A stretch of 64,000 nt of DNA from positions 1,124,497-1,188,496 of the forward strand of contig NZ_CSTE01000002.1 in assembly GCF_001368915.1 (NCBI RefSeq), given 5' to 3'. The notes beneath the pieces were generated by a model. The model ran no database searches. It worked only from the letters and a program-made list of their open reading frames with translations, and was not told where the DNA came from. The DNA is from Haloferax massiliensis (GTDB lineage: Archaea; Halobacteriota; Halobacteria; Halobacteriales; Haloferacaceae). Below, piece after piece: positions 1-64,000 of this stretch. The translations under genes were made by a program, and so were the position numbers. Numbering within the stretch: position 1 is the stretch's first letter; each line of letters begins with the position of its first letter.

Positions 1-106
1 CGCTCACGTCCGAGACGAAGAAGAACGGAATCGCGCCGAGACCCGTCGCGATGGCCGTGACGAGCCCGGCGAGAAAGACGAACGTGAGAGCGGCAAACTG
101 GTCCAT
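1..106 (-). CDS. Membrane transporter N-terminus, possibly ZIP family (partial)
   Basis: The reading frame opens at an ATG at 106 and runs off the left edge of the window, so only about 35 residues are visible. They begin MDQFAALTFVFLAGLVTAIA and continue into a glycine/phenylalanine-rich second stretch. This is a hydrophobic first membrane helix with no cleavable signal peptide. The pattern resembles the first helix of ZIP/GufA metal permeases, but the histidine-rich loop and metal-binding helices lie outside the window. The family name is therefore a guess, while the coding call is fairly secure because a TATA-like box sits at the right distance upstream. Confidence 0.45.
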   Translation of the reverse strand, partial: MDQFAALTFVFLAGLVTAIATGLGAIPFFFVSDVS

Positions 107-128
107 ACCGAGGGTAGTCACTCGGTGC

Positions 129-138
129 CGATAAGTAT
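129..138 (-). promoter_or_regulatory. TATA-like box of the left-edge gene
   Basis: Read on the minus strand, this is an ATACTTATCG-type box centred about 27 bases before the ATG at 106. That is the spacing expected of a leaderless haloarchaeal transcript. The rest of 107-343 is A+T-rich near the promoter and shows no further gene. Confidence 0.4.
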
Positions 139-343
139 TATCATATCCCAGATAATTTTGGCAAGCCTAAAGTATTGTGTGGGAGATAGAGGCGACCTAC
201 CAGTTTAGACGGGCCGAAAAGTCGAACTGAACCGTATACTATGTATTCTGATAATTCTCCTCGTGAAAGCGGTCACTCGCCGAGGATAGTCGGTGAAGAA
301 AGGGACCCGGTTTCGCGGTGTGCGCACCCGGAACGGAGCGGTC

Positions 344-1096
344 TCAGTCGTCGGCCGCCGACGCGCCCTCGGGTGAGTCGCCGTCGCCGCCCATCGGGGA
401 GACGGGGGTGGCCGCGACGGAGCGGGCCGACCCCATCCAGCGCTCGACGTTGGCCGAGACGTAGTCGCGCGCGCCGAAGGCGACCGCGCCGCCGACGCCG
501 ATGGCGAGGGCCGCGGCGATGCCCCACGCGAACGCCTGGGCGATGGTGAACAGGATGGCCACGTCGATGCCCATCGTGCTCAGGCCGATGACGACCGCGG
601 TGAAGTAGAGGAACATCCGGGTGCCGACCGCGAAGACGCTCGTGTACGGCGTCTCGGTCGCCGCGCGGGTCCGGGTGATTGCGTCACCGATGAAGTCGGC
701 GACGACGAACCCGAGGACGATGACGAGCAGGCCGGCCACGAACGACGGTGCGTACGACGCCGCGGTCGAGACCCATTCGGAGAACAGGTCGACCGCGAGC
801 ACGTCGGCGGCCGCCAGTACGGCGATGGCGTAGACGAACCACTTGCCGAGCGTCCCGAACGCGCCCGAGACAGCCCGTTCGGTCCCGCCGAGAATCTTCC
901 CGACGGGCGTCGCCAACACCGCCTTGTCGACCTCGACGCGGTCGGCGAGTCGCGTGATGAGGCGAGCCGTGATACTCCCGATGAACCAGCCGACGATGAG
1001 AATCAACAGCGCGCCCGCGAGCCGCGGGACGAACGCGAGCACGGCGTTGGTCAACTCTGCGACGGACTCGGTCAACGTGACTTGTAACGGATACAT
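344..1096 (-). CDS. MscS-like / conserved TM-helix-repeat membrane protein
   Basis: A 250-residue integral membrane protein with about five hydrophobic segments (near residues 23-45, 85-105, 112-135, 155-175 and 180-205). Two related segments carry the pattern G-W/F-x-x-x-x-I seen in the 'conserved TM helix' repeat of small-conductance mechanosensitive channel relatives (GWFIGSITARLI and GFVVADFIGDAI). The soluble beta-domain of true MscS channels is absent, and the C-terminus is a short acidic tail. A role in osmotic or turgor response is inferred only from the family. The gene stands alone; a TATA-like sequence near 1128-1137 lies upstream of its ATG. Confidence 0.65.
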   Translation of the reverse strand: MYPLQVTLTESVAELTNAVLAFVPRLAGALLILIVGWFIGSITARLITRLADRVEVDKAVLATPVGKILGGTERAVSGAFGTLGKWFVYAIAVLAAADVLAVDLFSEWVSTAASYAPSFVAGLLVIVLGFVVADFIGDAITRTRAATETPYTSVFAVGTRMFLYFTAVVIGLSTMGIDVAILFTIAQAFAWGIAAALAIGVGGAVAFGARDYVSANVERWMGSARSVAATPVSPMGGDGDSPEGASAADD

Positions 1097-1300
1097 TGTT
1101 CCGAGTCGAACATGGCGCTCCCGACAGTTAGTTAATAGTAGGAGAACCGTTGCTGAAATTATCTCGTAATCGGTACCCTCAGATTTCGCCGATACTCGGC
1201 GAGAACGGACGAACAGTCGGTTCTCGCTGCGAATCTTCGGATTCTTTCCCTGCCGGCCCGCGGGCGGGACCGTCTCGGATTCGGGCGCGTCGGCCGCGAT

Positions 1301-1567
1301 TTAATCCCGGCTTGATTCGTCGCCGCGGTCGTTGGAGCCGGCGCGCTCGTCGGCGAGACGGCCGAGCTGTGTCGCGATTTCCTCCACGGCGACGACGAGT
1401 CTGGCGGCGTACCAGAGGACGACGGCGATGACGAGGAGGAACACCCACGCGAGGAGTTGCCGGGCGATGAGGAGTGCGTAGACGAGCGTCAGCGCGAGAA
1501 ACACCGTGACGGCGACTTTCACGCCCGCGGTCCGGTGGAGGGGCGTGCCGTCTGCTGATGGGGACAT
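1301..1567 (-). CDS. Small two-helix membrane protein
   Basis: An 88-residue protein with a hydrophobic centre (about residues 15-55) that can form two membrane helices, followed by a charged tail rich in Asp, Glu and Arg. I chose the ATG at 1567 because the longer frame from 1681 adds a sequence that does not look like coding sequence. I recognise no domain. It lies between the TM-repeat protein and acd but is transcribed away from acd. Function unknown. Confidence 0.55.
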   Translation of the reverse strand: MSPSADGTPLHRTAGVKVAVTVFLALTLVYALLIARQLLAWVFLLVIAVVLWYAARLVVAVEEIATQLGRLADERAGSNDRGDESSRD

Positions 1568-1775
1568 AACCCGTCGTTTTCGGGGGATGGCATTATGTGT
1601 TTGGCCGCCGAAGGCCGGCGGCGACCTCATCCCAACTGACGAGCGAAATCCGCCCAATTCCGCGGTATAAATCGCGAACAATCCCGATTAATTGCGCTAC
1701 TGTAGCGTGCCACCAAAGGCCGTGAGACGGCCCACACCACCGAGTTTATCAGTCAATGACCGGAATCAACAGGTA

Positions 1776-3869
1776 ATGGGAGAGCTATCCGAATTGTTCG
1801 CGCCGAACCGAATCGCGGTGGTCGGTGCGACCGAGCGCGAAGGAGCAGTCGGGCGGGCAATCATGGACAACCTCATCGACGAGTTCGACGGTGAGGTCGT
1901 TCCGGTCAACCCCAAGTACGACGAACTGTTCGGCCTGCGGTGCTACGGCGACGTCGGCGAGACGGACGCCGACCTCGCGGTCATCGTCGTCCCGCCGAAG
2001 GTCGTCCTGCCGGCGATGAAGTCCGCCGGGGAGGCGGGTATCCAGAACGTGGTCGTCATCACCGCCGGCTTCGGCGAGACGGGCAGCGAGGGGGCCGCCC
2101 GCGAGCAGGAGCTCCGCGACATCGCCGAGGAGTACGACCTCAACGTCGTCGGCCCGAACAGTCTGGGCATCATGAACACGGACGTCGGCATGAACGCGAC
2201 GTTCGGCCCCGACATGGCCCTCGACGGCAACATGTCGTTTATGAGCCAGTCGGGCGCGTTCATCACGGCCGTCATCGACTGGGCCAACGACGAGGACATC
2301 GGCTTCAAGGACATCGTCTCGTTGGGTAACAAGGCCGTCCTCGACGAGGCCGACTTCATCGAGACGTGGAACGACGACCCCGACACCGAGGTCATCATCG
2401 GCTACCTCGAAGGCATCTCGGCGGGCCGCGAGTTCATCGACTCCGCCCGCGAGGTGACGAAGGACACGCCCATCGTCCTCGTCAAGTCCGGCAAGACCGA
2501 CGCCGGCGCGCAGGCCGCCTCCTCGCACACCGGCACCATCGCCGGCTCCGACGCCGCCTACGAGGCCGGCCTCGAACAGGCGGGCGTCATCCGCGCGGAG
2601 TCCGTCCAGCACCTGTTCGACACCGCCCGCGTGCTGGGCGACCAGCCGGTCCCCGAGAACAAGGACGTGGCCGTCATCACGAACGCCGGCGGCCCCGGCG
2701 TCATGACGACCGACGCCATCGGCGAGTCGGAGCTGAAGATGGCGGACTTCACCGACGAGACGCTCGAAACCTTCTCCGAGTCGCTGCCCGCCGAGGGGAA
2801 CATCTACAACCCGGTCGACATCGTCGGCGACGCCGACAACGCCCGGTTCAAGGAGGCCCTCGACGTGGCGCTCGCCGACGACAACGTCGGCATGGCGCTC
2901 GTCCTGACCTGTCCGACGGCCGTCCTCGACTACAACCAGCTCGCCGCCGACACCGTCGAACTGCAGGGGAAACACGACAAGCCCATCGCCGCCTGTTTCA
3001 TGGGCGGCGAGCGCGTCGACGCCGCGTCCGACGTGATGAAAGACGCCGGCATCCCGAACTACTTCGACCCCTCGCGCGCCGTCGACGGCCTCGAAGCGCT
3101 CTCGAAGTACGCCGACATCCGCCAGCGCGAGTACGACGCGCCCACCGAGTTCGACGTGGACCGCGAGCGCGCCCGCGAAATCCTCGAAACCGTCGAGGAC
3201 CGCGACGAGACCCGACTCGGCGTCGAGGCGATGGAACTGCTCGACGCCTACGGCATCGAGACGCCGACCGGCGACATCGTCGACGACCCCGCCGACGCGC
3301 TCGAAGTCGCAGAGCGCATCGACGGCGACGTGGTGATGAAAATCGTCAGCCCGGACATCCTCCACAAGTCCGACATCGGCGGCGTCAAGGTCGGGGTCGC
3401 AAACGAGGACGTCTACGACGCCTACGAGGACCTCGTCACCCGCGCGAAGAACTACCAGCCCGACGCCAACATCCTCGGCGTGCAGGTCCAGGAGATGGTG
3501 AACCTCGACGACGGCGTCGAGACCATCGTCGGCATGAACCGCGACCCGCAGTTCGGCCCGCTCATGATGTTCGGCCTCGGCGGCATTTTCGTGGAAATCC
3601 TCGAAGACACGACGTTCCGCGTCGCGCCCGTCTCCGAGACGGAGGCCGAGGACATGACGAAGGAGATCGACGCCGCGCCGATGCTCCGCGGTGCCCGCGG
3701 TAACGACCCGGTCGACATCGGCGGCATCACGGAGACCATCCAGCGGCTCTCCCAGCTCGTCACCGACTTCCCGGCCATCCTCGAACTCGACATCAACCCG
3801 CTCGTCGCCCTGCCGGACGGCGTGAAGGCCGTCGACGTTCGACTCACCGTCGACCCGGACGAACTTTAA
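1776..3869 (+). CDS. acd: Acetate--CoA ligase (ADP-forming), fused alpha-beta
   Basis: A 697-residue cytosolic enzyme converting acetyl-CoA + ADP + Pi to acetate + ATP + CoA, the main archaeal route of ATP formation from acetyl-CoA. Both halves are fused: a CoA-binding Rossmann domain (from about residue 8, IAVVGATEREGAVG), two succinyl-CoA-ligase-like domains, and a C-terminal ATP-grasp beta part. The two phospho-transfer histidines are visible: His251 in SSHTGTIAGS (alpha part) and His530 in ILHKSDIGGV (beta part). I chose the ATG at 1776; a TTTATC-type box at about 1745-1750 puts the transcript start at or near it. The longer frame from 1692 has no such support. A P-loop/DRTGG gene follows 26 bases downstream. 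Confidence 0.93.
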   Translation: MGELSELFAPNRIAVVGATEREGAVGRAIMDNLIDEFDGEVVPVNPKYDELFGLRCYGDVGETDADLAVIVVPPKVVLPAMKSAGEAGIQNVVVITAGFGETGSEGAAREQELRDIAEEYDLNVVGPNSLGIMNTDVGMNATFGPDMALDGNMSFMSQSGAFITAVIDWANDEDIGFKDIVSLGNKAVLDEADFIETWNDDPDTEVIIGYLEGISAGREFIDSAREVTKDTPIVLVKSGKTDAGAQAASSHTGTIAGSDAAYEAGLEQAGVIRAESVQHLFDTARVLGDQPVPENKDVAVITNAGGPGVMTTDAIGESELKMADFTDETLETFSESLPAEGNIYNPVDIVGDADNARFKEALDVALADDNVGMALVLTCPTAVLDYNQLAADTVELQGKHDKPIAACFMGGERVDAASDVMKDAGIPNYFDPSRAVDGLEALSKYADIRQREYDAPTEFDVDRERAREILETVEDRDETRLGVEAMELLDAYGIETPTGDIVDDPADALEVAERIDGDVVMKIVSPDILHKSDIGGVKVGVANEDVYDAYEDLVTRAKNYQPDANILGVQVQEMVNLDDGVETIVGMNRDPQFGPLMMFGLGGIFVEILEDTTFRVAPVSETEAEDMTKEIDAAPMLRGARGNDPVDIGGITETIQRLSQLVTDFPAILELDINPLVALPDGVKAVDVRLTVDPDEL

Positions 3870-3895
3870 ACACTTCACCACCCTATCACTCAACA

Positions 3896-4999
3896 ATGAA
3901 CACGGTACTCGTCACCTCGACCGGAGAAAGCACCGGGAAGACCGCAATCACGCTCGCACTCGGCGTCCTCGCCAAGGAGCGCGGACTGGACGTGGGCTAC
4001 ATGAAGCCCAAGGGCACCCGCCTGCAGTCCAGCACCGGCAAGACCCTCGACGAGGACCCGATGCTCGCCCGCGAACTGCTCGACATCGACGCGGAGATGC
4101 ACCAACTGGAACCCGTCGTCTACTCCCCGACGTTCATCCAGGGAGCCGTCCGCGGCAAGGAGAACGCCGAGGAGCTCTCGGAGGTCATCTCCCACCACTT
4201 CGAGGACATCTCGGCCGGCAAGGACCTGATGCTCGTCGAGGGCGGCGGCTCCTACCGCACCGGCGGCATCGTCGACCTCACCGACGGCGACGTGGCGGAC
4301 CTCCTCGACGCCGAGGTCGTCCTCGTCGCCGACTACCAGCACCCGAGCGACCTCGACGACGTGGTCGCGGCGGTCGAAGACATCGGCCCCGACCGCCTCG
4401 CCGGCGTCGTGTTCAACCGCGTGAGCGACGCCGCCTACGACGAACTCGAAACCGAGGTCGCGCCGTTCCTCGAAGCCCGCGGCGTCCCCGTCCTCGGCGT
4501 CGTCCCGACCGAGAAGGACCTCGCGGGCGTCACCGTCGAGGAACTCGCGAACGAACTCGGCGCGAACTTCGCCACCGACGCGCCGACCGACGCCTTCGTC
4601 GAGCGCTTCCTCGTCGGCGCGATGGGCGGCGACGCGGCGCTCCGCTACTTCCGCCGCACGAAGAACGCCGCGGTCATCACCGGCGGCGACCGCGCGAACA
4701 TCCAGCGCGCCGCGCTCGAAGCCCCGGGCGTCAAATGTATCATCCTCACCGGCGGCCACCGACCCGTCGGAGCCGTCATCGGCAAGGCCGAAGAGAAGGG
4801 CGTCCCGGTGCTCCTCGTCAACGGCGACACGCTCTCGGTGACCGACCGCGCCGAGGACATCGTCAGCACGGGCCGCACCCGCGACGAGCGCACGGTCAAC
4901 CGGATGCGCGACCTGCTGTACGAACACGCCGACATCGACGCAATCATCGGCGACATCGAACCGTCCGGTGACGACGCTGTCGACGGCGACGACGAGTAA
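3896..4999 (+). CDS. P-loop (BioD/CobQ-like) protein with DRTGG domain
   Basis: A 367-residue protein. The N-terminus has a Walker A motif TGESTGKT (residues 9-16) of the BioD/CobQ-type P-loop family, and the C-terminal third is a DRTGG-type domain (about residues 215-325). This pair of domains is the regulatory N-terminal part of long bacterial phosphotransacetylases, but no phosphotransacetylase catalytic domain follows. Its position directly after acd suggests a sensor or regulator of acetyl-CoA/acetate conversion; that is an inference. It has its own TTTAAA box at 3865-3870, overlapping the acd stop, so it may be transcribed separately as well as with acd. Confidence 0.8.
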   Translation: MNTVLVTSTGESTGKTAITLALGVLAKERGLDVGYMKPKGTRLQSSTGKTLDEDPMLARELLDIDAEMHQLEPVVYSPTFIQGAVRGKENAEELSEVISHHFEDISAGKDLMLVEGGGSYRTGGIVDLTDGDVADLLDAEVVLVADYQHPSDLDDVVAAVEDIGPDRLAGVVFNRVSDAAYDELETEVAPFLEARGVPVLGVVPTEKDLAGVTVEELANELGANFATDAPTDAFVERFLVGAMGGDAALRYFRRTKNAAVITGGDRANIQRAALEAPGVKCIILTGGHRPVGAVIGKAEEKGVPVLLVNGDTLSVTDRAEDIVSTGRTRDERTVNRMRDLLYEHADIDAIIGDIEPSGDDAVDGDDE

Positions 5000-5001
5000 C
5001 G

Positions 5002-5030
5002 GCCGACGCGTCGGCATCGACCGCTTTTTT
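5002..5030 (+). terminator. Hairpin plus T6 after the acd-linked gene
   Basis: A perfect 14-base palindrome GCCGACGCGTCGGC (5002-5015) is followed nine bases later by TTTTTT (5025-5030), immediately after the stop codon at 4999. It sits between converging genes, where a transcription end is expected. Archaeal termination depends mainly on the T-tract, so the T6 is the stronger half of the evidence. Confidence 0.5.
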
Positions 5031-5042
5031 CGGGATTCGGAC

Positions 5043-5231
5043 TCAGACCCCGTTCTGTCCACCCTCGCGGCTATCGAGGTAGTCGTTGAGGAGCGACGGC
5101 GCACCGACGCCGACCGCGAGGAGCGCGAAAAACGAGAGGACGAACTGTCCGGTGACTAGCTCCACGAGATAGGCGGTGGGGAGGGCGGCGAGGACGAATC
5201 CGGTGACGACGAGTGTCTGTCGGGAGACCAT
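5043..5231 (-). CDS. Small two-helix membrane protein
   Basis: A 62-residue protein with two hydrophobic segments (about residues 6-25 and 29-45) and a hydrophilic tail ending in Asn-Gly-Val. Read on the minus strand, a GTTTAACC-type box at 5254-5261 lies the usual distance before its ATG, which supports a real monocistronic gene. I recognise no family. It converges with the DRTGG gene and is followed in the same direction by nothing close. Confidence 0.5.
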   Translation of the reverse strand: MVSRQTLVVTGFVLAALPTAYLVELVTGQFVLSFFALLAVGVGAPSLLNDYLDSREGGQNGV

Positions 5232-5270
5232 ACGCCCGCTACGAACGTCAGTGGGTTAAACGGTTCCCGG

Positions 5271-6377
5271 TCAGCAGCGCCAGCCGCGGTCGGTGTCGTT
5301 CAGGAGTTCCGCGCCGTCGTCGGTGACGACGACGAGGTCCTCGATTCTGACGCCGAACTCGTCGGGGAGGTAGATTCCCGGTTCGACGCTGAAGACGTTC
5401 CCGACTTCGAGTTCGCGGTCGCTCCCGGCGACGATGTAGGGTTCCTCGTGCACGTCGAGGCCGACGCCGTGGCCGGTCCGGTGGATGAAGCGGTCGCCGT
5501 AGCCCGCCTCCTCGATGACCTCGCGGGCCGCGCGGTCGACGTCGCCGGCGGCGACGCCCGGTTCGACGGTCTCGACGGCGGCGGTCCGGGCGGCCTGTAC
5601 GACGCCGTGGACCTCGGCGAACTCGGCGGGCGGCTCGCCGGCGAAGACGACGGTCCGGGTCTGGTCGCTCGGGTAGTGGTCGACGACGGTCCCGAAGTCG
5701 AGGACGACCGGGTCGCCAGACTCGATGACGCGGTCGCCGTGGCCGTGGTGCGGCATCGCCCCGTTCGGGCCGGAACCGACGAGCGGGCCGAAGGGAATCC
5801 CCTCGCCGCCCTCGTCGGCGAGGAGGCGCTCGATTTCCGCCGCGAGCTCGTTCTCGGTCATGCCGACGGCGTCAGCGCCCATGTCGCGGACGCGCTCGAC
5901 CGCGCGGTCGACGGTCGCGCCGGCGCGGCGGAGCGCGTCGAGTTCGGCGTCGTCCTTCCGCGCGCGGAGCGGGGCGACGACCTCGCTGGCGAGGCCGAAG
6001 TCGGCGGCGGGGAGCGCCGCCCAGAGGTCCTGCGAGAAGCGCGCCCACATCGTGTCGTCGACGAGAATGCGCCCGCCGGCGAGGTCGAGGTCCGAGACGA
6101 CGTCCGCGAGGGCGTCCCGCGGGTCGTCGTCGTCGCTCCACGTGCGCACGTCGGCGACCCACGACTCGGCGCGGACCTGCGTCTCGTAGAGGTCGGGGAC
6201 GAGGAACACCGGGTCGCCCTCGCGGGGGACGAAAAGCAGCAGGTGGCGCTCAGCGGGTTCCTCGTCGAAGCCCGAGAGGTACAGCAGGTTTCGGCTGGGG
6301 AACAGCGCGGTCGCGTCGGCGTCCGCGTCGGCCAGTCGGTCCTGACACGCGCGGGTCCGTCGTTCGAAGGGCGTCAT
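5271..6377 (-). CDS. M24 family metallopeptidase (Xaa-Pro aminopeptidase-like)
   Basis: A 368-residue protein with a creatinase/prolidase N-terminal domain (about 1-140) and a pita-bread metallopeptidase domain. All five expected metal ligands are present: Asp227 (VLDFG), Asp238 (SDQTRT), His303 (TGHGVG), Glu332 (VEPGIY) and Glu346 (RIEDL). The activity is probably removal of N-terminal residues before proline, or dipeptide hydrolysis, in the cytosol; the exact substrate cannot be read from sequence. There is no signal peptide. It stands between a small membrane protein gene and a CBS membrane protein gene and shares no overlap with either. Confidence 0.88.
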   Translation of the reverse strand: MTPFERRTRACQDRLADADADATALFPSRNLLYLSGFDEEPAERHLLLFVPREGDPVFLVPDLYETQVRAESWVADVRTWSDDDDPRDALADVVSDLDLAGGRILVDDTMWARFSQDLWAALPAADFGLASEVVAPLRARKDDAELDALRRAGATVDRAVERVRDMGADAVGMTENELAAEIERLLADEGGEGIPFGPLVGSGPNGAMPHHGHGDRVIESGDPVVLDFGTVVDHYPSDQTRTVVFAGEPPAEFAEVHGVVQAARTAAVETVEPGVAAGDVDRAAREVIEEAGYGDRFIHRTGHGVGLDVHEEPYIVAGSDRELEVGNVFSVEPGIYLPDEFGVRIEDLVVVTDDGAELLNDTDRGWRC

Positions 6378-6450
6378 GCGAGTCGATACGGGCGGCGGGG
6401 GAAAAGCGTGGGCGGTCCGCGAGCGCGTCGGGTCGCCACCCGCGAGCGTC

Positions 6451-7554
6451 CTACGCCCCGAGGTCGAGCGGGTCGTAGAGCTGGCCGGTGATTGACTCGA
6501 AGGCGTCGGAGGCGGTCACGAGGCCGACCACGGAGCCGCTTTCGGGGTCGCGGACCATCGCGAGTTCCTGATTCTCCTCCTGGAAGCGGTCGATGAGGTC
6601 GCTGACCGAGAGGTCCGCGGGGACCGAAAGCGGGGGTGCGGCGATGTCGTCGAGGCGGCGGTCGCCCGACTGGAGGCGGTCGATGTTCGAGAGGACCGTC
6701 GGCGCGTAGACGACGCCGCGCACGTCGTCGAGCGAGTCGCCGACGAGCGGGAACCGCGAGTGCTGGGGGTTCGACCGGACGCGTTCGAGGCTCTCGTCCG
6801 TGGTCGCGTCGGCCGAGAGCGCGACGACGTGGTCCGCGGGGACCATCACGTCGCGGACGGGTAGCTCGCCGATTCGCAGCGCGTTGAGCACCTCCTCGCG
6901 GCGGTCCTCGGGCAGCGACCCCTGTGCGAGGATATTACCCATCTGGCTGCGAACCTCGCCGCGACTGAGTCGGGTGCCACCGCTCCCGGAGCCGTCGCCG
7001 TCCTCGTCGTCGAGTTCGGCCTCCTGCCACGACCGGGTTATCTCGACGCCGCCGAGCGACAGCAGGCGCTTCGCCAGCCAGTCGGCGACGACGATGACCG
7101 GGTACATCAGCTTCGTCCAGCCGTACAGGACGGGCGCGGTGTACTTCGCCACCGCGCGGGAGCGCTCGACGCCGAGGTACGTCGGCACCTGCTCGCCGAG
7201 GACGACGTGCGAGAGGTTGATGACGACGAGCGCCAGCCCGACCGACAGCGACGTGTGGGAACCCGCCGCCCCGCCGCCGCCGAGAATCGCGTCGAAGGTG
7301 GCCGCGACGGCCGGTTCGGCGACGACGCCGAGGCCGACGCTGGCGATGGTAATCCCGACCTGACAGCCCGAGAGGTACACCTCCAGTCGCTCGGTCATCT
7401 CCCACGCGAGTTCGAGGCCGCGAGAGCCCTCGAAGGCGGATTCCTCGAACTGGGGGACGCGCGTCATCGCGAACTCCGAGACGACGAAGAAGGCGTTCGC
7501 GAGCAACAACACGAGGCCGCCGCCGAGACGAAGCGCGGTTTCGACACCTACCAT
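6451..7554 (-). CDS. CNNM/DUF21 transmembrane protein with CBS pair (CorC/HlyC-like)
   Basis: A 367-residue protein. Residues 1 to about 185 form a DUF21/CNNM membrane domain with about four hydrophobic helices (starting ALRLGGGLVLLLANAFFVVS), followed by a Bateman module of two CBS domains (about 215-345; IGELPVRDVMVPADHVV, then LSVPADLSVSDLIDRF). It lacks the C-terminal CorC_HlyC domain found in longer members. The family is linked to Mg2+/Co2+ or Na+ transport and adenine-nucleotide sensing. It is divergent from the subtilase gene across about 105 bases. Confidence 0.85.
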   Translation of the reverse strand: MVGVETALRLGGGLVLLLANAFFVVSEFAMTRVPQFEESAFEGSRGLELAWEMTERLEVYLSGCQVGITIASVGLGVVAEPAVAATFDAILGGGGAAGSHTSLSVGLALVVINLSHVVLGEQVPTYLGVERSRAVAKYTAPVLYGWTKLMYPVIVVADWLAKRLLSLGGVEITRSWQEAELDDEDGDGSGSGGTRLSRGEVRSQMGNILAQGSLPEDRREEVLNALRIGELPVRDVMVPADHVVALSADATTDESLERVRSNPQHSRFPLVGDSLDDVRGVVYAPTVLSNIDRLQSGDRRLDDIAAPPLSVPADLSVSDLIDRFQEENQELAMVRDPESGSVVGLVTASDAFESITGQLYDPLDLGA

Positions 7555-7659
7555 GTGAGCCGAGCGTTCGAACCGGACTCCCCTGAGCGTGTCGGCTCCG
7601 GTACGACGTTGTGGTTTTTCGAAGTGTTATTTTAAATCTCTAAATGTGCCGTAACAACT

Positions 7660-9018
7660 ATGTCTCCGACGCCCGGGTCGTTTGGTATGCGTCAGCAACA
7701 CAGGCGAGCCTTCCTGAAGCTGAGCGGTTCCCTCCTCGGCGGCGTCGCCGCCGGGTCGACCGTCGTCGCCGCCGAGCGGACGGACCGATTCATCGTAGAC
7801 CTCGGCGGGAAAGACGCGTCGGCGCGGGTGAACGCCGACCTAGAGTTCGTCTACGACCTCTCGCCGGCCGGGGTGGTCGTCGTCGAGGGGAGCGAATCGA
7901 CCGTCGCCGCGCTGGACGTGACCTACGCGCCCGACGTGGAGATTGCAATCGACGCGCCGGCGGTCAACGACGCCGCACCGACGAGCGCCGTCGACGAGCC
8001 GGGATACGGCGCGCAGTGGGACAAACAGAGCCAGCGGATTCCCGCCGTCCACGACGTGACCCGCGGCGAGGGCGCGCGCGTCGCCGTCATCGACACCGGG
8101 GTCGCCGCCGACCACCCCGACCTCGAACACGCGGTCAACACGTCGCTCTCGCGGAATTTCACCGGCGACGGGTTCGGCGCGGGCGTCCCCGCCGGCGGCG
8201 ACCACGGCACCCACGTCGCGGGCATCGTCGCCGCGAACGACAGAAACGAGACGGGCGTCGTCGGCTCCGCGCCGGGGGCCGAACTCGTCGACTGCCGCGT
8301 CTTCTCGCCGAACTCGCTCGCCTCGTTCGCCGACATCCTCGCGGCCGTCGTCTACAGCGCCGAAATCGACTGCGACGCCGCGAACCTCAGCCTCGGTGCC
8401 TACCCGGTCCCTCGGCAGGGTGAAGGAGGCTTCTACGGGAAGGTGCTGAACAAGACGCTGACCCACGCCAACCGCTCGGGGACCGTCGTCGTCGTCGCCG
8501 CCGGCAACGACAGCGCCGACCTCCAACACGACGGCGACCTCATCAGCCTCCCCAACGAGGGGGCGCAGGCGCTCAGCGTCGGCGCGACCGGACCGAAGGG
8601 CACTGCCTTCGACGCGGGCGACGCCGAGGAGGGGCCGAAGACGCCGGCGTTCTACACGAACTACGGGACCAACGCCGTCGGCGTGGCCGCGCCCGGCGGC
8701 GACGCCCTCCTCTCCGCACAGGAGAGCCATCCGGACACGTGGTTCTACGACCTCGTCTACAACACCGTCTCGACGCCCGCCTACGACGACGACGGGAACT
8801 ACGTCGGCTCGGCGAACGGCTACGGCTGGAAGGCCGGCACCTCGATGGCCGCGCCGCAGGTCGCCGCCGCCGCGGCACTCGTCCGGTCGGTCGAACCGGG
8901 ATTGACCGCGGATCAGGTCGCCTCGAAACTCGGACGCACCGCGGCCGTCCCAGCGGACGCGGACCGGGCGTACTACGGGTCGGGCTACCTCGACCCGCTG
9001 GCCGCCGTCACGGAGTAA
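7660..9018 (+). CDS. Tat-exported subtilisin-like serine protease (halolysin-like)
   Basis: A 452-residue S8 protease. A twin-arginine signal (RRAFLKLSG, about residues 15-23, then a hydrophobic stretch ending near Val-Ala-Ala) sends it out folded. An inhibitor-like propeptide occupies about residues 40-110. The catalytic triad is visible: Asp145 (VIDTG), His182 (HGTHVAG) and Ser395 (GTSMAAP), with oxyanion Asn283 (AAGND). The frame stops soon after the catalytic domain, so the C-terminal extension of classical halolysins is missing. I prefer the ATG at 7660 because TTTTAAAT at 7630-7637 predicts a transcript start there. A second in-frame ATG at 7687 would also keep the whole signal. Confidence 0.88.
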   Translation: MSPTPGSFGMRQQHRRAFLKLSGSLLGGVAAGSTVVAAERTDRFIVDLGGKDASARVNADLEFVYDLSPAGVVVVEGSESTVAALDVTYAPDVEIAIDAPAVNDAAPTSAVDEPGYGAQWDKQSQRIPAVHDVTRGEGARVAVIDTGVAADHPDLEHAVNTSLSRNFTGDGFGAGVPAGGDHGTHVAGIVAANDRNETGVVGSAPGAELVDCRVFSPNSLASFADILAAVVYSAEIDCDAANLSLGAYPVPRQGEGGFYGKVLNKTLTHANRSGTVVVVAAGNDSADLQHDGDLISLPNEGAQALSVGATGPKGTAFDAGDAEEGPKTPAFYTNYGTNAVGVAAPGGDALLSAQESHPDTWFYDLVYNTVSTPAYDDDGNYVGSANGYGWKAGTSMAAPQVAAAAALVRSVEPGLTADQVASKLGRTAAVPADADRAYYGSGYLDPLAAVTE

Positions 9019-9108
9019 CGGCCTCCGCGCCCCCGAGAAAGTCCACCGAGCGAACTGATACCTTAGATCTCGAACATCTTTATCCCGCGAGGCGTCGCAT
9101 TGTTAGCC

Positions 9109-10146
9109 ATGAGTTGGAAAGCAATCGACGCCCTCGACGACGCTCGTGACGCCACGACGTCGCTCCTCCTCCCGTTCGACGCGGGTCGGTGGGCGCGCCT
9201 CGCACTCATCGCCCTCTTCGTCGGCGGCCTCGGCGGTGGCGGTGGCACCGGTGGCAACGCCGGAACAACCGCGCCCGGCAGCGGCGGGTCGACCGACATC
9301 CCGGTCGACTCGCTGCCCGGTTTCGTAACCCCCGAGAACGTCCTCGCAGCGGTTATCGCGCTCGCGGCGGTCGCTATCGCCCTCGGCATCGTCTGGTCGT
9401 TCGTCGGCTCCGTGATGCAGTTCGTCCTCGTGGACGCCGTCGTCACGAAAGACGTGCGCATCCGCGAACCGTTCCGCGAGCGCTTCTGGCTCGGCGTCAG
9501 GCTGTTCGGGTTCCAAGTCGGCCTGCTCGTCGCCGTCCTCGCGGTCATCGGACTCCCGATAGCGGCGGTGTTCTTCGGCATGGTCGCGTTCACGCCCGCG
9601 GTGGCCCTCCTCGCCATCCCGCTCGTACTGCTCGGGTTCTTGCTGCTGTTCGTGGTCGCGGTCGTCATGCAGTTGACGACCGACTTCGTCGTCCCGACGA
9701 TGATAGCCGAGGACCGCGCCCTCCTGTCGTCGTGGGGGCGGGTCGCTCCGGTGTTCCGCGCCGAACTCTCCGAGTTCGGACTGTACGTCATCGTCCGGTT
9801 CATCCTCGGCATCCTCGCGAGCATCGGTATCGGTATCGCGGCCCTCCTCGCCCTGCTCGTCGTCGCCATCCCCTTCGCCATCGTCGGCGGCGCGGCGTTC
9901 CTCGCGCTCAACGCCGCGAACGTCGCGTTGACCTCGACGGCCGGGCTGGTCGTCTTCGGCGCGCTCGGGGTCCTGTTCGTCCTCGCGGCCATCGCGGTCG
10001 GCGCGGTCGTCCAGATGCCCGTCGTGACGTACTTCCGGTACTACTCGCTGTTCTTGCTCGGCAGCGCCGACGACTCGCTCGACCTCGTCTCGCAGTTCCG
10101 GTCCGACGACGACTCGTCGGCTCCCGAGGGACCGACGCCCGCCTGA
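9109..10146 (+). CDS. Haloarchaeal multi-pass membrane protein, function unknown
   Basis: A 345-residue protein with an amphipathic N-terminus (MSWKAIDALDDARDATTSLL), a glycine-rich segment (about residues 45-65) and six or so membrane helices in the rest, ending in a short acidic Asp/Ser tail. The N-terminal pattern of an aromatic-charged segment followed by 'PFDAGRWARLAL' resembles a haloarchaeal DUF family of uncertain role. I chose the ATG at 9109 rather than the TTG at 9100. A CTTTATCC box near 9078-9085 fits a leaderless start. It stands alone after the subtilase. Confidence 0.6.
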   Translation: MSWKAIDALDDARDATTSLLLPFDAGRWARLALIALFVGGLGGGGGTGGNAGTTAPGSGGSTDIPVDSLPGFVTPENVLAAVIALAAVAIALGIVWSFVGSVMQFVLVDAVVTKDVRIREPFRERFWLGVRLFGFQVGLLVAVLAVIGLPIAAVFFGMVAFTPAVALLAIPLVLLGFLLLFVVAVVMQLTTDFVVPTMIAEDRALLSSWGRVAPVFRAELSEFGLYVIVRFILGILASIGIGIAALLALLVVAIPFAIVGGAAFLALNAANVALTSTAGLVVFGALGVLFVLAAIAVGAVVQMPVVTYFRYYSLFLLGSADDSLDLVSQFRSDDDSSAPEGPTPA

Positions 10147-10311
10147 ACACCGGCGACTCGCTCGCCCCGACTCGCGCTCCAATCTCGGGGGGCGCGCCGC
10201 CGTCACACCCTAAAACCCCCGTCGCACTTCGTTTTTCGCGCCGTCGCCGACGCGACCGACTCGGGTGGTAAGCGGTGATTAATTAATACGTTGACAATCC
10301 TACGCTTCGGT

Positions 10312-10482
10312 ATGTCCTTCGAATGGGTCTCGTACTTCACGTGCGAGGAGTGCGGGCTAGAGCGCCCGTCGCCGGAGGTCCCTTACGACCGCCTCGGGTA
10401 CGCGATCTGTCCGAACTGCGGCGCGGAGACGCGCCCGGCCGCCCCGGTGACGGCCGACGCCTCGACGCTGGCGGATGGGTAG
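10312..10482 (+). CDS. Small zinc-ribbon protein
   Basis: A 56-residue protein with two cysteine pairs, Cys11/Cys14 (CEECG) and Cys33/Cys36 (CPNCG), about 19 residues apart. This is the spacing of a zinc ribbon and typical of the many tiny CPxCG proteins of haloarchaea. The ATG at 10312 is about 27 bases after a TTAATTAATA box (10279-10288), so transcription is probably leaderless. A 75-residue gene follows 30 bases downstream with no clear promoter of its own, suggesting co-transcription. Confidence 0.65.
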   Translation: MSFEWVSYFTCEECGLERPSPEVPYDRLGYAICPNCGAETRPAAPVTADASTLADG

Positions 10483-10512
10483 ACACTTCGGCCTCCGCCG
10501 TCATTGCCCGGT

Positions 10513-10740
10513 ATGAGTTGGACGGAGGTCCGCCGGGACGACCGCATCGCGGAGTGGGAGCGAAGCGACGGCCACGCGACCATTCGGCTCCGACGCGGGC
10601 CGAACGCGTGGCACGTCAGGGTCGACCGACTCTACCAGTCCGCCGAGGGCCGCGGCTACGAGGGCGAGCGCTTCGAGTCGGAGGCCGAGGCCCGCGAGGC
10701 CGTCGACGCGTGGAAGGCCGAGTACGACGTGGAGAACTGA
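10513..10740 (+). CDS. Small conserved-looking cytosolic protein
   Basis: A 75-residue protein beginning MSWTEVRRDDRIAEWE. It has a predicted beta-rich first half and a C-terminal amphipathic helix (SEAEAREAVDAWKAEYDVEN). No domain recognised with confidence. I chose the ATG at 10513 over the TTG at 10504. It is probably the second gene of a two-gene unit with the zinc-ribbon protein. It converges with the CBS-ParB gene, whose stop codon starts two bases after this one ends. Confidence 0.55.
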   Translation: MSWTEVRRDDRIAEWERSDGHATIRLRRGPNAWHVRVDRLYQSAEGRGYEGERFESEAEAREAVDAWKAEYDVEN

Positions 10741-10741
10741 G

Positions 10742-11536
10742 CTACTGTAACCGGCGGGTCGTCTCGACCAGCGGGTGTCGGGCGTAGTCGACGATGTCGA
10801 TGTCCGAGATGGACTTGAGACCCTCCTTTTCGGCGGTCCGCTGCATCCCGAGTTCGACCGGGTCGTCGACGACGATGACGTAGGCGTCCATCTCCTCGAT
10901 GCCGATGCGGTCGGCCGCGAGGACGCGGTGGTGGCCGTCCGCGAGGAGCAACGTCCCGTTGTTGTCGATGACGACGAGGGGTTCGGCGAGGCCGCGTTCG
11001 AGCTCGTAGCGGCGGCCGTCGAGTTCGTCGGCGTAGACGCGGGCCTGCGTCGGAATGAGGTTCGAAAGCGAGACGGTCCGTCGCTCCTGGTGGACCGTGA
11101 TGCCGTGAATCTGTTCGAGCGTCCGCATGAGTTTACCCACCTTCTCGGGCGTCGCGCGCTCGATTTGGCTTCGGATGACGTCCGTGTTCGAGATGATGCC
11201 GACGAGATTGCCCGCGTCGTCGACGACCGGGAGCTTCTGGATGCCCGACCGGAGGATGACGCGGGCGGCGTCGTTCACGTCCATCTCGGGGTGGGCGACG
11301 ACGAGGTCCGTCGCCATCACCGTCTCGATGGACTCCTCGTCGTCCGCGAGGAGGATATCTCGGGCCGTGACGAACCCCTCCGCTTTGCGACCGTCGCAGA
11401 CGGGAAACCCGTTGTGCCCGTCGCTCTCTGCGATGCGTCGGGCGACGTCCGCGACCGTGTCGGACGGAGAGACGGTCTGGACCTCGCGCGTCATGTACTC
11501 CTTGACGGTCGCTTTGGTACTCATCTCCCATCCCAT
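10742..11536 (-). CDS. CBS-pair and ParB/Srx-like domain protein
   Basis: About 264 residues: two CBS domains (about residues 10-130; VKEYMTREVQTVSPSDTV, then VMATDLVVAHPEMDV), then a ParB/sulfiredoxin-fold domain (about 155-240) with the signature ADGHHRVLAA. The family includes ParB-type DNA partition proteins, nucleases, and the archaeal ADP-dependent free-serine kinase SerK. With no helix-turn-helix partition module, a small-molecule kinase regulated by adenine nucleotides is at least as likely as a DNA-binding role (inference). Start choice is uncertain: ATGs at 11575, 11536 and 11524 are all in frame. I prefer 11536, which avoids overlap with the upstream gene. Confidence 0.75.
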   Translation of the reverse strand: MGWEMSTKATVKEYMTREVQTVSPSDTVADVARRIAESDGHNGFPVCDGRKAEGFVTARDILLADDEESIETVMATDLVVAHPEMDVNDAARVILRSGIQKLPVVDDAGNLVGIISNTDVIRSQIERATPEKVGKLMRTLEQIHGITVHQERRTVSLSNLIPTQARVYADELDGRRYELERGLAEPLVVIDNNGTLLLADGHHRVLAADRIGIEEMDAYVIVVDDPVELGMQRTAEKEGLKSISDIDIVDYARHPLVETTRRLQ

Positions 11537-11567
11537 AGGGCCACCGTCGGCAAAAACGTGTGGGCGC

Positions 11568-13025
11568 TCACTCATCGAGCGGGTACTCGAAGGCGACGTC
11601 GGTGTCCAGACTCGGCGTCGGCGTCGCGTGTTCGAGCGTCTCGAATAGCCGCCCAGCGACGATGTCCGTGACGATGGTCGCCAGCGATTCCCGAGAGTCG
11701 TCGCCCACGTCGTCGAGGATGCCTAACGGAATCTGTGCGCCCGCCATGTCGGCGTGGCCGCCGGCGCTCCCGATGGAGCCGAGGGCGTCACGAAACGCCT
11801 CGCCGAGGTCGACCCGCGCACCGCGGGCGCGGCCGGAGACGTAGACCGTCCCGTCCATCAGGCCGTAGACGACCGTCACCTCGACGCCCTCCATCCCGAG
11901 GAGGTGGTCGGCGGCCTGCGCGAGGGCGTCCCGCTCGCGGATATCGCCGACGTTCGACGCGAGGGCGTTCCCCCGGACGTCGCGGTTCGAGATGGCGCGC
12001 GCGAGCGTCTCCATCGTCTCGGAGGTGAGGCTCGGCGTCTCGACCCGTTCGAGCAGGTCAACGTCGACGTGGGGGATGAGGAAGGCGGCGGCCTCGAAGT
12101 CGGCCGTCGAGACCTCCCGCGTGAAGTCGTTGGTGTCGACCTGAATCCCGAACAACAGCGCCGTCGCGACCGTCGTGTCGGGGACGATTCCGAGCCGTTC
12201 GAGGTACTCCGCGAGGAGCGTGCTCGTCGCACCGACGCCGCGCCTGAGGTCCACGTACGCCGCCTCGACCGGCGCGCGCGGCGGGTGGTGGTCGATGACG
12301 ATGTCGATCGTCGTCTCCGGCGGGAGGCGGTCGTTGACGCCCGGCCGGGAGTGGTCGACGAGCGCGAAGCCGGCGTACTCGTCGTCCGCGGGTACCTCGT
12401 CGAGGACGCGGAGGTCCAGTTCGAGGAGGTTGACGAGCGCGCGGTTCTCCTGATGAGAGATGTCGCCGAAGTAACACGCTTCGGCGTCGATACCCGCCCG
12501 CTCGGCGATGGCTTGTAGCGCCAGCGCCGCGGCGATAGCGTCGGGGTCCGGGTTGTCGTGCATCACGACCGCGAGCTTGCCGTCGACGTTTCGGAGGACC
12601 CGCATCAGGCGGTTCAGCCGCTCCGTGTGCGACGTGCCGACCGCGTCGAGGATGCGGTCTGTGACCACTCGCCGCGGGTCGATGACCTCGTCGGCGAGGT
12701 CGTACACCTCGTCGCGGACCGACGGGTCGGCGTCGTCACCGAGGTAGACGACCAGCGGCGCGTCCGGACAGTGTTCGCTGGCCGCGCGCGCCGCGTCGAG
12801 GTTCGACCGCGGAGACTGTCCGCCGACGACGACGAGGTCGACCACGTCTGGGTAGGTCGACGGGTCGGCGGGGTCGCCCTCTCTCGCGTCGATACCGTCC
12901 GAGCGGAGGTCCTCGGCGCGCCCCTTTCGGTCGGTGACGACCGTCACCGTCCCGCCGCGACCGGTGAGTTGCTCGACGAGACCCCCACCGAGCGACCCAC
13001 AGCCGAGAACCAGGCGACGTACCAT
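11568..13025 (-). CDS. TrkA-N plus DHH/DHHA1 phosphoesterase
   Basis: A 485-residue protein. The N-terminal Rossmann NAD-binding (TrkA-N/RCK) domain starts with LVLGCGSLGGGLVEQL. A DHH phosphoesterase domain follows with the metal motifs HDNPDPDAIA (about residues 155-164) and IDHHPP, and then a DHHA1 domain with GGHADMAGAQI. This architecture belongs with GdpP/NrnA-like enzymes that hydrolyse c-di-AMP, pApA or short oligoribonucleotides; the RCK domain suggests coupling to K+ or redox state. The start is the ATG at 13025 (MVRRLVLG). It is probably co-transcribed with the CBS-ParB gene about 30 bases downstream. Confidence 0.82.
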   Translation of the reverse strand: MVRRLVLGCGSLGGGLVEQLTGRGGTVTVVTDRKGRAEDLRSDGIDAREGDPADPSTYPDVVDLVVVGGQSPRSNLDAARAASEHCPDAPLVVYLGDDADPSVRDEVYDLADEVIDPRRVVTDRILDAVGTSHTERLNRLMRVLRNVDGKLAVVMHDNPDPDAIAAALALQAIAERAGIDAEACYFGDISHQENRALVNLLELDLRVLDEVPADDEYAGFALVDHSRPGVNDRLPPETTIDIVIDHHPPRAPVEAAYVDLRRGVGATSTLLAEYLERLGIVPDTTVATALLFGIQVDTNDFTREVSTADFEAAAFLIPHVDVDLLERVETPSLTSETMETLARAISNRDVRGNALASNVGDIRERDALAQAADHLLGMEGVEVTVVYGLMDGTVYVSGRARGARVDLGEAFRDALGSIGSAGGHADMAGAQIPLGILDDVGDDSRESLATIVTDIVAGRLFETLEHATPTPSLDTDVAFEYPLDE

Positions 13026-13086
13026 ACAGGAACGGTCGAACTCCGGCCGCAAAACCCTACCGTCCTCCCATCCGGCGATGATATTA

Positions 13087-13106
13087 TGTCATGCCACGCC
13101 ATGACA
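13087..13106. promoter_or_regulatory. Operator-like inverted repeat TGTCATG-N6-CATGACA
   Basis: A perfect 7-base inverted repeat with a six-base spacer lies between a TATA-like sequence (about 13079-13086) and the predicted leaderless start of the gene at 13115. A protein bound here would block transcription initiation, which is the usual place for archaeal repressor sites. The divergent DHH gene starts only 62 bases away and could share the control. Confidence 0.45.
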
Positions 13107-13114
13107 CACATACG

Positions 13115-13495
13115 ATGGAACTCGAGACGCAACTGCTCCCCGAATCGCGAGCCGAGTCGTTCGTCCGAACCTGTCGAACCGTCGTCGGCGACGACCTCAG
13201 GAGCGTGACGTACTTCACCCACGACCGCTGTGACCAGATTTACCTCCGGAGCGACCTCGAAGCCGACGCCGACCTCACCGGATTCGTCGAACACGAGACC
13301 GATGGGTTTCAGGCCCGGACCGCCTATCGCGGCTCCGAACTCGGTGACTACCGCTACACCGTCCGCGCGTTTGACCACGGCTACCTGACGCGGGTGACCG
13401 CCGACGACAAAGGCGTGTTCGTCACGACCGACGGCCTGACGCTCAGGCGCTCCGAGGAGCTGGCATCGGCGCTCGGCGAGTTACTGCGCGAATAA
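13115..13495 (+). CDS. Small haloarchaeal protein of unknown function
   Basis: A 126-residue soluble protein beginning MELETQLLPESRAESFVRTC, with alternating helical and beta-rich segments. It carries the motif SVTYFTHDRCDQIYLRSDLE (about 30-50), which reads like a conserved core of a small haloarchaeal domain family; I do not know its role. The ATG at 13115 is chosen over 13091 because of the TATA-like box and the inverted repeat just upstream. It converges with nuoN. Confidence 0.6.
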   Translation: MELETQLLPESRAESFVRTCRTVVGDDLRSVTYFTHDRCDQIYLRSDLEADADLTGFVEHETDGFQARTAYRGSELGDYRYTVRAFDHGYLTRVTADDKGVFVTTDGLTLRRSEELASALGELLRE

Positions 13496-13534
13496 AAGAA
13501 ACCGAAACGGAACCGGGCCGAATCGCCGGAACGC

Positions 13535-15055
13535 TCAGAAGAGCGCCGCGGCGACGGTCTGGGCCGTCTCGATGACGGGTTGGAAGCCGGGCAGGAGCAG
13601 CAACGTCCCGACCGCGGCGAAGATAATCGCCACGTAGAGACCGACCGGCTGACTGCCGATTTCGAGGGGCTCAGACGGCTCCTCGATCCACATCGCTTTC
13701 ACGACGCGACTGTAGTAGAACAGCGACAGCGCGCTGTTGACCGCGCCGACCGCGGCGAGCCACCAGAAGCCGGAGCCGATGGCCGACTCGAACAGGGCGT
13801 ACTTCGAGAAGAAGCCGCCGAACGGCGGGAGCCCCGCGAGCGAGAACATGAAGACGGTCATCGCCGTCGCGGCGACGGGCGCCTTCGACGCGATGCCGTT
13901 GTAGTCCTCGAACGTGCGGCCGAGACCCCACTTTTCGACCATGGCGATGAACAGGAACGCGCCCGTGTTCATGAAGCCGTAGACGAGCAGGTGGGCCATG
14001 CTCGCGCCGAGCACGTCGCCGTTCGCGGCACCGCCGTCGACGGTGATGGCCGCGAGACCGATGAGCGCGTAGCCGGCGTGCCCGATAGAGGAGTACGCCA
14101 GCATGCGCTTTACGTTCTCTTGGGTCGCCGCCGCGAAGTTACCGAGCGTCATCGTGACGACGGCGAGCAGCGCGAACAGCAGCGACCAGTCGACGCTCCC
14201 GCCGCCGATTGCGGTGACGGTTTCGAGGGGGAACGCGACGGTGAACACGCGGAAGGCGACGGCGAAGCCGGCCGCCTTCGACGCCGACGAGAGGAACGCG
14301 CTCACGGGAGCGGGCGCGCCCTCGTAGGCCTCCGGCGCCCAGAAGTGGAACGGGACGGAGGCGGTCTTGAACGCGAAGCCGCCGGCGATCATCAGCACGC
14401 CGAGGCCGAGGACGCCGACGAGTTCGGTTCCCTCGGCGAGCGTCGCGGCGATTTCCGGGAGCACCAGCGAGCCGGTGACGGCGAACACGAGGCTGATACC
14501 GAACGCGAACACCGCCGACGACAGCGCGCCGATGAGGAAGTACTTCAGGCCGGCTTCGATGCTTCCGCGGTCCTTCTTGAGGAACGCGACGAGCGCGTAC
14601 GACGGCAGGGACGCGAGTTCGAGGCTGACGAAGACGGTCGCCAGCGAGTTCGACATCCCCATGAGCGTCATGCCGGTCGCGGCGAACAGCACGAGGGCGT
14701 AGAACTCGCCTTGGTACTGCTGGTCCGCGAGGTAGTCGTACGAGGCGACAGAGACCATCGCGGCGACGCTGGTGAAGATGAGCGTGAAAAACAGGCTCAT
14801 CCCGTCGACGACGAGCGCGTCGCCGTACAGCGTGATTGCGCCACCGGTGGACTCCATGCCGGTTCCACCGATGAGGAACCAGCCGGCGATACCGCCGGCG
14901 GCGAGCGCGCCGAGCGTCGCCGTGCCGGCCAAGAGGCCGTTGTTCGTGGAGTCAGGGTCGATGGTGTCGATGAGCAGCAGCGCGAGGCCCGTCAGCGCGA
15001 GCACGATGGCTGGAGCCGTCGCCGCCCACTCGGGGAGCGTCTGGAGGGGCGTCAT
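13535..15055 (-). CDS. nuoN: NADH dehydrogenase-like complex, subunit N
   Basis: A 506-residue antiporter-like membrane subunit of respiratory complex I with about 14 hydrophobic helices. It pumps protons together with NuoL and NuoM. Visible family marks include FVSLELASLPSYALVAFLKK (charged pair in the fifth helix region), a conserved Lys/His-containing stretch SVPFHFWAPEAYEGAPAPV, and MLAYSSIGHAGYALIGL. It is the last gene of the nuo operon. Its ATG follows the nuoM stop without a gap, so translation is probably coupled. Confidence 0.95.
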   Translation of the reverse strand: MTPLQTLPEWAATAPAIVLALTGLALLLIDTIDPDSTNNGLLAGTATLGALAAGGIAGWFLIGGTGMESTGGAITLYGDALVVDGMSLFFTLIFTSVAAMVSVASYDYLADQQYQGEFYALVLFAATGMTLMGMSNSLATVFVSLELASLPSYALVAFLKKDRGSIEAGLKYFLIGALSSAVFAFGISLVFAVTGSLVLPEIAATLAEGTELVGVLGLGVLMIAGGFAFKTASVPFHFWAPEAYEGAPAPVSAFLSSASKAAGFAVAFRVFTVAFPLETVTAIGGGSVDWSLLFALLAVVTMTLGNFAAATQENVKRMLAYSSIGHAGYALIGLAAITVDGGAANGDVLGASMAHLLVYGFMNTGAFLFIAMVEKWGLGRTFEDYNGIASKAPVAATAMTVFMFSLAGLPPFGGFFSKYALFESAIGSGFWWLAAVGAVNSALSLFYYSRVVKAMWIEEPSEPLEIGSQPVGLYVAIIFAAVGTLLLLPGFQPVIETAQTVAAALF

Positions 15056-16585
15056 CTAGAACGCACCTCCCAGTTCGAGAATCGGAGTAACCGCGTCCTG
15101 AATCATCGTGAAGAAGATGTCCGGAGAGACACCGAGCACGATGGTGAGAAGCAGCAGCACCGCGAGCGGTGCCACGTCGTGGAACGGTGCCTCGGTGATC
15201 TCGTAGTCGCCGTCGAACCGGAACGGTCCGAACAGGGTCCGCTGCATCGCGAACAGCAGGTAGCCCGCGACGATGACGATACCGAACATAGCCGCGCCGG
15301 TAAACAGCGGCATCGCCTCCATCACCGTGGACTCGAACGCGCCCTTGAAGATGAAGAACTCTGCCGCGAAACCGGCCATGAGCGGGAGGCCCATGTAGCC
15401 GAACGCGCCGGCGACGAAGATGCCGGCGGTGACGGGCATCCGGTCGGCCAGTCCGGAGAAGTCAGTCACCATACGCGTGTGGGTCGTGTTGTAGATGACG
15501 CCGACGGCCATGAACATCAGACCGGAGATGAGGCCGTGGGCGACCATCTGGAAGGTCGCACCGCCGACGCCGTAGGTGGTGTAGGCGATGAGACCGAGGA
15601 TGACGTACCCCATCGACGAGACGGAGGAGTACGCGACGATGCGCTTGAGGTCCTGCTGTGCCAGCGCGAGGAGCGCGCCGTAGATGACGCTCGCGACGGC
15701 GAGCAGGGCGATGGGCAGCGCGAAGGCGCGCGCCGTCTCCGGGAGCATCGTGAAGTTGAACCGGAGCAGGGCGTACGTACCCATCTTCAGGAGGACCCCG
15801 GCCAGCATGACCGACACCGGCGTGGGGGCCTCGACGTGGGCGTCCGGCAGCCACGTGTGAAGCGGGGCGACCGGAACCTTGACCGCGAACCCGAGGAACA
15901 TCGCGACGAACGCGACCGACGCGAGCGCGCCGGGCGACAGCCCCGCGAAGCTCCCGAGCTCTCCGGCCTGCAACGCCTGCGCGATTTCGGGCAGGCGGAA
16001 CGACGAGACCGAGTCGCCGAGACCGAACACGAGCGAGATGAACCCGATGAACATCACGAGCGACGCGATGTTCGTGTAGACGAAGAACTTGATCGCCGCG
16101 TACTTGCGGCGGGGACCGCCCCAGACGCCGATGAGGAAGTACATCGGCAGGAGCACGGCCTCCCAGAAGATGAACCAGACGAAGAAGTCGAGCGCCGTGA
16201 AGACGCCCAGCAGGTTCGCCTCCATCAGGAGCATCAGACCGAAGAACTGGGACTGACGCTCCGAGATGGGCGTCCACGCGCTGACGATAGCGAGCGTGGT
16301 GAGGATGGTCGTGAGGACGACGAGCGGCATGCTGATGCCGTCGACGCCGACCATCCAGTGAATGTCGTACTGGCCGAGTTGCAACCAGGCGACGTCTGTC
16401 TCGAACGCGATGTTCCCGCCGAGAAGGGCGTTCCCGCTCGCGTCGTACTGTTGCCACATGTAGAGGCTCCCGACGACGGGAGCCAGACTCAGCGCGAAGG
16501 CCGCCTTGCCGGCGTACCGGTCCGGCAGGACGAAGGTGACCAGCGCGGCGAGGAACGTGACTGCGATGAGCGCTTCGATTATCAT
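15056..16585 (-). CDS. nuoM: NADH dehydrogenase-like complex, subunit M
   Basis: A 509-residue antiporter-like complex I subunit with about 14 helices. Diagnostic stretches are FFVWFIFWEAVLLPMYFLIG (the conserved glutamate of TM5), VPVAPLHTWLPDAHVEAPTP, and LKRIVAYSSVSSMGYVILGL. The start is the ATG at 16585, overlapping the nuoL stop in an ATGA arrangement; the upstream codons of the longer frame lie inside nuoL. Confidence 0.95.
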   Translation of the reverse strand: MIIEALIAVTFLAALVTFVLPDRYAGKAAFALSLAPVVGSLYMWQQYDASGNALLGGNIAFETDVAWLQLGQYDIHWMVGVDGISMPLVVLTTILTTLAIVSAWTPISERQSQFFGLMLLMEANLLGVFTALDFFVWFIFWEAVLLPMYFLIGVWGGPRRKYAAIKFFVYTNIASLVMFIGFISLVFGLGDSVSSFRLPEIAQALQAGELGSFAGLSPGALASVAFVAMFLGFAVKVPVAPLHTWLPDAHVEAPTPVSVMLAGVLLKMGTYALLRFNFTMLPETARAFALPIALLAVASVIYGALLALAQQDLKRIVAYSSVSSMGYVILGLIAYTTYGVGGATFQMVAHGLISGLMFMAVGVIYNTTHTRMVTDFSGLADRMPVTAGIFVAGAFGYMGLPLMAGFAAEFFIFKGAFESTVMEAMPLFTGAAMFGIVIVAGYLLFAMQRTLFGPFRFDGDYEITEAPFHDVAPLAVLLLLTIVLGVSPDIFFTMIQDAVTPILELGGAF

Positions 16586-18618
16586 GCGAACCAACCTCCG
16601 AGCAGACCGAGACCGAGAAGGAGCGCGGTCAGACCGAGCGTGAGGAGCGCCGCGTAGTTGCTCACAACGCCGGTCTGAATGCGCTTGACGCGACCGCCGG
16701 CGAACAGGCTCACGCTGGAGACGCCGTTGACGACGCCGTCGACGATACCCTGATCGAACTTATCGAGGGCGCGCGAGACGGGCTGGACGACGCCGGTCGC
16801 GATCCAGACCTGGTACTCGTCTTGGTAGTAGTTGTTGTACAGGACGGTCTTGATGCTCCCGAGCTTGTCCGTGTGTTCGACGGGCTCGGGGACGTTGTAC
16901 AGGCGGTAGGCGAGCCCAGCGCCCGCGAGGGCGAGGGCGAGCGAAACTAGCCCGGGCGCGATGGAGCCGATGCCGGCCGGGTGGAGTCCCGCGCCGACGC
17001 CGCTTTCGAGCACTTCGAGGTAGTGGTGCGAGGTCAGCGAGGTGATGCCGCCGTCGAGCCAGTCGTGGAGGAACGTGAGGTGAATCCCCGTGAGGTCCTC
17101 CACCGGGGCCATGTTGACGAGGCCGGTGACGGCCGCGAGCACGCCGAGGACGGCCAGCGGGAACTTGACGTTCCAGCCGAAGCCGTGCGGGTCGCGCGCG
17201 GTCTCGCTGCGCGGTTCGCCGTGGAAGGTGAGGAACACCATCCGGAAGGTGTAGAAGCCGGTGAAGAACACGGCGAGGAGCCCCATCGCGTACGCGAGGA
17301 GGAAGATGGTCCCGAGGCCGCCCTCGGTTCCGAGGCCGTGGTTGAGCGCCTCGTAGAGAATCTCGTCTTTCGACCAGAAGCCGGCGAACGGGACGATGCC
17401 GGCGAGGGCGAGCGAGCCCGAGAGGAACGCGTAGTACGTCACGGGCATCTTGTCTTTGAGTCCGCCCATGTCCCACATGTTCTCGTTGTGGTGCATCGCG
17501 ATGATGACCGCACCGGCACCGAGGAACAAGAGCGCCTTGAAGAAGGCGTGGGTGAGCAGGTGGAACGTCGCGGCGACGTAGCCGCCGACGCCGAGCCCGA
17601 GCATCATGTAGCCGTACTGGCTGATGGTCGAGTACGCGAGCACCTGCTTGATCTCCTTCTTGACGACGCCCATCGTCGCGGCGAAGAGGGCCGTGAAGCC
17701 GCCCACGAGCGCGATGATGGCGAGCGTCGTCGGGGTCAGCGCGTAGAAGCCGTACATCCGGGCGACGAGGTAGACGCCGGCCGCGACCATCGTCGCCGCG
17801 TGAATGAGCGCGGAGACGGGGGTCGGACCTTCCATCGCGTCCGGAAGCCACGTGTGCAGGGGGAACTGCGCGGACTTACCGATGACGCCTCCGAGAACGA
17901 GGAGGCCGACGACGGTGAACCACGCCTGTTCGCCCATGCCGAGGAACGTGTTGACCGCGTGCTCGCCGTGGAGCGCCTCCTCGGCGAGGACCGGGAACGC
18001 CTCGGGGCCGGCGAACGCCGCCGAGCCGAACGTCGCGAACACCGCGACGACGCCGATGAGGAAGAAGTAGTCACCGAAGCGGGTGACGAGGAACGCCTTC
18101 TTCGCGGCGCTCGGCGGACCGTCCTGGCGGAACCAGAAGCCGATGAGCAGGTAGGAACACAGCCCCACCAGCTCGAAGAACATGAACGCCATGAGGAGGT
18201 TGCTGGACACGACGAACGCCAGCATCGACGCGGTGAACAGGCCGAGCCCGGCGTAGTAGCGCGGGAGGCCCGTCTCGCCCTCGTCGTTCATGTAGCCGAG
18301 GCTGAAGACGTGGACGAGGAACGCGACGAGCGTCACGATGACGAGCATCATCGACGAAAGCGGGTCGATGAGCAGGCCGAAGTCGAGCGAGACCGCGTCG
18401 CCGGCGCCGGTCGCCCACGTGTAGATGTGTTGGTTGTAGGTCTGTCCGCCGCTGACGGCGAAGAACGTCGCGATGGACAGGACGAACGAGCCCGCCGTCG
18501 CGCCGATTCCCGCCAGCGCCCCTCCCTTCGGCATGTACCGTCCCGCCCCGAGCGCGATCAGGAACGAGAGGAACGGGAGGAGGACGATGGCCGGAGCGAA
18601 GTCTAAGATACCTGCCAT
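16582..18618 (-). CDS. nuoL: NADH dehydrogenase-like complex, subunit L
   Basis: A 678-residue antiporter-like subunit, the longest of the three, whose C-terminal extension carries the lateral amphipathic helix that braces the membrane arm. Diagnostic segments are FMFFELVGLCSYLLIGFWF, AQFPLHTWLPDAMEGPTPVS and IKQVLAYSTISQYGYMMLGL. Length is normal for NuoL. It starts four bases after the nuoK stop and overlaps nuoM by four bases. Confidence 0.95.
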   Translation of the reverse strand: MAGILDFAPAIVLLPFLSFLIALGAGRYMPKGGALAGIGATAGSFVLSIATFFAVSGGQTYNQHIYTWATGAGDAVSLDFGLLIDPLSSMMLVIVTLVAFLVHVFSLGYMNDEGETGLPRYYAGLGLFTASMLAFVVSSNLLMAFMFFELVGLCSYLLIGFWFRQDGPPSAAKKAFLVTRFGDYFFLIGVVAVFATFGSAAFAGPEAFPVLAEEALHGEHAVNTFLGMGEQAWFTVVGLLVLGGVIGKSAQFPLHTWLPDAMEGPTPVSALIHAATMVAAGVYLVARMYGFYALTPTTLAIIALVGGFTALFAATMGVVKKEIKQVLAYSTISQYGYMMLGLGVGGYVAATFHLLTHAFFKALLFLGAGAVIIAMHHNENMWDMGGLKDKMPVTYYAFLSGSLALAGIVPFAGFWSKDEILYEALNHGLGTEGGLGTIFLLAYAMGLLAVFFTGFYTFRMVFLTFHGEPRSETARDPHGFGWNVKFPLAVLGVLAAVTGLVNMAPVEDLTGIHLTFLHDWLDGGITSLTSHHYLEVLESGVGAGLHPAGIGSIAPGLVSLALALAGAGLAYRLYNVPEPVEHTDKLGSIKTVLYNNYYQDEYQVWIATGVVQPVSRALDKFDQGIVDGVVNGVSSVSLFAGGRVKRIQTGVVSNYAALLTLGLTALLLGLGLLGGWFA

Positions 18619-18622
18619 AATG

Positions 18623-18925
18623 TTACCACCTCATCGTGGTCGCGTTAGTCACGTCCACGCCGTCGAAGTTGCGGTACAGTACGAGGATGATGCCGATACC
18701 GACCGCCACCTCGGCGGCGGCGAGCGCCATCGTGAACAGCCCGAACGTCTGGCCCGTCACGTTGCCCCAGTAGTAGGAGAACGCGACGAGGTTGATGTTC
18801 GCGGCGTTCAGCATCAGTTCGACCGACATCAGGAACAACAGCGCGTTCCGTCGGGTCAAGAGGCCGAAGATGCCGATGCAGAACACGGCGGCCGACAGGA
18901 CGAGGTAATACTGCGCGGGGACCAT
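18623..18925 (-). CDS. nuoK: NADH dehydrogenase-like complex, subunit K
   Basis: A 100-residue, three-helix membrane subunit homologous to MrpC. The conserved glutamates of helices two and three, needed for proton coupling, are visible in SVELMLNAANINLVAFSYYW and ALAAAEVAVGIGIILVLYRN. The start codon shares one base with the nuoJ2 stop (TGATG). Confidence 0.95.
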   Translation of the reverse strand: MVPAQYYLVLSAAVFCIGIFGLLTRRNALLFLMSVELMLNAANINLVAFSYYWGNVTGQTFGLFTMALAAAEVAVGIGIILVLYRNFDGVDVTNATTMRW

Positions 18926-19293
18926 CAGTTGTCACCCTCCTCGTCGTCGAACAGCGTCTGCTTGAGTTCCCGACCGCCGTCGGTCAGGATGGTTCGCATC
19001 TGCCCCGCGGTGTCCTCGCGGCGAGCGAGGAGCACCGCGCCGGCGAGCGCGGCGACGAGCACGAGGTCGATGATTTCGAACGCGGCCAGCATGCTCTCGC
19101 CGTCGACGCTTCCGAACCCGAGGTTGAACATCGAATAGCCGATGCTCGCGGTGATGTTTGCTCCCTCTGCGAACCCCTGTGGGTCCGGGAACGACGCGCC
19201 GAGGAACACGACCGCCATCACGACGAACAGCGCGACGGCAGCGAGTCCGGGCACGAGGTGCGAACCGAGTTTCAGCTGCGGTTTGGTTGTCAT
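18925..19293 (-). CDS. nuoJ2: NADH dehydrogenase-like complex, subunit J, C-terminal part
   Basis: A 122-residue protein matching the distal helices of NuoJ. It has two strong hydrophobic segments (about 14-33 and 66-90) and a charged C-terminus ending in EEGDN. In most bacteria NuoJ is one polypeptide; here it is split in two, as is usual in haloarchaea. It overlaps nuoJ1 by four bases (ATGA), so the two halves are likely made in equal amounts. Confidence 0.85.
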   Translation of the reverse strand: MTTKPQLKLGSHLVPGLAAVALFVVMAVVFLGASFPDPQGFAEGANITASIGYSMFNLGFGSVDGESMLAAFEIIDLVLVAALAGAVLLARREDTAGQMRTILTDGGRELKQTLFDDEEGDN

Positions 19294-19550
19294 GTACTAC
19301 TCACCTCCGGATTGATACGCGTCAGCATCACGGCGAACGTAATGAGAATCAGGACCCCGCCGACGTAGACGAGGACCTGCATGGCGGCGAGGAACTCCGC
19401 CTGCAACATCACGTAATGCACCGCGACGCTCAAGAGCGCGCCCCCGAGCAGGAGTGCGGAATGCCAGATGTCCCGCACGAGGACGACGCCCAGGCTGCAG
19501 CCCACGGTGACGAGGGCGAACAGCGCGAACGCGATGGTTTCATAAACCAT
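19290..19550 (-). CDS. nuoJ1: NADH dehydrogenase-like complex, subunit J, N-terminal part
   Basis: An 86-residue, three-helix protein with the NuoJ core SVAVHYVMLQAEFLAAMQVL and VYVGGVLILITFAVMLT, which contains the conserved glutamate and tyrosine next to the quinone channel of complex I. The ATG at 19550 is preceded by an AAGGAGA ribosome-binding site about nine bases upstream, one of the few clear ones in the operon. The 105-base gap to nuoI holds a stem-loop. Confidence 0.88.
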   Translation of the reverse strand: MVYETIAFALFALVTVGCSLGVVLVRDIWHSALLLGGALLSVAVHYVMLQAEFLAAMQVLVYVGGVLILITFAVMLTRINPEVSST

Positions 19551-19600
19551 TGTGTGTGTCTCCTTGAGATATCCCTTTGAACATTTCGAGAACGTCCTCA

Positions 19601-19618
19601 GCGTCCGGTAACGGACGC
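19601..19618 (-). other. Intra-operon stem-loop between nuoI and nuoJ1
   Basis: GCGTCCG (19601-19607) and CGGACGC (19612-19618) form a perfect 7-base-pair stem with a four-base loop, and TCA/TGA outside can extend it after a bulge. It lies in the only real gap of the nuo operon, 38 bases after the nuoI stop. No T-tract follows on the minus strand, so an mRNA processing or stability element is more likely than a terminator. Confidence 0.4.
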
Positions 19619-19655
19619 GGGCTGACGGGACTCGAACGATTCACTCGCGGTCATG

Positions 19656-20117
19656 TTACTGGTAGTCGACCTCTCCTTCGCCCTCGCCGACCCACGCGTT
19701 GCGGTCGGGGTTGCGGGAGTTGAGCGGGTCGATATCCTTGTACCACGGGACGTTCTTGAGCTGTTCTTTGTTGTAGACGAAGTCGTTTTTCGTGTCCGCC
19801 GTGAACTCGAAGTTCTGCGTGAGCAGGATGGCGTCGACGGGGCAGACCTCCTCGCACAGCCGGCAGTAGATACACTGGCCGATGTGGAGGTTGTACTGCT
19901 CGCCGTTGCGCTGGTCGTCCTGAACGATCTGAATCGTGTCGTTCGGACAGACGTTCTCACACTGGCGACACCAGATACACCGCTCTTGGCTGAACTTGTG
20001 GACGCCGCGGAAACGCGGGCTCACTTCGGGCGCGGTCTCGGGGTACTCGACCGTGAACGTCTGCCCGTCGAGCGCGTGCTTCAGCGTCACTGCCATGCCT
20101 TTCAGGATTCCGATCAT
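19656..20117 (-). CDS. nuoI: NADH dehydrogenase-like complex, subunit I (2x[4Fe-4S])
   Basis: A 153-residue ferredoxin-like subunit of the connecting module. Two complete cluster motifs are visible, CIWCRQCENVCP and CIYCRLCEEVCP, which hold clusters N6a and N6b that pass electrons to NuoB. The start is the ATG at 20117 (MIGILKGMAVTLKH), overlapping the nuoH stop by four bases; the longer frame lies within nuoH. Confidence 0.95.
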   Translation of the reverse strand: MIGILKGMAVTLKHALDGQTFTVEYPETAPEVSPRFRGVHKFSQERCIWCRQCENVCPNDTIQIVQDDQRNGEQYNLHIGQCIYCRLCEEVCPVDAILLTQNFEFTADTKNDFVYNKEQLKNVPWYKDIDPLNSRNPDRNAWVGEGEGEVDYQ

Positions 20118-21163
20118 GCAATCACCCCCACGATGATGGCCGTGAGAACCAGGTTGGCGAAGGAGAGCACGAGCATCCCCTTCCAACCGATTTCGAGGAA
20201 CTGATCGACGCGAAGGCGCGGCACCGCGGAGCGCGCCCACTGGGTGAACAGGAAGAACGCCCAGATTTTGATGGTGAACCAGACGAACCCGGGCAGGACC
20301 GGGCCCGCCGGACCGCCGAGGAACAGGGTCGCCGCGATAGCGCCGCCGAGGAAGATGTGGATGAACTCACCGAGATAGATGAGCACGAAGTAGACCGAGG
20401 AGTACTCGGTCTGGTACCCGGCGACGATTTCGGTCGGCGCTTCGGGGATGTCGAACGGGTTGCGGCCGACCTCCGCGAGGTTCGCGATGACGAACAGCGC
20501 GAACGCGAAGGGGTTGACGAACGCGAACCACGTCGGAATCGTCACGCCGGCGACCGAAAGCAGCGGTTCGGCCTGCACGGCGACGATTTCGCTCATGCGG
20601 AGCGTCCCGGCGAAGATGACGACCGAGGCCGCCGTGACGACGAGCGGAATCTCGTAGGCGATGTTGGCCGCGACGGCGCGGAGCGCGCCGATGAGCGAGA
20701 ACTTGTTGTTCGATGCGTAGCCGGTCATGACGATGCCCAGCGAGGCGATGGACGCCGCGGCGAAGGCGAACGCGAGACCGGTCTCGGGGTCAGCGAGCTG
20801 GATGCCGTTCCCCATCGGGATGACGGCGAATCCGAGCAGCGCGGAGAAGGGGATGACCATCGGCGCGAGGTCCCACGCGGGACGGTCGACGCCCTCGGGA
20901 ACGATGAGTTCCTTCGACAGCAGTCGGACGGCGTCCGTGACGATGGTCAGAAGCCCGAACGGACCGATTCGGTTGACCGCGATGCGGTCACCGAAGGCGG
21001 CCGTGATCTTCCGCTTGGCCCACGGCCCGGCGAACGCCGTCATGATGAGCATGATGTTGGCGACGAGGAACGCGCCGACGAGTCCGCCGACGACGTCACC
21101 GAGGACGCCTTCGAGGCCGAGGAGGCCGCTGACCGTGTCCGGAAGGACTGCCTGCAGACTCAT
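20114..21163 (-). CDS. nuoH: NADH dehydrogenase-like complex, subunit H
   Basis: A 349-residue, eight-helix subunit that forms much of the quinone chamber. Hallmarks include KRKITAAFGDRIAVNRIGPF near the start, the glutamate-rich loop EVGRNPFDIPEAPTEIVAGY and the C-terminal segment RSAVPRLRVDQFLEIGWKGM. Length is normal. The ATG shares one base with the nuoCD stop. Confidence 0.95.
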   Translation of the reverse strand: MSLQAVLPDTVSGLLGLEGVLGDVVGGLVGAFLVANIMLIMTAFAGPWAKRKITAAFGDRIAVNRIGPFGLLTIVTDAVRLLSKELIVPEGVDRPAWDLAPMVIPFSALLGFAVIPMGNGIQLADPETGLAFAFAAASIASLGIVMTGYASNNKFSLIGALRAVAANIAYEIPLVVTAASVVIFAGTLRMSEIVAVQAEPLLSVAGVTIPTWFAFVNPFAFALFVIANLAEVGRNPFDIPEAPTEIVAGYQTEYSSVYFVLIYLGEFIHIFLGGAIAATLFLGGPAGPVLPGFVWFTIKIWAFFLFTQWARSAVPRLRVDQFLEIGWKGMLVLSFANLVLTAIIVGVIA

Positions 21164-22836
21164 TACCGGTCCACCTCTCCGAGGACGATGTCGAGACTGC
21201 CGAGCGAGGCAATCATGTCCGGGATGTACTCACCCTCGGACATCTCGGGGAGCGTCTGCAGGTTCGAGAAACACGGGCTGCGAATCTTGAAGCGGGCCGG
21301 CTTGTCGGTGCCGTCGGCGCGGATGTAGATGCCGAGTTCGCCCTTCGCACCCTCGACGGCGCGGTAGATTTCCGTGTCCTCTTCGGGTTTGAGCGTGCGC
21401 GGAACGTTGGCCTGGATGTTCCGCTCGTCTTCGGGCCAGTCTTCGAGCAGGTCGACGCACTGCTGGATGATCTTGGCCGACTCCTCGACTTCGCGCATGC
21501 GCACGAGCAGGCGCGAGAAGTTGTCGCAGCCGTCCTCGACGACGACGTCCCAGTCGAGTTCGTCGTAGTAGCCGTAGGAGTCGTCGCGGCGGAGGTCGTA
21601 GTCGATTCCGGAGCCGCGGGCGACCGGGCCGGTCGCGCCGTAGCTCTTTGCGACTTCCGGCGGCAGGACGCCCGTGCCGACCGTACGGGCCTGCAAAATC
21701 TCGTTCGAGGTGATCATGTCGTGGTACTCCTCAAGCGCCTGCGGAAGCCCGTCGAGGAAGTCGCGAACCTTCTCGAAGAACTCCTCGCGGGGTTCGGGGA
21801 GGTCCCAGACGACGCCGCCGAGCCGGAAGTAGTTGAACATCATGCGCTGACCGGTGAGGTCTTCGAGGATGTTCTGGACGATTTCGCGGTCCCGCATGGC
21901 GTACATGAAGATGGCCGTGAAGTCGCCGTACACGTCCAGCGCGAACGTGCCGAGCGCGATCATGTGCGACGCGATGCGGCACAGTTCCGCGCCCATCGTT
22001 CGGATGATCTGGGCGTACTCGGGAACCTCGATGTCCGCGAGGTCCTCCGCGGTGCGGGCGTAGGCCCACTCGTTGAGGAGGCCGGCCGAGATGTAGTCCC
22101 AGCGGTCGGGGTACGGCATAATCTGGTGCCGGTAGGTCCCCTGCTGACACATCTGCTCCTCGCAGCGGTGGAGGTAGCCGATGTCGGCGTCGAGGTCGAC
22201 GACCTGCTCGCCGTCGACGACCGTCTCGACGTGCAACACGCCGTGGGTCGCCGGGTGGTGGGGACCGATGTTGATGTACATCGTGTTGCTGTCCCCGGCG
22301 CGGTGGTCCTCTTCGAGCGGGTTCGCGTGCTCGCGGAGGGTCGCTATCTGCGGGCGGTCCTGGTCGTAGTCCAGCCCGAGCGGGTGGCCCTGCCACGTGT
22401 CCGGAAGCAGGATGCGACGCAGGTCCGGGTGGTCTTCGTACTGGATGCCGACGAGGTCGTACGCCTCCCGCTCGTGCCAGTCGGCCGTCCGGTAGACCGG
22501 TTCGGCGGTCTGGCTGACCGGGTTGTCCTTCGACGTGGGCACGACGACCGAGACCTCGTCGGTCCGGTCGTCGAACTTCGTCAGGTGGTAGATGGACTCG
22601 TAGCGGTCCTCGTACTCCTGTGCGGTCACACACGAGAGGTGGTCGAAACCGGCCTCGTCGCGGAGCTTGAACAGCGCGTCTTGGACCTCGTCGGGTCGGA
22701 TGACGAGGCCGGGCGCGTTCATGTGCTCTTCGCGGCCGACGACGAGGTCGCCGAGCAGGTCGGCGAGTTCGTCGCCGCGACTGACGCCCGATTCGAGTTC
22801 CGCGGGCTCGTCGGACTGCTGCTCTTCGAGACTCAT
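21163..22836 (-). CDS. nuoCD: NADH dehydrogenase-like complex, fused subunits C and D
   Basis: A 557-residue fusion. The NuoC part (about 25-150) includes HEREAYDLVGIQYEDHPDLR. The NuoD part (about 170-557), related to the large subunit of NiFe hydrogenases, forms the quinone-binding site with NuoB. Motifs seen are INIGPHHPATHGVLH (quinone-ligand histidine of THG) and PYPDRWDYISAG, where Tyr248 corresponds by my alignment to the quinone-ligand tyrosine of the Thermus Nqo4 subunit. The C-terminus GSLDIVLGEVDR is canonical. An orphan paralogue lies at 37012-38706. Confidence 0.95.
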   Translation of the reverse strand: MSLEEQQSDEPAELESGVSRGDELADLLGDLVVGREEHMNAPGLVIRPDEVQDALFKLRDEAGFDHLSCVTAQEYEDRYESIYHLTKFDDRTDEVSVVVPTSKDNPVSQTAEPVYRTADWHEREAYDLVGIQYEDHPDLRRILLPDTWQGHPLGLDYDQDRPQIATLREHANPLEEDHRAGDSNTMYINIGPHHPATHGVLHVETVVDGEQVVDLDADIGYLHRCEEQMCQQGTYRHQIMPYPDRWDYISAGLLNEWAYARTAEDLADIEVPEYAQIIRTMGAELCRIASHMIALGTFALDVYGDFTAIFMYAMRDREIVQNILEDLTGQRMMFNYFRLGGVVWDLPEPREEFFEKVRDFLDGLPQALEEYHDMITSNEILQARTVGTGVLPPEVAKSYGATGPVARGSGIDYDLRRDDSYGYYDELDWDVVVEDGCDNFSRLLVRMREVEESAKIIQQCVDLLEDWPEDERNIQANVPRTLKPEEDTEIYRAVEGAKGELGIYIRADGTDKPARFKIRSPCFSNLQTLPEMSEGEYIPDMIASLGSLDIVLGEVDR

Positions 22837-23534
22837 GGCGAATCAGCCCAGTTGTACCGCATGACGAGGTCGTCTTCGTCGATCTGCGCGGCGAGTTTGT
22901 CGACGATTTCGTCGCGTTCGAGGTCGCCGAACTGCTCCAGTTCGTACGGCTTGACCGTCACCGGACTGGACTCGCCGTTCGCGATGCGCTCTTGGAGCTT
23001 GGCGATCCCGTAGATGAGCGCCTCCGGGCGCGGCGGGCAGCCGGGGATGTGGATGTCCACCGGGATGACCTCCTCTGCGCCCTTGATGACGTTGTAGCCC
23101 TCCTGGAACGGGCCGCCGGAAATCGTACACGACCCCATCCCGACGACGAACTTCGGTTCGGGCATCTGGTCGTAGACGCGCTTCATGCGCGGGGCGAACT
23201 TCGAGACAATCGTCCCCGGCACGATAATCACGTCGGCCTGTCGCGGCGACGCGCGCGGCACACCCGCCGCGAACCGGTCCAGGTCGTGTTTGATCGCGTA
23301 GGTGTGCATCATCTCGATGCTGCAGCAGGCGATACCGAACTGCAGCATGAACATCGAGGACCCGCGGACCCAATTCATAAAGCTGTCGAACTTCGTGAGG
23401 ATGAACGGTGACGAGCCGAACGCCTCCCGAAGCTTCGAGTTGAACCGGTCGTCCGCCCCCGCCATACGGGCGTCGCGAGTCTCGGTCTGTACCTGTGTAT
23501 CGTCCGTGACGAATGGCTTCTGTTCGCTACTCAT
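22833..23534 (-). CDS. nuoB: NADH dehydrogenase-like complex, subunit B (N2 cluster)
   Basis: A 233-residue subunit carrying the terminal [4Fe-4S] cluster N2. The four ligand cysteines are visible as the CC pair in GIACCSIEMMHTY, GSCTISGGPFQ and HIPGCPPRPE. There is an acidic haloarchaeal N-terminal extension of about 40 residues and a C-terminal extension of about 45. ATGA overlaps join it to both neighbours. Confidence 0.95.
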   Translation of the reverse strand: MSSEQKPFVTDDTQVQTETRDARMAGADDRFNSKLREAFGSSPFILTKFDSFMNWVRGSSMFMLQFGIACCSIEMMHTYAIKHDLDRFAAGVPRASPRQADVIIVPGTIVSKFAPRMKRVYDQMPEPKFVVGMGSCTISGGPFQEGYNVIKGAEEVIPVDIHIPGCPPRPEALIYGIAKLQERIANGESSPVTVKPYELEQFGDLERDEIVDKLAAQIDEDDLVMRYNWADSP

Positions 23535-23947
23535 GCATCTTGCCTCTCTGTCTTACGACGACTGGCCTGCGGGCTTTTGACCCACTTGACAGCGCCGTTG
23601 CGCCACGCCCAGACGAGGCCGACGACGAGGACACCGATGAAAACGAGCATCGGCGTCAGAATCGTCGCCAGCGACGCGCCCTGTTCGAGGGCCGAGCGGT
23701 AAATGACCGTCCACGGGAAAATCAGGACGGTCTCGATGTCGAACACGAGGAACAGCAGCGCGACCATGTAGTACTGAATGTTAAACTGGACGCGCGCCGT
23801 GCCTGTCGGCACCTCACCACTCTCGTACGTGGCACTCTTTCCTTGTTCCGGTACGCTTGGGCGAAGCAGCGCCGACACCGCCATCATCGCGAGCGGTATG
23901 CCGACACCGACCAGGCCCATCGCACCGATTGCAATCCAATCACTCAT
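23531..23947 (-). CDS. nuoA: NADH dehydrogenase-like complex, subunit A
   Basis: A 138-residue, three-helix subunit and the first gene of the nuo operon. The conserved loop YESGEVPTGTARVQFNIQYY (normally with a cysteine next to Glu-Ser-Gly; here Tyr) and the helix VALLFLVFDIETVLIFPW are diagnostic. The TATA-like box at 23989-23996 leaves a leader of about 20 bases, with a purine-rich AGGGAGA stretch about ten bases before the ATG. Confidence 0.93.
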   Translation of the reverse strand: MSDWIAIGAMGLVGVGIPLAMMAVSALLRPSVPEQGKSATYESGEVPTGTARVQFNIQYYMVALLFLVFDIETVLIFPWTVIYRSALEQGASLATILTPMLVFIGVLVVGLVWAWRNGAVKWVKSPQASRRKTERQDA

Positions 23948-23988
23948 GCCGTGTCTCCCTGACGTGCGGCGGTTAGAAGCGCTCCCCT

Positions 23989-23996
23989 ATAAACAT
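23989..23996 (-). promoter_or_regulatory. Promoter of the nuo operon
   Basis: Read on the minus strand this is GTTTATAG, about 42-49 bases before the nuoA ATG, giving a short leader that contains an AGGGAGA ribosome-binding site. It is the only clear TATA-like box upstream of the eleven-gene operon. Confidence 0.5.
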
Positions 23997-24057
23997 TGAT
24001 TTGTGTGTTTCGGGCGCGAGAGGGCTTCTATTTGGAAAATACGCGAGAGACGCCCGG

Positions 24058-24077
24058 AACCCCGCACGGGCGGGGTT
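24058..24077 (-). terminator. Hairpin between purE and nuoA
   Basis: AACCCCGC (24058-24065) and GCGGGGTT (24070-24077) form a perfect 8-base-pair stem with a four-base loop, 68 bases after the purE stop and before the nuo promoter on the same strand. No good T-tract follows, so its role as a transcript end or RNA-stabilising structure is only likely by position. Confidence 0.4.
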
Positions 24078-24145
24078 TCGACGCCGATAGCGACCCCACA
24101 GACGCGGAAACGGCCGGGTGGCGACCGGCAGCGAAACGCGGCCCG

Positions 24146-24757
24146 CTACCGCGACTCGCGGAAGCCGGCGACCCCGAGGTCGTGGAGCGCGGCCGAGGTC
24201 TCGGCCACGTCGGAAACGAGTTCCTCGTGGTACTCGACGAGCCGGTCTTCGAGTTCGGGGTGACCGCGGGACAGGGCCTGTACCGCCGACAGCGCCGCGT
24301 TGAACGACTTGCCGGCGTCGACCGCGACGATGGGCGCGCCCGTCGGCATCCCGATGACCGAGTCGACCGACTTCTCCTGGACGGGGACGCCGACGACCGG
24401 AATCGGGTACGCGATGGAGGCGGTCATGTTCGGCAGGTCCGCGGACTTGCCGCCCGCGCCGGCGATGATGACCTCGACGCCGCGGTCGCGCGCGGTGTCG
24501 CCGTAGGCGTACATCAGGTCGGGCGTCCGGTGCGCGGAGACGACGTACGTCTCGTAGGTGAACCGCTCCTCGGGCGGCGCGTCGAAGTCCGTCTGCTCGC
24601 CGAACCCGAGCGTGTCCAGCGCCTCGTGCGCGCCGGACATCACGTCGAGGTCGGAGTCAGACCCCATGATGATGCCCACGTCGGGCGTCGTCTCGGGGTC
24701 GCGGTCGGCGTCGGCCTGTGCGTGCAGTTCGTCGATGAGGTCCCGTTCTGTCGTCAT
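24146..24757 (-). CDS. purE: N5-carboxyaminoimidazole ribonucleotide mutase
   Basis: A 203-residue class I PurE with an acidic N-terminal extension of about 25 residues. It moves the carboxyl group of N5-CAIR to C4 in purine synthesis. Signature segments are GIIMGSDSDLDVM (phosphate site), VVSAHRTPDLMYAYG (catalytic His in SAHRTP), IAGAGGKSADLPNM (AGAGG) and PVVGVPV. It lies 30 bases after purK and is almost certainly transcribed with it. Confidence 0.95.
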   Translation of the reverse strand: MTTERDLIDELHAQADADRDPETTPDVGIIMGSDSDLDVMSGAHEALDTLGFGEQTDFDAPPEERFTYETYVVSAHRTPDLMYAYGDTARDRGVEVIIAGAGGKSADLPNMTASIAYPIPVVGVPVQEKSVDSVIGMPTGAPIVAVDAGKSFNAALSAVQALSRGHPELEDRLVEYHEELVSDVAETSAALHDLGVAGFRESR

Positions 24758-24787
24758 AGGTCCAGTAGTGTCGTGGTCGGTCGTCGG

Positions 24788-25960
24788 TCAGTCGAAGTGC
24801 AGTCCGTCGCGGAGCTCGCGTGCGCGTGAGAGAAGCGTTTCGAGGTTGTCGTCGTCGCCGACGGCGGTGAGGTGGCCCATCTTTCGCAGGGGCCGAACCT
24901 CGTCTTTGCCGTACCAGTGTAGCGAGACGCCGGACTCGGCGAGGGCGTCATCGAGACCGCCGAGCCGCGCCGGCTGGCTCTCGTCGACCGTGCCGAGGAC
25001 GTTCGCCATCACGGTGGGCGACCGGCGGGTCGTCGCGCCGAGGGGCCACCCGAGGACCGCGCGGACGTGCTGTTCGAACTGCGAGGAGAGCGCGCCCTCG
25101 ATGGTCCAGTGGCCGGAGTTGTGCGGGCGCGGCGCGACCTCGTTGACGAGCACGTCGCCCGCGGCGGTCTCGAACAGTTCGATGCCGAAGACGCCGCGAC
25201 CGGGGAGATGCGAAAGCACCTCGCGGGCGACGCGGTCGGCCTCCTCGCGCACCTCGTCGGTCGTCCGCGCCGGGACGACCGTCTCGCGGAGAATCTCCTC
25301 CTCGTGGACGTTCTCGCCCACGGGGAACGTCCGAATCTCGTCTTCGCCGCGGACGCCGATGACCGACAGTTCGCGCTCGAAGTCGACGAACGCCTCGGCC
25401 ATCGCCGGGCCGCCGACCTCCTCGATTGCGGCCTCGGCGTCCTCGGGGTCGGTGACGGGGACGTTCCCGCGGCCGTCGTAGCCGCCGGTTCGGGCTTTCA
25501 GCATGACCGAGCCGAACTCGTCGAGCGCGTCGCGGAGGTCGGCCGCGTCGTCGACGCGGTGGAACGGCGGAATCGGGATGCCCGCCTCGCCGAAGGTGTC
25601 CTTCTGGACCAGTTTGTCCTCGATGGTCCGCAGCGCGTCGGGCGAGGGGTGGACCGCGATTCCCTCCTCGGCGGCCAACTCGTCGAGCAGGTCGGGGTCG
25701 GCGAGTTCGATTTCGAACGTCAGCGCGTCGGCCCGCGCGGCGAGTTCCGCCATCGCCTCGGGGTCGTCGAAGTCGCCGACGATCTGGTCGGCGACGGCCG
25801 ACGCCGGGCAGTCTGGTGTCGGGTCGAGCACGACGATATTGACGCCGAGCGGTGCGGCGGCCTCGCCGAGCATGCGCCCGAGCTGGCCCCCACCGACGAC
25901 GCCGAGCGTGGGTCCGGGTACGGTGACGGTCACAGTCGCGGGTTCAGTACGTCGGTGCAT
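24788..25960 (-). CDS. purK: N5-carboxyaminoimidazole ribonucleotide synthase
   Basis: A 390-residue ATP-grasp enzyme making N5-CAIR from AIR, bicarbonate and ATP, the step before PurE. It has an N-terminal Rossmann-like domain (LGVVGGGQLGRMLGEAA), the central ATP-grasp with KARTGGYDGRGN, and the metal-binding stretch NEVAPRPHNSGHWTIEGA. I chose the ATG at 25960 because a GATATGC box at about 25985-25991 fits a leaderless start; the frame to 26053 upstream is not protein-like. Confidence 0.95.
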   Translation of the reverse strand: MHRRTEPATVTVTVPGPTLGVVGGGQLGRMLGEAAAPLGVNIVVLDPTPDCPASAVADQIVGDFDDPEAMAELAARADALTFEIELADPDLLDELAAEEGIAVHPSPDALRTIEDKLVQKDTFGEAGIPIPPFHRVDDAADLRDALDEFGSVMLKARTGGYDGRGNVPVTDPEDAEAAIEEVGGPAMAEAFVDFERELSVIGVRGEDEIRTFPVGENVHEEEILRETVVPARTTDEVREEADRVAREVLSHLPGRGVFGIELFETAAGDVLVNEVAPRPHNSGHWTIEGALSSQFEQHVRAVLGWPLGATTRRSPTVMANVLGTVDESQPARLGGLDDALAESGVSLHWYGKDEVRPLRKMGHLTAVGDDDNLETLLSRARELRDGLHFD

Positions 25961-26104
25961 AAACGTTGCCACATTCGGTGTCCAGATATGCATGAGCGTG
26001 GATAGAATGGGGCAGGACCGACGCCGAACGCGCCGGGCGCTCGCGGCGCTCACCCCCGTCGAACGCGAGGGAAAATCGGGGCGGTCGAACGCCGCTGTCC
26101 GGCG

Positions 26105-27853
26105 TCAGCCCCGCGTCTCGTTCGCGGCGTCGAGGGCGTCCTCGTCGATGAACACGACCACGTCCTCGCTCCAGAGTTTGAAGGCGTGCTGGCGCGCGAC
26201 GTAGCCGTCGAGTTCGGGTTCGAGTTCGGCGCGGTCCCACTCGTAGGCGACGACGACCGGCGGCGCGTCGGCGGTCACCTCGGAGACGTTCGCGTCGGGC
26301 GCGCTACTGGTGCGCTCGACGTCCGCGCCCTCGAAGTACCACGGGAGCGGGAGGCGACTGTGCCACGACGGCCCGCCGAGGGGGTCCGACTCGTTTGTGA
26401 CGTAGAAGTGCGTCTCGTCGCTGTCCGGCGGGTGCGTGCCGTAGAGGAGCACGTCCGTCCCGGAGTTGGCGGCCGACACGCGCTCGACGTCGTCGAGCGT
26501 GGCCTGTAAGTCGTTCGCGGGTTGCGCCCACTGGAGCACCTCGCTGTCCTCGTCGGTCGAGGCGTTCCAGTAGTCGACGTTCGCGGCCGCGACGCCGCCG
26601 ACCGAGGCGACGAGGACGAGCGCCGCGAGGCCGACGCCGACCGCGTCTTTGCTATCGAGCGCCCGCACGCCGGAGCGGAAGACGAACGCCGCGCCGACCG
26701 CGGCGGGGACCGCGAGCGGGACGACCGCGTGGACGACGACCCACGGCGCTTGGATGTCGGTCGCCAGCGGGTAGCCGAAGATGCTCACGACGCCCCAGTA
26801 GGTGGCGAAGGCGACGAGCCACCGGATTCGACCGGCGACGACGCCGTAGCGGTCCACGACGACGCCGACGAGCGCGAAGACGATGAGCACCGGCGCGCCG
26901 TAGACGAACGTTTCGAGGAAGTCCTTCAGATACGGGAGGTACTCGTGAGACTGGTGGCTCCCGCCGAGCCAACTGCCAACCATCTCGGAGGCCGCGCCGA
27001 CGGTCCCGGCTTCGAGAACCGGGAGGACCGCGGTGGAGCCGCCGAGCGCGTTCCAGAGGTCGGGCCGCGGCGCGTAGAAGAAGACGAAGACGACGAGGAA
27101 CGCGAGCAGGCCGCCGAGGACGCCCGCGGCGTATCGAACCGCGCCGTAGCCGAGACTGCCGGCCCCGCGTGCGCGGAGTCGGTCGCGGAGGCTCGCCGGC
27201 AACTCCGAAAAGAGGATGTCGCGGGCTGACTCGCCGGCCGAGGTGCGGGCGAGCAGTCGGTGGTCGAAGACGAGGAACGCCGCCCCGAGGAAACACGCGA
27301 GGTAGACGACGTAGTTCTCCTTCGTCGCCGACCCGGTCGCAAAGGAGACGCCCGCGGGGATGAGGTACGCGAGGCGGCCGGTGTCGTACGCGCGGACGAC
27401 GAAGCCGAGCGCGACGAACGAGAAGGCGGCCACGAGCACGTCGTTGCGCATGAACCGCGAGTAGTAGACCAAAATCGGGTTCGCCGCGAGGAAGACCGCG
27501 AGCGCGACCATCTCGTCGCGGCGGAGGTGCTCGCGGAACAGCCAGACCGAAAGCGGGAGCAGGCCGCCGACGACGGCGACCGGGAGCCGAGCCGTGAAGT
27601 CCGTCGCCGGCAGGACCGCAAAGAGGTAGTCGTTGACGACGGGGAGAAACGGGCCGTGGATGATGGGCCGGTAGGAGAACTCGCCGGTCTCGTGATAGCG
27701 CAGAATCCAGTAGCCGACGCGGCCTTCGTCCCAGTGGAAGATGCGGCCGCCGAGGTCGACGAGGCGGACGAGGAGGGCGAGGACCGCCACGCCGAAAACC
27801 GCCAGGAGGGCACGGGACCGAGCGACCGTCTCGGTCCCACTGTCAGTACTCAT
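26105..27853 (-). CDS. Agl23-type membrane protein, GT-C glycosyltransferase fold
   Basis: A 582-residue protein with about 11-12 membrane helices and a soluble C-terminal domain (about 440-582). The first extracytoplasmic loop has HWDEGRVGYW, the acidic pair typical of PMT/ArnT-type GT-C enzymes that use lipid-linked sugars. It matches my memory of the 'flippase activity-associated protein Agl23' family, which is tied to dolichol-phosphate-linked sugar handling in haloarchaeal glycosylation. The start is the ATG at 27853, shared-promoter divergent from ribH. No other agl genes are nearby, so its specific sugar is unknown. Confidence 0.75.
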   Translation of the reverse strand: MSTDSGTETVARSRALLAVFGVAVLALLVRLVDLGGRIFHWDEGRVGYWILRYHETGEFSYRPIIHGPFLPVVNDYLFAVLPATDFTARLPVAVVGGLLPLSVWLFREHLRRDEMVALAVFLAANPILVYYSRFMRNDVLVAAFSFVALGFVVRAYDTGRLAYLIPAGVSFATGSATKENYVVYLACFLGAAFLVFDHRLLARTSAGESARDILFSELPASLRDRLRARGAGSLGYGAVRYAAGVLGGLLAFLVVFVFFYAPRPDLWNALGGSTAVLPVLEAGTVGAASEMVGSWLGGSHQSHEYLPYLKDFLETFVYGAPVLIVFALVGVVVDRYGVVAGRIRWLVAFATYWGVVSIFGYPLATDIQAPWVVVHAVVPLAVPAAVGAAFVFRSGVRALDSKDAVGVGLAALVLVASVGGVAAANVDYWNASTDEDSEVLQWAQPANDLQATLDDVERVSAANSGTDVLLYGTHPPDSDETHFYVTNESDPLGGPSWHSRLPLPWYFEGADVERTSSAPDANVSEVTADAPPVVVAYEWDRAELEPELDGYVARQHAFKLWSEDVVVFIDEDALDAANETRG

Positions 27854-27960
27854 GCCCACCCATCGCCACGCCGTCAATACAACTTTTGTGCTTGGCCGTC
27901 GCCGGGGCCAAATTCGGTCGGTGTCGGTAGTTCTTTTATCCGAGACGGGAAGGGTCGGCC

Positions 27961-28365
27961 ATGGTCTCTCTCGGACTCGTCGTGGCCCGATTCAACTCGT
28001 CGGTCACGGAGCAGATGGAGGAGGCGGCCCGCGACGCGGCCGCCGAGCGCGACGCGGAGGTCGTCGAAACGATTCAGGTCCCCGGCGCGTACGACTCGCC
28101 GCTCGCGGCCGACCGACTCGCCCGCCGCGACGACGTCGACGCCGTCGCGGTCATCGGCGCAATCGTCACCGGCGACACCGACCACGACCGCGTCATCGCC
28201 GACGCGACCGCGAAGTCGCTGACAGAGGTCTCGTTGGACCGCGACAAACCCGTCGCGTTCGGCGTCTCCGGCCCCGGGATGAGCGGGGCTGAGGCCCGCG
28301 AGCGCGTCAGCAAAGGTGCGGAAGCGGTTTACGCCGCGACCGATATGGTGGAGGCGTTGGCATGA
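27961..28365 (+). CDS. ribH: 6,7-dimethyl-8-ribityllumazine synthase
   Basis: A 134-residue cytosolic enzyme joining 5-amino-6-ribitylaminouracil and dihydroxybutanone phosphate, the penultimate step of riboflavin synthesis. Visible family segments are LVVARFNSSVTEQM, IQVPGAYDSPLAA, AIVTGDTDHDRVIADA (His of the active site) and PVAFGVSGP. It is shorter than bacterial enzymes, as is common in archaea. A TTCTTTTATCC box at 27930-27940 fits a leaderless start, and it overlaps the aminotransferase by four bases (ATGA). I saw no FMN riboswitch. Confidence 0.93.
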   Translation: MVSLGLVVARFNSSVTEQMEEAARDAAAERDAEVVETIQVPGAYDSPLAADRLARRDDVDAVAVIGAIVTGDTDHDRVIADATAKSLTEVSLDRDKPVAFGVSGPGMSGAEARERVSKGAEAVYAATDMVEALA

Positions 28366-29516
28366 ACTTCGATTTCAGCGACCGAGTCGGCCGCGTCGAA
28401 CCGAGCGCGACGCTCGCCATCTCGAACCTCGCGAGCGAACTGGAAGCGCAGGGCGAAGACGTGGTCGACCTCTCGGTCGGCGCGCCGGACTTCCCCACCC
28501 CGGACAACATCACGCAGGCGGCGAAGGACGCGCTCGACGCGGGACACACGAGCTACACCTCGTCGAACGGGATTCCGGAACTCAAGGAAGCAATCGCGGC
28601 GAAGCTCCGCGGGAACGGCGTCGACGCCGAGGCCGACGAGGTCATCGTCACGCCCGGCGGCAAGCAGGCGCTGTTCGAGACGTTCCAGACGCTCGTCGAC
28701 GACGGCGACGAGGTCGTTCTCCTCGACCCCGCGTGGGTCTCCTACGAGGCGATGGTCAAGCTCGCCGGCGGCACGCTCAGCCGCGTCGACCTCGCGCAGC
28801 ACGACTTCAGGCTCGAACCCGCGCTCGACGAACTCGCCGAGACGGTCTCCGACGAGACGAAGCTCCTCGTCGTCAACTCCCCGTCGAACCCGACGGGCGG
28901 CGTGTTCTCCGACGCGGCGCTCGAAGGCGTCCGCGACCTCGCGGTCGAACACGACTTCGCCGTCATCTCCGACGAGATTTACGAGCGCATCGTCTACGAC
29001 GGCTTCGAGCACACCTCGCTCGGCTCCCTCGACGGGATGGAAGACCGCACCATCACCATCAACGGCTTCTCGAAGGCGTTCTCGATGACCGGCTGGCGGC
29101 TCGGCTACCTCCACGCCCCGTCGGACCTCATCGCGCAGGCCGGCAAGCTCCACTCGCATTCGGTCTCCTGCGCCGTGAACTTCGTCCAGCACGCCGGCGT
29201 CGAGGCGCTCTCGGAGCGCACCGACGACGACGTCGAGGAGATGCGCCAGGCGTTCGAGAACCGCCGCGACATGCTCGTGGACCTCTTGGCCGAACACGGC
29301 GTTGACGTGGCCGTCCCGAAGGGCGCGTTCTACATGATGCTCCCCGTCGACGACGACGACCAGGCGTGGTGCGAGGGCGCGATTCAGGACGCGAAGGTCG
29401 CGACCGTCCCCGGCAGCGCGTTCAACGCGCCGGGCTACGCCCGCATCTCCTACGCCGCGAGCGAAGAGCGACTCCGCGAGGCCGTCGAGCGCCTCGCCGA
29501 ACACGACTACATCTGA
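28362..29516 (+). CDS. Class I PLP-dependent aminotransferase (aspartate/aromatic type)
   Basis: A 384-residue fold-type I aminotransferase. It has the N-terminal substrate loop LSVGAPDFPTPDNI, the PLP-phosphate site VTPGGKQALFETFQ, SPSNPTGG (Asn), FAVISDEIYE (Asp/Tyr), and the Schiff-base lysine in GFSKAFSMTGWRLGY. The C-terminal arginine that binds the alpha-carboxylate is in PGYARISYAASEERL. Substrate (aspartate, alanine or aromatic) is not decidable by eye. Its ATG overlaps the ribH stop, so it is co-transcribed. Confidence 0.9.
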   Translation: MNFDFSDRVGRVEPSATLAISNLASELEAQGEDVVDLSVGAPDFPTPDNITQAAKDALDAGHTSYTSSNGIPELKEAIAAKLRGNGVDAEADEVIVTPGGKQALFETFQTLVDDGDEVVLLDPAWVSYEAMVKLAGGTLSRVDLAQHDFRLEPALDELAETVSDETKLLVVNSPSNPTGGVFSDAALEGVRDLAVEHDFAVISDEIYERIVYDGFEHTSLGSLDGMEDRTITINGFSKAFSMTGWRLGYLHAPSDLIAQAGKLHSHSVSCAVNFVQHAGVEALSERTDDDVEEMRQAFENRRDMLVDLLAEHGVDVAVPKGAFYMMLPVDDDDQAWCEGAIQDAKVATVPGSAFNAPGYARISYAASEERLREAVERLAEHDYI

Positions 29517-29706
29517 GCCCCCCGCGGCGACTGATTTTTCGGGGCGACGCACCGAAGTCGCCTGCTTTCGTGATTCTTGACTGAACAGTGTGCTAGAGCT
29601 GAACGTGATTTTTGTTGTTGTTTACTAGGTTAGATTTATGTTCCCGACGGCCAATGTAGTAACCATACATACCGCTTTCCGGGTGGGACTTCCGCGGATA
29701 AACCGC

Positions 29707-29723
29707 GTATGTATACGACATAC
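29707..29723. promoter_or_regulatory. Inverted repeat just upstream of pilA
   Basis: GTATGT-ATACG-ACATAC is a perfect 6-base inverted repeat with a five-base spacer, ending six bases before the pilin ATG at 29729. A related CATACATAC lies at 29663-29671 and could pair with its left arm. A likely promoter box is ATTTATG at about 29634-29640, so the repeat would be in the mRNA leader and may form a hairpin hiding the start, or may be an operator for a nearer promoter. Confidence 0.4.
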
Positions 29724-29728
29724 AAACC

Positions 29729-30211
29729 ATGAAACTCAAACAACTATTCGCAGACGACGACGCGGTGTCGCCGGTCATCGGTGTGATTCTGATGGTCGCG
29801 ATTACCGTCATCCTCGCGGCCGTCATCGGGACGTTCGTGTTGGGACTGGGCGAGCAGACCGCGACCGCTCCGCAGGCGAGCTTCAGTTTCGACTACAACC
29901 AGAGTAGCGCAGATTACCTCAACATCACCCACGAGAGCGGTGGCGCAATCGACTCGGACCAGCTGAACATCACGACGGGCGTCAGCATCTACGGCACTGC
30001 CGAAGCGGATGCCACTAATGCATCAGAGAGCCGAACTTGGACCGGGCTGAACGGAGACACGCAAACCGACGTGACGGCGGGAACCACGGTCACAATCTTG
30101 CCCTCCGGCGCCAGCGAAACACTCTCCGACCAGACCGTCCGCATCGTCTGGACCGACGAAGCGGGGTCGAGTTCCGCGACCCTCCAGCGGTGGTCCGGTC
30201 CCGACGCGTAA
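29729..30211 (+). CDS. pilA1: Type IV pilin, PilA family
   Basis: A 160-residue type III-signal pilin. The short basic-acidic leader MKLKQLFADDDAVSPVIG is followed by a hydrophobic helix (about 15-37, IGVILMVAITVILAAVIGTF), which matches the near-invariant 'H-domain' shared by the Haloferax PilA paralogues that form adhesion pili. PibD peptidase is expected to cut just before the hydrophobic stretch. The rest is a Thr/Ser/Asn-rich globular domain with several N-x-S/T sites (for example NQSS, NITH, NITT, NASE), so N-glycosylation is likely. It is monocistronic. The gene number A1 is my recollection of gene order. Confidence 0.85.
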   Translation: MKLKQLFADDDAVSPVIGVILMVAITVILAAVIGTFVLGLGEQTATAPQASFSFDYNQSSADYLNITHESGGAIDSDQLNITTGVSIYGTAEADATNASESRTWTGLNGDTQTDVTAGTTVTILPSGASETLSDQTVRIVWTDEAGSSSATLQRWSGPDA

Positions 30212-30236
30212 CGAACCACGAGCCGATTCCGCGATA

Positions 30237-30273
30237 ATCGGCCACCACGCGGCCGATGACGACCTCGATTTTT
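30237..30273 (+). terminator. Hairpin and T-tract after pilA
   Basis: ATCGGCC (30237-30243) and GGCCGAT (30251-30257) form a perfect 7-base-pair stem with a seven-base loop, beginning 26 bases after the pilin stop, and TTTTT follows at 30269-30273. This is a plausible transcript end. The rest of the gap to 30439 holds the helicase promoter (ATACTTA at 30405-30411). Confidence 0.5.
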
Positions 30274-30439
30274 CATCACCGCATCGCCCCGAGAGTTCCG
30301 ACTCTCGTATCACGTCCATCGGCCGTCGTCGGTCGCCTTCACGCCGGGTTCTCGCCGCCCGAACGCCGGGCCGACCGGTGGCCGATGAACTCCCGTCGGC
30401 GAAGATACTTATGTGAGTCCGTCACGAGAACTGTCACAG

Positions 30440-32359
30440 ATGCGCGTGCGCGACCTCCCGCTGTCGGCGGCCCTCGTCTCCCACTACGAGTCGAACGGTA
30501 TCGAGGAGCTGTATCCGCCGCAGGCCGCCGCCGTCGAGGCCGGCGTCGCGGCGGGCGGCCGCGTCGTCGCCGCCATTCCGACCGCCAGCGGCAAGACGTT
30601 CATCGCGGAACTCGCCATGCTCACCGCCGACGGGCCGGCGCTGTACATCGTCCCGCTCCGCGCGCTCGCCCGCGAGAAGTACGAGACGTTCGACCAACTC
30701 CCCGGCGTGAGCGTCGGTATCTCAACCGGCGACTTCGACGCGGCCGAAGAGGAGCTCGGCGACCACGACATCGTCGTCGCCACGAGCGAGAAAGTCGACT
30801 CCGCGATTCGAAACGGCGCGCCGTGGGTCGAACGCCTCGCGTGCGTCGTCGTCGACGAGGTCCACCTCCTCGGCGCGCCGGGGCGCGGGCCGACGCTCGA
30901 AGTCACGCTTTCGACGCTCCAGCGCCGCGTCCCCGACCTCCAACTGGTCGCCCTCTCGGCGACCGTGGACAACCCCGAGGCCATCGCCGACTGGCTCGAC
31001 GCGGAACTCGTCGAGAGCGCGTGGCGACCCGTCTCGCTCCGCACCGGCGTCTACGCCGACGAGTCCGTCGAGTTCGACGACGGCACCGACCTCGACGTGG
31101 TCGTTCCCCCGACCGGCCCGAACGACGACGAGGCGACCGAGGCGACCGTCGCGCTCGTCGAAGACGCGGTCGAGACCGGCGGACAGTGCCTCGCGTTCGT
31201 CCGGTCGCGCCGCGAGGCCGAGGCGCTCGCCGACCGCCTCGCCGACGAGGACCTCTCGCCCGCGCCCGCCCTCGGCGACGAACTCGACGAACTCGGGGGG
31301 ACCGCGACCGGCCGACAGCTCTCGGAGTGCGCCCGAACCGGCGTCGGCTTCCACCACGCCGGCCTGCGGAGCGCCCACCGCGTCGCCGTCGAGAACGCGT
31401 TTCGGGACCGCCGGCTCGCGGTCATCTGCGCGACGCCGACGCTCGCCGCCGGGGTGAACGTCCCCGCTCGCCGGGTCGTCATCCGCGACCAGAAGCGCTA
31501 CACCGGCGACGCGATGGAATGGATTCCAGTCCTCGACGTGCACCAGATGTGCGGCCGCGCCGGTCGCCCGCACCTCGACCCGTTCGGCGAGGCCGTCCTC
31601 GTCGGCGACGCGGACACGAAGGCGGAACTGTTCGACCGCTACGTCACCGCCGACGCGGAGGCCGTCGACTCGCAGTTCGCCGACCCCGAGGCGCTCCGGA
31701 CGCACGTCCTCTCGGTCGTCGCCTCCGGGTTCGCCGACAGCCTCGACGGCGTCGCCGACGTGTTTTCGGCGACCTACTACGCCCACCAGAACCCGAACGT
31801 GGACCTCGCGGAACTCGTCGCCGAGGTGGTCTCGGACCTCGAAGCGATGGAGCTCCTCGACGTGACGGGGGAGACGCTGTCGGCGACGACGCTGGGCGCG
31901 CAGACCTCCAGGCAGTACGTCTCGCCGACGACCGGGGCGCGCATCGTCTCGGGCATCCGAACCATCGAGACGATGGCCGACGACCGCGTCACCGCCCGGA
32001 CCGCCCTCGAAGTCGTCTGCGACACGCCCGACATGCACGACACCTACCTCGGCAACCAAGAGCGGGCGCAGATGTATCAGTACGCCCGGAGTCACGCCGC
32101 GGAGTTCACCACCGCGATGCACGACGCCGACCCCTTCGAGGAGTGGCTGACGGCGGTCAAGACCGCCCGCATCCTCCACGAGTGGACCGAGGGCTCGGAC
32201 ATCGAGGAACTCGTCGAGCGCTACCGAATCGGCCCGGGCGACGTGGAGTCCCGCGTGGAGCGCGCCGAGTGGTTGCTGGGCGCGGCCGACGCGCTCTGTG
32301 CCGCCCTCGACGCCGACGTGCCCGAGTTCCGCGAGGTCCGGGCGCTGCTGTCGCCCTGA
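30440..32359 (+). CDS. Hel308-like superfamily 2 DNA helicase (short paralogue)
   Basis: A 639-residue Ski2/Hel308-type helicase. Motifs seen in order: Q-motif region LYPPQAAAVEAG, Walker A IPTASGKT, ALREKY-like LRALAREKYE (motif Ia), DEVHLL (motif II, DEVH), LSATVDNPEAIADW (motif III), GFHHAGL (motif IV region), ATPTLAAGVNVPAR (motif V) and QMCGRAGRP (motif VI). It is shorter than typical Hel308 (about 700-800 residues); the C-terminal ratchet is present in part but the final clamp domain looks abbreviated. It probably acts at stalled replication forks. A leaderless start at the ATG 30440 fits the box at 30405-30411. Confidence 0.85.
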   Translation: MRVRDLPLSAALVSHYESNGIEELYPPQAAAVEAGVAAGGRVVAAIPTASGKTFIAELAMLTADGPALYIVPLRALAREKYETFDQLPGVSVGISTGDFDAAEEELGDHDIVVATSEKVDSAIRNGAPWVERLACVVVDEVHLLGAPGRGPTLEVTLSTLQRRVPDLQLVALSATVDNPEAIADWLDAELVESAWRPVSLRTGVYADESVEFDDGTDLDVVVPPTGPNDDEATEATVALVEDAVETGGQCLAFVRSRREAEALADRLADEDLSPAPALGDELDELGGTATGRQLSECARTGVGFHHAGLRSAHRVAVENAFRDRRLAVICATPTLAAGVNVPARRVVIRDQKRYTGDAMEWIPVLDVHQMCGRAGRPHLDPFGEAVLVGDADTKAELFDRYVTADAEAVDSQFADPEALRTHVLSVVASGFADSLDGVADVFSATYYAHQNPNVDLAELVAEVVSDLEAMELLDVTGETLSATTLGAQTSRQYVSPTTGARIVSGIRTIETMADDRVTARTALEVVCDTPDMHDTYLGNQERAQMYQYARSHAAEFTTAMHDADPFEEWLTAVKTARILHEWTEGSDIEELVERYRIGPGDVESRVERAEWLLGAADALCAALDADVPEFREVRALLSP

Positions 32360-32486
32360 AGCGGAGGTCCGGCCGGTGTCGCTCCCGTGATGACGTCGCC
32401 CCGCACCGAACCGTTTCCCTTCGCGTCGAGGGGCCAAAGTCGCTTCGGGATGCCGTTTTAAGCTTCGCGGGAGCGTAGGCGAGGCT

Positions 32487-33731
32487 ATGGGTATCACGTA
32501 CGAAGACTTCCTCGACCTCGACTACGAACCGACCGACGAGGACCTCGTCTGCACCTTCCGCATCGACCCCGCGACGGGGATGTCGACGGAGGCGGCGGCG
32601 AGTCGCGTGGCCTCTGAGTCCTCCAACGGCACGTGGGCGGCCCTCCAGACCGGCGCGGATTTCACCGACATGGGCGCGACGACGTTCGACATCGACGGCG
32701 ACCTCATCAGAGTCGCCTACCCCGCCGGGCTGTTCGAACCCGGCAACATGCCGCAGGTGCTGTCGTGCATCGCCGGCAACATCATGGGCATGAAGGCGGT
32801 CGACACGATTCGCCTCCTCGACTGCGAGTGGCCCGAGTCGGTCGTCTCGGCGTACCCCGGCCCGCTGTACGGGTCGTCGGTCCGCGAGGAGATATTCGGC
32901 GTCACCGACCGCCCCATCACGGCGACGGTTCCCAAGCCGAAAGTCGGCCTCTCGACGGCCGCGCACGCGCAGGTCGGCTACGACGCGTGGGTCGGCGGCG
33001 TCGACCTCCTGAAGGACGACGAGAACCTGACCGACCAGGCGTTCAACCCCTTCTCCGACCGCCTGACCGAGTCGCTGTCGCTCCGCGACGACGCCGAAGA
33101 CGAGACGGGCGAGACGAAGTCCTACCTCATCAACGTCACCGCCGACACCCGGACGATGCTCGACCGAGTGGACGAGGTGGCCGCGCAGGGCGGCGAGTAC
33201 GTCATGGTCGACATCATCACCGCGGGCTGGGCGGGCCTCCAGACCGTCCGCGAGCGCACCGAGAAACACGGCCTCGCCATCCACGCCCACCGCGCGATGC
33301 ACGCCGCCTTCGACCGCCTGCCGGCCCACGGCGTCTCGATGCGGGTGCTCGCGCAGATAAGCCGCCTCTGCGGCGTCGACCAGCTCCACACCGGCACCGC
33401 CGGCCTCGGCAAGCTCGCCAACGAGGACACCGTCGGCATCAACGGGTGGCTCGCGGGCGACCTCTACGGGACGACCGACGTGCTACCGGTCGCCTCGGGC
33501 GGCCTCCACCCCGGCCTGCTTCCCGACCTGCTCGACGCCACGGGGACGAACGTCTGCGTTCAACTCGGCGGCGGCATCCACGGCCATCCCGACGGCACCC
33601 GCTCGGGCGCGGTGGCCCTTCGGTCGGCCATCGACGCCTACGTCGAGGGGCGCTCTATCACCGAGGCCGCCGAGGAGACGCCCGAACTCGCGGTCGCCCT
33701 CGATAAGTGGGGGACCGAGACGCCGCGGTAG
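32487..33731 (+). CDS. rbcL: Ribulose-bisphosphate carboxylase, form III
   Basis: A 414-residue archaeal RuBisCO that carboxylates ribulose-1,5-bisphosphate made from nucleotides, giving two 3-phosphoglycerate. All main catalytic elements are visible: Glu of ASESSNGTW, Asn of CIAGNIMGMKA, the two lysines of PKPKVGLS, the carbamylated Lys with Asp-Glu in DLLKDDEN, His of IHAHRAMHA, His of QLHTGT, the loop-6 lysine in AGLGKLANED, Ser of VASGGLHPG, and the glycines of LGGGIHGHP. No small subunit or phosphoribulokinase is nearby. GTTTTAAG at about 32455-32463 fits a leaderless start. Confidence 0.95.
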   Translation: MGITYEDFLDLDYEPTDEDLVCTFRIDPATGMSTEAAASRVASESSNGTWAALQTGADFTDMGATTFDIDGDLIRVAYPAGLFEPGNMPQVLSCIAGNIMGMKAVDTIRLLDCEWPESVVSAYPGPLYGSSVREEIFGVTDRPITATVPKPKVGLSTAAHAQVGYDAWVGGVDLLKDDENLTDQAFNPFSDRLTESLSLRDDAEDETGETKSYLINVTADTRTMLDRVDEVAAQGGEYVMVDIITAGWAGLQTVRERTEKHGLAIHAHRAMHAAFDRLPAHGVSMRVLAQISRLCGVDQLHTGTAGLGKLANEDTVGINGWLAGDLYGTTDVLPVASGGLHPGLLPDLLDATGTNVCVQLGGGIHGHPDGTRSGAVALRSAIDAYVEGRSITEAAEETPELAVALDKWGTETPR

Positions 33732-34011
33732 AGTCAGCGGTGGCGGCGCGGGGTTCCCCGTGTTCGCAACGTTTGCTATTTCGTGACAACCGTTCGAAAT
33801 TTATTGAGCGATTACTGCAATACCGAGTGAGCATCGACCCGTTAGTCTGCGTCGTCCCGAATCGGTTCGGCGTTCGAATATCGAAGATAATAATTGGCGC
33901 GTGAGTTTTATACGGTCGTTCAGGCAGAGCTAGATTCAGAGCGATTCGGCTACTTCCGGGGTGTTTGGCGCGTATTGGGGGACACCGTGGACTGCCGACA
34001 TCATCCAAATC

Positions 34012-36951
34012 ATGAAGATACGAACGAAACTTATCGCACTCTGTCTCGCCATCTCGTTGATTCCCGTGGCGATCGTCGGGGTCGCAGGCGTTCAGGGAAT
34101 GAATAGCATTGGGAACTATGCACAAGACCAAAGCGAGGCGACGCTCGAATCGCAGATCACCGGCGACCTGAACCACACCGTCGCCGCCCGGCAAGAGGAG
34201 ATCCAGAACCTGCTCGACGCCCGCCGAATCGACGCCCTCGCGCTGGCGAACTCGGCACCGGTGCAGAACTACGAGGCCGCCCGCGCCGGCGAGATGGAAC
34301 TCGTCCAAGAACAGAGTCAAGCGCAGTTGGGGTACATGGCGCTCCAGATGCGGGCCACCGTCGAGACCACGAAACAGACGGTGCTCGCGAACCAGTACGG
34401 CGGACAGGACTGGGAGGACCTCACGCCGGCGCAGCAACAACAGGTGAAAGACCGAGTCGAGGCGCGAATCGCCGGCACGGCGGGAAGCGGCGTTCAACAG
34501 GGCGGGACGCTCTCCGACGCGTTCCGACCGGGCTACGTCGGGTCGACCGGCTACGCGTTCGTCCTGAACGGCGACCTCGACTTCGTCGTCCACCACAGCC
34601 TCGACGACGGGGTCAACGCCGTCGACGACGCCGAGATAGCGGCGTTCAATCAGGTCCCATCCGAAATCGAGTCCAACCCCGCCGTCCGCGACGGCGAGGA
34701 GTGGGGCATCGTCGAGTACGAGTGGGAAGACACCACTCAGGAGGGCAACCCCGTCGAGGAGAAGTTCGTCGCGTACGCCTACCACGAGGACTTCGACTGG
34801 GTGCTCGCGCCGAGCGTCTACTACTACGAGTTGCAGACGGCCGCCGTCGTCGACGCCCGCGGCCAGATTAACGACTCGTTCCGGAGCTACCTCGAAACCC
34901 GCGCCGTGACCATCGACGGCGAGGAGCGCCCCGCCTACGACGAGGTGCTTTTCACCGACGAGAACGGACAGGGAATCGTCCAAGCGACGCGCACAGACGA
35001 CGGCATCGCCACCGAGTCGGTGGCCGACACCTCGTTCGCGGACGAGGCGTGGTTCGAGAGCGCGGCCAGGCTTCAGGAAGGCGAAATCCAAGTCAGTGAG
35101 GTGGTACCGACCGACGACGGGACCACGGTCTACGTCACCGCGCCGGTCTACCACGGGAACGAGCTCACGGGGACCATCACGCTCCAGTTCAACTTCGACC
35201 TCCTCAACGTGCTCATCGACGACATCACGGTCGGCGAAACCGGCCACATGAGCATCGTGAGCGAAGGGGGTGCGCTTCTGACTGACCCGAAGGAGTCGCT
35301 CGGAACCGTCGAAGGCGAAGTCGCCGAGAACCTCTCTGCCGGTCTCGTCCAGCGCGGCCTCACCACCTACGAGACGGCCGGCGAAAGCGGTGACTCGGCC
35401 CGGTACTTCGTCGGGTACGCACCGCTCCACTTCGGCAACGGGCAGTACAAACTCGTTGCGACCGTCCCCGAGTCCGACGTGACGGGGCCGGTCGAACAGC
35501 TCGGACAGGCGATGAACGACCGCGCAGACACCTCTCGGAACATCATCCTGCTGTTGATGGTCGGCATCATCGTGGTCGTCGTCGGCGTCGGCTACGTCGC
35601 CGCGCGGTACTTCTCGGAGCCGATCGAGGCGCTCCGTGACCGCGCCCAGTCGCTCGCCCGCGGGCGGTTCGACGACAGCGAGGATATCGACGCCAACGAC
35701 GACGAACTCGGCGAACTCGTCGAAGCGTTCGACGACATGCAGGAGAACCTCCAACGGCAGGTCTCGGCGCTCCGAACCGCGGGGACGGAACTCGGCGACG
35801 GCAACCTCGACCAAGACCTGCGGACCGACCTCCCCGGCGAGTTCGGCGCCATCATGTCCGACCTCGACACCGGGATTCAGAAGCTCCAGGACGGCTTCGT
35901 CGAGGTGCAGTCCGTCGCCGACGAGTTCGCGGCGGTGAGCAACGAGACGGTGTCGAGCGCGAAGGAAATCGAGTCCGCGAGTCAGGAGACCGCGCGGTCG
36001 GTCGAGGAGATCGCCCACGGCGCGGAACAGCAGACCGAGCGGCTCCAGACGGTCGCCGACGAGATGAACGACCTCTCTGCGACCATCGAGGAGGTCGCCG
36101 CCTCCGCCGACGGCGTCGTCCAGTCCGCCAACGAGGCCGTGTCGCTCGCCGACGAGGGGCGCGAGCACGCCGCGGAGGCGACAGACGAGATATCGACCAT
36201 CGAGACCGAGGCCGACGAGGCCGTCGAGCGGGTCGAAGCCCTCGGCGAGCAGGTGGGCGAAATCAACGAAATCGTCCAGCTCATCAACGACATCGCGGAG
36301 CAGACGGACCTGCTCGCGCTCAACGCCTCCATCGAGGCCGCCCGCGCGGGCGAGGCCGGCGAGGGCTTCGCCGTCGTCGCCAACGAAATCAAGGCGCTCG
36401 CCAAGGAGGCCAGTCAGGCCACAGACGAGGTCGAGTCCCGAATCGACGAGGTGCGCGAGAGCGCCGACGGCACGGTCGACGCCATGCAGTCCATGCAGGA
36501 CAGCGTCGAGAGCGGCTCCGAGACCATCGGCGACGCCATCGAGATGTTCGACCACATCTCCGGGGCGATTCGGGAGGCCGAACACGGCGTCGAGGAGATT
36601 TCGCAGGCGACCGAGAATCAGGCCGTCTCGACCGAGGAGGTCGTCTCGATGGTCGACGACGTGTCGAGCGTGAGCGAGGAGACCACCTCGGAGACGGCGA
36701 CGGTCTCCGCGGCGACCGAAGAGCAGACCGCCGCGATAAACGAGGTCACGCGGAACATCCAGCAGGTGTCGGAGTCCGCCCAGTCGCTCAACGATCTCGT
36801 CGGCCGGTTCGACGTCGGGCAGGGCGAACGCGGCGGCGGAGCCGACGCCGCGTCGGGCGAGACGAGTCCCGCCGCGTCGTCGCAGTCTGGCTCACAGGCC
36901 GTCGCCGACGGCTCGGGTGAGGGGACCGGTCCCTCGCCGTCGGACGACTGA
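34012..36951 (+). CDS. Methyl-accepting chemotaxis (halobacterial) transducer
   Basis: A 979-residue membrane receptor. TM1 is at about residues 7-27, followed by a large extracytoplasmic region to about 505 that looks like a double-Cache sensor, TM2 at about 510-535 (IILLLMVGIIVVVVGVGYVA), a HAMP segment, and a long coiled-coil signalling domain. The invariant hairpin tip is seen near 760-800 (EQTDLLALNASIEAARAGE, then GFAVVANEIKAL), and the C-terminus is a disordered Ser/Gly/Asp tail. It should couple an external ligand to CheA/CheW. I chose the ATG at 34012 (MKIRTKLIAL); a TTTTATA box near 33906-33912 gives a long leader of about 75 bases. Confidence 0.92.
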   Translation: MKIRTKLIALCLAISLIPVAIVGVAGVQGMNSIGNYAQDQSEATLESQITGDLNHTVAARQEEIQNLLDARRIDALALANSAPVQNYEAARAGEMELVQEQSQAQLGYMALQMRATVETTKQTVLANQYGGQDWEDLTPAQQQQVKDRVEARIAGTAGSGVQQGGTLSDAFRPGYVGSTGYAFVLNGDLDFVVHHSLDDGVNAVDDAEIAAFNQVPSEIESNPAVRDGEEWGIVEYEWEDTTQEGNPVEEKFVAYAYHEDFDWVLAPSVYYYELQTAAVVDARGQINDSFRSYLETRAVTIDGEERPAYDEVLFTDENGQGIVQATRTDDGIATESVADTSFADEAWFESAARLQEGEIQVSEVVPTDDGTTVYVTAPVYHGNELTGTITLQFNFDLLNVLIDDITVGETGHMSIVSEGGALLTDPKESLGTVEGEVAENLSAGLVQRGLTTYETAGESGDSARYFVGYAPLHFGNGQYKLVATVPESDVTGPVEQLGQAMNDRADTSRNIILLLMVGIIVVVVGVGYVAARYFSEPIEALRDRAQSLARGRFDDSEDIDANDDELGELVEAFDDMQENLQRQVSALRTAGTELGDGNLDQDLRTDLPGEFGAIMSDLDTGIQKLQDGFVEVQSVADEFAAVSNETVSSAKEIESASQETARSVEEIAHGAEQQTERLQTVADEMNDLSATIEEVAASADGVVQSANEAVSLADEGREHAAEATDEISTIETEADEAVERVEALGEQVGEINEIVQLINDIAEQTDLLALNASIEAARAGEAGEGFAVVANEIKALAKEASQATDEVESRIDEVRESADGTVDAMQSMQDSVESGSETIGDAIEMFDHISGAIREAEHGVEEISQATENQAVSTEEVVSMVDDVSSVSEETTSETATVSAATEEQTAAINEVTRNIQQVSESAQSLNDLVGRFDVGQGERGGGADAASGETSPAASSQSGSQAVADGSGEGTGPSPSDD

Positions 36952-37011
36952 GTCAGCGACCGCGACTGCGTCGCCGACTGCGACGCGACGCGACCCGTCG
37001 GCCCGCGCCGA

Positions 37012-38706
37012 CTACCGGTCTACTTCTCCCATTATCGTGTCGAGACTTCCGAGCGCCGCGATGAGGTCCGGGATGTACTCGCCTTCGGCCATCTCGGGGA
37101 GCGCCTGGAGGTTCGAAAACGAGGGGCCGCGAATCTTGAACCGCGCGGGGGTGTCGGTGCCGTCGGCGCGGATGTAGATACCGAGTTCTCCCTTCGCGGC
37201 CTCGACGGCGCGGTACACCTCGGTGTCGTCGTCGGGTTTGATGGTGCGCGGGACGTTCGACTGGATGGTCCGTTCGTCCTCGGGCCAGCCTTCGAGCAGG
37301 TCGACGCACTGGGCGACGATGTTGGCCGACTCCTCGACCTCGCGGAGGCGGACGAGCAGGCGCGCGAAGTTGTCGCAGTCCTCTTCGACGGCGACCGCCC
37401 AGTCGAGTTCGTCGTAGTAGCCGTAGGGGTCGTCGCGGCGGAGGTCGTAGTCGATGCCGGAGCCGCGGGCGACCGGCCCCGTCACGCCGTAGTCCTTCGC
37501 CACCTCCGGCGGGAGGATGCCGGTGTCGACCGTGCGGGCCTGCAGAATCTCGTTCGCCGTCAGGAGGTCGCGGTACTCGCGTAACTTCTCGGGGAGGCCG
37601 TCGACGAACGCCCGGACCTTCTCGAAGAACTCCTCGCGGGGTTCGGGGAGGTCCCAGACGACCCCGCCGAGCCGGAAGTAGTTGAACATCAGCCGCTGGC
37701 CCGTGAGGTCTTCGAGGACGTTCTGGACGAGTTCGCGGTCGCGGAGCGCGTACTGAAACGTCGCCGTGAAGTCGCCGATGACGTCGAGGGCGTACGCGCC
37801 GACCGCGAGCATGTGCGAGAGGATGCGGCTCAGTTCGGCCGCCAGCGTCCGGAGCACCTGCGCGTACTCTGGTACGTCGATGTCCGCCAGCGCCTCGGCG
37901 GTGCGGGCGTAGGCCCACTCGTTGAGGAGGCCGCCGCCGCCCCAGTCCCAGCGGTCGGGGTACGGCATAATCTGGTGTCGGTAGGTTCCCCGCTGGCACA
38001 TCTGCTCCTCGCAGCGGTGGATGTAGCCGATGTCGGGCTCGACGTCGGCGACCTGCTCGCCGTCCAGCGCGACCTGCAGGTGCATCACGCCGTGGGTCGC
38101 CGGGTGGTGCGGCCCGATGTTGAGAAGCATCGTGTTCGTGTCCGCGCGGCCGTCTTCGGCGAGCGGGTTCGCGTTCTCGTCGTACCGGACGACTTGGGGG
38201 CGCGTCTGGTCGTAGTCCAGCCCGAGCGGGTGGCCCTGCCACGTCTCCGGCAGGAGGATGCGGCGCAGGTCCGGGTGGTCCTCGTACCGGATGCCGACGA
38301 GGTCGTACGCCTCCCGCTCGTGCCACTCGGCAGTCCGAAACGCCGGCGCGGCGGACTCGCTCACCGGGTCCGAGCGGGGCGTCGGGACGACGACGCTCGC
38401 CTCTCGGGTCGGGTCGTCGTAGGACTTCAGGTGGTAGACGGACTCGTAGCGGTCCTCGTACTCCTGTGCGGTCACACACGACAGGTGGTCGAGGCCGAGA
38501 CCGTCGCGGAGGGCCGAAAGCGACGACTGCACCGCGTCGGGGCGAATCTGCACCGCGGGCGCGTGGACGTGTTCCTCGGTGGCGAGGGCGGCGTCGCCCA
38601 GCGCCCGCCGGAGCGCGTCGGCGTCGAGGGGACCGGCGTCGTCGGCGGCGGGCGCGGCGGGGTCGTCGTCGGACTCGGGGGGCTGCTGCGGGCGTTCGAG
38701 TGACAT
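37012..38706 (-). CDS. Orphan NuoCD paralogue
   Basis: A 564-residue protein that aligns along its full length with nuoCD of this window, with roughly three quarters of residues identical by eye. Both the C part (HEREAYDLVGIRYEDHPDLR) and the D part (LNIGPHHPATHGVMH, GSLDTIMGEVDR) are intact, so it is not a pseudogene. Key difference: the quinone-ligand tyrosine expected in PYPDRWDY is Trp255 (PYPDRWDWGGGG). No other nuo gene lies near. The start MSLERPQ at 38706 parallels MSLEEQQ of nuoCD; the GTG at 38718 is less likely. It is divergent from a Bat-type regulator and converges with the transducer gene. Role unknown. Confidence 0.88.
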   Translation of the reverse strand: MSLERPQQPPESDDDPAAPAADDAGPLDADALRRALGDAALATEEHVHAPAVQIRPDAVQSSLSALRDGLGLDHLSCVTAQEYEDRYESVYHLKSYDDPTREASVVVPTPRSDPVSESAAPAFRTAEWHEREAYDLVGIRYEDHPDLRRILLPETWQGHPLGLDYDQTRPQVVRYDENANPLAEDGRADTNTMLLNIGPHHPATHGVMHLQVALDGEQVADVEPDIGYIHRCEEQMCQRGTYRHQIMPYPDRWDWGGGGLLNEWAYARTAEALADIDVPEYAQVLRTLAAELSRILSHMLAVGAYALDVIGDFTATFQYALRDRELVQNVLEDLTGQRLMFNYFRLGGVVWDLPEPREEFFEKVRAFVDGLPEKLREYRDLLTANEILQARTVDTGILPPEVAKDYGVTGPVARGSGIDYDLRRDDPYGYYDELDWAVAVEEDCDNFARLLVRLREVEESANIVAQCVDLLEGWPEDERTIQSNVPRTIKPDDDTEVYRAVEAAKGELGIYIRADGTDTPARFKIRGPSFSNLQALPEMAEGEYIPDLIAALGSLDTIMGEVDR

Positions 38707-38803
38707 GGCGGCTGACACCCGCTCGTTCGCCCGGGCGTCGGTTCGGCGTTCTGCCTCACCAGTGCGGCCAGTTTTTATGTCGCGGTCGAATCAACCCGCT
38801 GGC

Positions 38804-39466
38804 ATGAAATCCGTCAGGCTTCGCTTCGCGCCCGACGACGAGCAGATGCACCCGATGCACGAGTTCGTCGCCGACCACGAGGCGTTCGAGCGGACCGAGC
38901 TCCACCACTGGAACCCGACGGTGACAGACAGGAACACCATCGTCTTCGAGGTGTTCGGCTCCGCCATCGAGGCCTACGAGGCGGCGCTCGCGGAGACAGA
39001 GCGCATCCGGTCGTACGAGGTCTCACAGCTCCCCGGCGACTCGTTTTTCATCGTGGTGAACGAGCGGCTCGACCCGGCGGGCGCGAGGCAGACGGCGGCC
39101 GTCACGCGGGGCGACCTCATCGTCGTCCCGCCGGTCGTCTTCGGCGGCGACGGCACGGTGTCGGTGACGCTCGTCGGCACCGACGACGCCCTCCAGTCGG
39201 CGGTCGAGGAGATGCCCGAGGGCCGCGGTCTGGAAATCGTGCGGGTCCGGGAGTACACGGGGCCGGGGAGCGTCTCGGCCGGGTCGCTGTCGCCCCGCCA
39301 GCGCGAGGCCGTCGAGGCCGCCGTCGACTGCGGCTACTACCGCGAGCCGCGGACCGGGTCGGTCGCCGACGTGGCCGCCCGGCTCGACTGCTCGACGAGC
39401 ACCGCGGCGGAGCACCTGCGAAAGGCGGAGATGAAAGTCATGGGCGACCTCGTCGGCGGGCCGTGA
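38804..39466 (+). CDS. Bat-type HTH transcription regulator
   Basis: A 220-residue protein with the haloarchaeal bacterio-opsin-activator HTH at the C-terminus (about 155-215): LSPRQREAVEAAVDCGYYRE, VADVAARLDCSTSTAAEHLR and a final amphipathic helix. The N-terminal half is a non-cysteine sensor-like domain of alpha/beta character without a GAF or PAS signature that I can name. A GTTTTTATG box at 38771-38779 gives a leaderless start. It is divergent from the orphan nuoCD with only 97 bases between starts, so it may control that gene. Confidence 0.82.
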   Translation: MKSVRLRFAPDDEQMHPMHEFVADHEAFERTELHHWNPTVTDRNTIVFEVFGSAIEAYEAALAETERIRSYEVSQLPGDSFFIVVNERLDPAGARQTAAVTRGDLIVVPPVVFGGDGTVSVTLVGTDDALQSAVEEMPEGRGLEIVRVREYTGPGSVSAGSLSPRQREAVEAAVDCGYYREPRTGSVADVAARLDCSTSTAAEHLRKAEMKVMGDLVGGP

Positions 39467-39502
39467 CTGCGTGTCGGCCCGCGACGACGGTTCGGGGCCT
39501 GC

Positions 39503-40474
39503 CTAGGGTTCGGCTCGCGCCTCCGGTTCCGCCCACGGCTCCGAGGTGCCCTCGCCGAACAGCTCCCGCATCAGGATGACGATGCTCTCGGGCGGGAACT
39601 GCCCGCGCTCGGTGACGATGGCGTCGACGTAGCGCGGCGGCGTCACGTCGAACGCGGGGTTCTTGACGGTCGGGTTGCCGAGCTCCGCGAGCGTCTCGTC
39701 GTCGACGACCTCCGCGGTGTCGCGCATCTCGATATCGACGGTGTGGCCGGTCATCGTCCCCGGGTGGAGCTTGAGCGTCTGCGCGGCGACCATGATGGGC
39801 GTCCCCCGGTCGCGGGCGTTGACCGCGAGGCCGCTCGTCCCGATTTTGTTGACGACGCTCCCGTCGGCCGCGACGGCGTCCGCGCCGACGAGCACGTGGT
39901 CCACGTCGTTGAGGTAGCGCCGCGCCGCCGAGTCGACGATGAGCGTGACGGGCACGCCCAGTTCGTCGAGTCGCCTCGCGGTGATGTGCCCCTGATTTCT
40001 GGGTCGCGTCTCCTTGACGACGGCCTCGATGTGTTTCCCCTGCTCGACCGCCGCCTCGACGCACGCCAGCGCGTCCGTCGAGTGGCAGTGGGTCATGATG
40101 GTGTCGCCGTCGCGGAGGCGGTTCGCGCCGACCTCGCCGAGGTCGGCCTGCGCCCGTTCGAGGCGGGCGCAGAACTCGTCTGCCGACTCGACGACGTTCT
40201 GTCGGAGTCCCTCGACGGTCGTACTCGACATGCCGCGGAGGACGTACCGGAGGGCGTTGGGGAGGCTCACGGCCGTCGGCCGCGTCTCGTAGAGCGCTCG
40301 CGCGGCCGCACGGAGTTCGGCCCGGAACGCCTCGGCGTCGGCGGCGTCGCTCTCCGTGGCCTGCGTCCGGAGCGCCCGCGCGGCCGAGTCGGCGATGGTC
40401 GCCGCGCCGCGAGTCTCCATCGTGTCGATTTCCGTCGCGGTGCGCCGGACCTCGGGATGTACGCGGTCGTCCAT
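39503..40474 (-). CDS. Ribose-1,5-bisphosphate isomerase
   Basis: A 323-residue member of the eIF2B/MtnA-like isomerase family. It converts ribose-1,5-bisphosphate to ribulose-1,5-bisphosphate, feeding form III RuBisCO. The catalytic cysteine and aspartate regions are seen as DTIMTHCHSTDAL and DHVLVGADAVAADGSVVNK, with the phosphate-binding segment KETRPRNQGHITA. The N-terminal helical domain (about 1-110) is complete. It lies 49 bases downstream of AMP phosphorylase on the same strand and is probably in one operon with it. Confidence 0.9.
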   Translation of the reverse strand: MDDRVHPEVRRTATEIDTMETRGAATIADSAARALRTQATESDAADAEAFRAELRAAARALYETRPTAVSLPNALRYVLRGMSSTTVEGLRQNVVESADEFCARLERAQADLGEVGANRLRDGDTIMTHCHSTDALACVEAAVEQGKHIEAVVKETRPRNQGHITARRLDELGVPVTLIVDSAARRYLNDVDHVLVGADAVAADGSVVNKIGTSGLAVNARDRGTPIMVAAQTLKLHPGTMTGHTVDIEMRDTAEVVDDETLAELGNPTVKNPAFDVTPPRYVDAIVTERGQFPPESIVILMRELFGEGTSEPWAEPEARAEP

Positions 40475-40523
40475 GCGGGAACTACGGGCGTCGGACGCAA
40501 AAAGGTCGCCGCGGGGACGGCGT

Positions 40524-42002
40524 TCAGACCCGGTCGACCAGCGCCTCGTCGGGGTGTCGGACCCGGACGGTCTCGACGCGCTCGGTGAGCGCCTTCGCGT
40601 CGGCGAGCTTGTCCTCGGACTCGGCGTGGACGGTGAACAGCGTCTCGCCGCTGGCGGCCATCTCGCCGACGCGGCGGTGGAGTTCGAGGCCCGCGCCGGG
40701 GTCTCGCGGCGCGCCGGCCCGGCGGGCGACTTCGTTGACGAGGCGGTTGTTGATGTGCGTGACCACGCCGTCGCGGGCGGCGCGGACCGCGACGGTGTGC
40801 CGCCCCGGCGAGAGGTCGGCGGCCTCCACGTCGGGGTCGCCGTTCTGCGCGGCGAGTATCTCGCGGAACGTCTCCTCGGCCTGACCCGAGTCCAGAATCT
40901 CGGCGGCGTCGGCGTCGACGCCGGTGGACTCGAAAAGCAGGTCGGCGAGGCGAATCGCCTTCATCCGCAGGTCGTTCGGGCCGCCGCCGGCGAGCGTGGC
41001 GAGGACCTCGCGGGCTTCGAGCACGGGGCCGACGCCGCGGCCGACCGGGGCGGCCCCGTTCGTGATGGCGCACTCGACGGCCATCCCGAGGTGGTCGCCG
41101 ACGCGGTTGAAATCCTCCGCGAGTTCGCGCGCCTCGGCGAGGCTCTCGACTTTCGCGCCCTCGCCGTAGGGGATGTCGACGACGACGTTGGTCGAGCCGG
41201 CGCTCTTTTTCTTCGAGAGGACGGAGGCGATGAGTTGGCCCTTCGGGTCGATGGAAAGCGGCGTCTCGGCGCGGATGATGCGGTCGTCGACCGGCGAGAG
41301 ATTCACCGCGCCGCCCCAGACGAGACAGCCGCCGGTCTCCCCGACGATGTCGCGTATCTCCGGGACGGAGAACTCCACGTCGCAGAGGACCTCCATCGTG
41401 TCGGCGGTGCCCGCCGCGGAGGTGACCGCCCGCGAGGAGGTCTTCGGAATCTTCAGCCCCGCCGCGGCGACGATGGGAACGAGAATCGGCGTGACGCGGT
41501 TGCCCGCGACGCCCCCGATGGAGTGTTTGTCGGCGATGACCGGCTCCTCCCACGCGATGGTCTCGCCCGCGTCGGCCATCGACTCCGTGAGGTGCATCGT
41601 CTCTTCGAGGGACAGCCCGTTCGTGTAGGTCGCGGAGACGTACGCCCCGAGTTCCACGTCGGCGAGGCGCTCTTCGTAGATGTCGCGGACGATTCGCGAG
41701 AGTTCGTCGGCTTCGAGTTCGATGTCGTCGAGCTTCTTGCGGATGTAGTACACCGAGTCGGGCTGCGGCGCGACCGACACCTCGACCGCGCCTTCGAGGT
41801 GGTCGAGGCGGCGCGTCACGCCGAGGGTCCCCTCGGAGACGAGTTCGTCCGTCAGCTCGACGATGCCGATGGTCGTCCGGCCGCCCCGACGCAGTTGGAC
41901 GCGTTCGAGCGCGTGGACCCCGAGTTCGGCCGCGTCGCTCTCGTTCAGGAGGACCGTCGGCGACCGGGTGCCGATGTCGATGTGCTCGGCGACGAGTTGC
42001 AT
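40524..42002 (-). CDS. deoA: AMP phosphorylase
   Basis: A 492-residue archaeal thymidine-phosphorylase-like enzyme releasing adenine from AMP and forming ribose-1,5-bisphosphate. An N-terminal extension domain of about 85 residues (typical of the archaeal AMP-specific group) precedes the catalytic part. Motifs: ADKHSIGGVAGNRVTP (nucleotide phosphorylase signature), KTSSRAVTSAAGTADTMEVL, and KKKSAGSTNVVVDIPYGEGAK. The active-site histidine and lysines are retained. It is the first gene of a unit with the R15P isomerase. Confidence 0.92.
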   Translation of the reverse strand: MQLVAEHIDIGTRSPTVLLNESDAAELGVHALERVQLRRGGRTTIGIVELTDELVSEGTLGVTRRLDHLEGAVEVSVAPQPDSVYYIRKKLDDIELEADELSRIVRDIYEERLADVELGAYVSATYTNGLSLEETMHLTESMADAGETIAWEEPVIADKHSIGGVAGNRVTPILVPIVAAAGLKIPKTSSRAVTSAAGTADTMEVLCDVEFSVPEIRDIVGETGGCLVWGGAVNLSPVDDRIIRAETPLSIDPKGQLIASVLSKKKSAGSTNVVVDIPYGEGAKVESLAEARELAEDFNRVGDHLGMAVECAITNGAAPVGRGVGPVLEAREVLATLAGGGPNDLRMKAIRLADLLFESTGVDADAAEILDSGQAEETFREILAAQNGDPDVEAADLSPGRHTVAVRAARDGVVTHINNRLVNEVARRAGAPRDPGAGLELHRRVGEMAASGETLFTVHAESEDKLADAKALTERVETVRVRHPDEALVDRV

Positions 42003-42062
42003 ACCCGAAGGTCGGACGAGAGCGTCAATAAATCGACCCCGAGTCTCGGGGACGGAGAACGC

Positions 42063-42488
42063 TTACGCGAGGTGGGATTCGACGAGGTTCTTCAGGTCGT
42101 CGTAGCCGCGGACGCCGACGAGCTGTTCGACCGCCTCGCCGTCGGCGAAAAGCACCATCGTCGGGACGCCCCGGACCTGGTACTGGGCGGCGAGCTCCTG
42201 GTTCGCGTCCACGTCGACCTTGGCGACCGCGGCGTCGGTGTTCTCCGCGAGCTTCTTCACGGTGGGTTCGAGCATCTTGCACGGGCCGCACCAATCCGCG
42301 TAGAAGTCGACGAGCACCACGTCGTACGACGACACGGCGTCTTCCAGCTCTGACGCGCCGTCGACGTGGATGGGCTCTGCCGGCCCAGCCGCGGTTTCTT
42401 TCGCCGCGCTCCCGCCGTCACCGCGGAGCTTGGATTCGAGTTGTTCGCGTTTCTGCTTCCGAATATCGGTCAGTTCGTCGTCGGACAT
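42063..42488 (-). CDS. trxA: Thioredoxin
   Basis: A 141-residue cytosolic thiol-disulfide oxidoreductase with the active-site motif WCGPCK in DFYADWCGPCKMLEPTVKKL and the cis-proline loop RGVPTMVLF. A charged N-terminal extension of about 45 residues (rich in Lys, Glu and Ala) precedes the fold. The start is the ATG at 42488; a GTTATTAGG box about 27 bases before it supports a leaderless transcript. The longer frame to 42539 is not needed. Confidence 0.93.
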   Translation of the reverse strand: MSDDELTDIRKQKREQLESKLRGDGGSAAKETAAGPAEPIHVDGASELEDAVSSYDVVLVDFYADWCGPCKMLEPTVKKLAENTDAAVAKVDVDANQELAAQYQVRGVPTMVLFADGEAVEQLVGVRGYDDLKNLVESHLA

Positions 42489-42701
42489 ACCTACCGATAC
42501 CGGCCGCACCCTAATAACAGTTTTGTACAATTCGAACAATAACGGCCATCGATCGACCGACGGTAGCGCGCGACACGGGTCGGGGCGGAGTGGCGACTCG
42601 TGGCCGGACGACGAGGAGAAACGGCGGGGAGCGCGACCGCGAGTCGCGGGTTGATTCGAAGGCGGTTCGGCGGGTCCGGAGACAGTCCCCCGGTCCGAGC
42701 G

Positions 42702-42995
42702 TCAGTCGACGTACAGCGAGTAGGTGATGACCGCGAAGCCGACGAGCGTCAGCACCGAGTCGAAGAGCAGTCCGGTGGCGAGGTCGACGTTGAGAATCAC
42801 GTCGAGCGCACCGCCGAGCATCGCGCCGAGCGTGACGACGCCGAACCCGAGCGCGAGCGCGCGGAGCGACGCCGCACCGGTGTTCCGGTACGCCTTGTAG
42901 CTGAAGTAGGTGATGAGCCCGCCGAGGACGAGGATGCCCGTCTTGACGACGATTATCATCGTCGCAATCGTCGGCGAGGCGCTGAGGTGCCCCAT
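42702..42995 (-). CDS. Small three-helix membrane protein paired with an HTH regulator
   Basis: A 97-residue protein with three hydrophobic helices (about 9-30, 45-66 and 72-95) and few charges. Its ATG shares one base with the stop of the HTH gene upstream (TGATG), so the two are translated together. A regulator plus membrane partner of this kind is common in haloarchaea and may sense membrane or redox state (inference). The gap down to 42489 contains the thioredoxin promoter and a weak GCGAC/GTCGC hairpin near 42640-42652. Confidence 0.6.
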   Translation of the reverse strand: MGHLSASPTIATMIIVVKTGILVLGGLITYFSYKAYRNTGAASLRALALGFGVVTLGAMLGGALDVILNVDLATGLLFDSVLTLVGFAVITYSLYVD

Positions 42996-43369
42996 CAGGT
43001 CTCCCTCCGGACCCGCGACCAGATGTCCGCGAGGCGTTCGTCGGGCGTCTGCTCGGGGCGGCCGACCGCGACGTCGAAGTCGCGGTCCTCGTTGAGCGCG
43101 ATTCGCACCTCGTCGAAGGCGACCTCGTAGGTCGTCGCGTGGTGGCCGTCCGCGCGAATCTGGGTCCCCTCGGCGAGGAGCGCCGCGTCCGTGAGCAGGT
43201 CCAGCTTCCTGTACGTCGTCGAAAGCGGGATGTCACACGTGTCTGAGATTTCGCTTGCCGTCATGGGTTCTTCGAGTCCTCTGATGATGGCTCGGGCGTC
43301 CGCGTCGTCGAGCGCGTCGAGCACCGCCGTCAGTTCGGCCGACTCCATCGCGGACCGGTCGCGCGCCAT
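42995..43369 (-). CDS. ArsR-like winged-helix regulator
   Basis: A 124-residue protein with a winged-helix domain in its first two thirds. The helix-turn-helix is MTASEISDTCDIPLSTTYRK followed by LDLLTDAALL, and a beta-hairpin wing holds HHATTYEV. The C-terminus is acidic and short. It probably represses or activates its own operon. A GTTAATAAGG box about 27-33 bases upstream of the ATG gives a leaderless start. It precedes and overlaps the small membrane protein gene. Confidence 0.75.
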   Translation of the reverse strand: MARDRSAMESAELTAVLDALDDADARAIIRGLEEPMTASEISDTCDIPLSTTYRKLDLLTDAALLAEGTQIRADGHHATTYEVAFDEVRIALNEDRDFDVAVGRPEQTPDERLADIWSRVRRET

Positions 43370-43396
43370 TACCCAGACTCACCGACGAGAGCCTTA

Positions 43397-44743
43397 TTAA
43401 CTCTCCGGGTCGGGCTCGTCGCTATCCGCCGATTCGGGGGCTGTGTCGTACGCGCCCTCCATTCTGAGGGCCCCCGCGCGGGCCAACACCGCGGGCGTTC
43501 GACAGACGCCCGGCGCGCCCGTCGCCTGCGGCACCGCGCAGTTGTTGCAGTTCTCGCAGACGACCCGCGTGTCGGCCGCCACGTCGCGGCCGAGCAGTCG
43601 CGCCGGGAGCTCCGGTTCGGCGTAGAACGGCCGGGCCATCCCGACGGCGTCGCAGGCGTCGCCGAGCAGTCGGTCGATGTGGCCGCGCTCGCGGATGCCG
43701 CCCTCGCAGAGCACGGGCACCGAGACGGCGTCGCGGACGCGGCGGCACAGGTCGGCGTTCCACGCCGGGTCGAAGTCGTACCACGCCGCTTCGATTCGGT
43801 TGCCGAGTTCGACGAGTCGCGCCCGGAGCGGGCCGCCGAAGGCCGCGGCGTAGCCGTCGCGGTAGCGGTCGTCGCGCCACGCGCGAGCCGGGAACGACCC
43901 CCGGACGATGCTCGCGTCCCAGAACACCGACCCCGAGACGGGGACGAGCGCGTCGTAGCCGGCGTCGTCGAGGCGGCGGCAGATGTCGACCGCGTCGGCC
44001 TCGGTCAGGCGTCGGCGGACGCCGGGCGGCGCGGCCGTCTCGGCCGGCACTTTCGTCATGAGCGGCACGTCGCCCGCCCGCCCGCGGACCTCGTCGGCGA
44101 CGACCTCCAGAAACCGGACGCCGTCGCCGAACTCGTCGTCCCGGCGGTTGTAGAACGGCGAGAGGAACTGGTGGACGACGCCCATGTTCGCGCCGGCGAC
44201 GTGGACAACGTCGTAGCCGGCGTCGACGGCCATCGCCGCGGAGCGGCCGAAGTCCGCCGCGAGGTCGTACACCTCCTCGGTCGTCATGACGTGGGCGTCG
44301 TAGTCGAGAAAGCCGAGGCCGTCGAGCAGTCTGAGGAGCCGCGGCGGCCGGGAGACGGCGAGCTGTCGCAGGTCGGGGTGGTCCCGTCGGTACGCGGCGT
44401 GCCACGTCTCCATGCTCCGCAGGCCGCCGTACTCCAACTGGACCGCGACGGCCGCGCCGTGGTCGTGGAGTCGCTCCGTCACCGCCGACAGCGACGCCGC
44501 GAACTCGGGGTCCGCGATGCGGGTCATCCCCGGCGCGGCACAGCCGCCCGTCTCGCGGACGATGGTCGCGCCCTGACAGACGAGGCCCGCGCCGGCCCGC
44601 GCCGCGGGTTCGAGTTCCGCCGCGAGGCGCTCGGGCGCGTCGGGTCCGGTGCCCGCGCATTCGAGGACCGGCGCGCGGTAGAGCCGGTTTCGGAGCGTGA
44701 GCCCGCCGATGTCGAGCGGGTCGTCGAGCCGAGGAGTCGCCAT
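43397..44743 (-). CDS. NADH:flavin oxidoreductase (Old Yellow Enzyme family) with Fe-S motif
   Basis: A 448-residue TIM-barrel flavoprotein. The N-terminal part LDIGGLTLRNRLYRAPVLEC and the substrate/flavin regions (VQLEYGG, VHVAGANMGVVHQFLSP, LCEGGIRERG, GMARPFYAEPEL) are typical. Near the C-terminus, CENCNNCAVPQATGAPGVC supplies four cysteines, as in 2,4-dienoyl-CoA reductase-type members with a [4Fe-4S] cluster. The additional FAD/NAD domain of those enzymes is missing; the protein ends soon after. It reduces an unknown enone or dienoyl substrate. I chose the ATG at 44743, divergent from the M14-like gene. Confidence 0.85.
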   Translation of the reverse strand: MATPRLDDPLDIGGLTLRNRLYRAPVLECAGTGPDAPERLAAELEPAARAGAGLVCQGATIVRETGGCAAPGMTRIADPEFAASLSAVTERLHDHGAAVAVQLEYGGLRSMETWHAAYRRDHPDLRQLAVSRPPRLLRLLDGLGFLDYDAHVMTTEEVYDLAADFGRSAAMAVDAGYDVVHVAGANMGVVHQFLSPFYNRRDDEFGDGVRFLEVVADEVRGRAGDVPLMTKVPAETAAPPGVRRRLTEADAVDICRRLDDAGYDALVPVSGSVFWDASIVRGSFPARAWRDDRYRDGYAAAFGGPLRARLVELGNRIEAAWYDFDPAWNADLCRRVRDAVSVPVLCEGGIRERGHIDRLLGDACDAVGMARPFYAEPELPARLLGRDVAADTRVVCENCNNCAVPQATGAPGVCRTPAVLARAGALRMEGAYDTAPESADSDEPDPES

Positions 44744-44835
44744 GAGAGAAACGTGGCGCGCGAGCGACGTAAATCGACGCGGCGGTCGGTCGCCACCGGT
44801 CAACCTTCTTACCCGTCGCCGCCGATGACCGTCTC

Positions 44836-45864
44836 ATGAACCCCGAACCGTTCAGGTACGACTCGGAGGTGCCGCCGGGCGAGGTGCGACACCTCAGATA
44901 CGAAATCAGCGAGACGTACCTCGGCGACCCCGTCGAGATACCCGTCACGGTCATCAACGGCGAGCAGGGCGGGCCGTCGGTCTTCATGACCGCGGCGCTC
45001 CACGGCGACGAGCTCAACGGCGTGAAGGTGATGCAGGAGGTCGCGAGCCGGTACAACCCCGCGGACATCCACGGCACCATCGTCTGCATCCACGTGGCGA
45101 ACGTCCCCGGCTACCTCGCCCAACAGCGCTACATCCCCATCTACGACCTCGACCTGAACCGGTCGTTCCCCGGCCGCGACGGCGCGAACACGGCCGAGCG
45201 CATGGCGAACCAAATCTACCGCCGGTTCGTCGAGCCCTGCGACCTCGGCATCGACTTCCACACCTCGACGCGCAACCGGACGACGATGTACCACGTCCGC
45301 GCCGACATGAACCGCCCCGAGGTCGCACGCCTCGCGCGGTCGTTCGGCGCGAACCTCATCCTCTCGGGCGAGGCCGAGGCGAGTTCGCTCCGCACCGTCG
45401 CCACCAACGACGGGATTCCGACCATCACCGTCGAGATGGGCCGCGCCCACCGCTTCCAGCCGGCGATGGTCGACCGCGCGCTCGACGGCGTCGAGAGCGT
45501 CCTCGCCGAGTACGGCGTCCTCCCGGACGAGGCGGTCAGCTGGCCGGGCTGGTCGCGCGTCATCGACTCCGCGACCGACAAGACGTGGCTCCGCGCCGAC
45601 GTGGGCGGCCTCGTCGAGATGCAGTACGGCGACGTGCCCCTCGTCCACGAGGGCGACACCATCTGCACCATCTCGGACCACTTCAAGACGAGAGAAAAGC
45701 GCGTCTCTGCGCCCTTTACCGGCCTCGTCGCCGGCGTCCTCCAGAACCCCGTCGCCGCGCCCGGCCACCCGCTCTGTCACCTCGTCAGCGTCGACGACGC
45801 GACGCTCCGCGAGATAGAGCGCGAAATCGAGGCCGGCGAGTTCACGGAACGCCCGTGGAGTTAG
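44836..45864 (+). CDS. Succinylglutamate desuccinylase/aspartoacylase-family metallohydrolase
   Basis: A 342-residue zinc amidohydrolase of the M14-like AspA/AstE superfamily. Metal ligands are seen in ALHGDELNG (His and Glu) and DFHTSTRNRT (His), and the substrate arginine region is DLNRSFPG. The C-terminal part (about 255-330) is a beta-rich lipoyl/ParB-like barrel with APFTGLVAGVLQNPVAAPG typical of the family. The true substrate is unknown, perhaps an N-acyl amino acid. It is divergent from the OYE gene with about 90 bases between starts. Confidence 0.85.
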   Translation: MNPEPFRYDSEVPPGEVRHLRYEISETYLGDPVEIPVTVINGEQGGPSVFMTAALHGDELNGVKVMQEVASRYNPADIHGTIVCIHVANVPGYLAQQRYIPIYDLDLNRSFPGRDGANTAERMANQIYRRFVEPCDLGIDFHTSTRNRTTMYHVRADMNRPEVARLARSFGANLILSGEAEASSLRTVATNDGIPTITVEMGRAHRFQPAMVDRALDGVESVLAEYGVLPDEAVSWPGWSRVIDSATDKTWLRADVGGLVEMQYGDVPLVHEGDTICTISDHFKTREKRVSAPFTGLVAGVLQNPVAAPGHPLCHLVSVDDATLREIEREIEAGEFTERPWS

Positions 45865-45869
45865 GCGGG

Positions 45870-45889
45870 GCGCGTCGAATCAGACGCGC
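45870..45889 (+). terminator. Hairpin after the M14-like gene
   Basis: GCGCGTC-GAATCA-GACGCGC is a perfect 7-base-pair stem with a six-base loop, six bases after the stop at 45864, in the 49-base gap to a converging gene. Flanking GCGGGG and CCCCGC can add a second layer of pairing. It may stop transcription from either side. Confidence 0.45.
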
Positions 45890-45913
45890 TCGTGTCGCCG
45901 CCGCCCCGCTCGG

Positions 45914-46123
45914 TCAGTCGTCCGCGCCGACCTGCTCGTGGGTGTGGTGGAAAAACCGGACGTGCGGCCGCCCGTCGCGTTCGACCGGCTCGAAGCAGAC
46001 GCGCCGGTAGCGCTCGTTGTCGAGGAGATTGACGAGCAGGCCGCGGTCGTGGAGCGAGACCGAGTCGTAGGGCGTCGAACAGACCGGACACAGCTCCGGG
46101 TCGGTCGCGTCGCTCACCGTCAT
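45914..46123 (-). CDS. Small CPxC-type protein coupled to a macrodomain gene
   Basis: A 69-residue protein with one CPVC pair near the N-terminus (about residues 12-15) and His-rich FFHHTHEQ near the end, suggesting a metal site made of Cys and His. Its ATG overlaps the macrodomain stop codon in an ATGA arrangement, so the two are co-translated. No family recognised. The tight coupling hints that it works with the ADP-ribose hydrolase. Confidence 0.6.
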   Translation of the reverse strand: MTVSDATDPELCPVCSTPYDSVSLHDRGLLVNLLDNERYRRVCFEPVERDGRPHVRFFHHTHEQVGADD

Positions 46124-46638
46124 TTTCCGGTCCCCGACCCGACCGCGTCGGCGACCCGCGAAACCGTCTCGAACTCGTCGTCCGCGTAGGCGATGAACCG
46201 AACGTCGCGGAGCGAACTCGGCTCGAACGCCGCGAGTTCCTCGCAGATGAGTCGCGCGCCGTCGGCGAGGTCGAACCCGGCGACGCCACAGCCGAGCGCC
46301 GGAATCACGAGCGACTCACAGCCGCGGTCGTCCGCGGCCCGCAGGGCGTTTCGCGTGGCGTCGCGGATGCTCTCGGCGGTCGCCCGCCCGTCGCCGTAGT
46401 GGGGCATCGCCGCGGCGTGAATCACGACCTCGGCGTCGAGGTCGAAGGCGTCGGTGACGGCGGCCGCGCCGAGGGCTATCGGCCCCTTCGCCATCGCCGC
46501 GTCGTTCAGTTCGGGACCGCCGCCGCGACGGAGCGCGCCCGCGACGCCGGAGCCCATCCGGAGGCTCGTCCCCGCGGCGTTCACCAGCGCGTCGGCCGAC
46601 TGGGCGGCGATGTCGCCCTGTACGACGGTGTACTCCAC
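46120..46638 (-). CDS. Macrodomain protein (ADP-ribose / O-acetyl-ADP-ribose hydrolase-like)
   Basis: A 172-residue stand-alone macrodomain. Motifs: VVQGDIAAQSADALVNAAGT (the GDI and NAA segments that contact adenine and ribose), GSGVAGALRRGGGPEL (glycine-rich catalytic loop), VIHAAAMPHYGDG and the phosphate loop IPALGCGVAGF. The family removes acetyl groups from OAADPr or ADP-ribose from proteins. It lies one base before the aldo/keto reductase stop (same strand), so the three genes from 47485 down to 45914 may be one unit. Confidence 0.85.
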   Translation of the reverse strand: MEYTVVQGDIAAQSADALVNAAGTSLRMGSGVAGALRRGGGPELNDAAMAKGPIALGAAAVTDAFDLDAEVVIHAAAMPHYGDGRATAESIRDATRNALRAADDRGCESLVIPALGCGVAGFDLADGARLICEELAAFEPSSLRDVRFIAYADDEFETVSRVADAVGSGTGK

Positions 46639-46639
46639 G

Positions 46640-47485
46640 TCAGGCCAGTCGGTCCATGTCCTCGTCGTCGAGGTCGATGTGCGAGGCCGCCACGTTGTCG
46701 CGGAGGTGCGAGACGCTGGACGTGCCGGGGATGGGAAGCATCACGTCGGAGCGGTACAGGAGCCACGCGAGGGCGATCTGCTGGGGCGTCGCGTCGTGTT
46801 TCGCCGCGACCGCGGAGACGGCGTCGGCCCGGTCGCCGAGGTCGCCCGCGCCCAGCGGGTACCACGGGATGAAGCCGATGCCGTACTCCTCGCAGGCGTC
46901 GAGGCTCGCCTCGAACTCGCGGTCGCCGATGTTGAAGCGGTTCTGGACCGTGGCGATGTCGACGATGTCGCGCGCCTCGTCGAGCTGTTCGACCGAGACG
47001 TTCGAGAGGCCGACGTGCCGAATCAGTCCCTCGTCTTTCATCTCGGCGAGCGCGTGGACCGAGTCCTCGAAGGAGACGTGCGGGTCGGGGCGGTGAAGCT
47101 GATAGAGGTCGATGGTGTCCACGCGGAGGCGGTCGAGGCTTCCGAGGACGGCGTTCCGGAGGTAGTCGGGGTCGCCGTTGGGCTTCCAGTCGCCGTCGGT
47201 GTTGCGGAGCAGACCGCCCTTCGTGGCGACCACGAGGTCGTCCGGGTAGGGCGCGAGCGCCTCGCCGATGAGGCGCTCGGAGACGGCGGGGCCGTAGGAG
47301 TCCGCCGTGTCGATGAGGTCGACGCCGTGGACGAGCGACTCGTGGAGGACCTTCTTCGCGTTCTCCACGTCGTCCGGCTCGCCGATGATGTCGTCGCCGG
47401 TGATGCGCATCGCGCCGAAGCCGAGTCGGTGAACCGTGAGGTCGCCGCCGATGTCGAACGTGCCGCTGGCGTTTTCGAGTCCCAT
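46640..47485 (-). CDS. Aldo/keto reductase
   Basis: A 281-residue NADPH-dependent TIM-barrel oxidoreductase. The catalytic tetrad is visible: Asp and Tyr in DTADSYGPAVSE, Lys in VVATKGG and His in YQLHRPDP. The cofactor loop near the C-terminus is IPGTSSVSHLRDNVAA. The start is the ATG at 47485; the frame extends to 47752 but that part overlaps the divergent gene and is not protein-like. Substrate unknown. Confidence 0.88.
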   Translation of the reverse strand: MGLENASGTFDIGGDLTVHRLGFGAMRITGDDIIGEPDDVENAKKVLHESLVHGVDLIDTADSYGPAVSERLIGEALAPYPDDLVVATKGGLLRNTDGDWKPNGDPDYLRNAVLGSLDRLRVDTIDLYQLHRPDPHVSFEDSVHALAEMKDEGLIRHVGLSNVSVEQLDEARDIVDIATVQNRFNIGDREFEASLDACEEYGIGFIPWYPLGAGDLGDRADAVSAVAAKHDATPQQIALAWLLYRSDVMLPIPGTSSVSHLRDNVAASHIDLDDEDMDRLA

Positions 47486-47597
47486 AGATGACAGTTCGTC
47501 GCCAGACACCTGTGCGTTTCGCTGGGGGAAATCGACCGCAGAGGGCGGTGCCCGCGACCGCCGAAACCCACACCCGTCGGCGGTCCTAACGGTCGCT

Positions 47598-48284
47598 ATG
47601 GACCTCCTGTCGATGCGCTGGCGGCACACGCTGTTCGCCCACTGGCCGGTCGCTCCCGAACTCGTGGAGCCGCGACTTCCCGACCGGCTCACGGTGGCGA
47701 CCCGCGACGGGCGGGCGTGGCTCGGCGTCGTCTCGTTCGACATGACGGACATCCGCCCGCGCGGGTCGCCAATCGGGTTGGGGTTCCCCGAGGTGAACCT
47801 CCGGACCTACGTCGAACCCGCCGACGGCGGCCCCCGCGGCGTCTACTTCTTCACCCTCGACGCCGCCGACCGCCTCGGCGTGACGATGGCCCGACTGGGC
47901 TACCGGCTCCCGTACCACTACGCGACCATCTCGGTCGAGGAGCGAGACGGCGCGGTCGACTACGAGAGCTACCGGCCGGCGACCGCCGAGACGCCGGAAG
48001 CGCGGTTCGAGGCGACCTACCGACCGACCGGCGAGGTCCGAACCCTCGACCCCGGGTCGCTCGACGCGTTCCTCGTCGAGAACTACCGCTTTTACACGGA
48101 CGAGTGGCCCGTCGTCATCGGCGACATCGACCACGACCCGTGGCCGATACAGGGCGTCGAAGCCGAGATTCGCGCGAACACGATGTTCGAGGCCTGCGGC
48201 TTCGACCACCCCGGCGGCGACCCGGTACTCCACTACGCGGCCGACCTCGACGTGACGGCGAAGCCGCCCGCGGTGCTTCGGTGA
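47598..48284 (+). CDS. DUF2071 (YqjF-like) protein
   Basis: A 228-residue soluble protein of the YqjF/DUF2071 family. Recognisable segments are MRWRHTLFAHWPVAPELVEP, WLGVVSFDMTDIRPRG, FPEVNLRTYVEP and GVYFFTLDA, followed by a polar second half that ends RANTMFEACG. The fold is a beta-rich acetoacetate-decarboxylase-like barrel in related proteins; the function is not established. The ATG at 47598 is used. It is divergent from the aldo/keto reductase gene. Confidence 0.8.
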   Translation: MDLLSMRWRHTLFAHWPVAPELVEPRLPDRLTVATRDGRAWLGVVSFDMTDIRPRGSPIGLGFPEVNLRTYVEPADGGPRGVYFFTLDAADRLGVTMARLGYRLPYHYATISVEERDGAVDYESYRPATAETPEARFEATYRPTGEVRTLDPGSLDAFLVENYRFYTDEWPVVIGDIDHDPWPIQGVEAEIRANTMFEACGFDHPGGDPVLHYAADLDVTAKPPAVLR

Positions 48285-48305
48285 GGCCGCCGACGCCCGC
48301 GCCTC

Positions 48306-50459
48306 TCAGTCGCCGCCGTCCGTATCGTCCGCCGTGTCGTCTGTCTCGACCGCCGGGTCGTGACGCTCGTACCAGTCGAGAATCTGCTCCAGTCGGTGGG
48401 TCGCCCGCTCGGGCGTCGAAATCGAGTGCTGTTCCTCCGGGTAGACGACGAGTTTGGCGTCGACGCCCTGTGCCTTCGCGGAGACGTAGAGCTGTTCTGA
48501 CTGACTCGGCGGACACCGCCAGTCCTGCCCGCCCGCCATCACCAGAAGCGGCGTGTCGATGTCGCCGGCGTCGGTGATGGCCGACGAGGTGTCGAGCGCC
48601 TCCGGGTTCTCCCACGGGAGGCCGAACTCGTATCTCGTCCACAGGTGGTTGTCGTCGGTGCCGTACGACGACCGGAGGTCGTAGATGCCGTGTTCGGGGG
48701 CGGCCGCCGTCAGGAGGTCGGTCTGGGTCACGAGGTAGCCCTGCGCGATGCCGCCGTAGGAGATGCCGTAGCCGAAGACGCGCTCCGGGTCGGTCCAACC
48801 GCGGTCGACGAGGTCCTCGACGCCCGCGACGATGTCGTCTACCTCGACCGAGCCCCACTGCCCTCGGAGCTGTTCCGCGAAGCCGCGCCCGTAAGAGGTG
48901 CTCCCGCGGTAGTTCACGCGCACGACGAGATAGCCGCGGGAGGTGAACACCGGGTGGTCGAACCGGAACGCCGGTTCGTCGTAGGCGATGGGGCCGCCGT
49001 GGATGGCGACGACCGTCGGGCGCGGGTCGGGGTCGTCGAAGTCGAAGTCGGCGGGCGCGTAGACGACGCCCTCGACTTCCCAGCCGTCGCTCTCGAAGGC
49101 GACCCGTCGGACCTTCGGCATCTCGTACTCGTCGGTGACGGTCTCGTTGAGCGCCGACAGTCGGGTGAACGACTCGGCGTGGGCCGCGTCGACCGCGTCG
49201 ATGTCGGCCAGAGAGACGGCGTAGGCGTCCCACCCGTCGGCCGGGTCGGAGACGAGCAGGCCGGCCGTGTCGCCGGCGACGTGCAGTCCCTGTATCGCTC
49301 TGAACTCGCCCTGTGCGTCGAACACGCGCTCGGGGGCGTCGGTATCGGGGTCGAGTCGCGCGATGCGCGACTTCCCCTCGTCGGCGACGAGCGCGTAGAG
49401 TTCGTCGTCGCCCGCCCACGACGGCGAGGCCCCCAACGCGAGCGTCCGGTCGAGCGACGTGGAGACGGACCGGACCTCGTCGGAATCGAGGTCGGCGACG
49501 CGGATTTCGCGCGGGACGTACCAGTTCTCGTGGTCACCCGCCTGAAACGCGATTCGGGAGCCGTCGGGGCTCCAGCGCGGCGTCCCGGTCGCGTAGCCGC
49601 CGCTCGTCAGCTTCCGGTCGTTCGAGCCGTCGGCGTCGATGACGAACAGGTCCTGTTCGAGCGTGTCGTCCGGGCGGTCGGCGTCGCAGGAGACGTAGGC
49701 GATTCGGTCGTCGGGGCTCCACGTGGGCTGGAGACCGCCGGCGTCGGCGAACGCGCCCGCGGCGGTTGCGTCGTCGAGGCGCTCCGTCTCGCCCGTGTCG
49801 AGGTTCACGACGAACAGGTAGGTCGTCACCGTGTCGGTCCAGCCGACGCCGTTGATTTTGTGTTGGAGCCGCTCGGTCACGACCGGCCCGCCGTCCTTCC
49901 GCTCGTCGAGATACTCGCGCTCCTCGTCGGTCGGGTCGCGCGCGGAGACGACGAGGCGGTCGCCGTCCGGCGACCAGTCGAACTCCGAGACGCCCTCGTC
50001 GAGGTCGGTGAGCTGGGTCGCGTCGCCGCCGAGTTCGAGGTCGAAACACCAGACCTGCGGCTTGGGACCGCTCTCGCCGCCGGTTGGCGGTTCGTCGTCG
50101 GAGTCGTCGCCATCGTCGGTATCCTCGGTGTCGGCGTCATCAGCATCGTCGGCCTCGCCTTCGGTTTCGTCGTCCGCGCGGCCGACCCGCCGAGAGAGGT
50201 CCTCGTCGCGGGCGGCGACGAACGCGAGTCGGCTTCCGTCGGGCGACCACGTCGGGGACGACGCGCCGGGGTGACGAGTGAGTCGGTGCGGCTCGCGGGA
50301 GCCGTCAGCGGGGACCACGAACAGGGAGGCGACGCGTTCGTCTTCGTCGGGGTCGCACTCGGTCGCGGTGAAGGCGACCGTCGACCCGTCCGGCGAGACG
50401 GCGACCTCGCCGGTGACCGAGAGGTCGCTGAACGCTTCGGGAGGGAGTTCTCCTGACAT
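48306..50459 (-). CDS. S9 family peptidase (acylaminoacyl-peptidase-like)
   Basis: A 717-residue prolyl-oligopeptidase-family enzyme. An N-terminal beta-propeller (about 1-440) has repeated WSPDG-type blades (SPTWSPDGSRLAFVA, FDWSPDGDRLVVS, RWSPDGSRIAF) and a very acidic insertion near residues 85-120. The C-terminal alpha/beta hydrolase domain holds the triad: Ser in GYGISYGGIAQG, Asp in AGGQDWRCPP and His in EEQHSIS. It should cleave short peptides or remove acylated N-terminal residues. I chose the ATG at 50459, about 27 bases after an AAATTTATTT box; the longer frame to 51044 overlaps the next gene. Confidence 0.9.
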   Translation of the reverse strand: MSGELPPEAFSDLSVTGEVAVSPDGSTVAFTATECDPDEDERVASLFVVPADGSREPHRLTRHPGASSPTWSPDGSRLAFVAARDEDLSRRVGRADDETEGEADDADDADTEDTDDGDDSDDEPPTGGESGPKPQVWCFDLELGGDATQLTDLDEGVSEFDWSPDGDRLVVSARDPTDEEREYLDERKDGGPVVTERLQHKINGVGWTDTVTTYLFVVNLDTGETERLDDATAAGAFADAGGLQPTWSPDDRIAYVSCDADRPDDTLEQDLFVIDADGSNDRKLTSGGYATGTPRWSPDGSRIAFQAGDHENWYVPREIRVADLDSDEVRSVSTSLDRTLALGASPSWAGDDELYALVADEGKSRIARLDPDTDAPERVFDAQGEFRAIQGLHVAGDTAGLLVSDPADGWDAYAVSLADIDAVDAAHAESFTRLSALNETVTDEYEMPKVRRVAFESDGWEVEGVVYAPADFDFDDPDPRPTVVAIHGGPIAYDEPAFRFDHPVFTSRGYLVVRVNYRGSTSYGRGFAEQLRGQWGSVEVDDIVAGVEDLVDRGWTDPERVFGYGISYGGIAQGYLVTQTDLLTAAAPEHGIYDLRSSYGTDDNHLWTRYEFGLPWENPEALDTSSAITDAGDIDTPLLVMAGGQDWRCPPSQSEQLYVSAKAQGVDAKLVVYPEEQHSISTPERATHRLEQILDWYERHDPAVETDDTADDTDGGD

Positions 50460-50588
50460 GGCTCGAAACGTTCGACCGAGTGACAAATAAATTTGTGTCG
50501 GCGAACCCGGCGACCGCGTGCGGTCGGTCCACCGCCCCGCCCGCCCGAAGGTGAAACCTTCAAGCATCGCTGAACTAACCCGACGGAC

Positions 50589-51035
50589 ATGGCACTCATC
50601 GACACCGTGATGGCAACGCTCCACCTCGTCGTCGGCGGTCTCTGGACGGGGAGCGTCCTCTTTTTCGCGCTCGCCGTGCTGCCGACCGCCCGCGCCGGGA
50701 ACATCCGCGCCGCCGCGTTCGAATCGGTCGTCTCGCGGCTGACGATGTGGTCCCGCGGGGCCTCGCTCGTGATGTTCGCCACCGGCGGCCACCTCGCCGG
50801 CACGCGCTACACCGCCGAGAGCCTGTTCGGCTCCGGCCGCGGCCACCTCGTCCTCGGGATGCTCGCGCTCTGGTTCGTCCTGACCGGCCTCGTCGAAGTC
50901 GGTCGGGCCCGCGCGAAAGACGGCCTCGCCGAAAAGAAGGTCCGCACGCCGGCCGAGAAGGCCGCGCCGTTCTACCTCGGTGCCGCGCTCGTCGCCGTCT
51001 TGCTCCTCGTCGACGCCGGCCTGCTCCTCAACTGA
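50589..51035 (+). CDS. CopD-like four-helix membrane protein
   Basis: A 148-residue protein with four hydrophobic helices. It has a conserved-looking HLVVGGLWTGSVLFFALAVL in the first helix and GGHLAG...LVLGMLALWF in the middle, which resembles the copper-resistance D / DUF4149-like family. Metal or heme binding would use its few histidines, but this is unproven. It is divergent from the S9 peptidase gene. Confidence 0.6.
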   Translation: MALIDTVMATLHLVVGGLWTGSVLFFALAVLPTARAGNIRAAAFESVVSRLTMWSRGASLVMFATGGHLAGTRYTAESLFGSGRGHLVLGMLALWFVLTGLVEVGRARAKDGLAEKKVRTPAEKAAPFYLGAALVAVLLLVDAGLLLN

Positions 51036-51141
51036 CGCCGGCACCGACTCCCGAGGGCTCCGTAGAGTATCTATATCTACGTTAGAAAATATATATTCTG
51101 TACGATATGTTTATGGGCTCGGTCCGGGTGAGTCCACGTGT

Positions 51142-51267
51142 ATGCACGGGGACGAGACGCGCGCCACCGAGTCGCCGCTTCGAATCGAGCTGTGTCCCGA
51201 GACCGGGCGGATACGCGTCCACCGGGAGACCGCGCTGGGGACGTTCACGCGGACCATCGACCGATGA
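51142..51267 (+). CDS. 41-residue protein coupled to a metallophosphatase gene
   Basis: A very small ORF beginning MHGDETRATESPLRIELCPE and ending FTRTIDR. It overlaps the phosphatase start by four bases (ATGA) and is preceded by a TATA-like GATATGTTTA at 51104-51113, giving a leaderless start at 51142. Both features support real translation. Its one cysteine and a beta-hairpin-like sequence (RIELCPETGRIRVHRETA) suggest a compact fold. No function known. Confidence 0.5.
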   Translation: MHGDETRATESPLRIELCPETGRIRVHRETALGTFTRTIDR

Positions 51268-52301
51268 GCCCGGACGCCCCGCTGACCATCGGGGAGACGC
51301 CGGTCGGGAGGTCGGCCGAGCGCGGTCCCGGTCCGGTGCTCGCGCGCCTCGCACGACCGGTCTCGGAGACGCCGACCCGGCTCGCGGTCGTCGCCGACCC
51401 GCACGTCACGCCGACGGGTTCCGGCACGTGGAAAGTCTACCACCGGAGCGAGACGCGGCTTCGGACCGCCGTCTCGACCATCGCCGACCTCGACGTCGAC
51501 GCGACGGTCCTGCTCGGCGACCTGACCCGCGACGGCCGCCCCGAGGAGTACGACGTGGTCGACGAACTCCTCCGCGACCTGCCGGGGCCGCGGGTCGCGG
51601 TTCCCGGCAACCACGACGTGCCGAAGCGCTGGGACGACTACGACGCCCCGACGCCGGCCGAGTTCGCGGCGCGCTACGCTGACGACGCCCTCCCGTTCGT
51701 CCGCCGGGTCGGCGGCGTCGACATCGTCGGCCTCGACTCCGCCGGCGGCGGCCCGAACCTCTCGCTCACCGACACCCACGAGGGGGCCGTTCCCGACTCC
51801 CAACTCCGCTGGCTCGACACGATCCTCGCTGACGCGACGACCCCGGTCGTCGTCCTCCACCACAACGTCTTCCACCCCCGCCGCCACACCGGCCAGTTCC
51901 CCGACGCCGACTTCTACCAGCTCCGCAACGCCGACGAACTCGCCGCGGTGCTCGCGCGCCACGACGCGCCGCTCGTGCTCTCCGGACATATCCACTGGCC
52001 CGCGACGGCGGTGCGAGCCGGCGTCCGCGAACTCATCGCCCCGGCGACCTGCTCGTTCCCGCAGGCGTTCATCCTCGTCGACGTCGACCGCCGCGGGACG
52101 ACCGTCCGACTCGTCCCGCTCGCGGGACCGAAGGGCATGGCCGAGGCGTACACGCTCGCCGCCGCCGGGGCCGCCCACGGGCAGGGTATCGCCGCGCACG
52201 CCGAGCGCGGGCAGCTGTCTGCGCTCCCGCTCGTCGACGAGCGGACGCCGCCGAGACGGGTCGTCGGCTCGGACGTTCCGGGGGCGGTTCGATGGCGGTG
52301 A
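51264..52301 (+). CDS. Metallophosphoesterase (calcineurin-like)
   Basis: A 345-residue phosphoesterase with the five di-metal motifs: ADPHV (about residue 45), LLGDLTRDG, PGNHDVP, VVLHHNVFH and SGHIHWP. The first motif has DPH in place of DxH. It belongs with cAMP phosphodiesterase/Icc-like or DNA-repair exonuclease-like enzymes, and the substrate is unknown. It is preceded by a coupled 41-residue gene and overlaps the next gene by ten bases, so all three form an operon. Confidence 0.85.
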   Translation: MSPDAPLTIGETPVGRSAERGPGPVLARLARPVSETPTRLAVVADPHVTPTGSGTWKVYHRSETRLRTAVSTIADLDVDATVLLGDLTRDGRPEEYDVVDELLRDLPGPRVAVPGNHDVPKRWDDYDAPTPAEFAARYADDALPFVRRVGGVDIVGLDSAGGGPNLSLTDTHEGAVPDSQLRWLDTILADATTPVVVLHHNVFHPRRHTGQFPDADFYQLRNADELAAVLARHDAPLVLSGHIHWPATAVRAGVRELIAPATCSFPQAFILVDVDRRGTTVRLVPLAGPKGMAEAYTLAAAGAAHGQGIAAHAERGQLSALPLVDERTPPRRVVGSDVPGAVRWR

Positions 52302-53068
52302 GCCTCGACCGCCTCGACGACGCCCGCGAGGCACTCCGCGCCGAGCGCCGCCGCTGCGTGGACGAACGCGAGGCGTTCCGGGCGTTCCGCCGCGAGGTCG
52401 TCGCGTCGCGGGCGACGGCGTCGACTCCGAATCAGGCCCCCGCGGCCGCGACGCTCGTGGGCCAGCGGGGCGGGCGAGACAGGACCGACGCCGCGCTCTC
52501 CGGCCTGCGCCGGAGCTACGAGCGGACCGTGATGTCCGTCCCGCACTACGACGAGGAGTACGGCGACGACTTCGAGGAGAGCCTCGCCGCCGAGTTCGGC
52601 CCGGACGTGGCGACCGCGTTCCGGTCGGCGAGCGTCCTGTCGCCGCCGCTCCGGCGCACGGTCGCCGCGGCGGCCGCGTCGTCGCTGGACGAGCGCGAGC
52701 GGTTCGTCGAGGTCGTCGACGAGGAGGCCGAGTCGGTGGCGTCGATGCGCGACGATATCGAAGCCCTCCTCGGCCGGCTCGGCGACCTCGATCGGACGCC
52801 GCTTTCCGAACGCGGCTTCGACGCGCTGTTGGCGCTCTACGAGGAGCTATCGGCGCTCCGCGAGCGACTCGAAGAACTCGTCGCGGCGCGACAGGAGACG
52901 ATTTCACACCACCGACGGGCGCTCTCCGCGCTGGTGCCGGACGTGACGGAGTTCCTCTACGCCGACCTGTCGGTCCGGTACCCGGTGCTTGCGACGCTCG
53001 CGGCGGTCGGCTCGACGCTCGACACCGCGACCCGACGGGTCGAACGCCGGCTCGCCGCCACCCCGTAA
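52292..53068 (+). CDS. Coiled-coil-rich haloarchaeal protein
   Basis: A 258-residue protein dominated by alpha helix, with Arg/Glu-rich heptad-like segments (DREALRAERRRCVDEREAFR-like start; about 150-215 a second coiled coil with ALYEELSALRERLEELVAAR). The centre contains YERTVMSVPHYDEEYGDDFE. I take it as a member of a haloarchaeal DUF family, function unknown. Its start overlaps the phosphatase stop by ten bases. Confidence 0.6.
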   Translation: MAVSLDRLDDAREALRAERRRCVDEREAFRAFRREVVASRATASTPNQAPAAATLVGQRGGRDRTDAALSGLRRSYERTVMSVPHYDEEYGDDFEESLAAEFGPDVATAFRSASVLSPPLRRTVAAAAASSLDERERFVEVVDEEAESVASMRDDIEALLGRLGDLDRTPLSERGFDALLALYEELSALRERLEELVAARQETISHHRRALSALVPDVTEFLYADLSVRYPVLATLAAVGSTLDTATRRVERRLAATP

Positions 53069-53125
53069 GCCGATTCGGTCGCGGCCACAGTTATTTATCC
53101 GTTCGAGGAGACGCCGGAGTATACG

Positions 53126-53155
53126 ATGTTCACGCGCTCGGAGGGATTCCCGTGA
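53126..53155 (+). other. Nine-codon leader ORF overlapping the next start
   Basis: ATG at 53126 encodes MFTRSEGFP and stops at TGA 53153-53155, overlapping the GTG start (53152) of the PH-domain gene. A TTATTTAT box at 53091-53098 predicts a transcript start at about 53121-53126, so the mini-ORF could be read leaderless. GGAGG at 53140-53144 lies inside it and is spaced for the GTG. Translating the mini-ORF would pass ribosomes over this site. Confidence 0.35.
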
Positions 53156-53616
53156 ATCGCCTCCACCCCCGTATCCGTCTTCTGTGGGTCGCCCGAGCGG
53201 TCGTGTTCGCCCTCGTCGTCGGCGGCGTGGCGACCGCGGTGACGATGTTCGGCCCCGTCTCGATACCCGCGTACGTCCCCGTCGCGGTCGGCGTCATCGT
53301 CCTCGTCGTCGGCGTCGCCGTCGCCCTGCTCCGGTATCGGGCGTGGGGCTACGAGGTCCGCGACGACTCGCTGTACCTCCAGCGCGGCGTCCTCACCAAG
53401 GTCAACACCGTCGTCCCGTTCGTCCGGGTCCAGCACGTCGACTCGACCCGCGGCCCGCTCGAACGGCTCGTCGGCCTCGCGTCGACCGTCGTCTACACCG
53501 CCGGCTCCCGCGGTGCCGACGTGTCGATTCCGGGGCTGACCCCCGAGGGCGCGGAGGACCTTCAAGACCGACTGAAGCGCCTCGCAATCGCGTCCGAGGG
53601 CGACGACGCGGTATGA
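53152..53616 (+). CDS. Membrane protein with bacterial-type PH domain (YdbS-like)
   Basis: A 154-residue protein with two N-terminal membrane helices (about 13-32 and 38-57) followed by a DUF304/bPH2 domain (about 65-140; LYLQRGVLTKVNTVVPFVRV, then QHVDSTRGPLERLVGLAS). The start is the GTG at 53152, supported by a GGAGG site seven bases upstream. It overlaps the next, larger PH-domain gene by four bases. Such paired genes (YdbS/YdbT in Bacillus) act at the membrane and have been linked to bacteriocin resistance. Confidence 0.82.
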   Translation: MNRLHPRIRLLWVARAVVFALVVGGVATAVTMFGPVSIPAYVPVAVGVIVLVVGVAVALLRYRAWGYEVRDDSLYLQRGVLTKVNTVVPFVRVQHVDSTRGPLERLVGLASTVVYTAGSRGADVSIPGLTPEGAEDLQDRLKRLAIASEGDDAV

Positions 53617-55400
53617 CCCGGCTGTCGCCGCTCTCGGTGCCCTATCGGGCGGTCCAGCGCAGCGCCAGCATCGTGTTCGCGCTCGCGTTCTTCGCGTTCA
53701 CCGGCGGGACCGCCTTCGGCGGCTTCCTCGGCGGCCTCGGGGCCGTCGCGCTCGTCGGCGTCGCCGTGCTGGGCATCGCCGGCTACGAACTCGCCTACTT
53801 CCGCCGGTTCGAGTACGAACTCACGCCGGACACCCTGGACATCCGGTCGGGCGTGTTCTCCCGGCGCAACCGCGAGATTCCCTACCGGCGCATCCAGAAC
53901 GTCGACATCTCCCGCAACGTCGCCCAGCGGCTGGTCGGCATCGCCGCCGTGAACCTCGAAACCGCGGGCGGCGGCGAGACCGAAGGCAGCCTCCGCTTCG
54001 TCAGCTACGAGGAGGCCCGCCGCATCCAGTCGGAGGTCGCCCGCCTGAAGCGCGGGGGCACCGACGGCGACGCGCCCGAACCCGAACAGGAACTGCTGTT
54101 CGAACTGACGCCGCGGGAGTTGGCCATCGTCGGCGCGCTGTCGTTCGACCTCCGACTCCCCGGCCTCGTCTTCGTGTTCGGGTCGACCGCCTTCCCCATC
54201 GTCGCCTCCTACGTGGACGTACCGGTCCCCGCCGGGAGCGCCGCGGCCGCGGGCGTCGGCATCGTCGCGCTGGTGCTCCTCGTCGCGCTCGTGTCGTGGG
54301 CCGCCGGCTTCGCCTCCGCGGTGGTGAACTACTACGGCTTCCGGCTGACCCGCGTCGGCGACGAACTCCAGTACGAACGCGGCCTCCTCCAGCGCTACAA
54401 CGGGTCGATTCCGCTCGACAAGCTCCAGACGCTCACCGTCGAGGACAACCCCCTGAAGCGCCGGTTCGGCTACGCGACGCTCCTCGTGGAGACGGCGGGC
54501 TACGCCCCCGGTTCGGACGGGTCCAACGGGTCGGGTAGCGGCGGTCGCGGCTCCGAGGCGGCCATCCCGCTCGCGACCCGCGACCGCGTGCTCGGCCTCG
54601 TCGCCGACCTCGAAGGCGTCGAGGTGCCGACGTTCGAGGGGCCGCCGACGCGCATCCGCCGGCGCTACGCCGTCCGGTACTCGCTGGTCCTCGGCGCGGC
54701 GACGCTCGCGCTCTACGGCGCGAACCGGTTTCTCCCGCAGGAGATTCCGTGGTTCGTGCCGCTGGCGCTCGTCCCGGTGGCCGTCGTCGCCGGCGCGCTC
54801 CAGTGGCGGCACCGCGGCTACGCGCTCACCGAGGACCACTTCGTCACCCGCAACGGCTTCTGGAAGCGCGAGACGCGGTTCGTCCCCTACTACCGCGTGC
54901 AGACGGTCATCGAGCGCCGGACGATTTTCCAGCGCCGCTGGCGCGTCTCGACGGTCACGGCCGACACCGCGGGGAGCATCTCCCTCGTCGGCGGCGACGC
55001 GACCGCGGTCGACATCGAAGTCGCCGACGCGGCGGAGCTTCGGGAGACGCTGAACGACCGTCTCCGCGAGGCGCTTTCGGCGCGACGCGAGGCGCGACGG
55101 CAGTCCCGACAGGCCGCCCTCGGCATCCGCGCCGCGGAACCGGACCGCGACGCCGACGCGTCGGATTCGGAGGCGGTCGCCGACGACGAGGCCGACGTGA
55201 GTGAGACGCCCGAGTTCGTCGAGGAGGCCGAGCCGACGACCACCGAGGACGAAAACGAGGGCGAAGACGGGGAGACGGAGGCGGAGACAGAGACGGGGGT
55301 CGAACGAGAGCCGGACGACCCCTTCATCTGGGGCGAGTCTGTCGAGGCGGGCGACGACGACACCGAGGCGAGCGACGAGTCGGCCGATGACAGTCGATAG
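53613..55400 (+). CDS. Multi-PH-domain membrane protein (YdbT-like)
   Basis: A 595-residue protein with repeated units of two membrane helices plus a DUF304/bPH2 domain. The repeats are marked by LDIRSGVFSRRNREIPYRRI, LQYERGLLQRYNGSIPLDKL and FVTRNGFWKRETRFVPYYRV. The C-terminal about 100 residues are very acidic (Glu/Asp/Thr) and probably disordered in the cytosol. It is co-translated with the YdbS-like partner through an ATGA overlap. The function is in membrane or lipid interaction by family, not proven. I chose the ATG at 53613 rather than the longer frame from 52989. Confidence 0.85.
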   Translation: MTRLSPLSVPYRAVQRSASIVFALAFFAFTGGTAFGGFLGGLGAVALVGVAVLGIAGYELAYFRRFEYELTPDTLDIRSGVFSRRNREIPYRRIQNVDISRNVAQRLVGIAAVNLETAGGGETEGSLRFVSYEEARRIQSEVARLKRGGTDGDAPEPEQELLFELTPRELAIVGALSFDLRLPGLVFVFGSTAFPIVASYVDVPVPAGSAAAAGVGIVALVLLVALVSWAAGFASAVVNYYGFRLTRVGDELQYERGLLQRYNGSIPLDKLQTLTVEDNPLKRRFGYATLLVETAGYAPGSDGSNGSGSGGRGSEAAIPLATRDRVLGLVADLEGVEVPTFEGPPTRIRRRYAVRYSLVLGAATLALYGANRFLPQEIPWFVPLALVPVAVVAGALQWRHRGYALTEDHFVTRNGFWKRETRFVPYYRVQTVIERRTIFQRRWRVSTVTADTAGSISLVGGDATAVDIEVADAAELRETLNDRLREALSARREARRQSRQAALGIRAAEPDRDADASDSEAVADDEADVSETPEFVEEAEPTTTEDENEGEDGETEAETETGVEREPDDPFIWGESVEAGDDDTEASDESADDSR

Positions 55401-55477
55401 CCGAGAGGACCCACCGACGGCGGTGAACATCGCGACGAGCGGGGAGCTATATCGACGTGCGGGTGCAACGTAATCCA

Positions 55478-56173
55478 ATGACGCGAACAGTGCTGGAGTC
55501 GCTGTTGGCCGGGAACGCGCGACACGTCGAGAGCCTCGCCGCCGACCACTTCGAGGGCGTCCGCGAGGCGCAGTCGCCGGCGGTCGTCTCGGTGAGCTGT
55601 TCGGACTCTCGGGTCCCCGCCGACGCGGTCTGGAGCGCCGACAGGGCCGGCGAGCTGTTCACGTCGGTCAACGTCGGCAATCAGGTGTGGACCGAAATCG
55701 ACGGGCGGCTCGTCGTCAACGACGCCGTCGGCTACGCGGTGTCGGCGCTCAAGTCGACAGATATCGTCGTCCTCGGGCACACGGGCTGTGGCGCGGTGAC
55801 GGCCGCCTACGAGACGGTCACCGACGGGAGCGTCGGGGACCTGCCCCCGGCGGTCGAAGCCGCCGTCTCGCGGCTCGTCCCGCTCGCCGAGGAGGCCCGC
55901 GAACTCGGCGTGTTCGACGCGGACACGCCGGGCGGCGAGGCGGTCAACCGACTCGTCGAGTACGCGGTCGTCCGGCAGGTGGAGTACCTCACCGAGAGCG
56001 ACGAGATTCCCGAGGCGACCGACTGCTGGGGCTTCGTCTACGACTTCCAGCGCGTCTACGGCGACGCCGACGGCGCGGCCTACCTCGTCGCGGCCAACGG
56101 CGAGTCGGACCCCGACGCGCTCGCCGACGTGGTTCCCGATGGGTTCGAAGAACGCGTGCGGTCGATTCGGTAA
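55478..56173 (+). CDS. Beta-class carbonic anhydrase
   Basis: A 231-residue zinc enzyme interconverting CO2 and bicarbonate. The zinc ligands are visible: Cys41 in SCSDSR with Asp43 and Arg45, and His101/Cys104 in GHTGCGA. The start is the ATG at 55478, after a GCTATATC box at about 55444-55451. The C-terminus includes WGFVYDFQRVYGDADG. It is the last G+C-rich gene before the A+T-rich island and may supply bicarbonate or CO2 to carboxylases such as RuBisCO (inference). Confidence 0.93.
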   Translation: MTRTVLESLLAGNARHVESLAADHFEGVREAQSPAVVSVSCSDSRVPADAVWSADRAGELFTSVNVGNQVWTEIDGRLVVNDAVGYAVSALKSTDIVVLGHTGCGAVTAAYETVTDGSVGDLPPAVEAAVSRLVPLAEEARELGVFDADTPGGEAVNRLVEYAVVRQVEYLTESDEIPEATDCWGFVYDFQRVYGDADGAAYLVAANGESDPDALADVVPDGFEERVRSIR

Positions 56174-56570
56174 GAAGCGATTGGCGGGCGGTTCGAGGGG
56201 ATTTGATCCGTTGGAACCCGTGATTTCTGAGCTGAATTGCGTGCAGAATAGAGAGTGTATACAGCACGCCTTGTCCCTTTATTCGACTCAATCCATATTG
56301 AACAATTGTTAGGATGAGACTGTGGGTCTACCGCACCCCTTGTATCAGTAACCCCGCCACGACAAGTATCACACACCTACTCAGCGGTTGTTTCAGAGAG
56401 GAAGGTATTGAACGGAGATAATAACAACAAATCAATATTAATCAAGACCAATTCTTAGAGTTAATACGTGGGAACCAATGGATATTATAAACATTACAGA
56501 TCTGAAACACATATTGGATTTCCAACTGTTTAGAAATGAATATGGTTTTTGATTGTCAGAGTCTAGTTGG
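56174..56570. other. Gene-poor left end of the A+T-rich island
   Basis: No convincing protein gene. Base composition falls sharply from about 56230. The longest in-frame reading is a 24-codon ORF at 56478-56552 (ATG to TGA) immediately upstream of, and in frame with, the TTG at 56553. TATA-like boxes are seen at 56432-56439 (ATATTAAT) and 56459-56466 (GTTAATAC). Left of this I see no tRNA, integrase remnant or clear att repeat. Confidence 0.5.
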
Positions 56571-57419
56571 ATGTCTGATAAGAACATAGAACAACCGAAT
56601 CGACGAACTGTTCTACAAGCTATGGGTGCAGCTGCTGGAGTTGGTTTGGTCCCAACAATCAGTTCCGGGAAAGAAGACAGCGTGGTGAAATTTGACAAAG
56701 CCATGAAGAAGCGGGATAAAAAAGATTGGAGCCTTGATAAATGGTTCAAATACATCGATGATAAAGATATAGAATACGGGAATGAACAAAAAACAACAAA
56801 AGTAGACCTGAAAACGGGTTCAAGTACAGATGGCCCGTCAACACAGATCATTTCGGGATTTGAGGAAAAAGACCTTACTCTAACAATGACTTACTACAGC
56901 CTTGGTAGTTATGACGCAGTAGAGTTACACTGGTCATTCGATAACAGTGGTATAGATGATGCATATACTGGAAAGCCAAAAGATATAGCTAAGATTGGCT
57001 ATAACCCAGACCACTACAGTAAACCCCCGGAGAGAGATGGGGAGAGTTGGTATAGCTTTGGATCTGACATGGTTGAGCTTGGCAAAAAGCAAACACCAGA
57101 AGGGGGAGCTATTGCACGGTATAATGGCCTATACTTCAAAGGTCAGAATCCACTAATTGGAGATGGTGAAGTCGGAGGTGACTTAGATCTACAAGATTAC
57201 ATGACGCTTTATATTGATCCAGACACATCTGTTCCCCTAAATGAACGAGAGATATATTTCTCCTATTCAATGCTGTATGATTCGGCAAGTCTAGGAGATA
57301 CCAATATATCCGATGATGGAATCAGTTTTGGTATTACTAACGAGGAGGATTCCTGGACCGTATCTCCGGCCTACGAACAAGAAGACCTCAGAAACGGGAA
57401 ACAATATACCCCAAACTAA
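56571..57419 (+). CDS. Tat-exported orphan protein of the A+T-rich island
   Basis: A 282-residue protein with a twin-arginine signal (NRRTVLQAMGAAAGVGLVPT, about residues 10-29). The mature part is lysine-rich near its start (KAMKKRDKKDW) and beta-rich later (about 75-280), has no cysteine, and repeats Gly-Asp and Tyr-rich turns. It is less acidic than neighbouring proteins. I recognise no domain. A halocin-like or surface role is possible because a tiny membrane protein gene follows. The ATG at 56571 is chosen; a TTG at 56553 would add six residues. Both starts keep the Tat motif. Confidence 0.55.
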   Translation: MSDKNIEQPNRRTVLQAMGAAAGVGLVPTISSGKEDSVVKFDKAMKKRDKKDWSLDKWFKYIDDKDIEYGNEQKTTKVDLKTGSSTDGPSTQIISGFEEKDLTLTMTYYSLGSYDAVELHWSFDNSGIDDAYTGKPKDIAKIGYNPDHYSKPPERDGESWYSFGSDMVELGKKQTPEGGAIARYNGLYFKGQNPLIGDGEVGGDLDLQDYMTLYIDPDTSVPLNEREIYFSYSMLYDSASLGDTNISDDGISFGITNEEDSWTVSPAYEQEDLRNGKQYTPN

Positions 57420-57516
57420 AATTAAGAAACCAGCTCTAAGCAGATCGATGGGTACTCAGGAGCCGAAATCATAAATCCGGCATGGTTATTTTCTCACAGG
57501 GGAGTGATTAACGCAA

Positions 57517-57702
57517 ATGGAAGGAAACGAACTCAGCCCAAGCGGAGATAGTCAGTCGTATAACCTGAAGGGGTATGATAAGATTAGTTTATTTATTGCT
57601 GTATTTTTATATTTTGGTTCAGAACTAAACATAATTCCATTCCAAACGGCCGTCCTTTCGTTCCTTTTTGTCATTATATTATATCTCGTCTTGGATAGCT
57701 AA
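57517..57702 (+). CDS. Small two-helix membrane protein of the island
   Basis: A 61-residue protein with a polar N-terminus (MEGNELSPSGDSQSYNLKGY) and two hydrophobic helices (about 23-36 and 40-59). A GGGGAGTGAT ribosome-binding site lies about nine bases before its ATG, which supports real translation. It follows the Tat protein by 97 bases on the same strand. A size and shape like immunity or anchor proteins is suggestive only. Confidence 0.5.
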   Translation: MEGNELSPSGDSQSYNLKGYDKISLFIAVFLYFGSELNIIPFQTAVLSFLFVIILYLVLDS

Positions 57703-57753
57703 ATACATATTATATATTCTATTATTTAAATTAGGACGACCACCCGCTCTCCC

Positions 57754-58413
57754 TCAGTCGTCTCGCGCGTCGTCGATGACGTTCGAGAACTCGCGGGCCG
57801 TCTCGGTGATGACCTCGAAGTCGCCGTTTTCGATTGCCTCGTCGTCCATGAGCGCGCCGCCCGCGCCGTCGACGACCGCGCCGGCCTCGATGTAGTCCGC
57901 GGCGTTGTCGAGGCCGACGCCGCCGGTCGGCATCATCGGAATCTGCGGGAGCGGCCCCTTCATGCTCTTGAGGTGGCCGGGGCCGAGCGAGGACGCGGGG
58001 AACACCTTCACGAGGTCCGCGCCCGCGGAGTACGCGTCGGTCGCCTCGGTCGGGGTCATGATGCCCGGCGCGACGAGCGTCCCGTAGCGGTTGCAGGTCT
58101 CGACGACGCCCTCGTCGAAGTTCGGCCCGACGACGAACTCCGCGCCGGCCTGGATGGCCGCGTTCGCGGTCGGCGCGTCGAGAACGGTCCCTGCCCCGAC
58201 GATTGCCTCGCGGTCCGAGAAGGACGCCGACACCTCGCGGATGAGGTCCATCGCGTCGGGGTTGTCGGCCGTGATTTCGTAGGCGGTGACGCCGCCCTCG
58301 TGGAGCGCGTCGGCCACGTCGATGATGGTGTCCGCGTCCGCGCCGCGCATCACCGCGACGACGCCGCTGTCGGCGAGTCGTTGCATGTCCTCGTGTACGT
58401 CGAGTGCGACCAT
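57754..58413 (-). CDS. kdgA: 2-keto-3-deoxy-6-phosphogluconate aldolase
   Basis: A 219-residue class I aldolase of the KDPG/KHG family, cleaving 2-keto-3-deoxy-6-phosphogluconate to pyruvate and glyceraldehyde-3-phosphate in the semi-phosphorylated Entner-Doudoroff pathway. The Schiff-base lysine is Lys136 (DLVKVFPAS); the catalytic glutamate is in TAYEITADNP, with GAGTVLDA and MPTGGVGLDNAADY for phosphate. I chose the ATG at 58413, which a TTTAATAC box (58437-58446, minus strand) supports. Its stop lies next to the A+T-rich island. Confidence 0.9.
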   Translation of the reverse strand: MVALDVHEDMQRLADSGVVAVMRGADADTIIDVADALHEGGVTAYEITADNPDAMDLIREVSASFSDREAIVGAGTVLDAPTANAAIQAGAEFVVGPNFDEGVVETCNRYGTLVAPGIMTPTEATDAYSAGADLVKVFPASSLGPGHLKSMKGPLPQIPMMPTGGVGLDNAADYIEAGAVVDGAGGALMDDEAIENGDFEVITETAREFSNVIDDARDD

Positions 58414-58616
58414 TGCTGTCTCGTCGTTTACTACAGATAGTATTAAATTGGGGGCCTCGCGGCATCGCTTCGGTGGCAACCCACGGCCGCCGCCTCCGTC
58501 CGGGTTCCGCGGGTGACAGTCGTGTCCGTTGTCACCACGCGACACGCTCAAATCCACTGGGCACTAACCCGAGGTAAGCGACGCCCGAGCGGTATGTGCC
58601 GCCCCGTCGCACCACC

Positions 58617-59681
58617 ATGCCAACGCATCCCGATTTCGAAGCGCTGTACCGCGACGTCATCCCCTCGGTCGTCTCCGTCTACGTCGGCGGCCGCCGCCGG
58701 CTCGGTGGGGCGGGCAGCGCCTTCGTCTACGACGACCGGCATCTCGTCACCAACGAGCACGTCTCGCGGCTCGCCGACGCCGGCGACGCCGGCCGGGTCG
58801 AACTCCGATTTGCCGACGGGTCGTGGCGCGTCGGCGAGGTCGTGGGCGCGGACGCCTACACCGACCTCGCCGTCGTCGCCGTCGACGACCTGCCCGACGA
58901 CGCCGCGGCGCTCCCACTGGCGGCCGACAACCCCGCGCCGGGGCGGTCGGTCGCCGCGCTCGGCAACCCGCTGGGCCTCGACGGCTCCATCTCCGCGGGC
59001 ATCGTCTCCGGGGCGAACCGGTCGCTTCCCACCTCGAACGGCTTCGCCATCCCGGACGTGGTCCAGACGGACGCCCCCATCAACCCCGGCAACTCGGGCG
59101 GGCCGCTCGTGGGATTCGCCGCCGGGGAATCTGACGGCGACGCCGACGCCGACGACGCCGGGGCCGCCTACGAGGTCGTCGGCGTCAACCGCGCCAAGCA
59201 GGGCGATAACATCGGCTTCGCCGTCTCGCCGGTCATCGCCAATCGCATCCTCCCGGCGCTCGTCGCCGACGGACGCTACCGCCACTCGTACCTCCGGGCG
59301 CGCACCCTCGACGTGACGCCGACGGTTGCCGACGCGAACGACCTCGACGCGCCGCACGGCGTCCTCGTCGTCGACGCCGCGGGTTCCGACGGGGACGAGG
59401 GCTTCCTCCACGGCTGTCGCGGGACGGCCGACTACCGCGGCACGGAAATCCCCGTCGGCGGCGACGTGCTCGTCGCCATCGAGGGCAACCCGGTCCGCAC
59501 CCACGAGGAGTTGATGCGCTATCTCATCACCGAGACGCGCCCCGGCGAACCCGTCGCCGTCGGCATCGTCCGCGAGGGCGACCCGCTGACGCTCGTCGTC
59601 GAACTCGACGAGCGCCCCGCCGTCGACCGCGACGACCGGAGCGACCGCGGCGGCGGCGGCAGTCGTATCCCCGTGGAGTAG
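58617..59681 (+). CDS. HtrA/DegP-like serine protease with PDZ domain
   Basis: A 354-residue trypsin-like protease. The triad is His48 (VTNEHV), Asp83 (YTDLAVV) and Ser160 (NPGNSGGPL), with the family's ALGNPLG loop. A PDZ domain occupies about 225-330. No signal peptide or membrane anchor is visible, so a cytosolic quality-control role is likely unless a Tat signal was missed. The N-terminus begins only a few residues before the protease core. The ATG at 58617 is chosen over 58596. Confidence 0.88.
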   Translation: MPTHPDFEALYRDVIPSVVSVYVGGRRRLGGAGSAFVYDDRHLVTNEHVSRLADAGDAGRVELRFADGSWRVGEVVGADAYTDLAVVAVDDLPDDAAALPLAADNPAPGRSVAALGNPLGLDGSISAGIVSGANRSLPTSNGFAIPDVVQTDAPINPGNSGGPLVGFAAGESDGDADADDAGAAYEVVGVNRAKQGDNIGFAVSPVIANRILPALVADGRYRHSYLRARTLDVTPTVADANDLDAPHGVLVVDAAGSDGDEGFLHGCRGTADYRGTEIPVGGDVLVAIEGNPVRTHEELMRYLITETRPGEPVAVGIVREGDPLTLVVELDERPAVDRDDRSDRGGGGSRIPVE

Positions 59682-59739
59682 GCGGACCGCGGCCGCACGA
59701 GAGAATAGAATTTTGACAGTTCCGGACGAACGTGCGACT

Positions 59740-60141
59740 GTGCCTCCGACATCTACGACACCGGCCGACGGCGGTTCGAACGTCGTTCCGCCGGACAAGT
59801 CGCTGTTCGCCGAAATCGCCCCGTTCCGTCTGGCGGTCGGCGTCGTCTTTTGTGCCTTCGCCGTCGGCGCGGTCGCCTTCGGCTGGCTCCCGCCGATGAG
59901 CGCCGACGTGGTCGGCATCGCGCTCCTCTGTGTGGTCTTCCTCGCCGGCGGCTTCGTCCCGTTCAACGAAACCCTCGCGTTCTACGTCGCGCAGGCCGCG
60001 GCGTTCCTCGTCTGGGGCGCGCTCCGACTGGCGGTCGACGGCTTCGACGTGATTCCCCTCCTGTTGGGCGCGGCCGGAGCCGTCGGCCTCGCGGTCTACG
60101 GCCGACGGGCGCTCCGTGACGGACTCAGGGCGCTGGTCTGA
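59740..60141 (+). CDS. Small four-helix membrane protein
   Basis: A 133-residue protein with a Thr/Pro-rich start and about four hydrophobic helices (about 30-50, 55-75, 80-97 and 103-118), ending in ALRDGLRALV. The GTG at 59740 is preferred to the TTG at 59713 because an ATAGAATTTT box (59704-59713) sits about 27 bases before it. No known family. It lies after the HtrA gene on the same strand and converges with uspA. Confidence 0.5.
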   Translation: MPPTSTTPADGGSNVVPPDKSLFAEIAPFRLAVGVVFCAFAVGAVAFGWLPPMSADVVGIALLCVVFLAGGFVPFNETLAFYVAQAAAFLVWGALRLAVDGFDVIPLLLGAAGAVGLAVYGRRALRDGLRALV

Positions 60142-60183
60142 GTCTGATCGAGCGGCTCCGGCTCCGAGCGAGCGAGTCTGCGC

Positions 60184-60615
60184 TCACTCTCTGACGGTCA
60201 ACACCGGCACCTCGGCGAGCCTGACGACCCGTTCGGTCGTGCTCCCGAGAATCGCGTGTTCGAGGCCGGTCCGCCCGTGGGTCGCCATCACCACGAGGTC
60301 CGTGTCGGCCTCGGCGACCGCGTCGAGAATCTCCCGGTACGGCACGCCGATGCGGACTTCGGTCTCGCAGTCGACGCCCGCGTCACCGGCGAGCGATGCA
60401 ATCTCCTCGACGGCCATCTCGGCGGCGTCCCGGAGGCTCGCGCGCACTCGCTCGACCGGCACGTCAGCGGCAGTCCACAGTCCGAGGTCGCCGGCGTCGA
60501 CGACCGCGAGGACGTGAATCGCCGCGCCGTAGGCGCTCGCGAGGTCGATTGCCCGGCGGGCCGCCGCGCGGGAGCGGGCGCTGCCGTCGGTGGGGACGAG
60601 GACGGTGTGGTACAT
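60184..60615 (-). CDS. Universal stress protein (UspA family)
   Basis: A 143-residue ATP-binding UspA-type protein. It opens with VLVPTDGSARSRAAARRAID (Asp of the phosphate site) and has the nucleotide motif MATHGRTGLEHAILGSTTER (G-2x-G-9x-G-S/T) and the closing strand VPVLTV. It probably binds ATP and acts in stress resistance. A 12-base palindrome AGCGATATCGCT (60635-60646) lies over its promoter region. Confidence 0.92.
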   Translation of the reverse strand: MYHTVLVPTDGSARSRAAARRAIDLASAYGAAIHVLAVVDAGDLGLWTAADVPVERVRASLRDAAEMAVEEIASLAGDAGVDCETEVRIGVPYREILDAVAEADTDLVVMATHGRTGLEHAILGSTTERVVRLAEVPVLTVRE

Positions 60616-60776
60616 GTCATTCTATTGGTGTTCGAGCGATATCGCTTTTCGCCTCGGCGGCGCGGCGGGCGTCGATGCGAGAGGAATAGTCACCGTCGGC
60701 CCGGTGCGGCCGCTCGGCGGGACGGGTCGCGGAGAACGGAAGTCAGCGGAGCCGTGGTCGGTCGGTGACGACGCTC

Positions 60777-60998
60777 TCAGACGCGGGTGCGCGGCTTGGG
60801 CGCGACCCGACGGACGCTCGCGGCGGCCGCGACGAGCAGACCGCCGAAGAGGACGGACACGAGGAGTTCGGGGGCGACGGTCAGGCCTTCGATGCCGCCG
60901 AGGGTCGTAAACAGCGCGTAGCCGGCGACCGCCGTGAGGGCGATGCCGATGACGACCGCGAGGCCGATGCCGGCTTTCATCAGGTCGAGGTTGCTCAT
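60777..60998 (-). CDS. Small two-helix membrane protein
   Basis: A 73-residue protein with two hydrophobic helices (about 10-32 and 41-62) and a basic C-terminus (RRVAPKPRTRV) expected on the cytosolic side. A TTTATATTCC box on the minus strand at 61027-61036 supports its own transcription. No family recognised with confidence. The gap 60999-61183 holds this promoter and the oxidase-operon hairpin. Confidence 0.55.
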   Translation of the reverse strand: MSNLDLMKAGIGLAVVIGIALTAVAGYALFTTLGGIEGLTVAPELLVSVLFGGLLVAAAASVRRVAPKPRTRV

Positions 60999-61102
60999 GG
61001 TCGCTTAGACGTAGGCGAGACTACGGAATATAAACGGAGACTGCTTCTCAACGACCGGGAAACTGGCCGAGCGTCTCCCCCGATATCGCGGGGGATTTAT
61101 GT

Positions 61103-61132
61103 CGGTACGCGGGTCGTCGCGCGACGGTACCG
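61103..61132 (-). terminator. Nested hairpin after the oxidase operon
   Basis: CGGTAC (61103-61108) pairs with GTACCG (61127-61132), and inside it GTCG can pair with CGAC. It lies 52 bases after the stop of the last oxidase gene on the minus strand, in a gap without a gene. No strong T-tract follows, so it may be an RNA stabiliser. Confidence 0.35.
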
Positions 61133-61183
61133 CGGCGACGAACCGGAAAATCAGGGGGTCGAAACTGCGAGTCGAGCCGTCGG

Positions 61184-61378
61184 TTACGCCGCCGACTCCG
61201 ACCCCTCGCCGTAGAGCCCGTACAGCACGAACAGCAGGGCTAAAAAGAGGAACTCGATGACCGCCACGGCGATGAGCGGGAGCTCCACGTTGAAGAAGCC
61301 CGCGACCGTGCGGAGTTCGATGGCGACGGGGACGCTGAACGCGATGAGGATGAGCGCCCGCGCCTTCGTGAGCCTCAC
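61184..61378 (-). CDS. Small membrane protein coupled to the ba3 oxidase
   Basis: A 64-residue protein starting at a GTG (61378) that overlaps the subunit I stop as GTGA. Residues about 8-25 and 30-52 form two hydrophobic helices (LILIAFSVPVAIELRTVAGF, then PLIAVAVIEFLFLALLFVLY), ending in an acidic EGSESAA tail. Small extra subunits occur in ba3 oxidases (for example subunit IIa), but its helices do not identify which. Coupling suggests equal production with subunit I. Confidence 0.6.
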   Translation of the reverse strand: MRLTKARALILIAFSVPVAIELRTVAGFFNVELPLIAVAVIEFLFLALLFVLYGLYGEGSESAA

Positions 61379-63144
61379 GCGACCACCCCCCAGAGGGTGT
61401 TGAACGCGCTCGTGACCGTCGTGGCCGCGAGGTCGAAGCCGGCCGAGACGGTCGCCGGGGCGGGGAGGCCCCCGCCGAACAGCCCGCCGCCGTTCTGGAT
61501 GATGCCGGCCAGCGGGAGCGTGTACGCGAGCACGACGAGCACCGCCGCGATACCGGTCCACATCGCGAGGTTGTCGAGGACGCGCGGGCTTCCCTCGGGC
61601 CCCGAAAGCGGCTCGGGCAGGTGGGAGTCGACCGGCCGGTCGGACTCCTCGCCGAGCGAGGTCAGGAGGATGTTGAACAGGAACAGCACCACGGACAGGA
61701 ACAGGAGCGTCCCGCCGAGGGCGATCTGCACCCGAAGCTCGAAGATGCTCCCGATGGGCGTCACGAAGTCGAAGTTCTGGTACTGCGGTTCGGCGGTGCG
61801 CCGCGGGATGCCGGCGAGGCCGGCGCGGTGCATCGCGTTCGACATGAACACCATGCCGACGAACCACATGATGACCTGCAGGAGGCCGATGGGCCGGCTG
61901 TAGAGCTTCGTGCCCGTGACCTGCGGGACGAGCCAGTACGACCCGGCCATCATCGTCAGCGCGACGGCCGTGCCGACGGTGAGGTGGAAGTGCCCCGGCA
62001 CCCACAGCGTGTTGTGGATGAGGTAGTTGATGTTCATCCCGGCGTTTATCATGCCGGAGAAGCCGCCGGCGGCGAACATCGCGCCCGCGAGCGCCATCCC
62101 GGTGAACGCGGGGTCGCGCCACGGGAGCGCGCCGAGCCAGCGGAGGTAGCCCTCACCGCCGCGCTGACGCGCGCCGTGTTCGATGCTCGCGACGACCGTG
62201 AAGGCCGTGAGCAACGACGGGAGCAGCAGGAACATCGTGTTCGTCATGGCGATGAACTTGAAGCCCTCCGCGATGCCCGGGTCGAGGTACTGGTGGTGAA
62301 TCCCGACCGGCGTCGAAAGCAGGAGGAACAACACGAACACCACGCGCGCGAGGGGGTCGCTGAACAGCCGCCCGCCCGCGAGCTTGGGGAGCACGGTGTA
62401 CCAAAGCAGGTACGCCGGCATCAGCCAGAAGTAGACGATGGGGTGGCCGAAGTACCAAAAGAGCGTCCGCGTCAGAAGCGGGTTGACGCTCTCGATGAGG
62501 CCGAGCGACCACGGGATGAGGAAGAACACCACCGAGACGGCGACGCCGAGGGTGGAGACGTACCACATGATCATGGTCGTGAGGACCATGAACGTCTGTA
62601 GCGGGATGCGCTCGTCCTCGTGGTCCCGCCGCCACGCGCGGTACGAGAGGAACCAGTCAGCGCCGGCGAGCCACGTGCCGACGATGAACATCGCGAGGCC
62701 GATGTAGAATATCGGGTGCGCCTGCAGCGGCGCGTAGAACGTGAACAGCACGTCCGCGCTCATGCCGAGGTTCGGGACGAGGCCGCCGAGGATGGCGACC
62801 GTGGCCAGAACCGTGCCGGTCGTCATCAGGCCGACCCACGCCCACGAAAACAGCGCGCTTTCGGCGGGTCGGTCGAGGCTTCTGGCGACCGCCCAGTGGA
62901 ACACCCCACAGAGGAAGAAGATGGTGAAGACGATGGCGAGAAGCACGCCGTGGCCCGTCAGCACCGTGTAGTAGTCCGCCGAGTCGATGACGCGGAGGAC
63001 GTTCGTGCGGTGAAGCGCCTGAATGAGGCCGAAGAACGCGCCGATTCCGAGCGAGACGAACGCGATGAGGAAACTCGCCTTGACGATGGCCGCCTCGTCT
63101 GGGAACTTATCGACGAACTCGCCGCCGCCGGATGCGGTCGCCAT
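61375..63144 (-). CDS. cbaA: ba3-type cytochrome c oxidase, subunit I
   Basis: A 589-residue haem-copper oxidase subunit with about 13-15 helices. Haem and copper ligands are visible: His of LTGHGVLLAIVFT, WYFGHPIVYFWLMPAYLLW (cross-linked His-Tyr of CuB), GIHHQYLDPG (the two CuB histidines) and WVPGHFHLTVGTAV (haem histidines). The arrangement is B-type (ba3-like), consistent with the CbaB subunit below. Proton pumping is through the K-channel analogue. It is in the minus-strand operon after subunit II, overlapping it by one base. Confidence 0.93.
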   Translation of the reverse strand: MATASGGGEFVDKFPDEAAIVKASFLIAFVSLGIGAFFGLIQALHRTNVLRVIDSADYYTVLTGHGVLLAIVFTIFFLCGVFHWAVARSLDRPAESALFSWAWVGLMTTGTVLATVAILGGLVPNLGMSADVLFTFYAPLQAHPIFYIGLAMFIVGTWLAGADWFLSYRAWRRDHEDERIPLQTFMVLTTMIMWYVSTLGVAVSVVFFLIPWSLGLIESVNPLLTRTLFWYFGHPIVYFWLMPAYLLWYTVLPKLAGGRLFSDPLARVVFVLFLLLSTPVGIHHQYLDPGIAEGFKFIAMTNTMFLLLPSLLTAFTVVASIEHGARQRGGEGYLRWLGALPWRDPAFTGMALAGAMFAAGGFSGMINAGMNINYLIHNTLWVPGHFHLTVGTAVALTMMAGSYWLVPQVTGTKLYSRPIGLLQVIMWFVGMVFMSNAMHRAGLAGIPRRTAEPQYQNFDFVTPIGSIFELRVQIALGGTLLFLSVVLFLFNILLTSLGEESDRPVDSHLPEPLSGPEGSPRVLDNLAMWTGIAAVLVVLAYTLPLAGIIQNGGGLFGGGLPAPATVSAGFDLAATTVTSAFNTLWGVVA

Positions 63145-63683
63145 CAGTTCTCAGCCTCCCCGTCCGCCTGTTGCTGTTCGTACCAGCTGTCGAATTTCTC
63201 TTGTTCCATAACCACAATCTGCCCTTCCATCACGTGGTGGCCGGAGCCACAGTACTCGTTACACAGCAACCCGTACTCGCCGGGCTCGCCGAACTCGACG
63301 GTGAACTCCGAGACCTGCCCGGGAATCGCCATCGTGTTCGCGTTCGTGCCGACGACTTCGAAGCCGTGGATGACGTCGGCGGCGGTCACGTGGAACGTGA
63401 CCGTGCTCCCGGCGGGGACGCGGAGCGGCTGCGTCGTGCCGGGTTCGAAGACGAACTGGCGGGCGACGACGTACACGTCGTAGCTGTTCTCGCCGGTCCG
63501 CTCGATACCGGGGTCGCCGAACTTCGGATGCTGGTCGAGCGTCGCCGGGTCGACCGTGCCGCCCTTGTCGTCTATCATGTCGATGCCCGCGCCGGCGGCC
63601 CCGTACGTAATCGTCCCGATGAACCCGACGATGAGGACGAGCGCCAGCGCCAACCAGAGTTTCTCGTAGGCGTGTATCTCCAT
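63144..63683 (-). CDS. cbaB: ba3-type cytochrome c oxidase, subunit II (CuA)
   Basis: A 179-residue subunit with one N-terminal helix (KLWLALALVLIVGFIGTITY) and an extracytoplasmic cupredoxin domain. The binuclear CuA site is in VIHGF (His) and CNEYCGSGHHVM (two Cys, Glu, His and Met). The IHAYEKLW start is typical of ba3 subunit II. It accepts electrons from a halocyanin or similar donor, which is not in this window. It begins directly after the stop of the small subunit gene. Confidence 0.93.
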   Translation of the reverse strand: MEIHAYEKLWLALALVLIVGFIGTITYGAAGAGIDMIDDKGGTVDPATLDQHPKFGDPGIERTGENSYDVYVVARQFVFEPGTTQPLRVPAGSTVTFHVTAADVIHGFEVVGTNANTMAIPGQVSEFTVEFGEPGEYGLLCNEYCGSGHHVMEGQIVVMEQEKFDSWYEQQQADGEAEN

Positions 63684-63977
63684 CTATCCAACCACCGTGA
63701 GGCCCCGTCCGAGGAACTCGACGAAGTACATGAACACCCACATGCCGATGAGAATCGCCATGTAGATGAGCACGAGCACGAGCGTCCCGACCGGGTCGAA
63801 GTCGTCGTGTCCGAGTTCGCGAACGATGCCGTCGTCGGCCGTCCCGACGATAGAATCCACCGGGGGCTCGGCCTGCCCGGAATCTCCTTGGGAATCCGCG
63901 TTTGCTGGCACGCCTCCGTCGGTGGAAGTGCGCGCGGCAGAGGACGCGGCTCCCTCTGCTGTCGAATCAACGGCCAT
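63684..63977 (-). CDS. Single-helix subunit at the head of the ba3 oxidase operon
   Basis: A 97-residue protein with a Ser/Ala/Asp-rich, probably disordered N-terminus (about 1-60) and one C-terminal membrane helix (about 65-90, LVLVLIYMAILIGMWVFMYF). Its stop is next to the start of subunit II. Position and one-helix form suggest a small structural subunit like subunit IIa of ba3 oxidases; the sequence does not prove this. Confidence 0.6.
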   Translation of the reverse strand: MAVDSTAEGAASSAARTSTDGGVPANADSQGDSGQAEPPVDSIVGTADDGIVRELGHDDFDPVGTLVLVLIYMAILIGMWVFMYFVEFLGRGLTVVG

Positions 63978-64000
63978 ACCCGGTCATGAGGAATAACGGG

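Follow-up and report, generated by a model that had tools for sequence, protein, structure and literature searches.

A widespread family of predicted Tat-exported haloarchaeal proteins with recurrent membrane-anchored partners, including a candidate effector-immunity pair in Haloferax massiliensis

We examined a 64,000-nucleotide stretch of the Haloferax massiliensis genome (the window), in which an earlier reading of the sequence had picked out an A+T-rich island with two small genes. Our analysis places the longer of the two, ORF1, in a fast-evolving haloarchaeal family whose genes recurrently adjoin genes for small membrane-anchored proteins. These partners belong to several unrelated families, at two sites the partner has been retained beside a truncated exported protein, and the site occupied by the window's own pair is variable among congeners. 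By analogy with halocins, we propose that ORF1 is a Tat-exported antimicrobial effector and that ORF2, encoded just downstream, is a membrane immunity protein, a proposal in which our confidence is evenly balanced. We infer each of its elements, namely export, antimicrobial action, immunity and target.

Results

The island (Table 1) is as distinct in base composition as originally predicted; G+C is 0.401 for positions 56230-57737, whereas the flanks have 0.713 and 0.712 and the window as a whole 0.675; in a scan of the rest of the window in 50-base steps, the minimum over stretches of 1508 bases was 0.614. It is bordered by two convergent housekeeping genes, and ORF1 and ORF2 are the only genes recognised within it. 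No recombinase gene was seen in the insert, no repeats shared by its two ends were found, there is no tRNA in the window, and neither an Rfam scan nor a plasmid DNA search returned anything. Lacking both recombinase and terminal repeats, the insert was rejected as a self-mobile or integrative element, and its description as the cargo of a small mobile element thus finds no support. Past the aldolase gene, at 58596-59681, the window encodes a trypsin-like protease with a PDZ domain (Trypsin_2, 2.7e-25); we saw no evidence of its acting on ORF1.

Table 1. Features of the insert and its flanks (positions in the window)
Feature	Position	Strand	Basis and remarks
Left flank, beta-carbonic anhydrase	55478..56173	+	Pfam Pro_CA 1.3e-23
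A+T-rich insert	56174..57753	.	Composition; congener sites; flanked by the convergent genes for carbonic anhydrase and KDPG aldolase
Stretch absent in G001, 93 bp	56249..56341	.	blastn and alignment
ORF1, 282 aa, predicted Tat-exported, candidate effector; member of the aligned family	56571..57419 (ATG 56571)	+	ORF, signal, homologues
Twin-arginine signal region of ORF1	56571..56672	+	RR at residues 11-12; cleavage site not predicted, end approximate
Predicted two-helix segment of mature ORF1, strands after	56679..56768 (residues 37-66)	+	Model, mean pLDDT 34
Stretch absent in G001, 724 bp	56782..57505	.	ORF1 lost after about residue 70; ORF2 intact
Ribosome-binding-site-like GGGGAGTGAT upstream of ORF2	57499..57508	+	Sequence
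ORF2, 61 aa, hydrophobic, candidate membrane immunity partner	57517..57702	+	ORF, hydropathy, identity in G001
Right flank, KDPG/KHG aldolase ORF	57754..58557	-	Pfam Aldolase 3e-43; true start may be internal

As had been suggested with the original prediction, we looked for the island at the same site in close relatives, using 15 genomes of the genus, the window genome among them. The interval between the carbonic anhydrase and KDPG aldolase genes is only about 10-55 bp, and the site therefore empty, in 10 of the 15 (intergenic lengths may err by a few bases, and the right flank was not reached in G007). The pair is intact at the site in the window genome. Its nearest relative, G001, carries the same insert minus two clean deletions, identified by blastn and alignment, the second of which cuts the exported protein to about 70 residues and leaves ORF2 intact. 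Three congeners carry other cargo. In G014 and G007 this consists of a MarR-like gene and, after it, one that is PemK/MazF-like; the DNA of G014 and G007 (L009) was compared, and Pfam, run with the G014 copy (L008 2346-3067), gave MarR_2 at 3.9e-7 and PemK at 7e-4, the latter just under the cut-off. In G006 (L012 2252-2929) it is a different gene of 225 aa, with a hydrophobic N-terminus and no Pfam match. The carbonic anhydrase/KDPG aldolase interval is an intergenic site of variable cargo.

ORF1 carries an RR pair followed by a hydrophobic run, in keeping with the Tat signal first proposed for it, and its match to Pfam TAT_signal (E = 0.02) falls under the gathering cut-off; it has neither a lipobox nor a further hydrophobic helix. 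The island's proteins had been called Lys/Asn/Ile-rich, which is too loose, the commonest residues of ORF1 being Asp, Gly, Ser and Lys. Beyond the sub-threshold signal match, Pfam, PHROGs and NCBIfam assign ORF1 to no family, and PADLOC gave two weak matches (E of 0.018-0.033). AlphaFold2, run with three-sequence alignments, returned two models with mean pLDDT of 34 and 38; at this very low confidence, two short N-terminal helices with strands after them are predicted for the family, the helices of ORF1 falling at residues 37-49 and 55-64 (mean pLDDT 34).

Nor is ORF1 an orphan, as it had been taken to be when no homology was seen. When ORF1 alone served as query, 13 of 392 genomes of the order, not counting its own and G001, proved to encode relatives at 22-36% identity; a profile built from 54 members detects the family at E<=1e-8 in 82 of the 391 genomes searched in the class Halobacteria. 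(A first profile search, with matches in 131 of the 391 at E<=1e-3, is not used as a count, since many of those matches span the signal peptide only.) Carriers include Natrinema altunense, Natrinema pallidum, Halobacterium bonnevillei, Halorussus aquaticus and Halobacterium hubeiense. Members are about 270 aa in size, mostly with one or two genes per module, and ORF1 is homologous to the family along its whole length; several of its relatives are stop-broken or truncated. From 98 ORFs at E<=1e-8 we counted 92 members, after discarding ORFs shorter than 220 aa, those that end short of model position 235 and duplicates, recognised by identical final 60 residues, so that stop-broken members stand outside the 92; the counted members are drawn from the same genome sets that were used to find them.

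The 54 aligned members share the RR pair and an invariant Asp (D138 of ORF1). A Y-x-H-T-W motif, the H of which is kept in 49 of the 54, reads YSMLY in ORF1, and in many members it is followed by an alternating stretch rich in glycine and serine. An RR pair lies within the first 60 residues in 87 of the 92 counted members (motif only), a lipobox-like motif is present in one and a later hydrophobic helix in none, and from these sequences the mature proteins appear to be soluble. When the 54 members were run against Pfam, NCBIfam and PHROGs, the Tat-signal models alone were widely recurrent, with a few weak matches in one to three members, and the best match of the family profile to PDB sequences (E = 0.073) lay in the signal-peptide region. 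The family is thus undescribed, being blank in these three libraries beyond the Tat signal and weak matches, and blank also in the literature searched. At two loci, L098 and L099, the exported gene stands in tandem with a second member of the family, at spacings of 76 and 28 nt, and no two-helix ORF comes directly after the pair; transposase-like ORFs, recognised by eye in the translations, lie near the members at L102, L112, L160 and L027.

To count partners, we asked for an ORF of 45-95 aa on the same strand, starting no more than 250 nt downstream and encoding two hydrophobic helices, which were called by a hydropathy threshold and not by a trained predictor. Such an ORF follows 26 of the 92 full-length members. 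The corresponding count is 3 of 92 in either of two control regions, and 0.1 would be expected by dinucleotide shuffling. Among neighbouring genes in the same loci the figure is 10 of 431 (p=6e-14, Fisher, a p-value that ignores shared ancestry and so overstates independence). When only genes with G+C below 0.56 are considered, the count is 24 of 77 for members and 1 of 45 for controls. In the distance profile, which covers the members irrespective of G+C, 24 show a two-helix ORF in the first 250 nt downstream, with 0-1 per 250-nt bin thereafter on the same strand, to 2 kb. A candidate immunity gene adjoining the candidate effector gene is found both at the level of the family, in the proportions just given, and in the window pair. 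If any orientation is allowed, a two-helix ORF lies within 300 nt of 35 of the 92; the other 57 have none, which counts against the effector-immunity reading.

That unrelated partner families recur is a stronger argument for pairing than the p-values. One of them, which we call HLRAIR, adjoins seven of the 92 members, five of these in one cluster. A second, GLQIS/GLHIS, has about a dozen members (11 at E<1e-3, the twelfth at 0.03) and accompanies exported proteins of both major clades; its genes lie upstream or downstream of the exported gene or on the opposite strand, with one copy (L076) 968 nt away. A third, EWFL, is found in three different arrangements at L072, L142, L087 and L120, and further families come in twos and threes. 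Several recur across genera, and two stay adjacent in changed orientation. In at least six members a lipoprotein is encoded downstream instead, against 1 of 92 in the control; these lipoprotein counts are minima, since the rule used missed a homologous trio of further putative lipoproteins. The tree has two main clades, one dominated by two-helix partners and the other, which holds ORF1, by lipoproteins or by no partner. Strict downstream two-helix partners are rare in the clade of ORF1 (the window, L121 and L164), which again counts against effector and immunity; in the group nearest ORF1, weakly supported at 0.60, a two-helix ORF lies on the opposite strand 72 nt upstream of the member at L104.

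The HLRAIR proteins, of about 60-70 aa, form a two-helix membrane family with a wide distribution in Halobacteria, being present at E<=1e-3 in 54 of 391 genomes, and their genes mostly stand alone (L172, L176-L197 and similar loci). Of 30 loci examined, 7 adjoin the exported family, and in 23 no remnant of that family was recognised within about 1.5 kb, an orphan being a copy whose fetched locus holds no six-frame stretch matching the family at E<=0.01. Two copies from different genomes, L195 and L196, share a neighbouring gene, which points to a stable position on the chromosome. In G146:C1, HLRAIR matches (887863 and 910146) stand at identical spacing from two exported-family matches with equal scores, near 901093 and 923376; the separation of about 22 kb would fit the duplication or misassembly of a block of that size. 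At L174, in G073, the exported protein is down to 134 aa beside an intact HLRAIR partner. Orphan and retained partners of this kind look as immunity genes would, and an independent role for the membrane family would look alike. For two close pairs, dN/dS is 0.13 for both partner and exported gene in the first, and 0.58 and 0.42, respectively, in the second, values which indicate that the genes are real and that the second pair is less constrained.

Might exported protein and partner instead form one non-toxic surface complex, such as a sensor, or an adhesin or ligand held by its anchor? Such a complex would account for recurrent partners that are membrane anchored, whether as two-helix proteins or as lipoproteins, and for an adjacency that persists in several orientations. 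However, an intact partner beside a truncated exported protein fits immunity better, and orphan partners and varied, unrelated partner families are likewise easier to reconcile with immunity than with a fixed complex. We therefore regard a surface complex as somewhat unlikely.

ORF2 had been described as a two-helix protein with a good ribosome-binding site. The ORF stands, as does GGGGAGTGAT upstream of it, which we take to resemble the complement of the haloarchaeal anti-Shine-Dalgarno sequence; of the two helices, the second is clear by hydropathy (2.31) and the first marginal (1.68). A gap of 97 nt separates ORF2 from ORF1. Pfam, PHROGs, NCBIfam and PADLOC gave no match to ORF2, and its sequence resembles none of the recurrent partner families. 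Among 170 genomes of the taxonomic family, no homologue was found beyond its own genome and G001 (2 of 170), where the protein is 100% identical. As for the same pair elsewhere, pairing as such recurs across the exported family, and ORF2 itself recurs only in G001, beside the truncated ORF1. The pair in the window appears to be more than chance because ORF1 has distant homologues and ORF2 has been kept identical in G001. The casting of ORF2 as a partner thus draws on family-level analogy, adjacency and retention in G001, rather than on partner homology.

Alternatively, ORF1 may be an enzyme or binding protein that works outside the cell, and ORF2 an unrelated passenger of the A+T-rich insert. 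The 57 members with no two-helix ORF nearby would fit this, as would an ORF2 whose relatives are limited to one congener and which is unlike the other partner families. The enrichment (26 of 92 against 10 of 431) and the recurring partner families nevertheless make it unlikely for the family overall, and we consider it improbable.

An exclusion factor derived from a virus or plasmid, with exported and membrane protein together blocking the entry of related elements, would suit a patchy, A+T-rich and site-variable distribution, and some homologues, in Halorussus aquaticus and Halobacterium hubeiense, are indeed encoded on large plasmid records. A plasmid tblastn gave two weak matches and a second such search five, one of them the query itself. 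However, there was no match in 50,697 phage records or in two single-protein IMG/VR scans, and just two PHROG families were weakly matched, by one or two of the 54 members (best E of 3e-4 and 2e-3), making this the reading to which we give very little weight. Two further candidates were rejected outright: a type II toxin-antitoxin system would be expected to be a cytoplasmic pair, whereas ORF1 has an export signal and ORF2 is hydrophobic, and a polymorphic toxin would be expected to be a large multidomain carrier, whereas ORF1 has 282 aa and family homology from end to end.

Discussion

In the effector-immunity reading that we favour, the Tat pathway would export ORF1 as a soluble extracellular protein, which would act as an antimicrobial on other cells, most likely related haloarchaea, while ORF2, in the membrane of the producer, would protect the producer. 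Since the partners are lipoproteins or membrane proteins, we favour the membrane as the target. The glycine- and serine-rich stretch that follows the Y-x-H-T-W motif suggests, by inference only, a membrane-inserting hairpin; if present, such a hairpin would give a reason for the partners being membrane proteins. At the level of the family, the design would be that of a diverging exported protein combined with interchangeable membrane-anchored partners, two-helix or lipoprotein. Presumably, chromosomes gain and lose the module at permissive intergenic sites, and in its decay the effector would be lost before the partner. The original guess of a secreted effector with a small membrane immunity or anchor protein thus gains from the recurrent two-helix or lipoprotein neighbours and loses from an ORF2 that is unlike the recurrent partner families; it is partly supported for the family and unproven for the pair in the window.

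A more speculative extension, which we hold to be possible rather than probable, is that the family constitutes a large and so far unrecognised Halobacteria-wide class of Tat-exported, probably membrane-active antimicrobials, whose exchangeable membrane immunity proteins outlast the effector as orphans. Few genes for haloarchaeal antimicrobials are known, and immunity to them is poorly understood. Here, a family present in about a fifth of the sampled haloarchaeal genomes (82 of 391) has neighbourhoods that reveal candidate immunity genes, so that archaeal competition and self-protection would become testable gene by gene, with starting points among proteins that are blank in public libraries.

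Comparison with known systems

New as the family is to the libraries searched, its logic would be of a known kind, that of a bacteriocin-like effector with immunity. Like the halocins HalH4, HalC8 and HalS8, ORF1 is a predicted exported haloarchaeal protein, the RR motif being present in ORF1 and in 87 of the 92 members; the start pattern of halH4 was found in 0 of the 15 genus genomes. According to those parts of PMC12893001 on which we draw, the active C-terminal parts of HalH4 and HalC8 are released, and the title of a work in its reference list has one gene giving both production and immunity for halocin C8. Unlike C8, as so described there, ORF1 would have its candidate immunity in a separate gene. 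In these analogues, and in HapP, an active part is set free from a secreted precursor by proteolysis.

HmHapP (HFX_0892) of Haloferax mediterranei is described in the same portion of that paper as a secreted precursor with a two-helix N-terminal part of 45 aa and a C-terminal part of roughly 190 aa, the active part of HapP being the N-terminal 45 residues with their two helices (PMC12893001). For ORF1, a model of very low confidence (mean pLDDT 34) places two helices at the N-terminus of the mature part; in a HapP-type precursor such helices would be cut free by a halolysin. Unlike the ORF1 family, HmHapP has no partner gene described in the portion of PMC12893001 used here. Seven short HapP peptides, deduced from the primers in the paper, are absent from all 92 members, and the back-translated HapP pattern VDKAVSA was found in 0 of the 15 genus genomes.

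The VARTIG modules of Thermococcales differ in having large Ig-domain proteins and multi-gene arrays, and in belonging to another archaeal lineage; in the sections of PMC8416519 on which we draw, inter-microbial conflict is one of three hypotheses put forward by the authors. As in the ORF1 family, those sections describe a variable exported protein together with matching downstream membrane-protein genes (PMC8416519).
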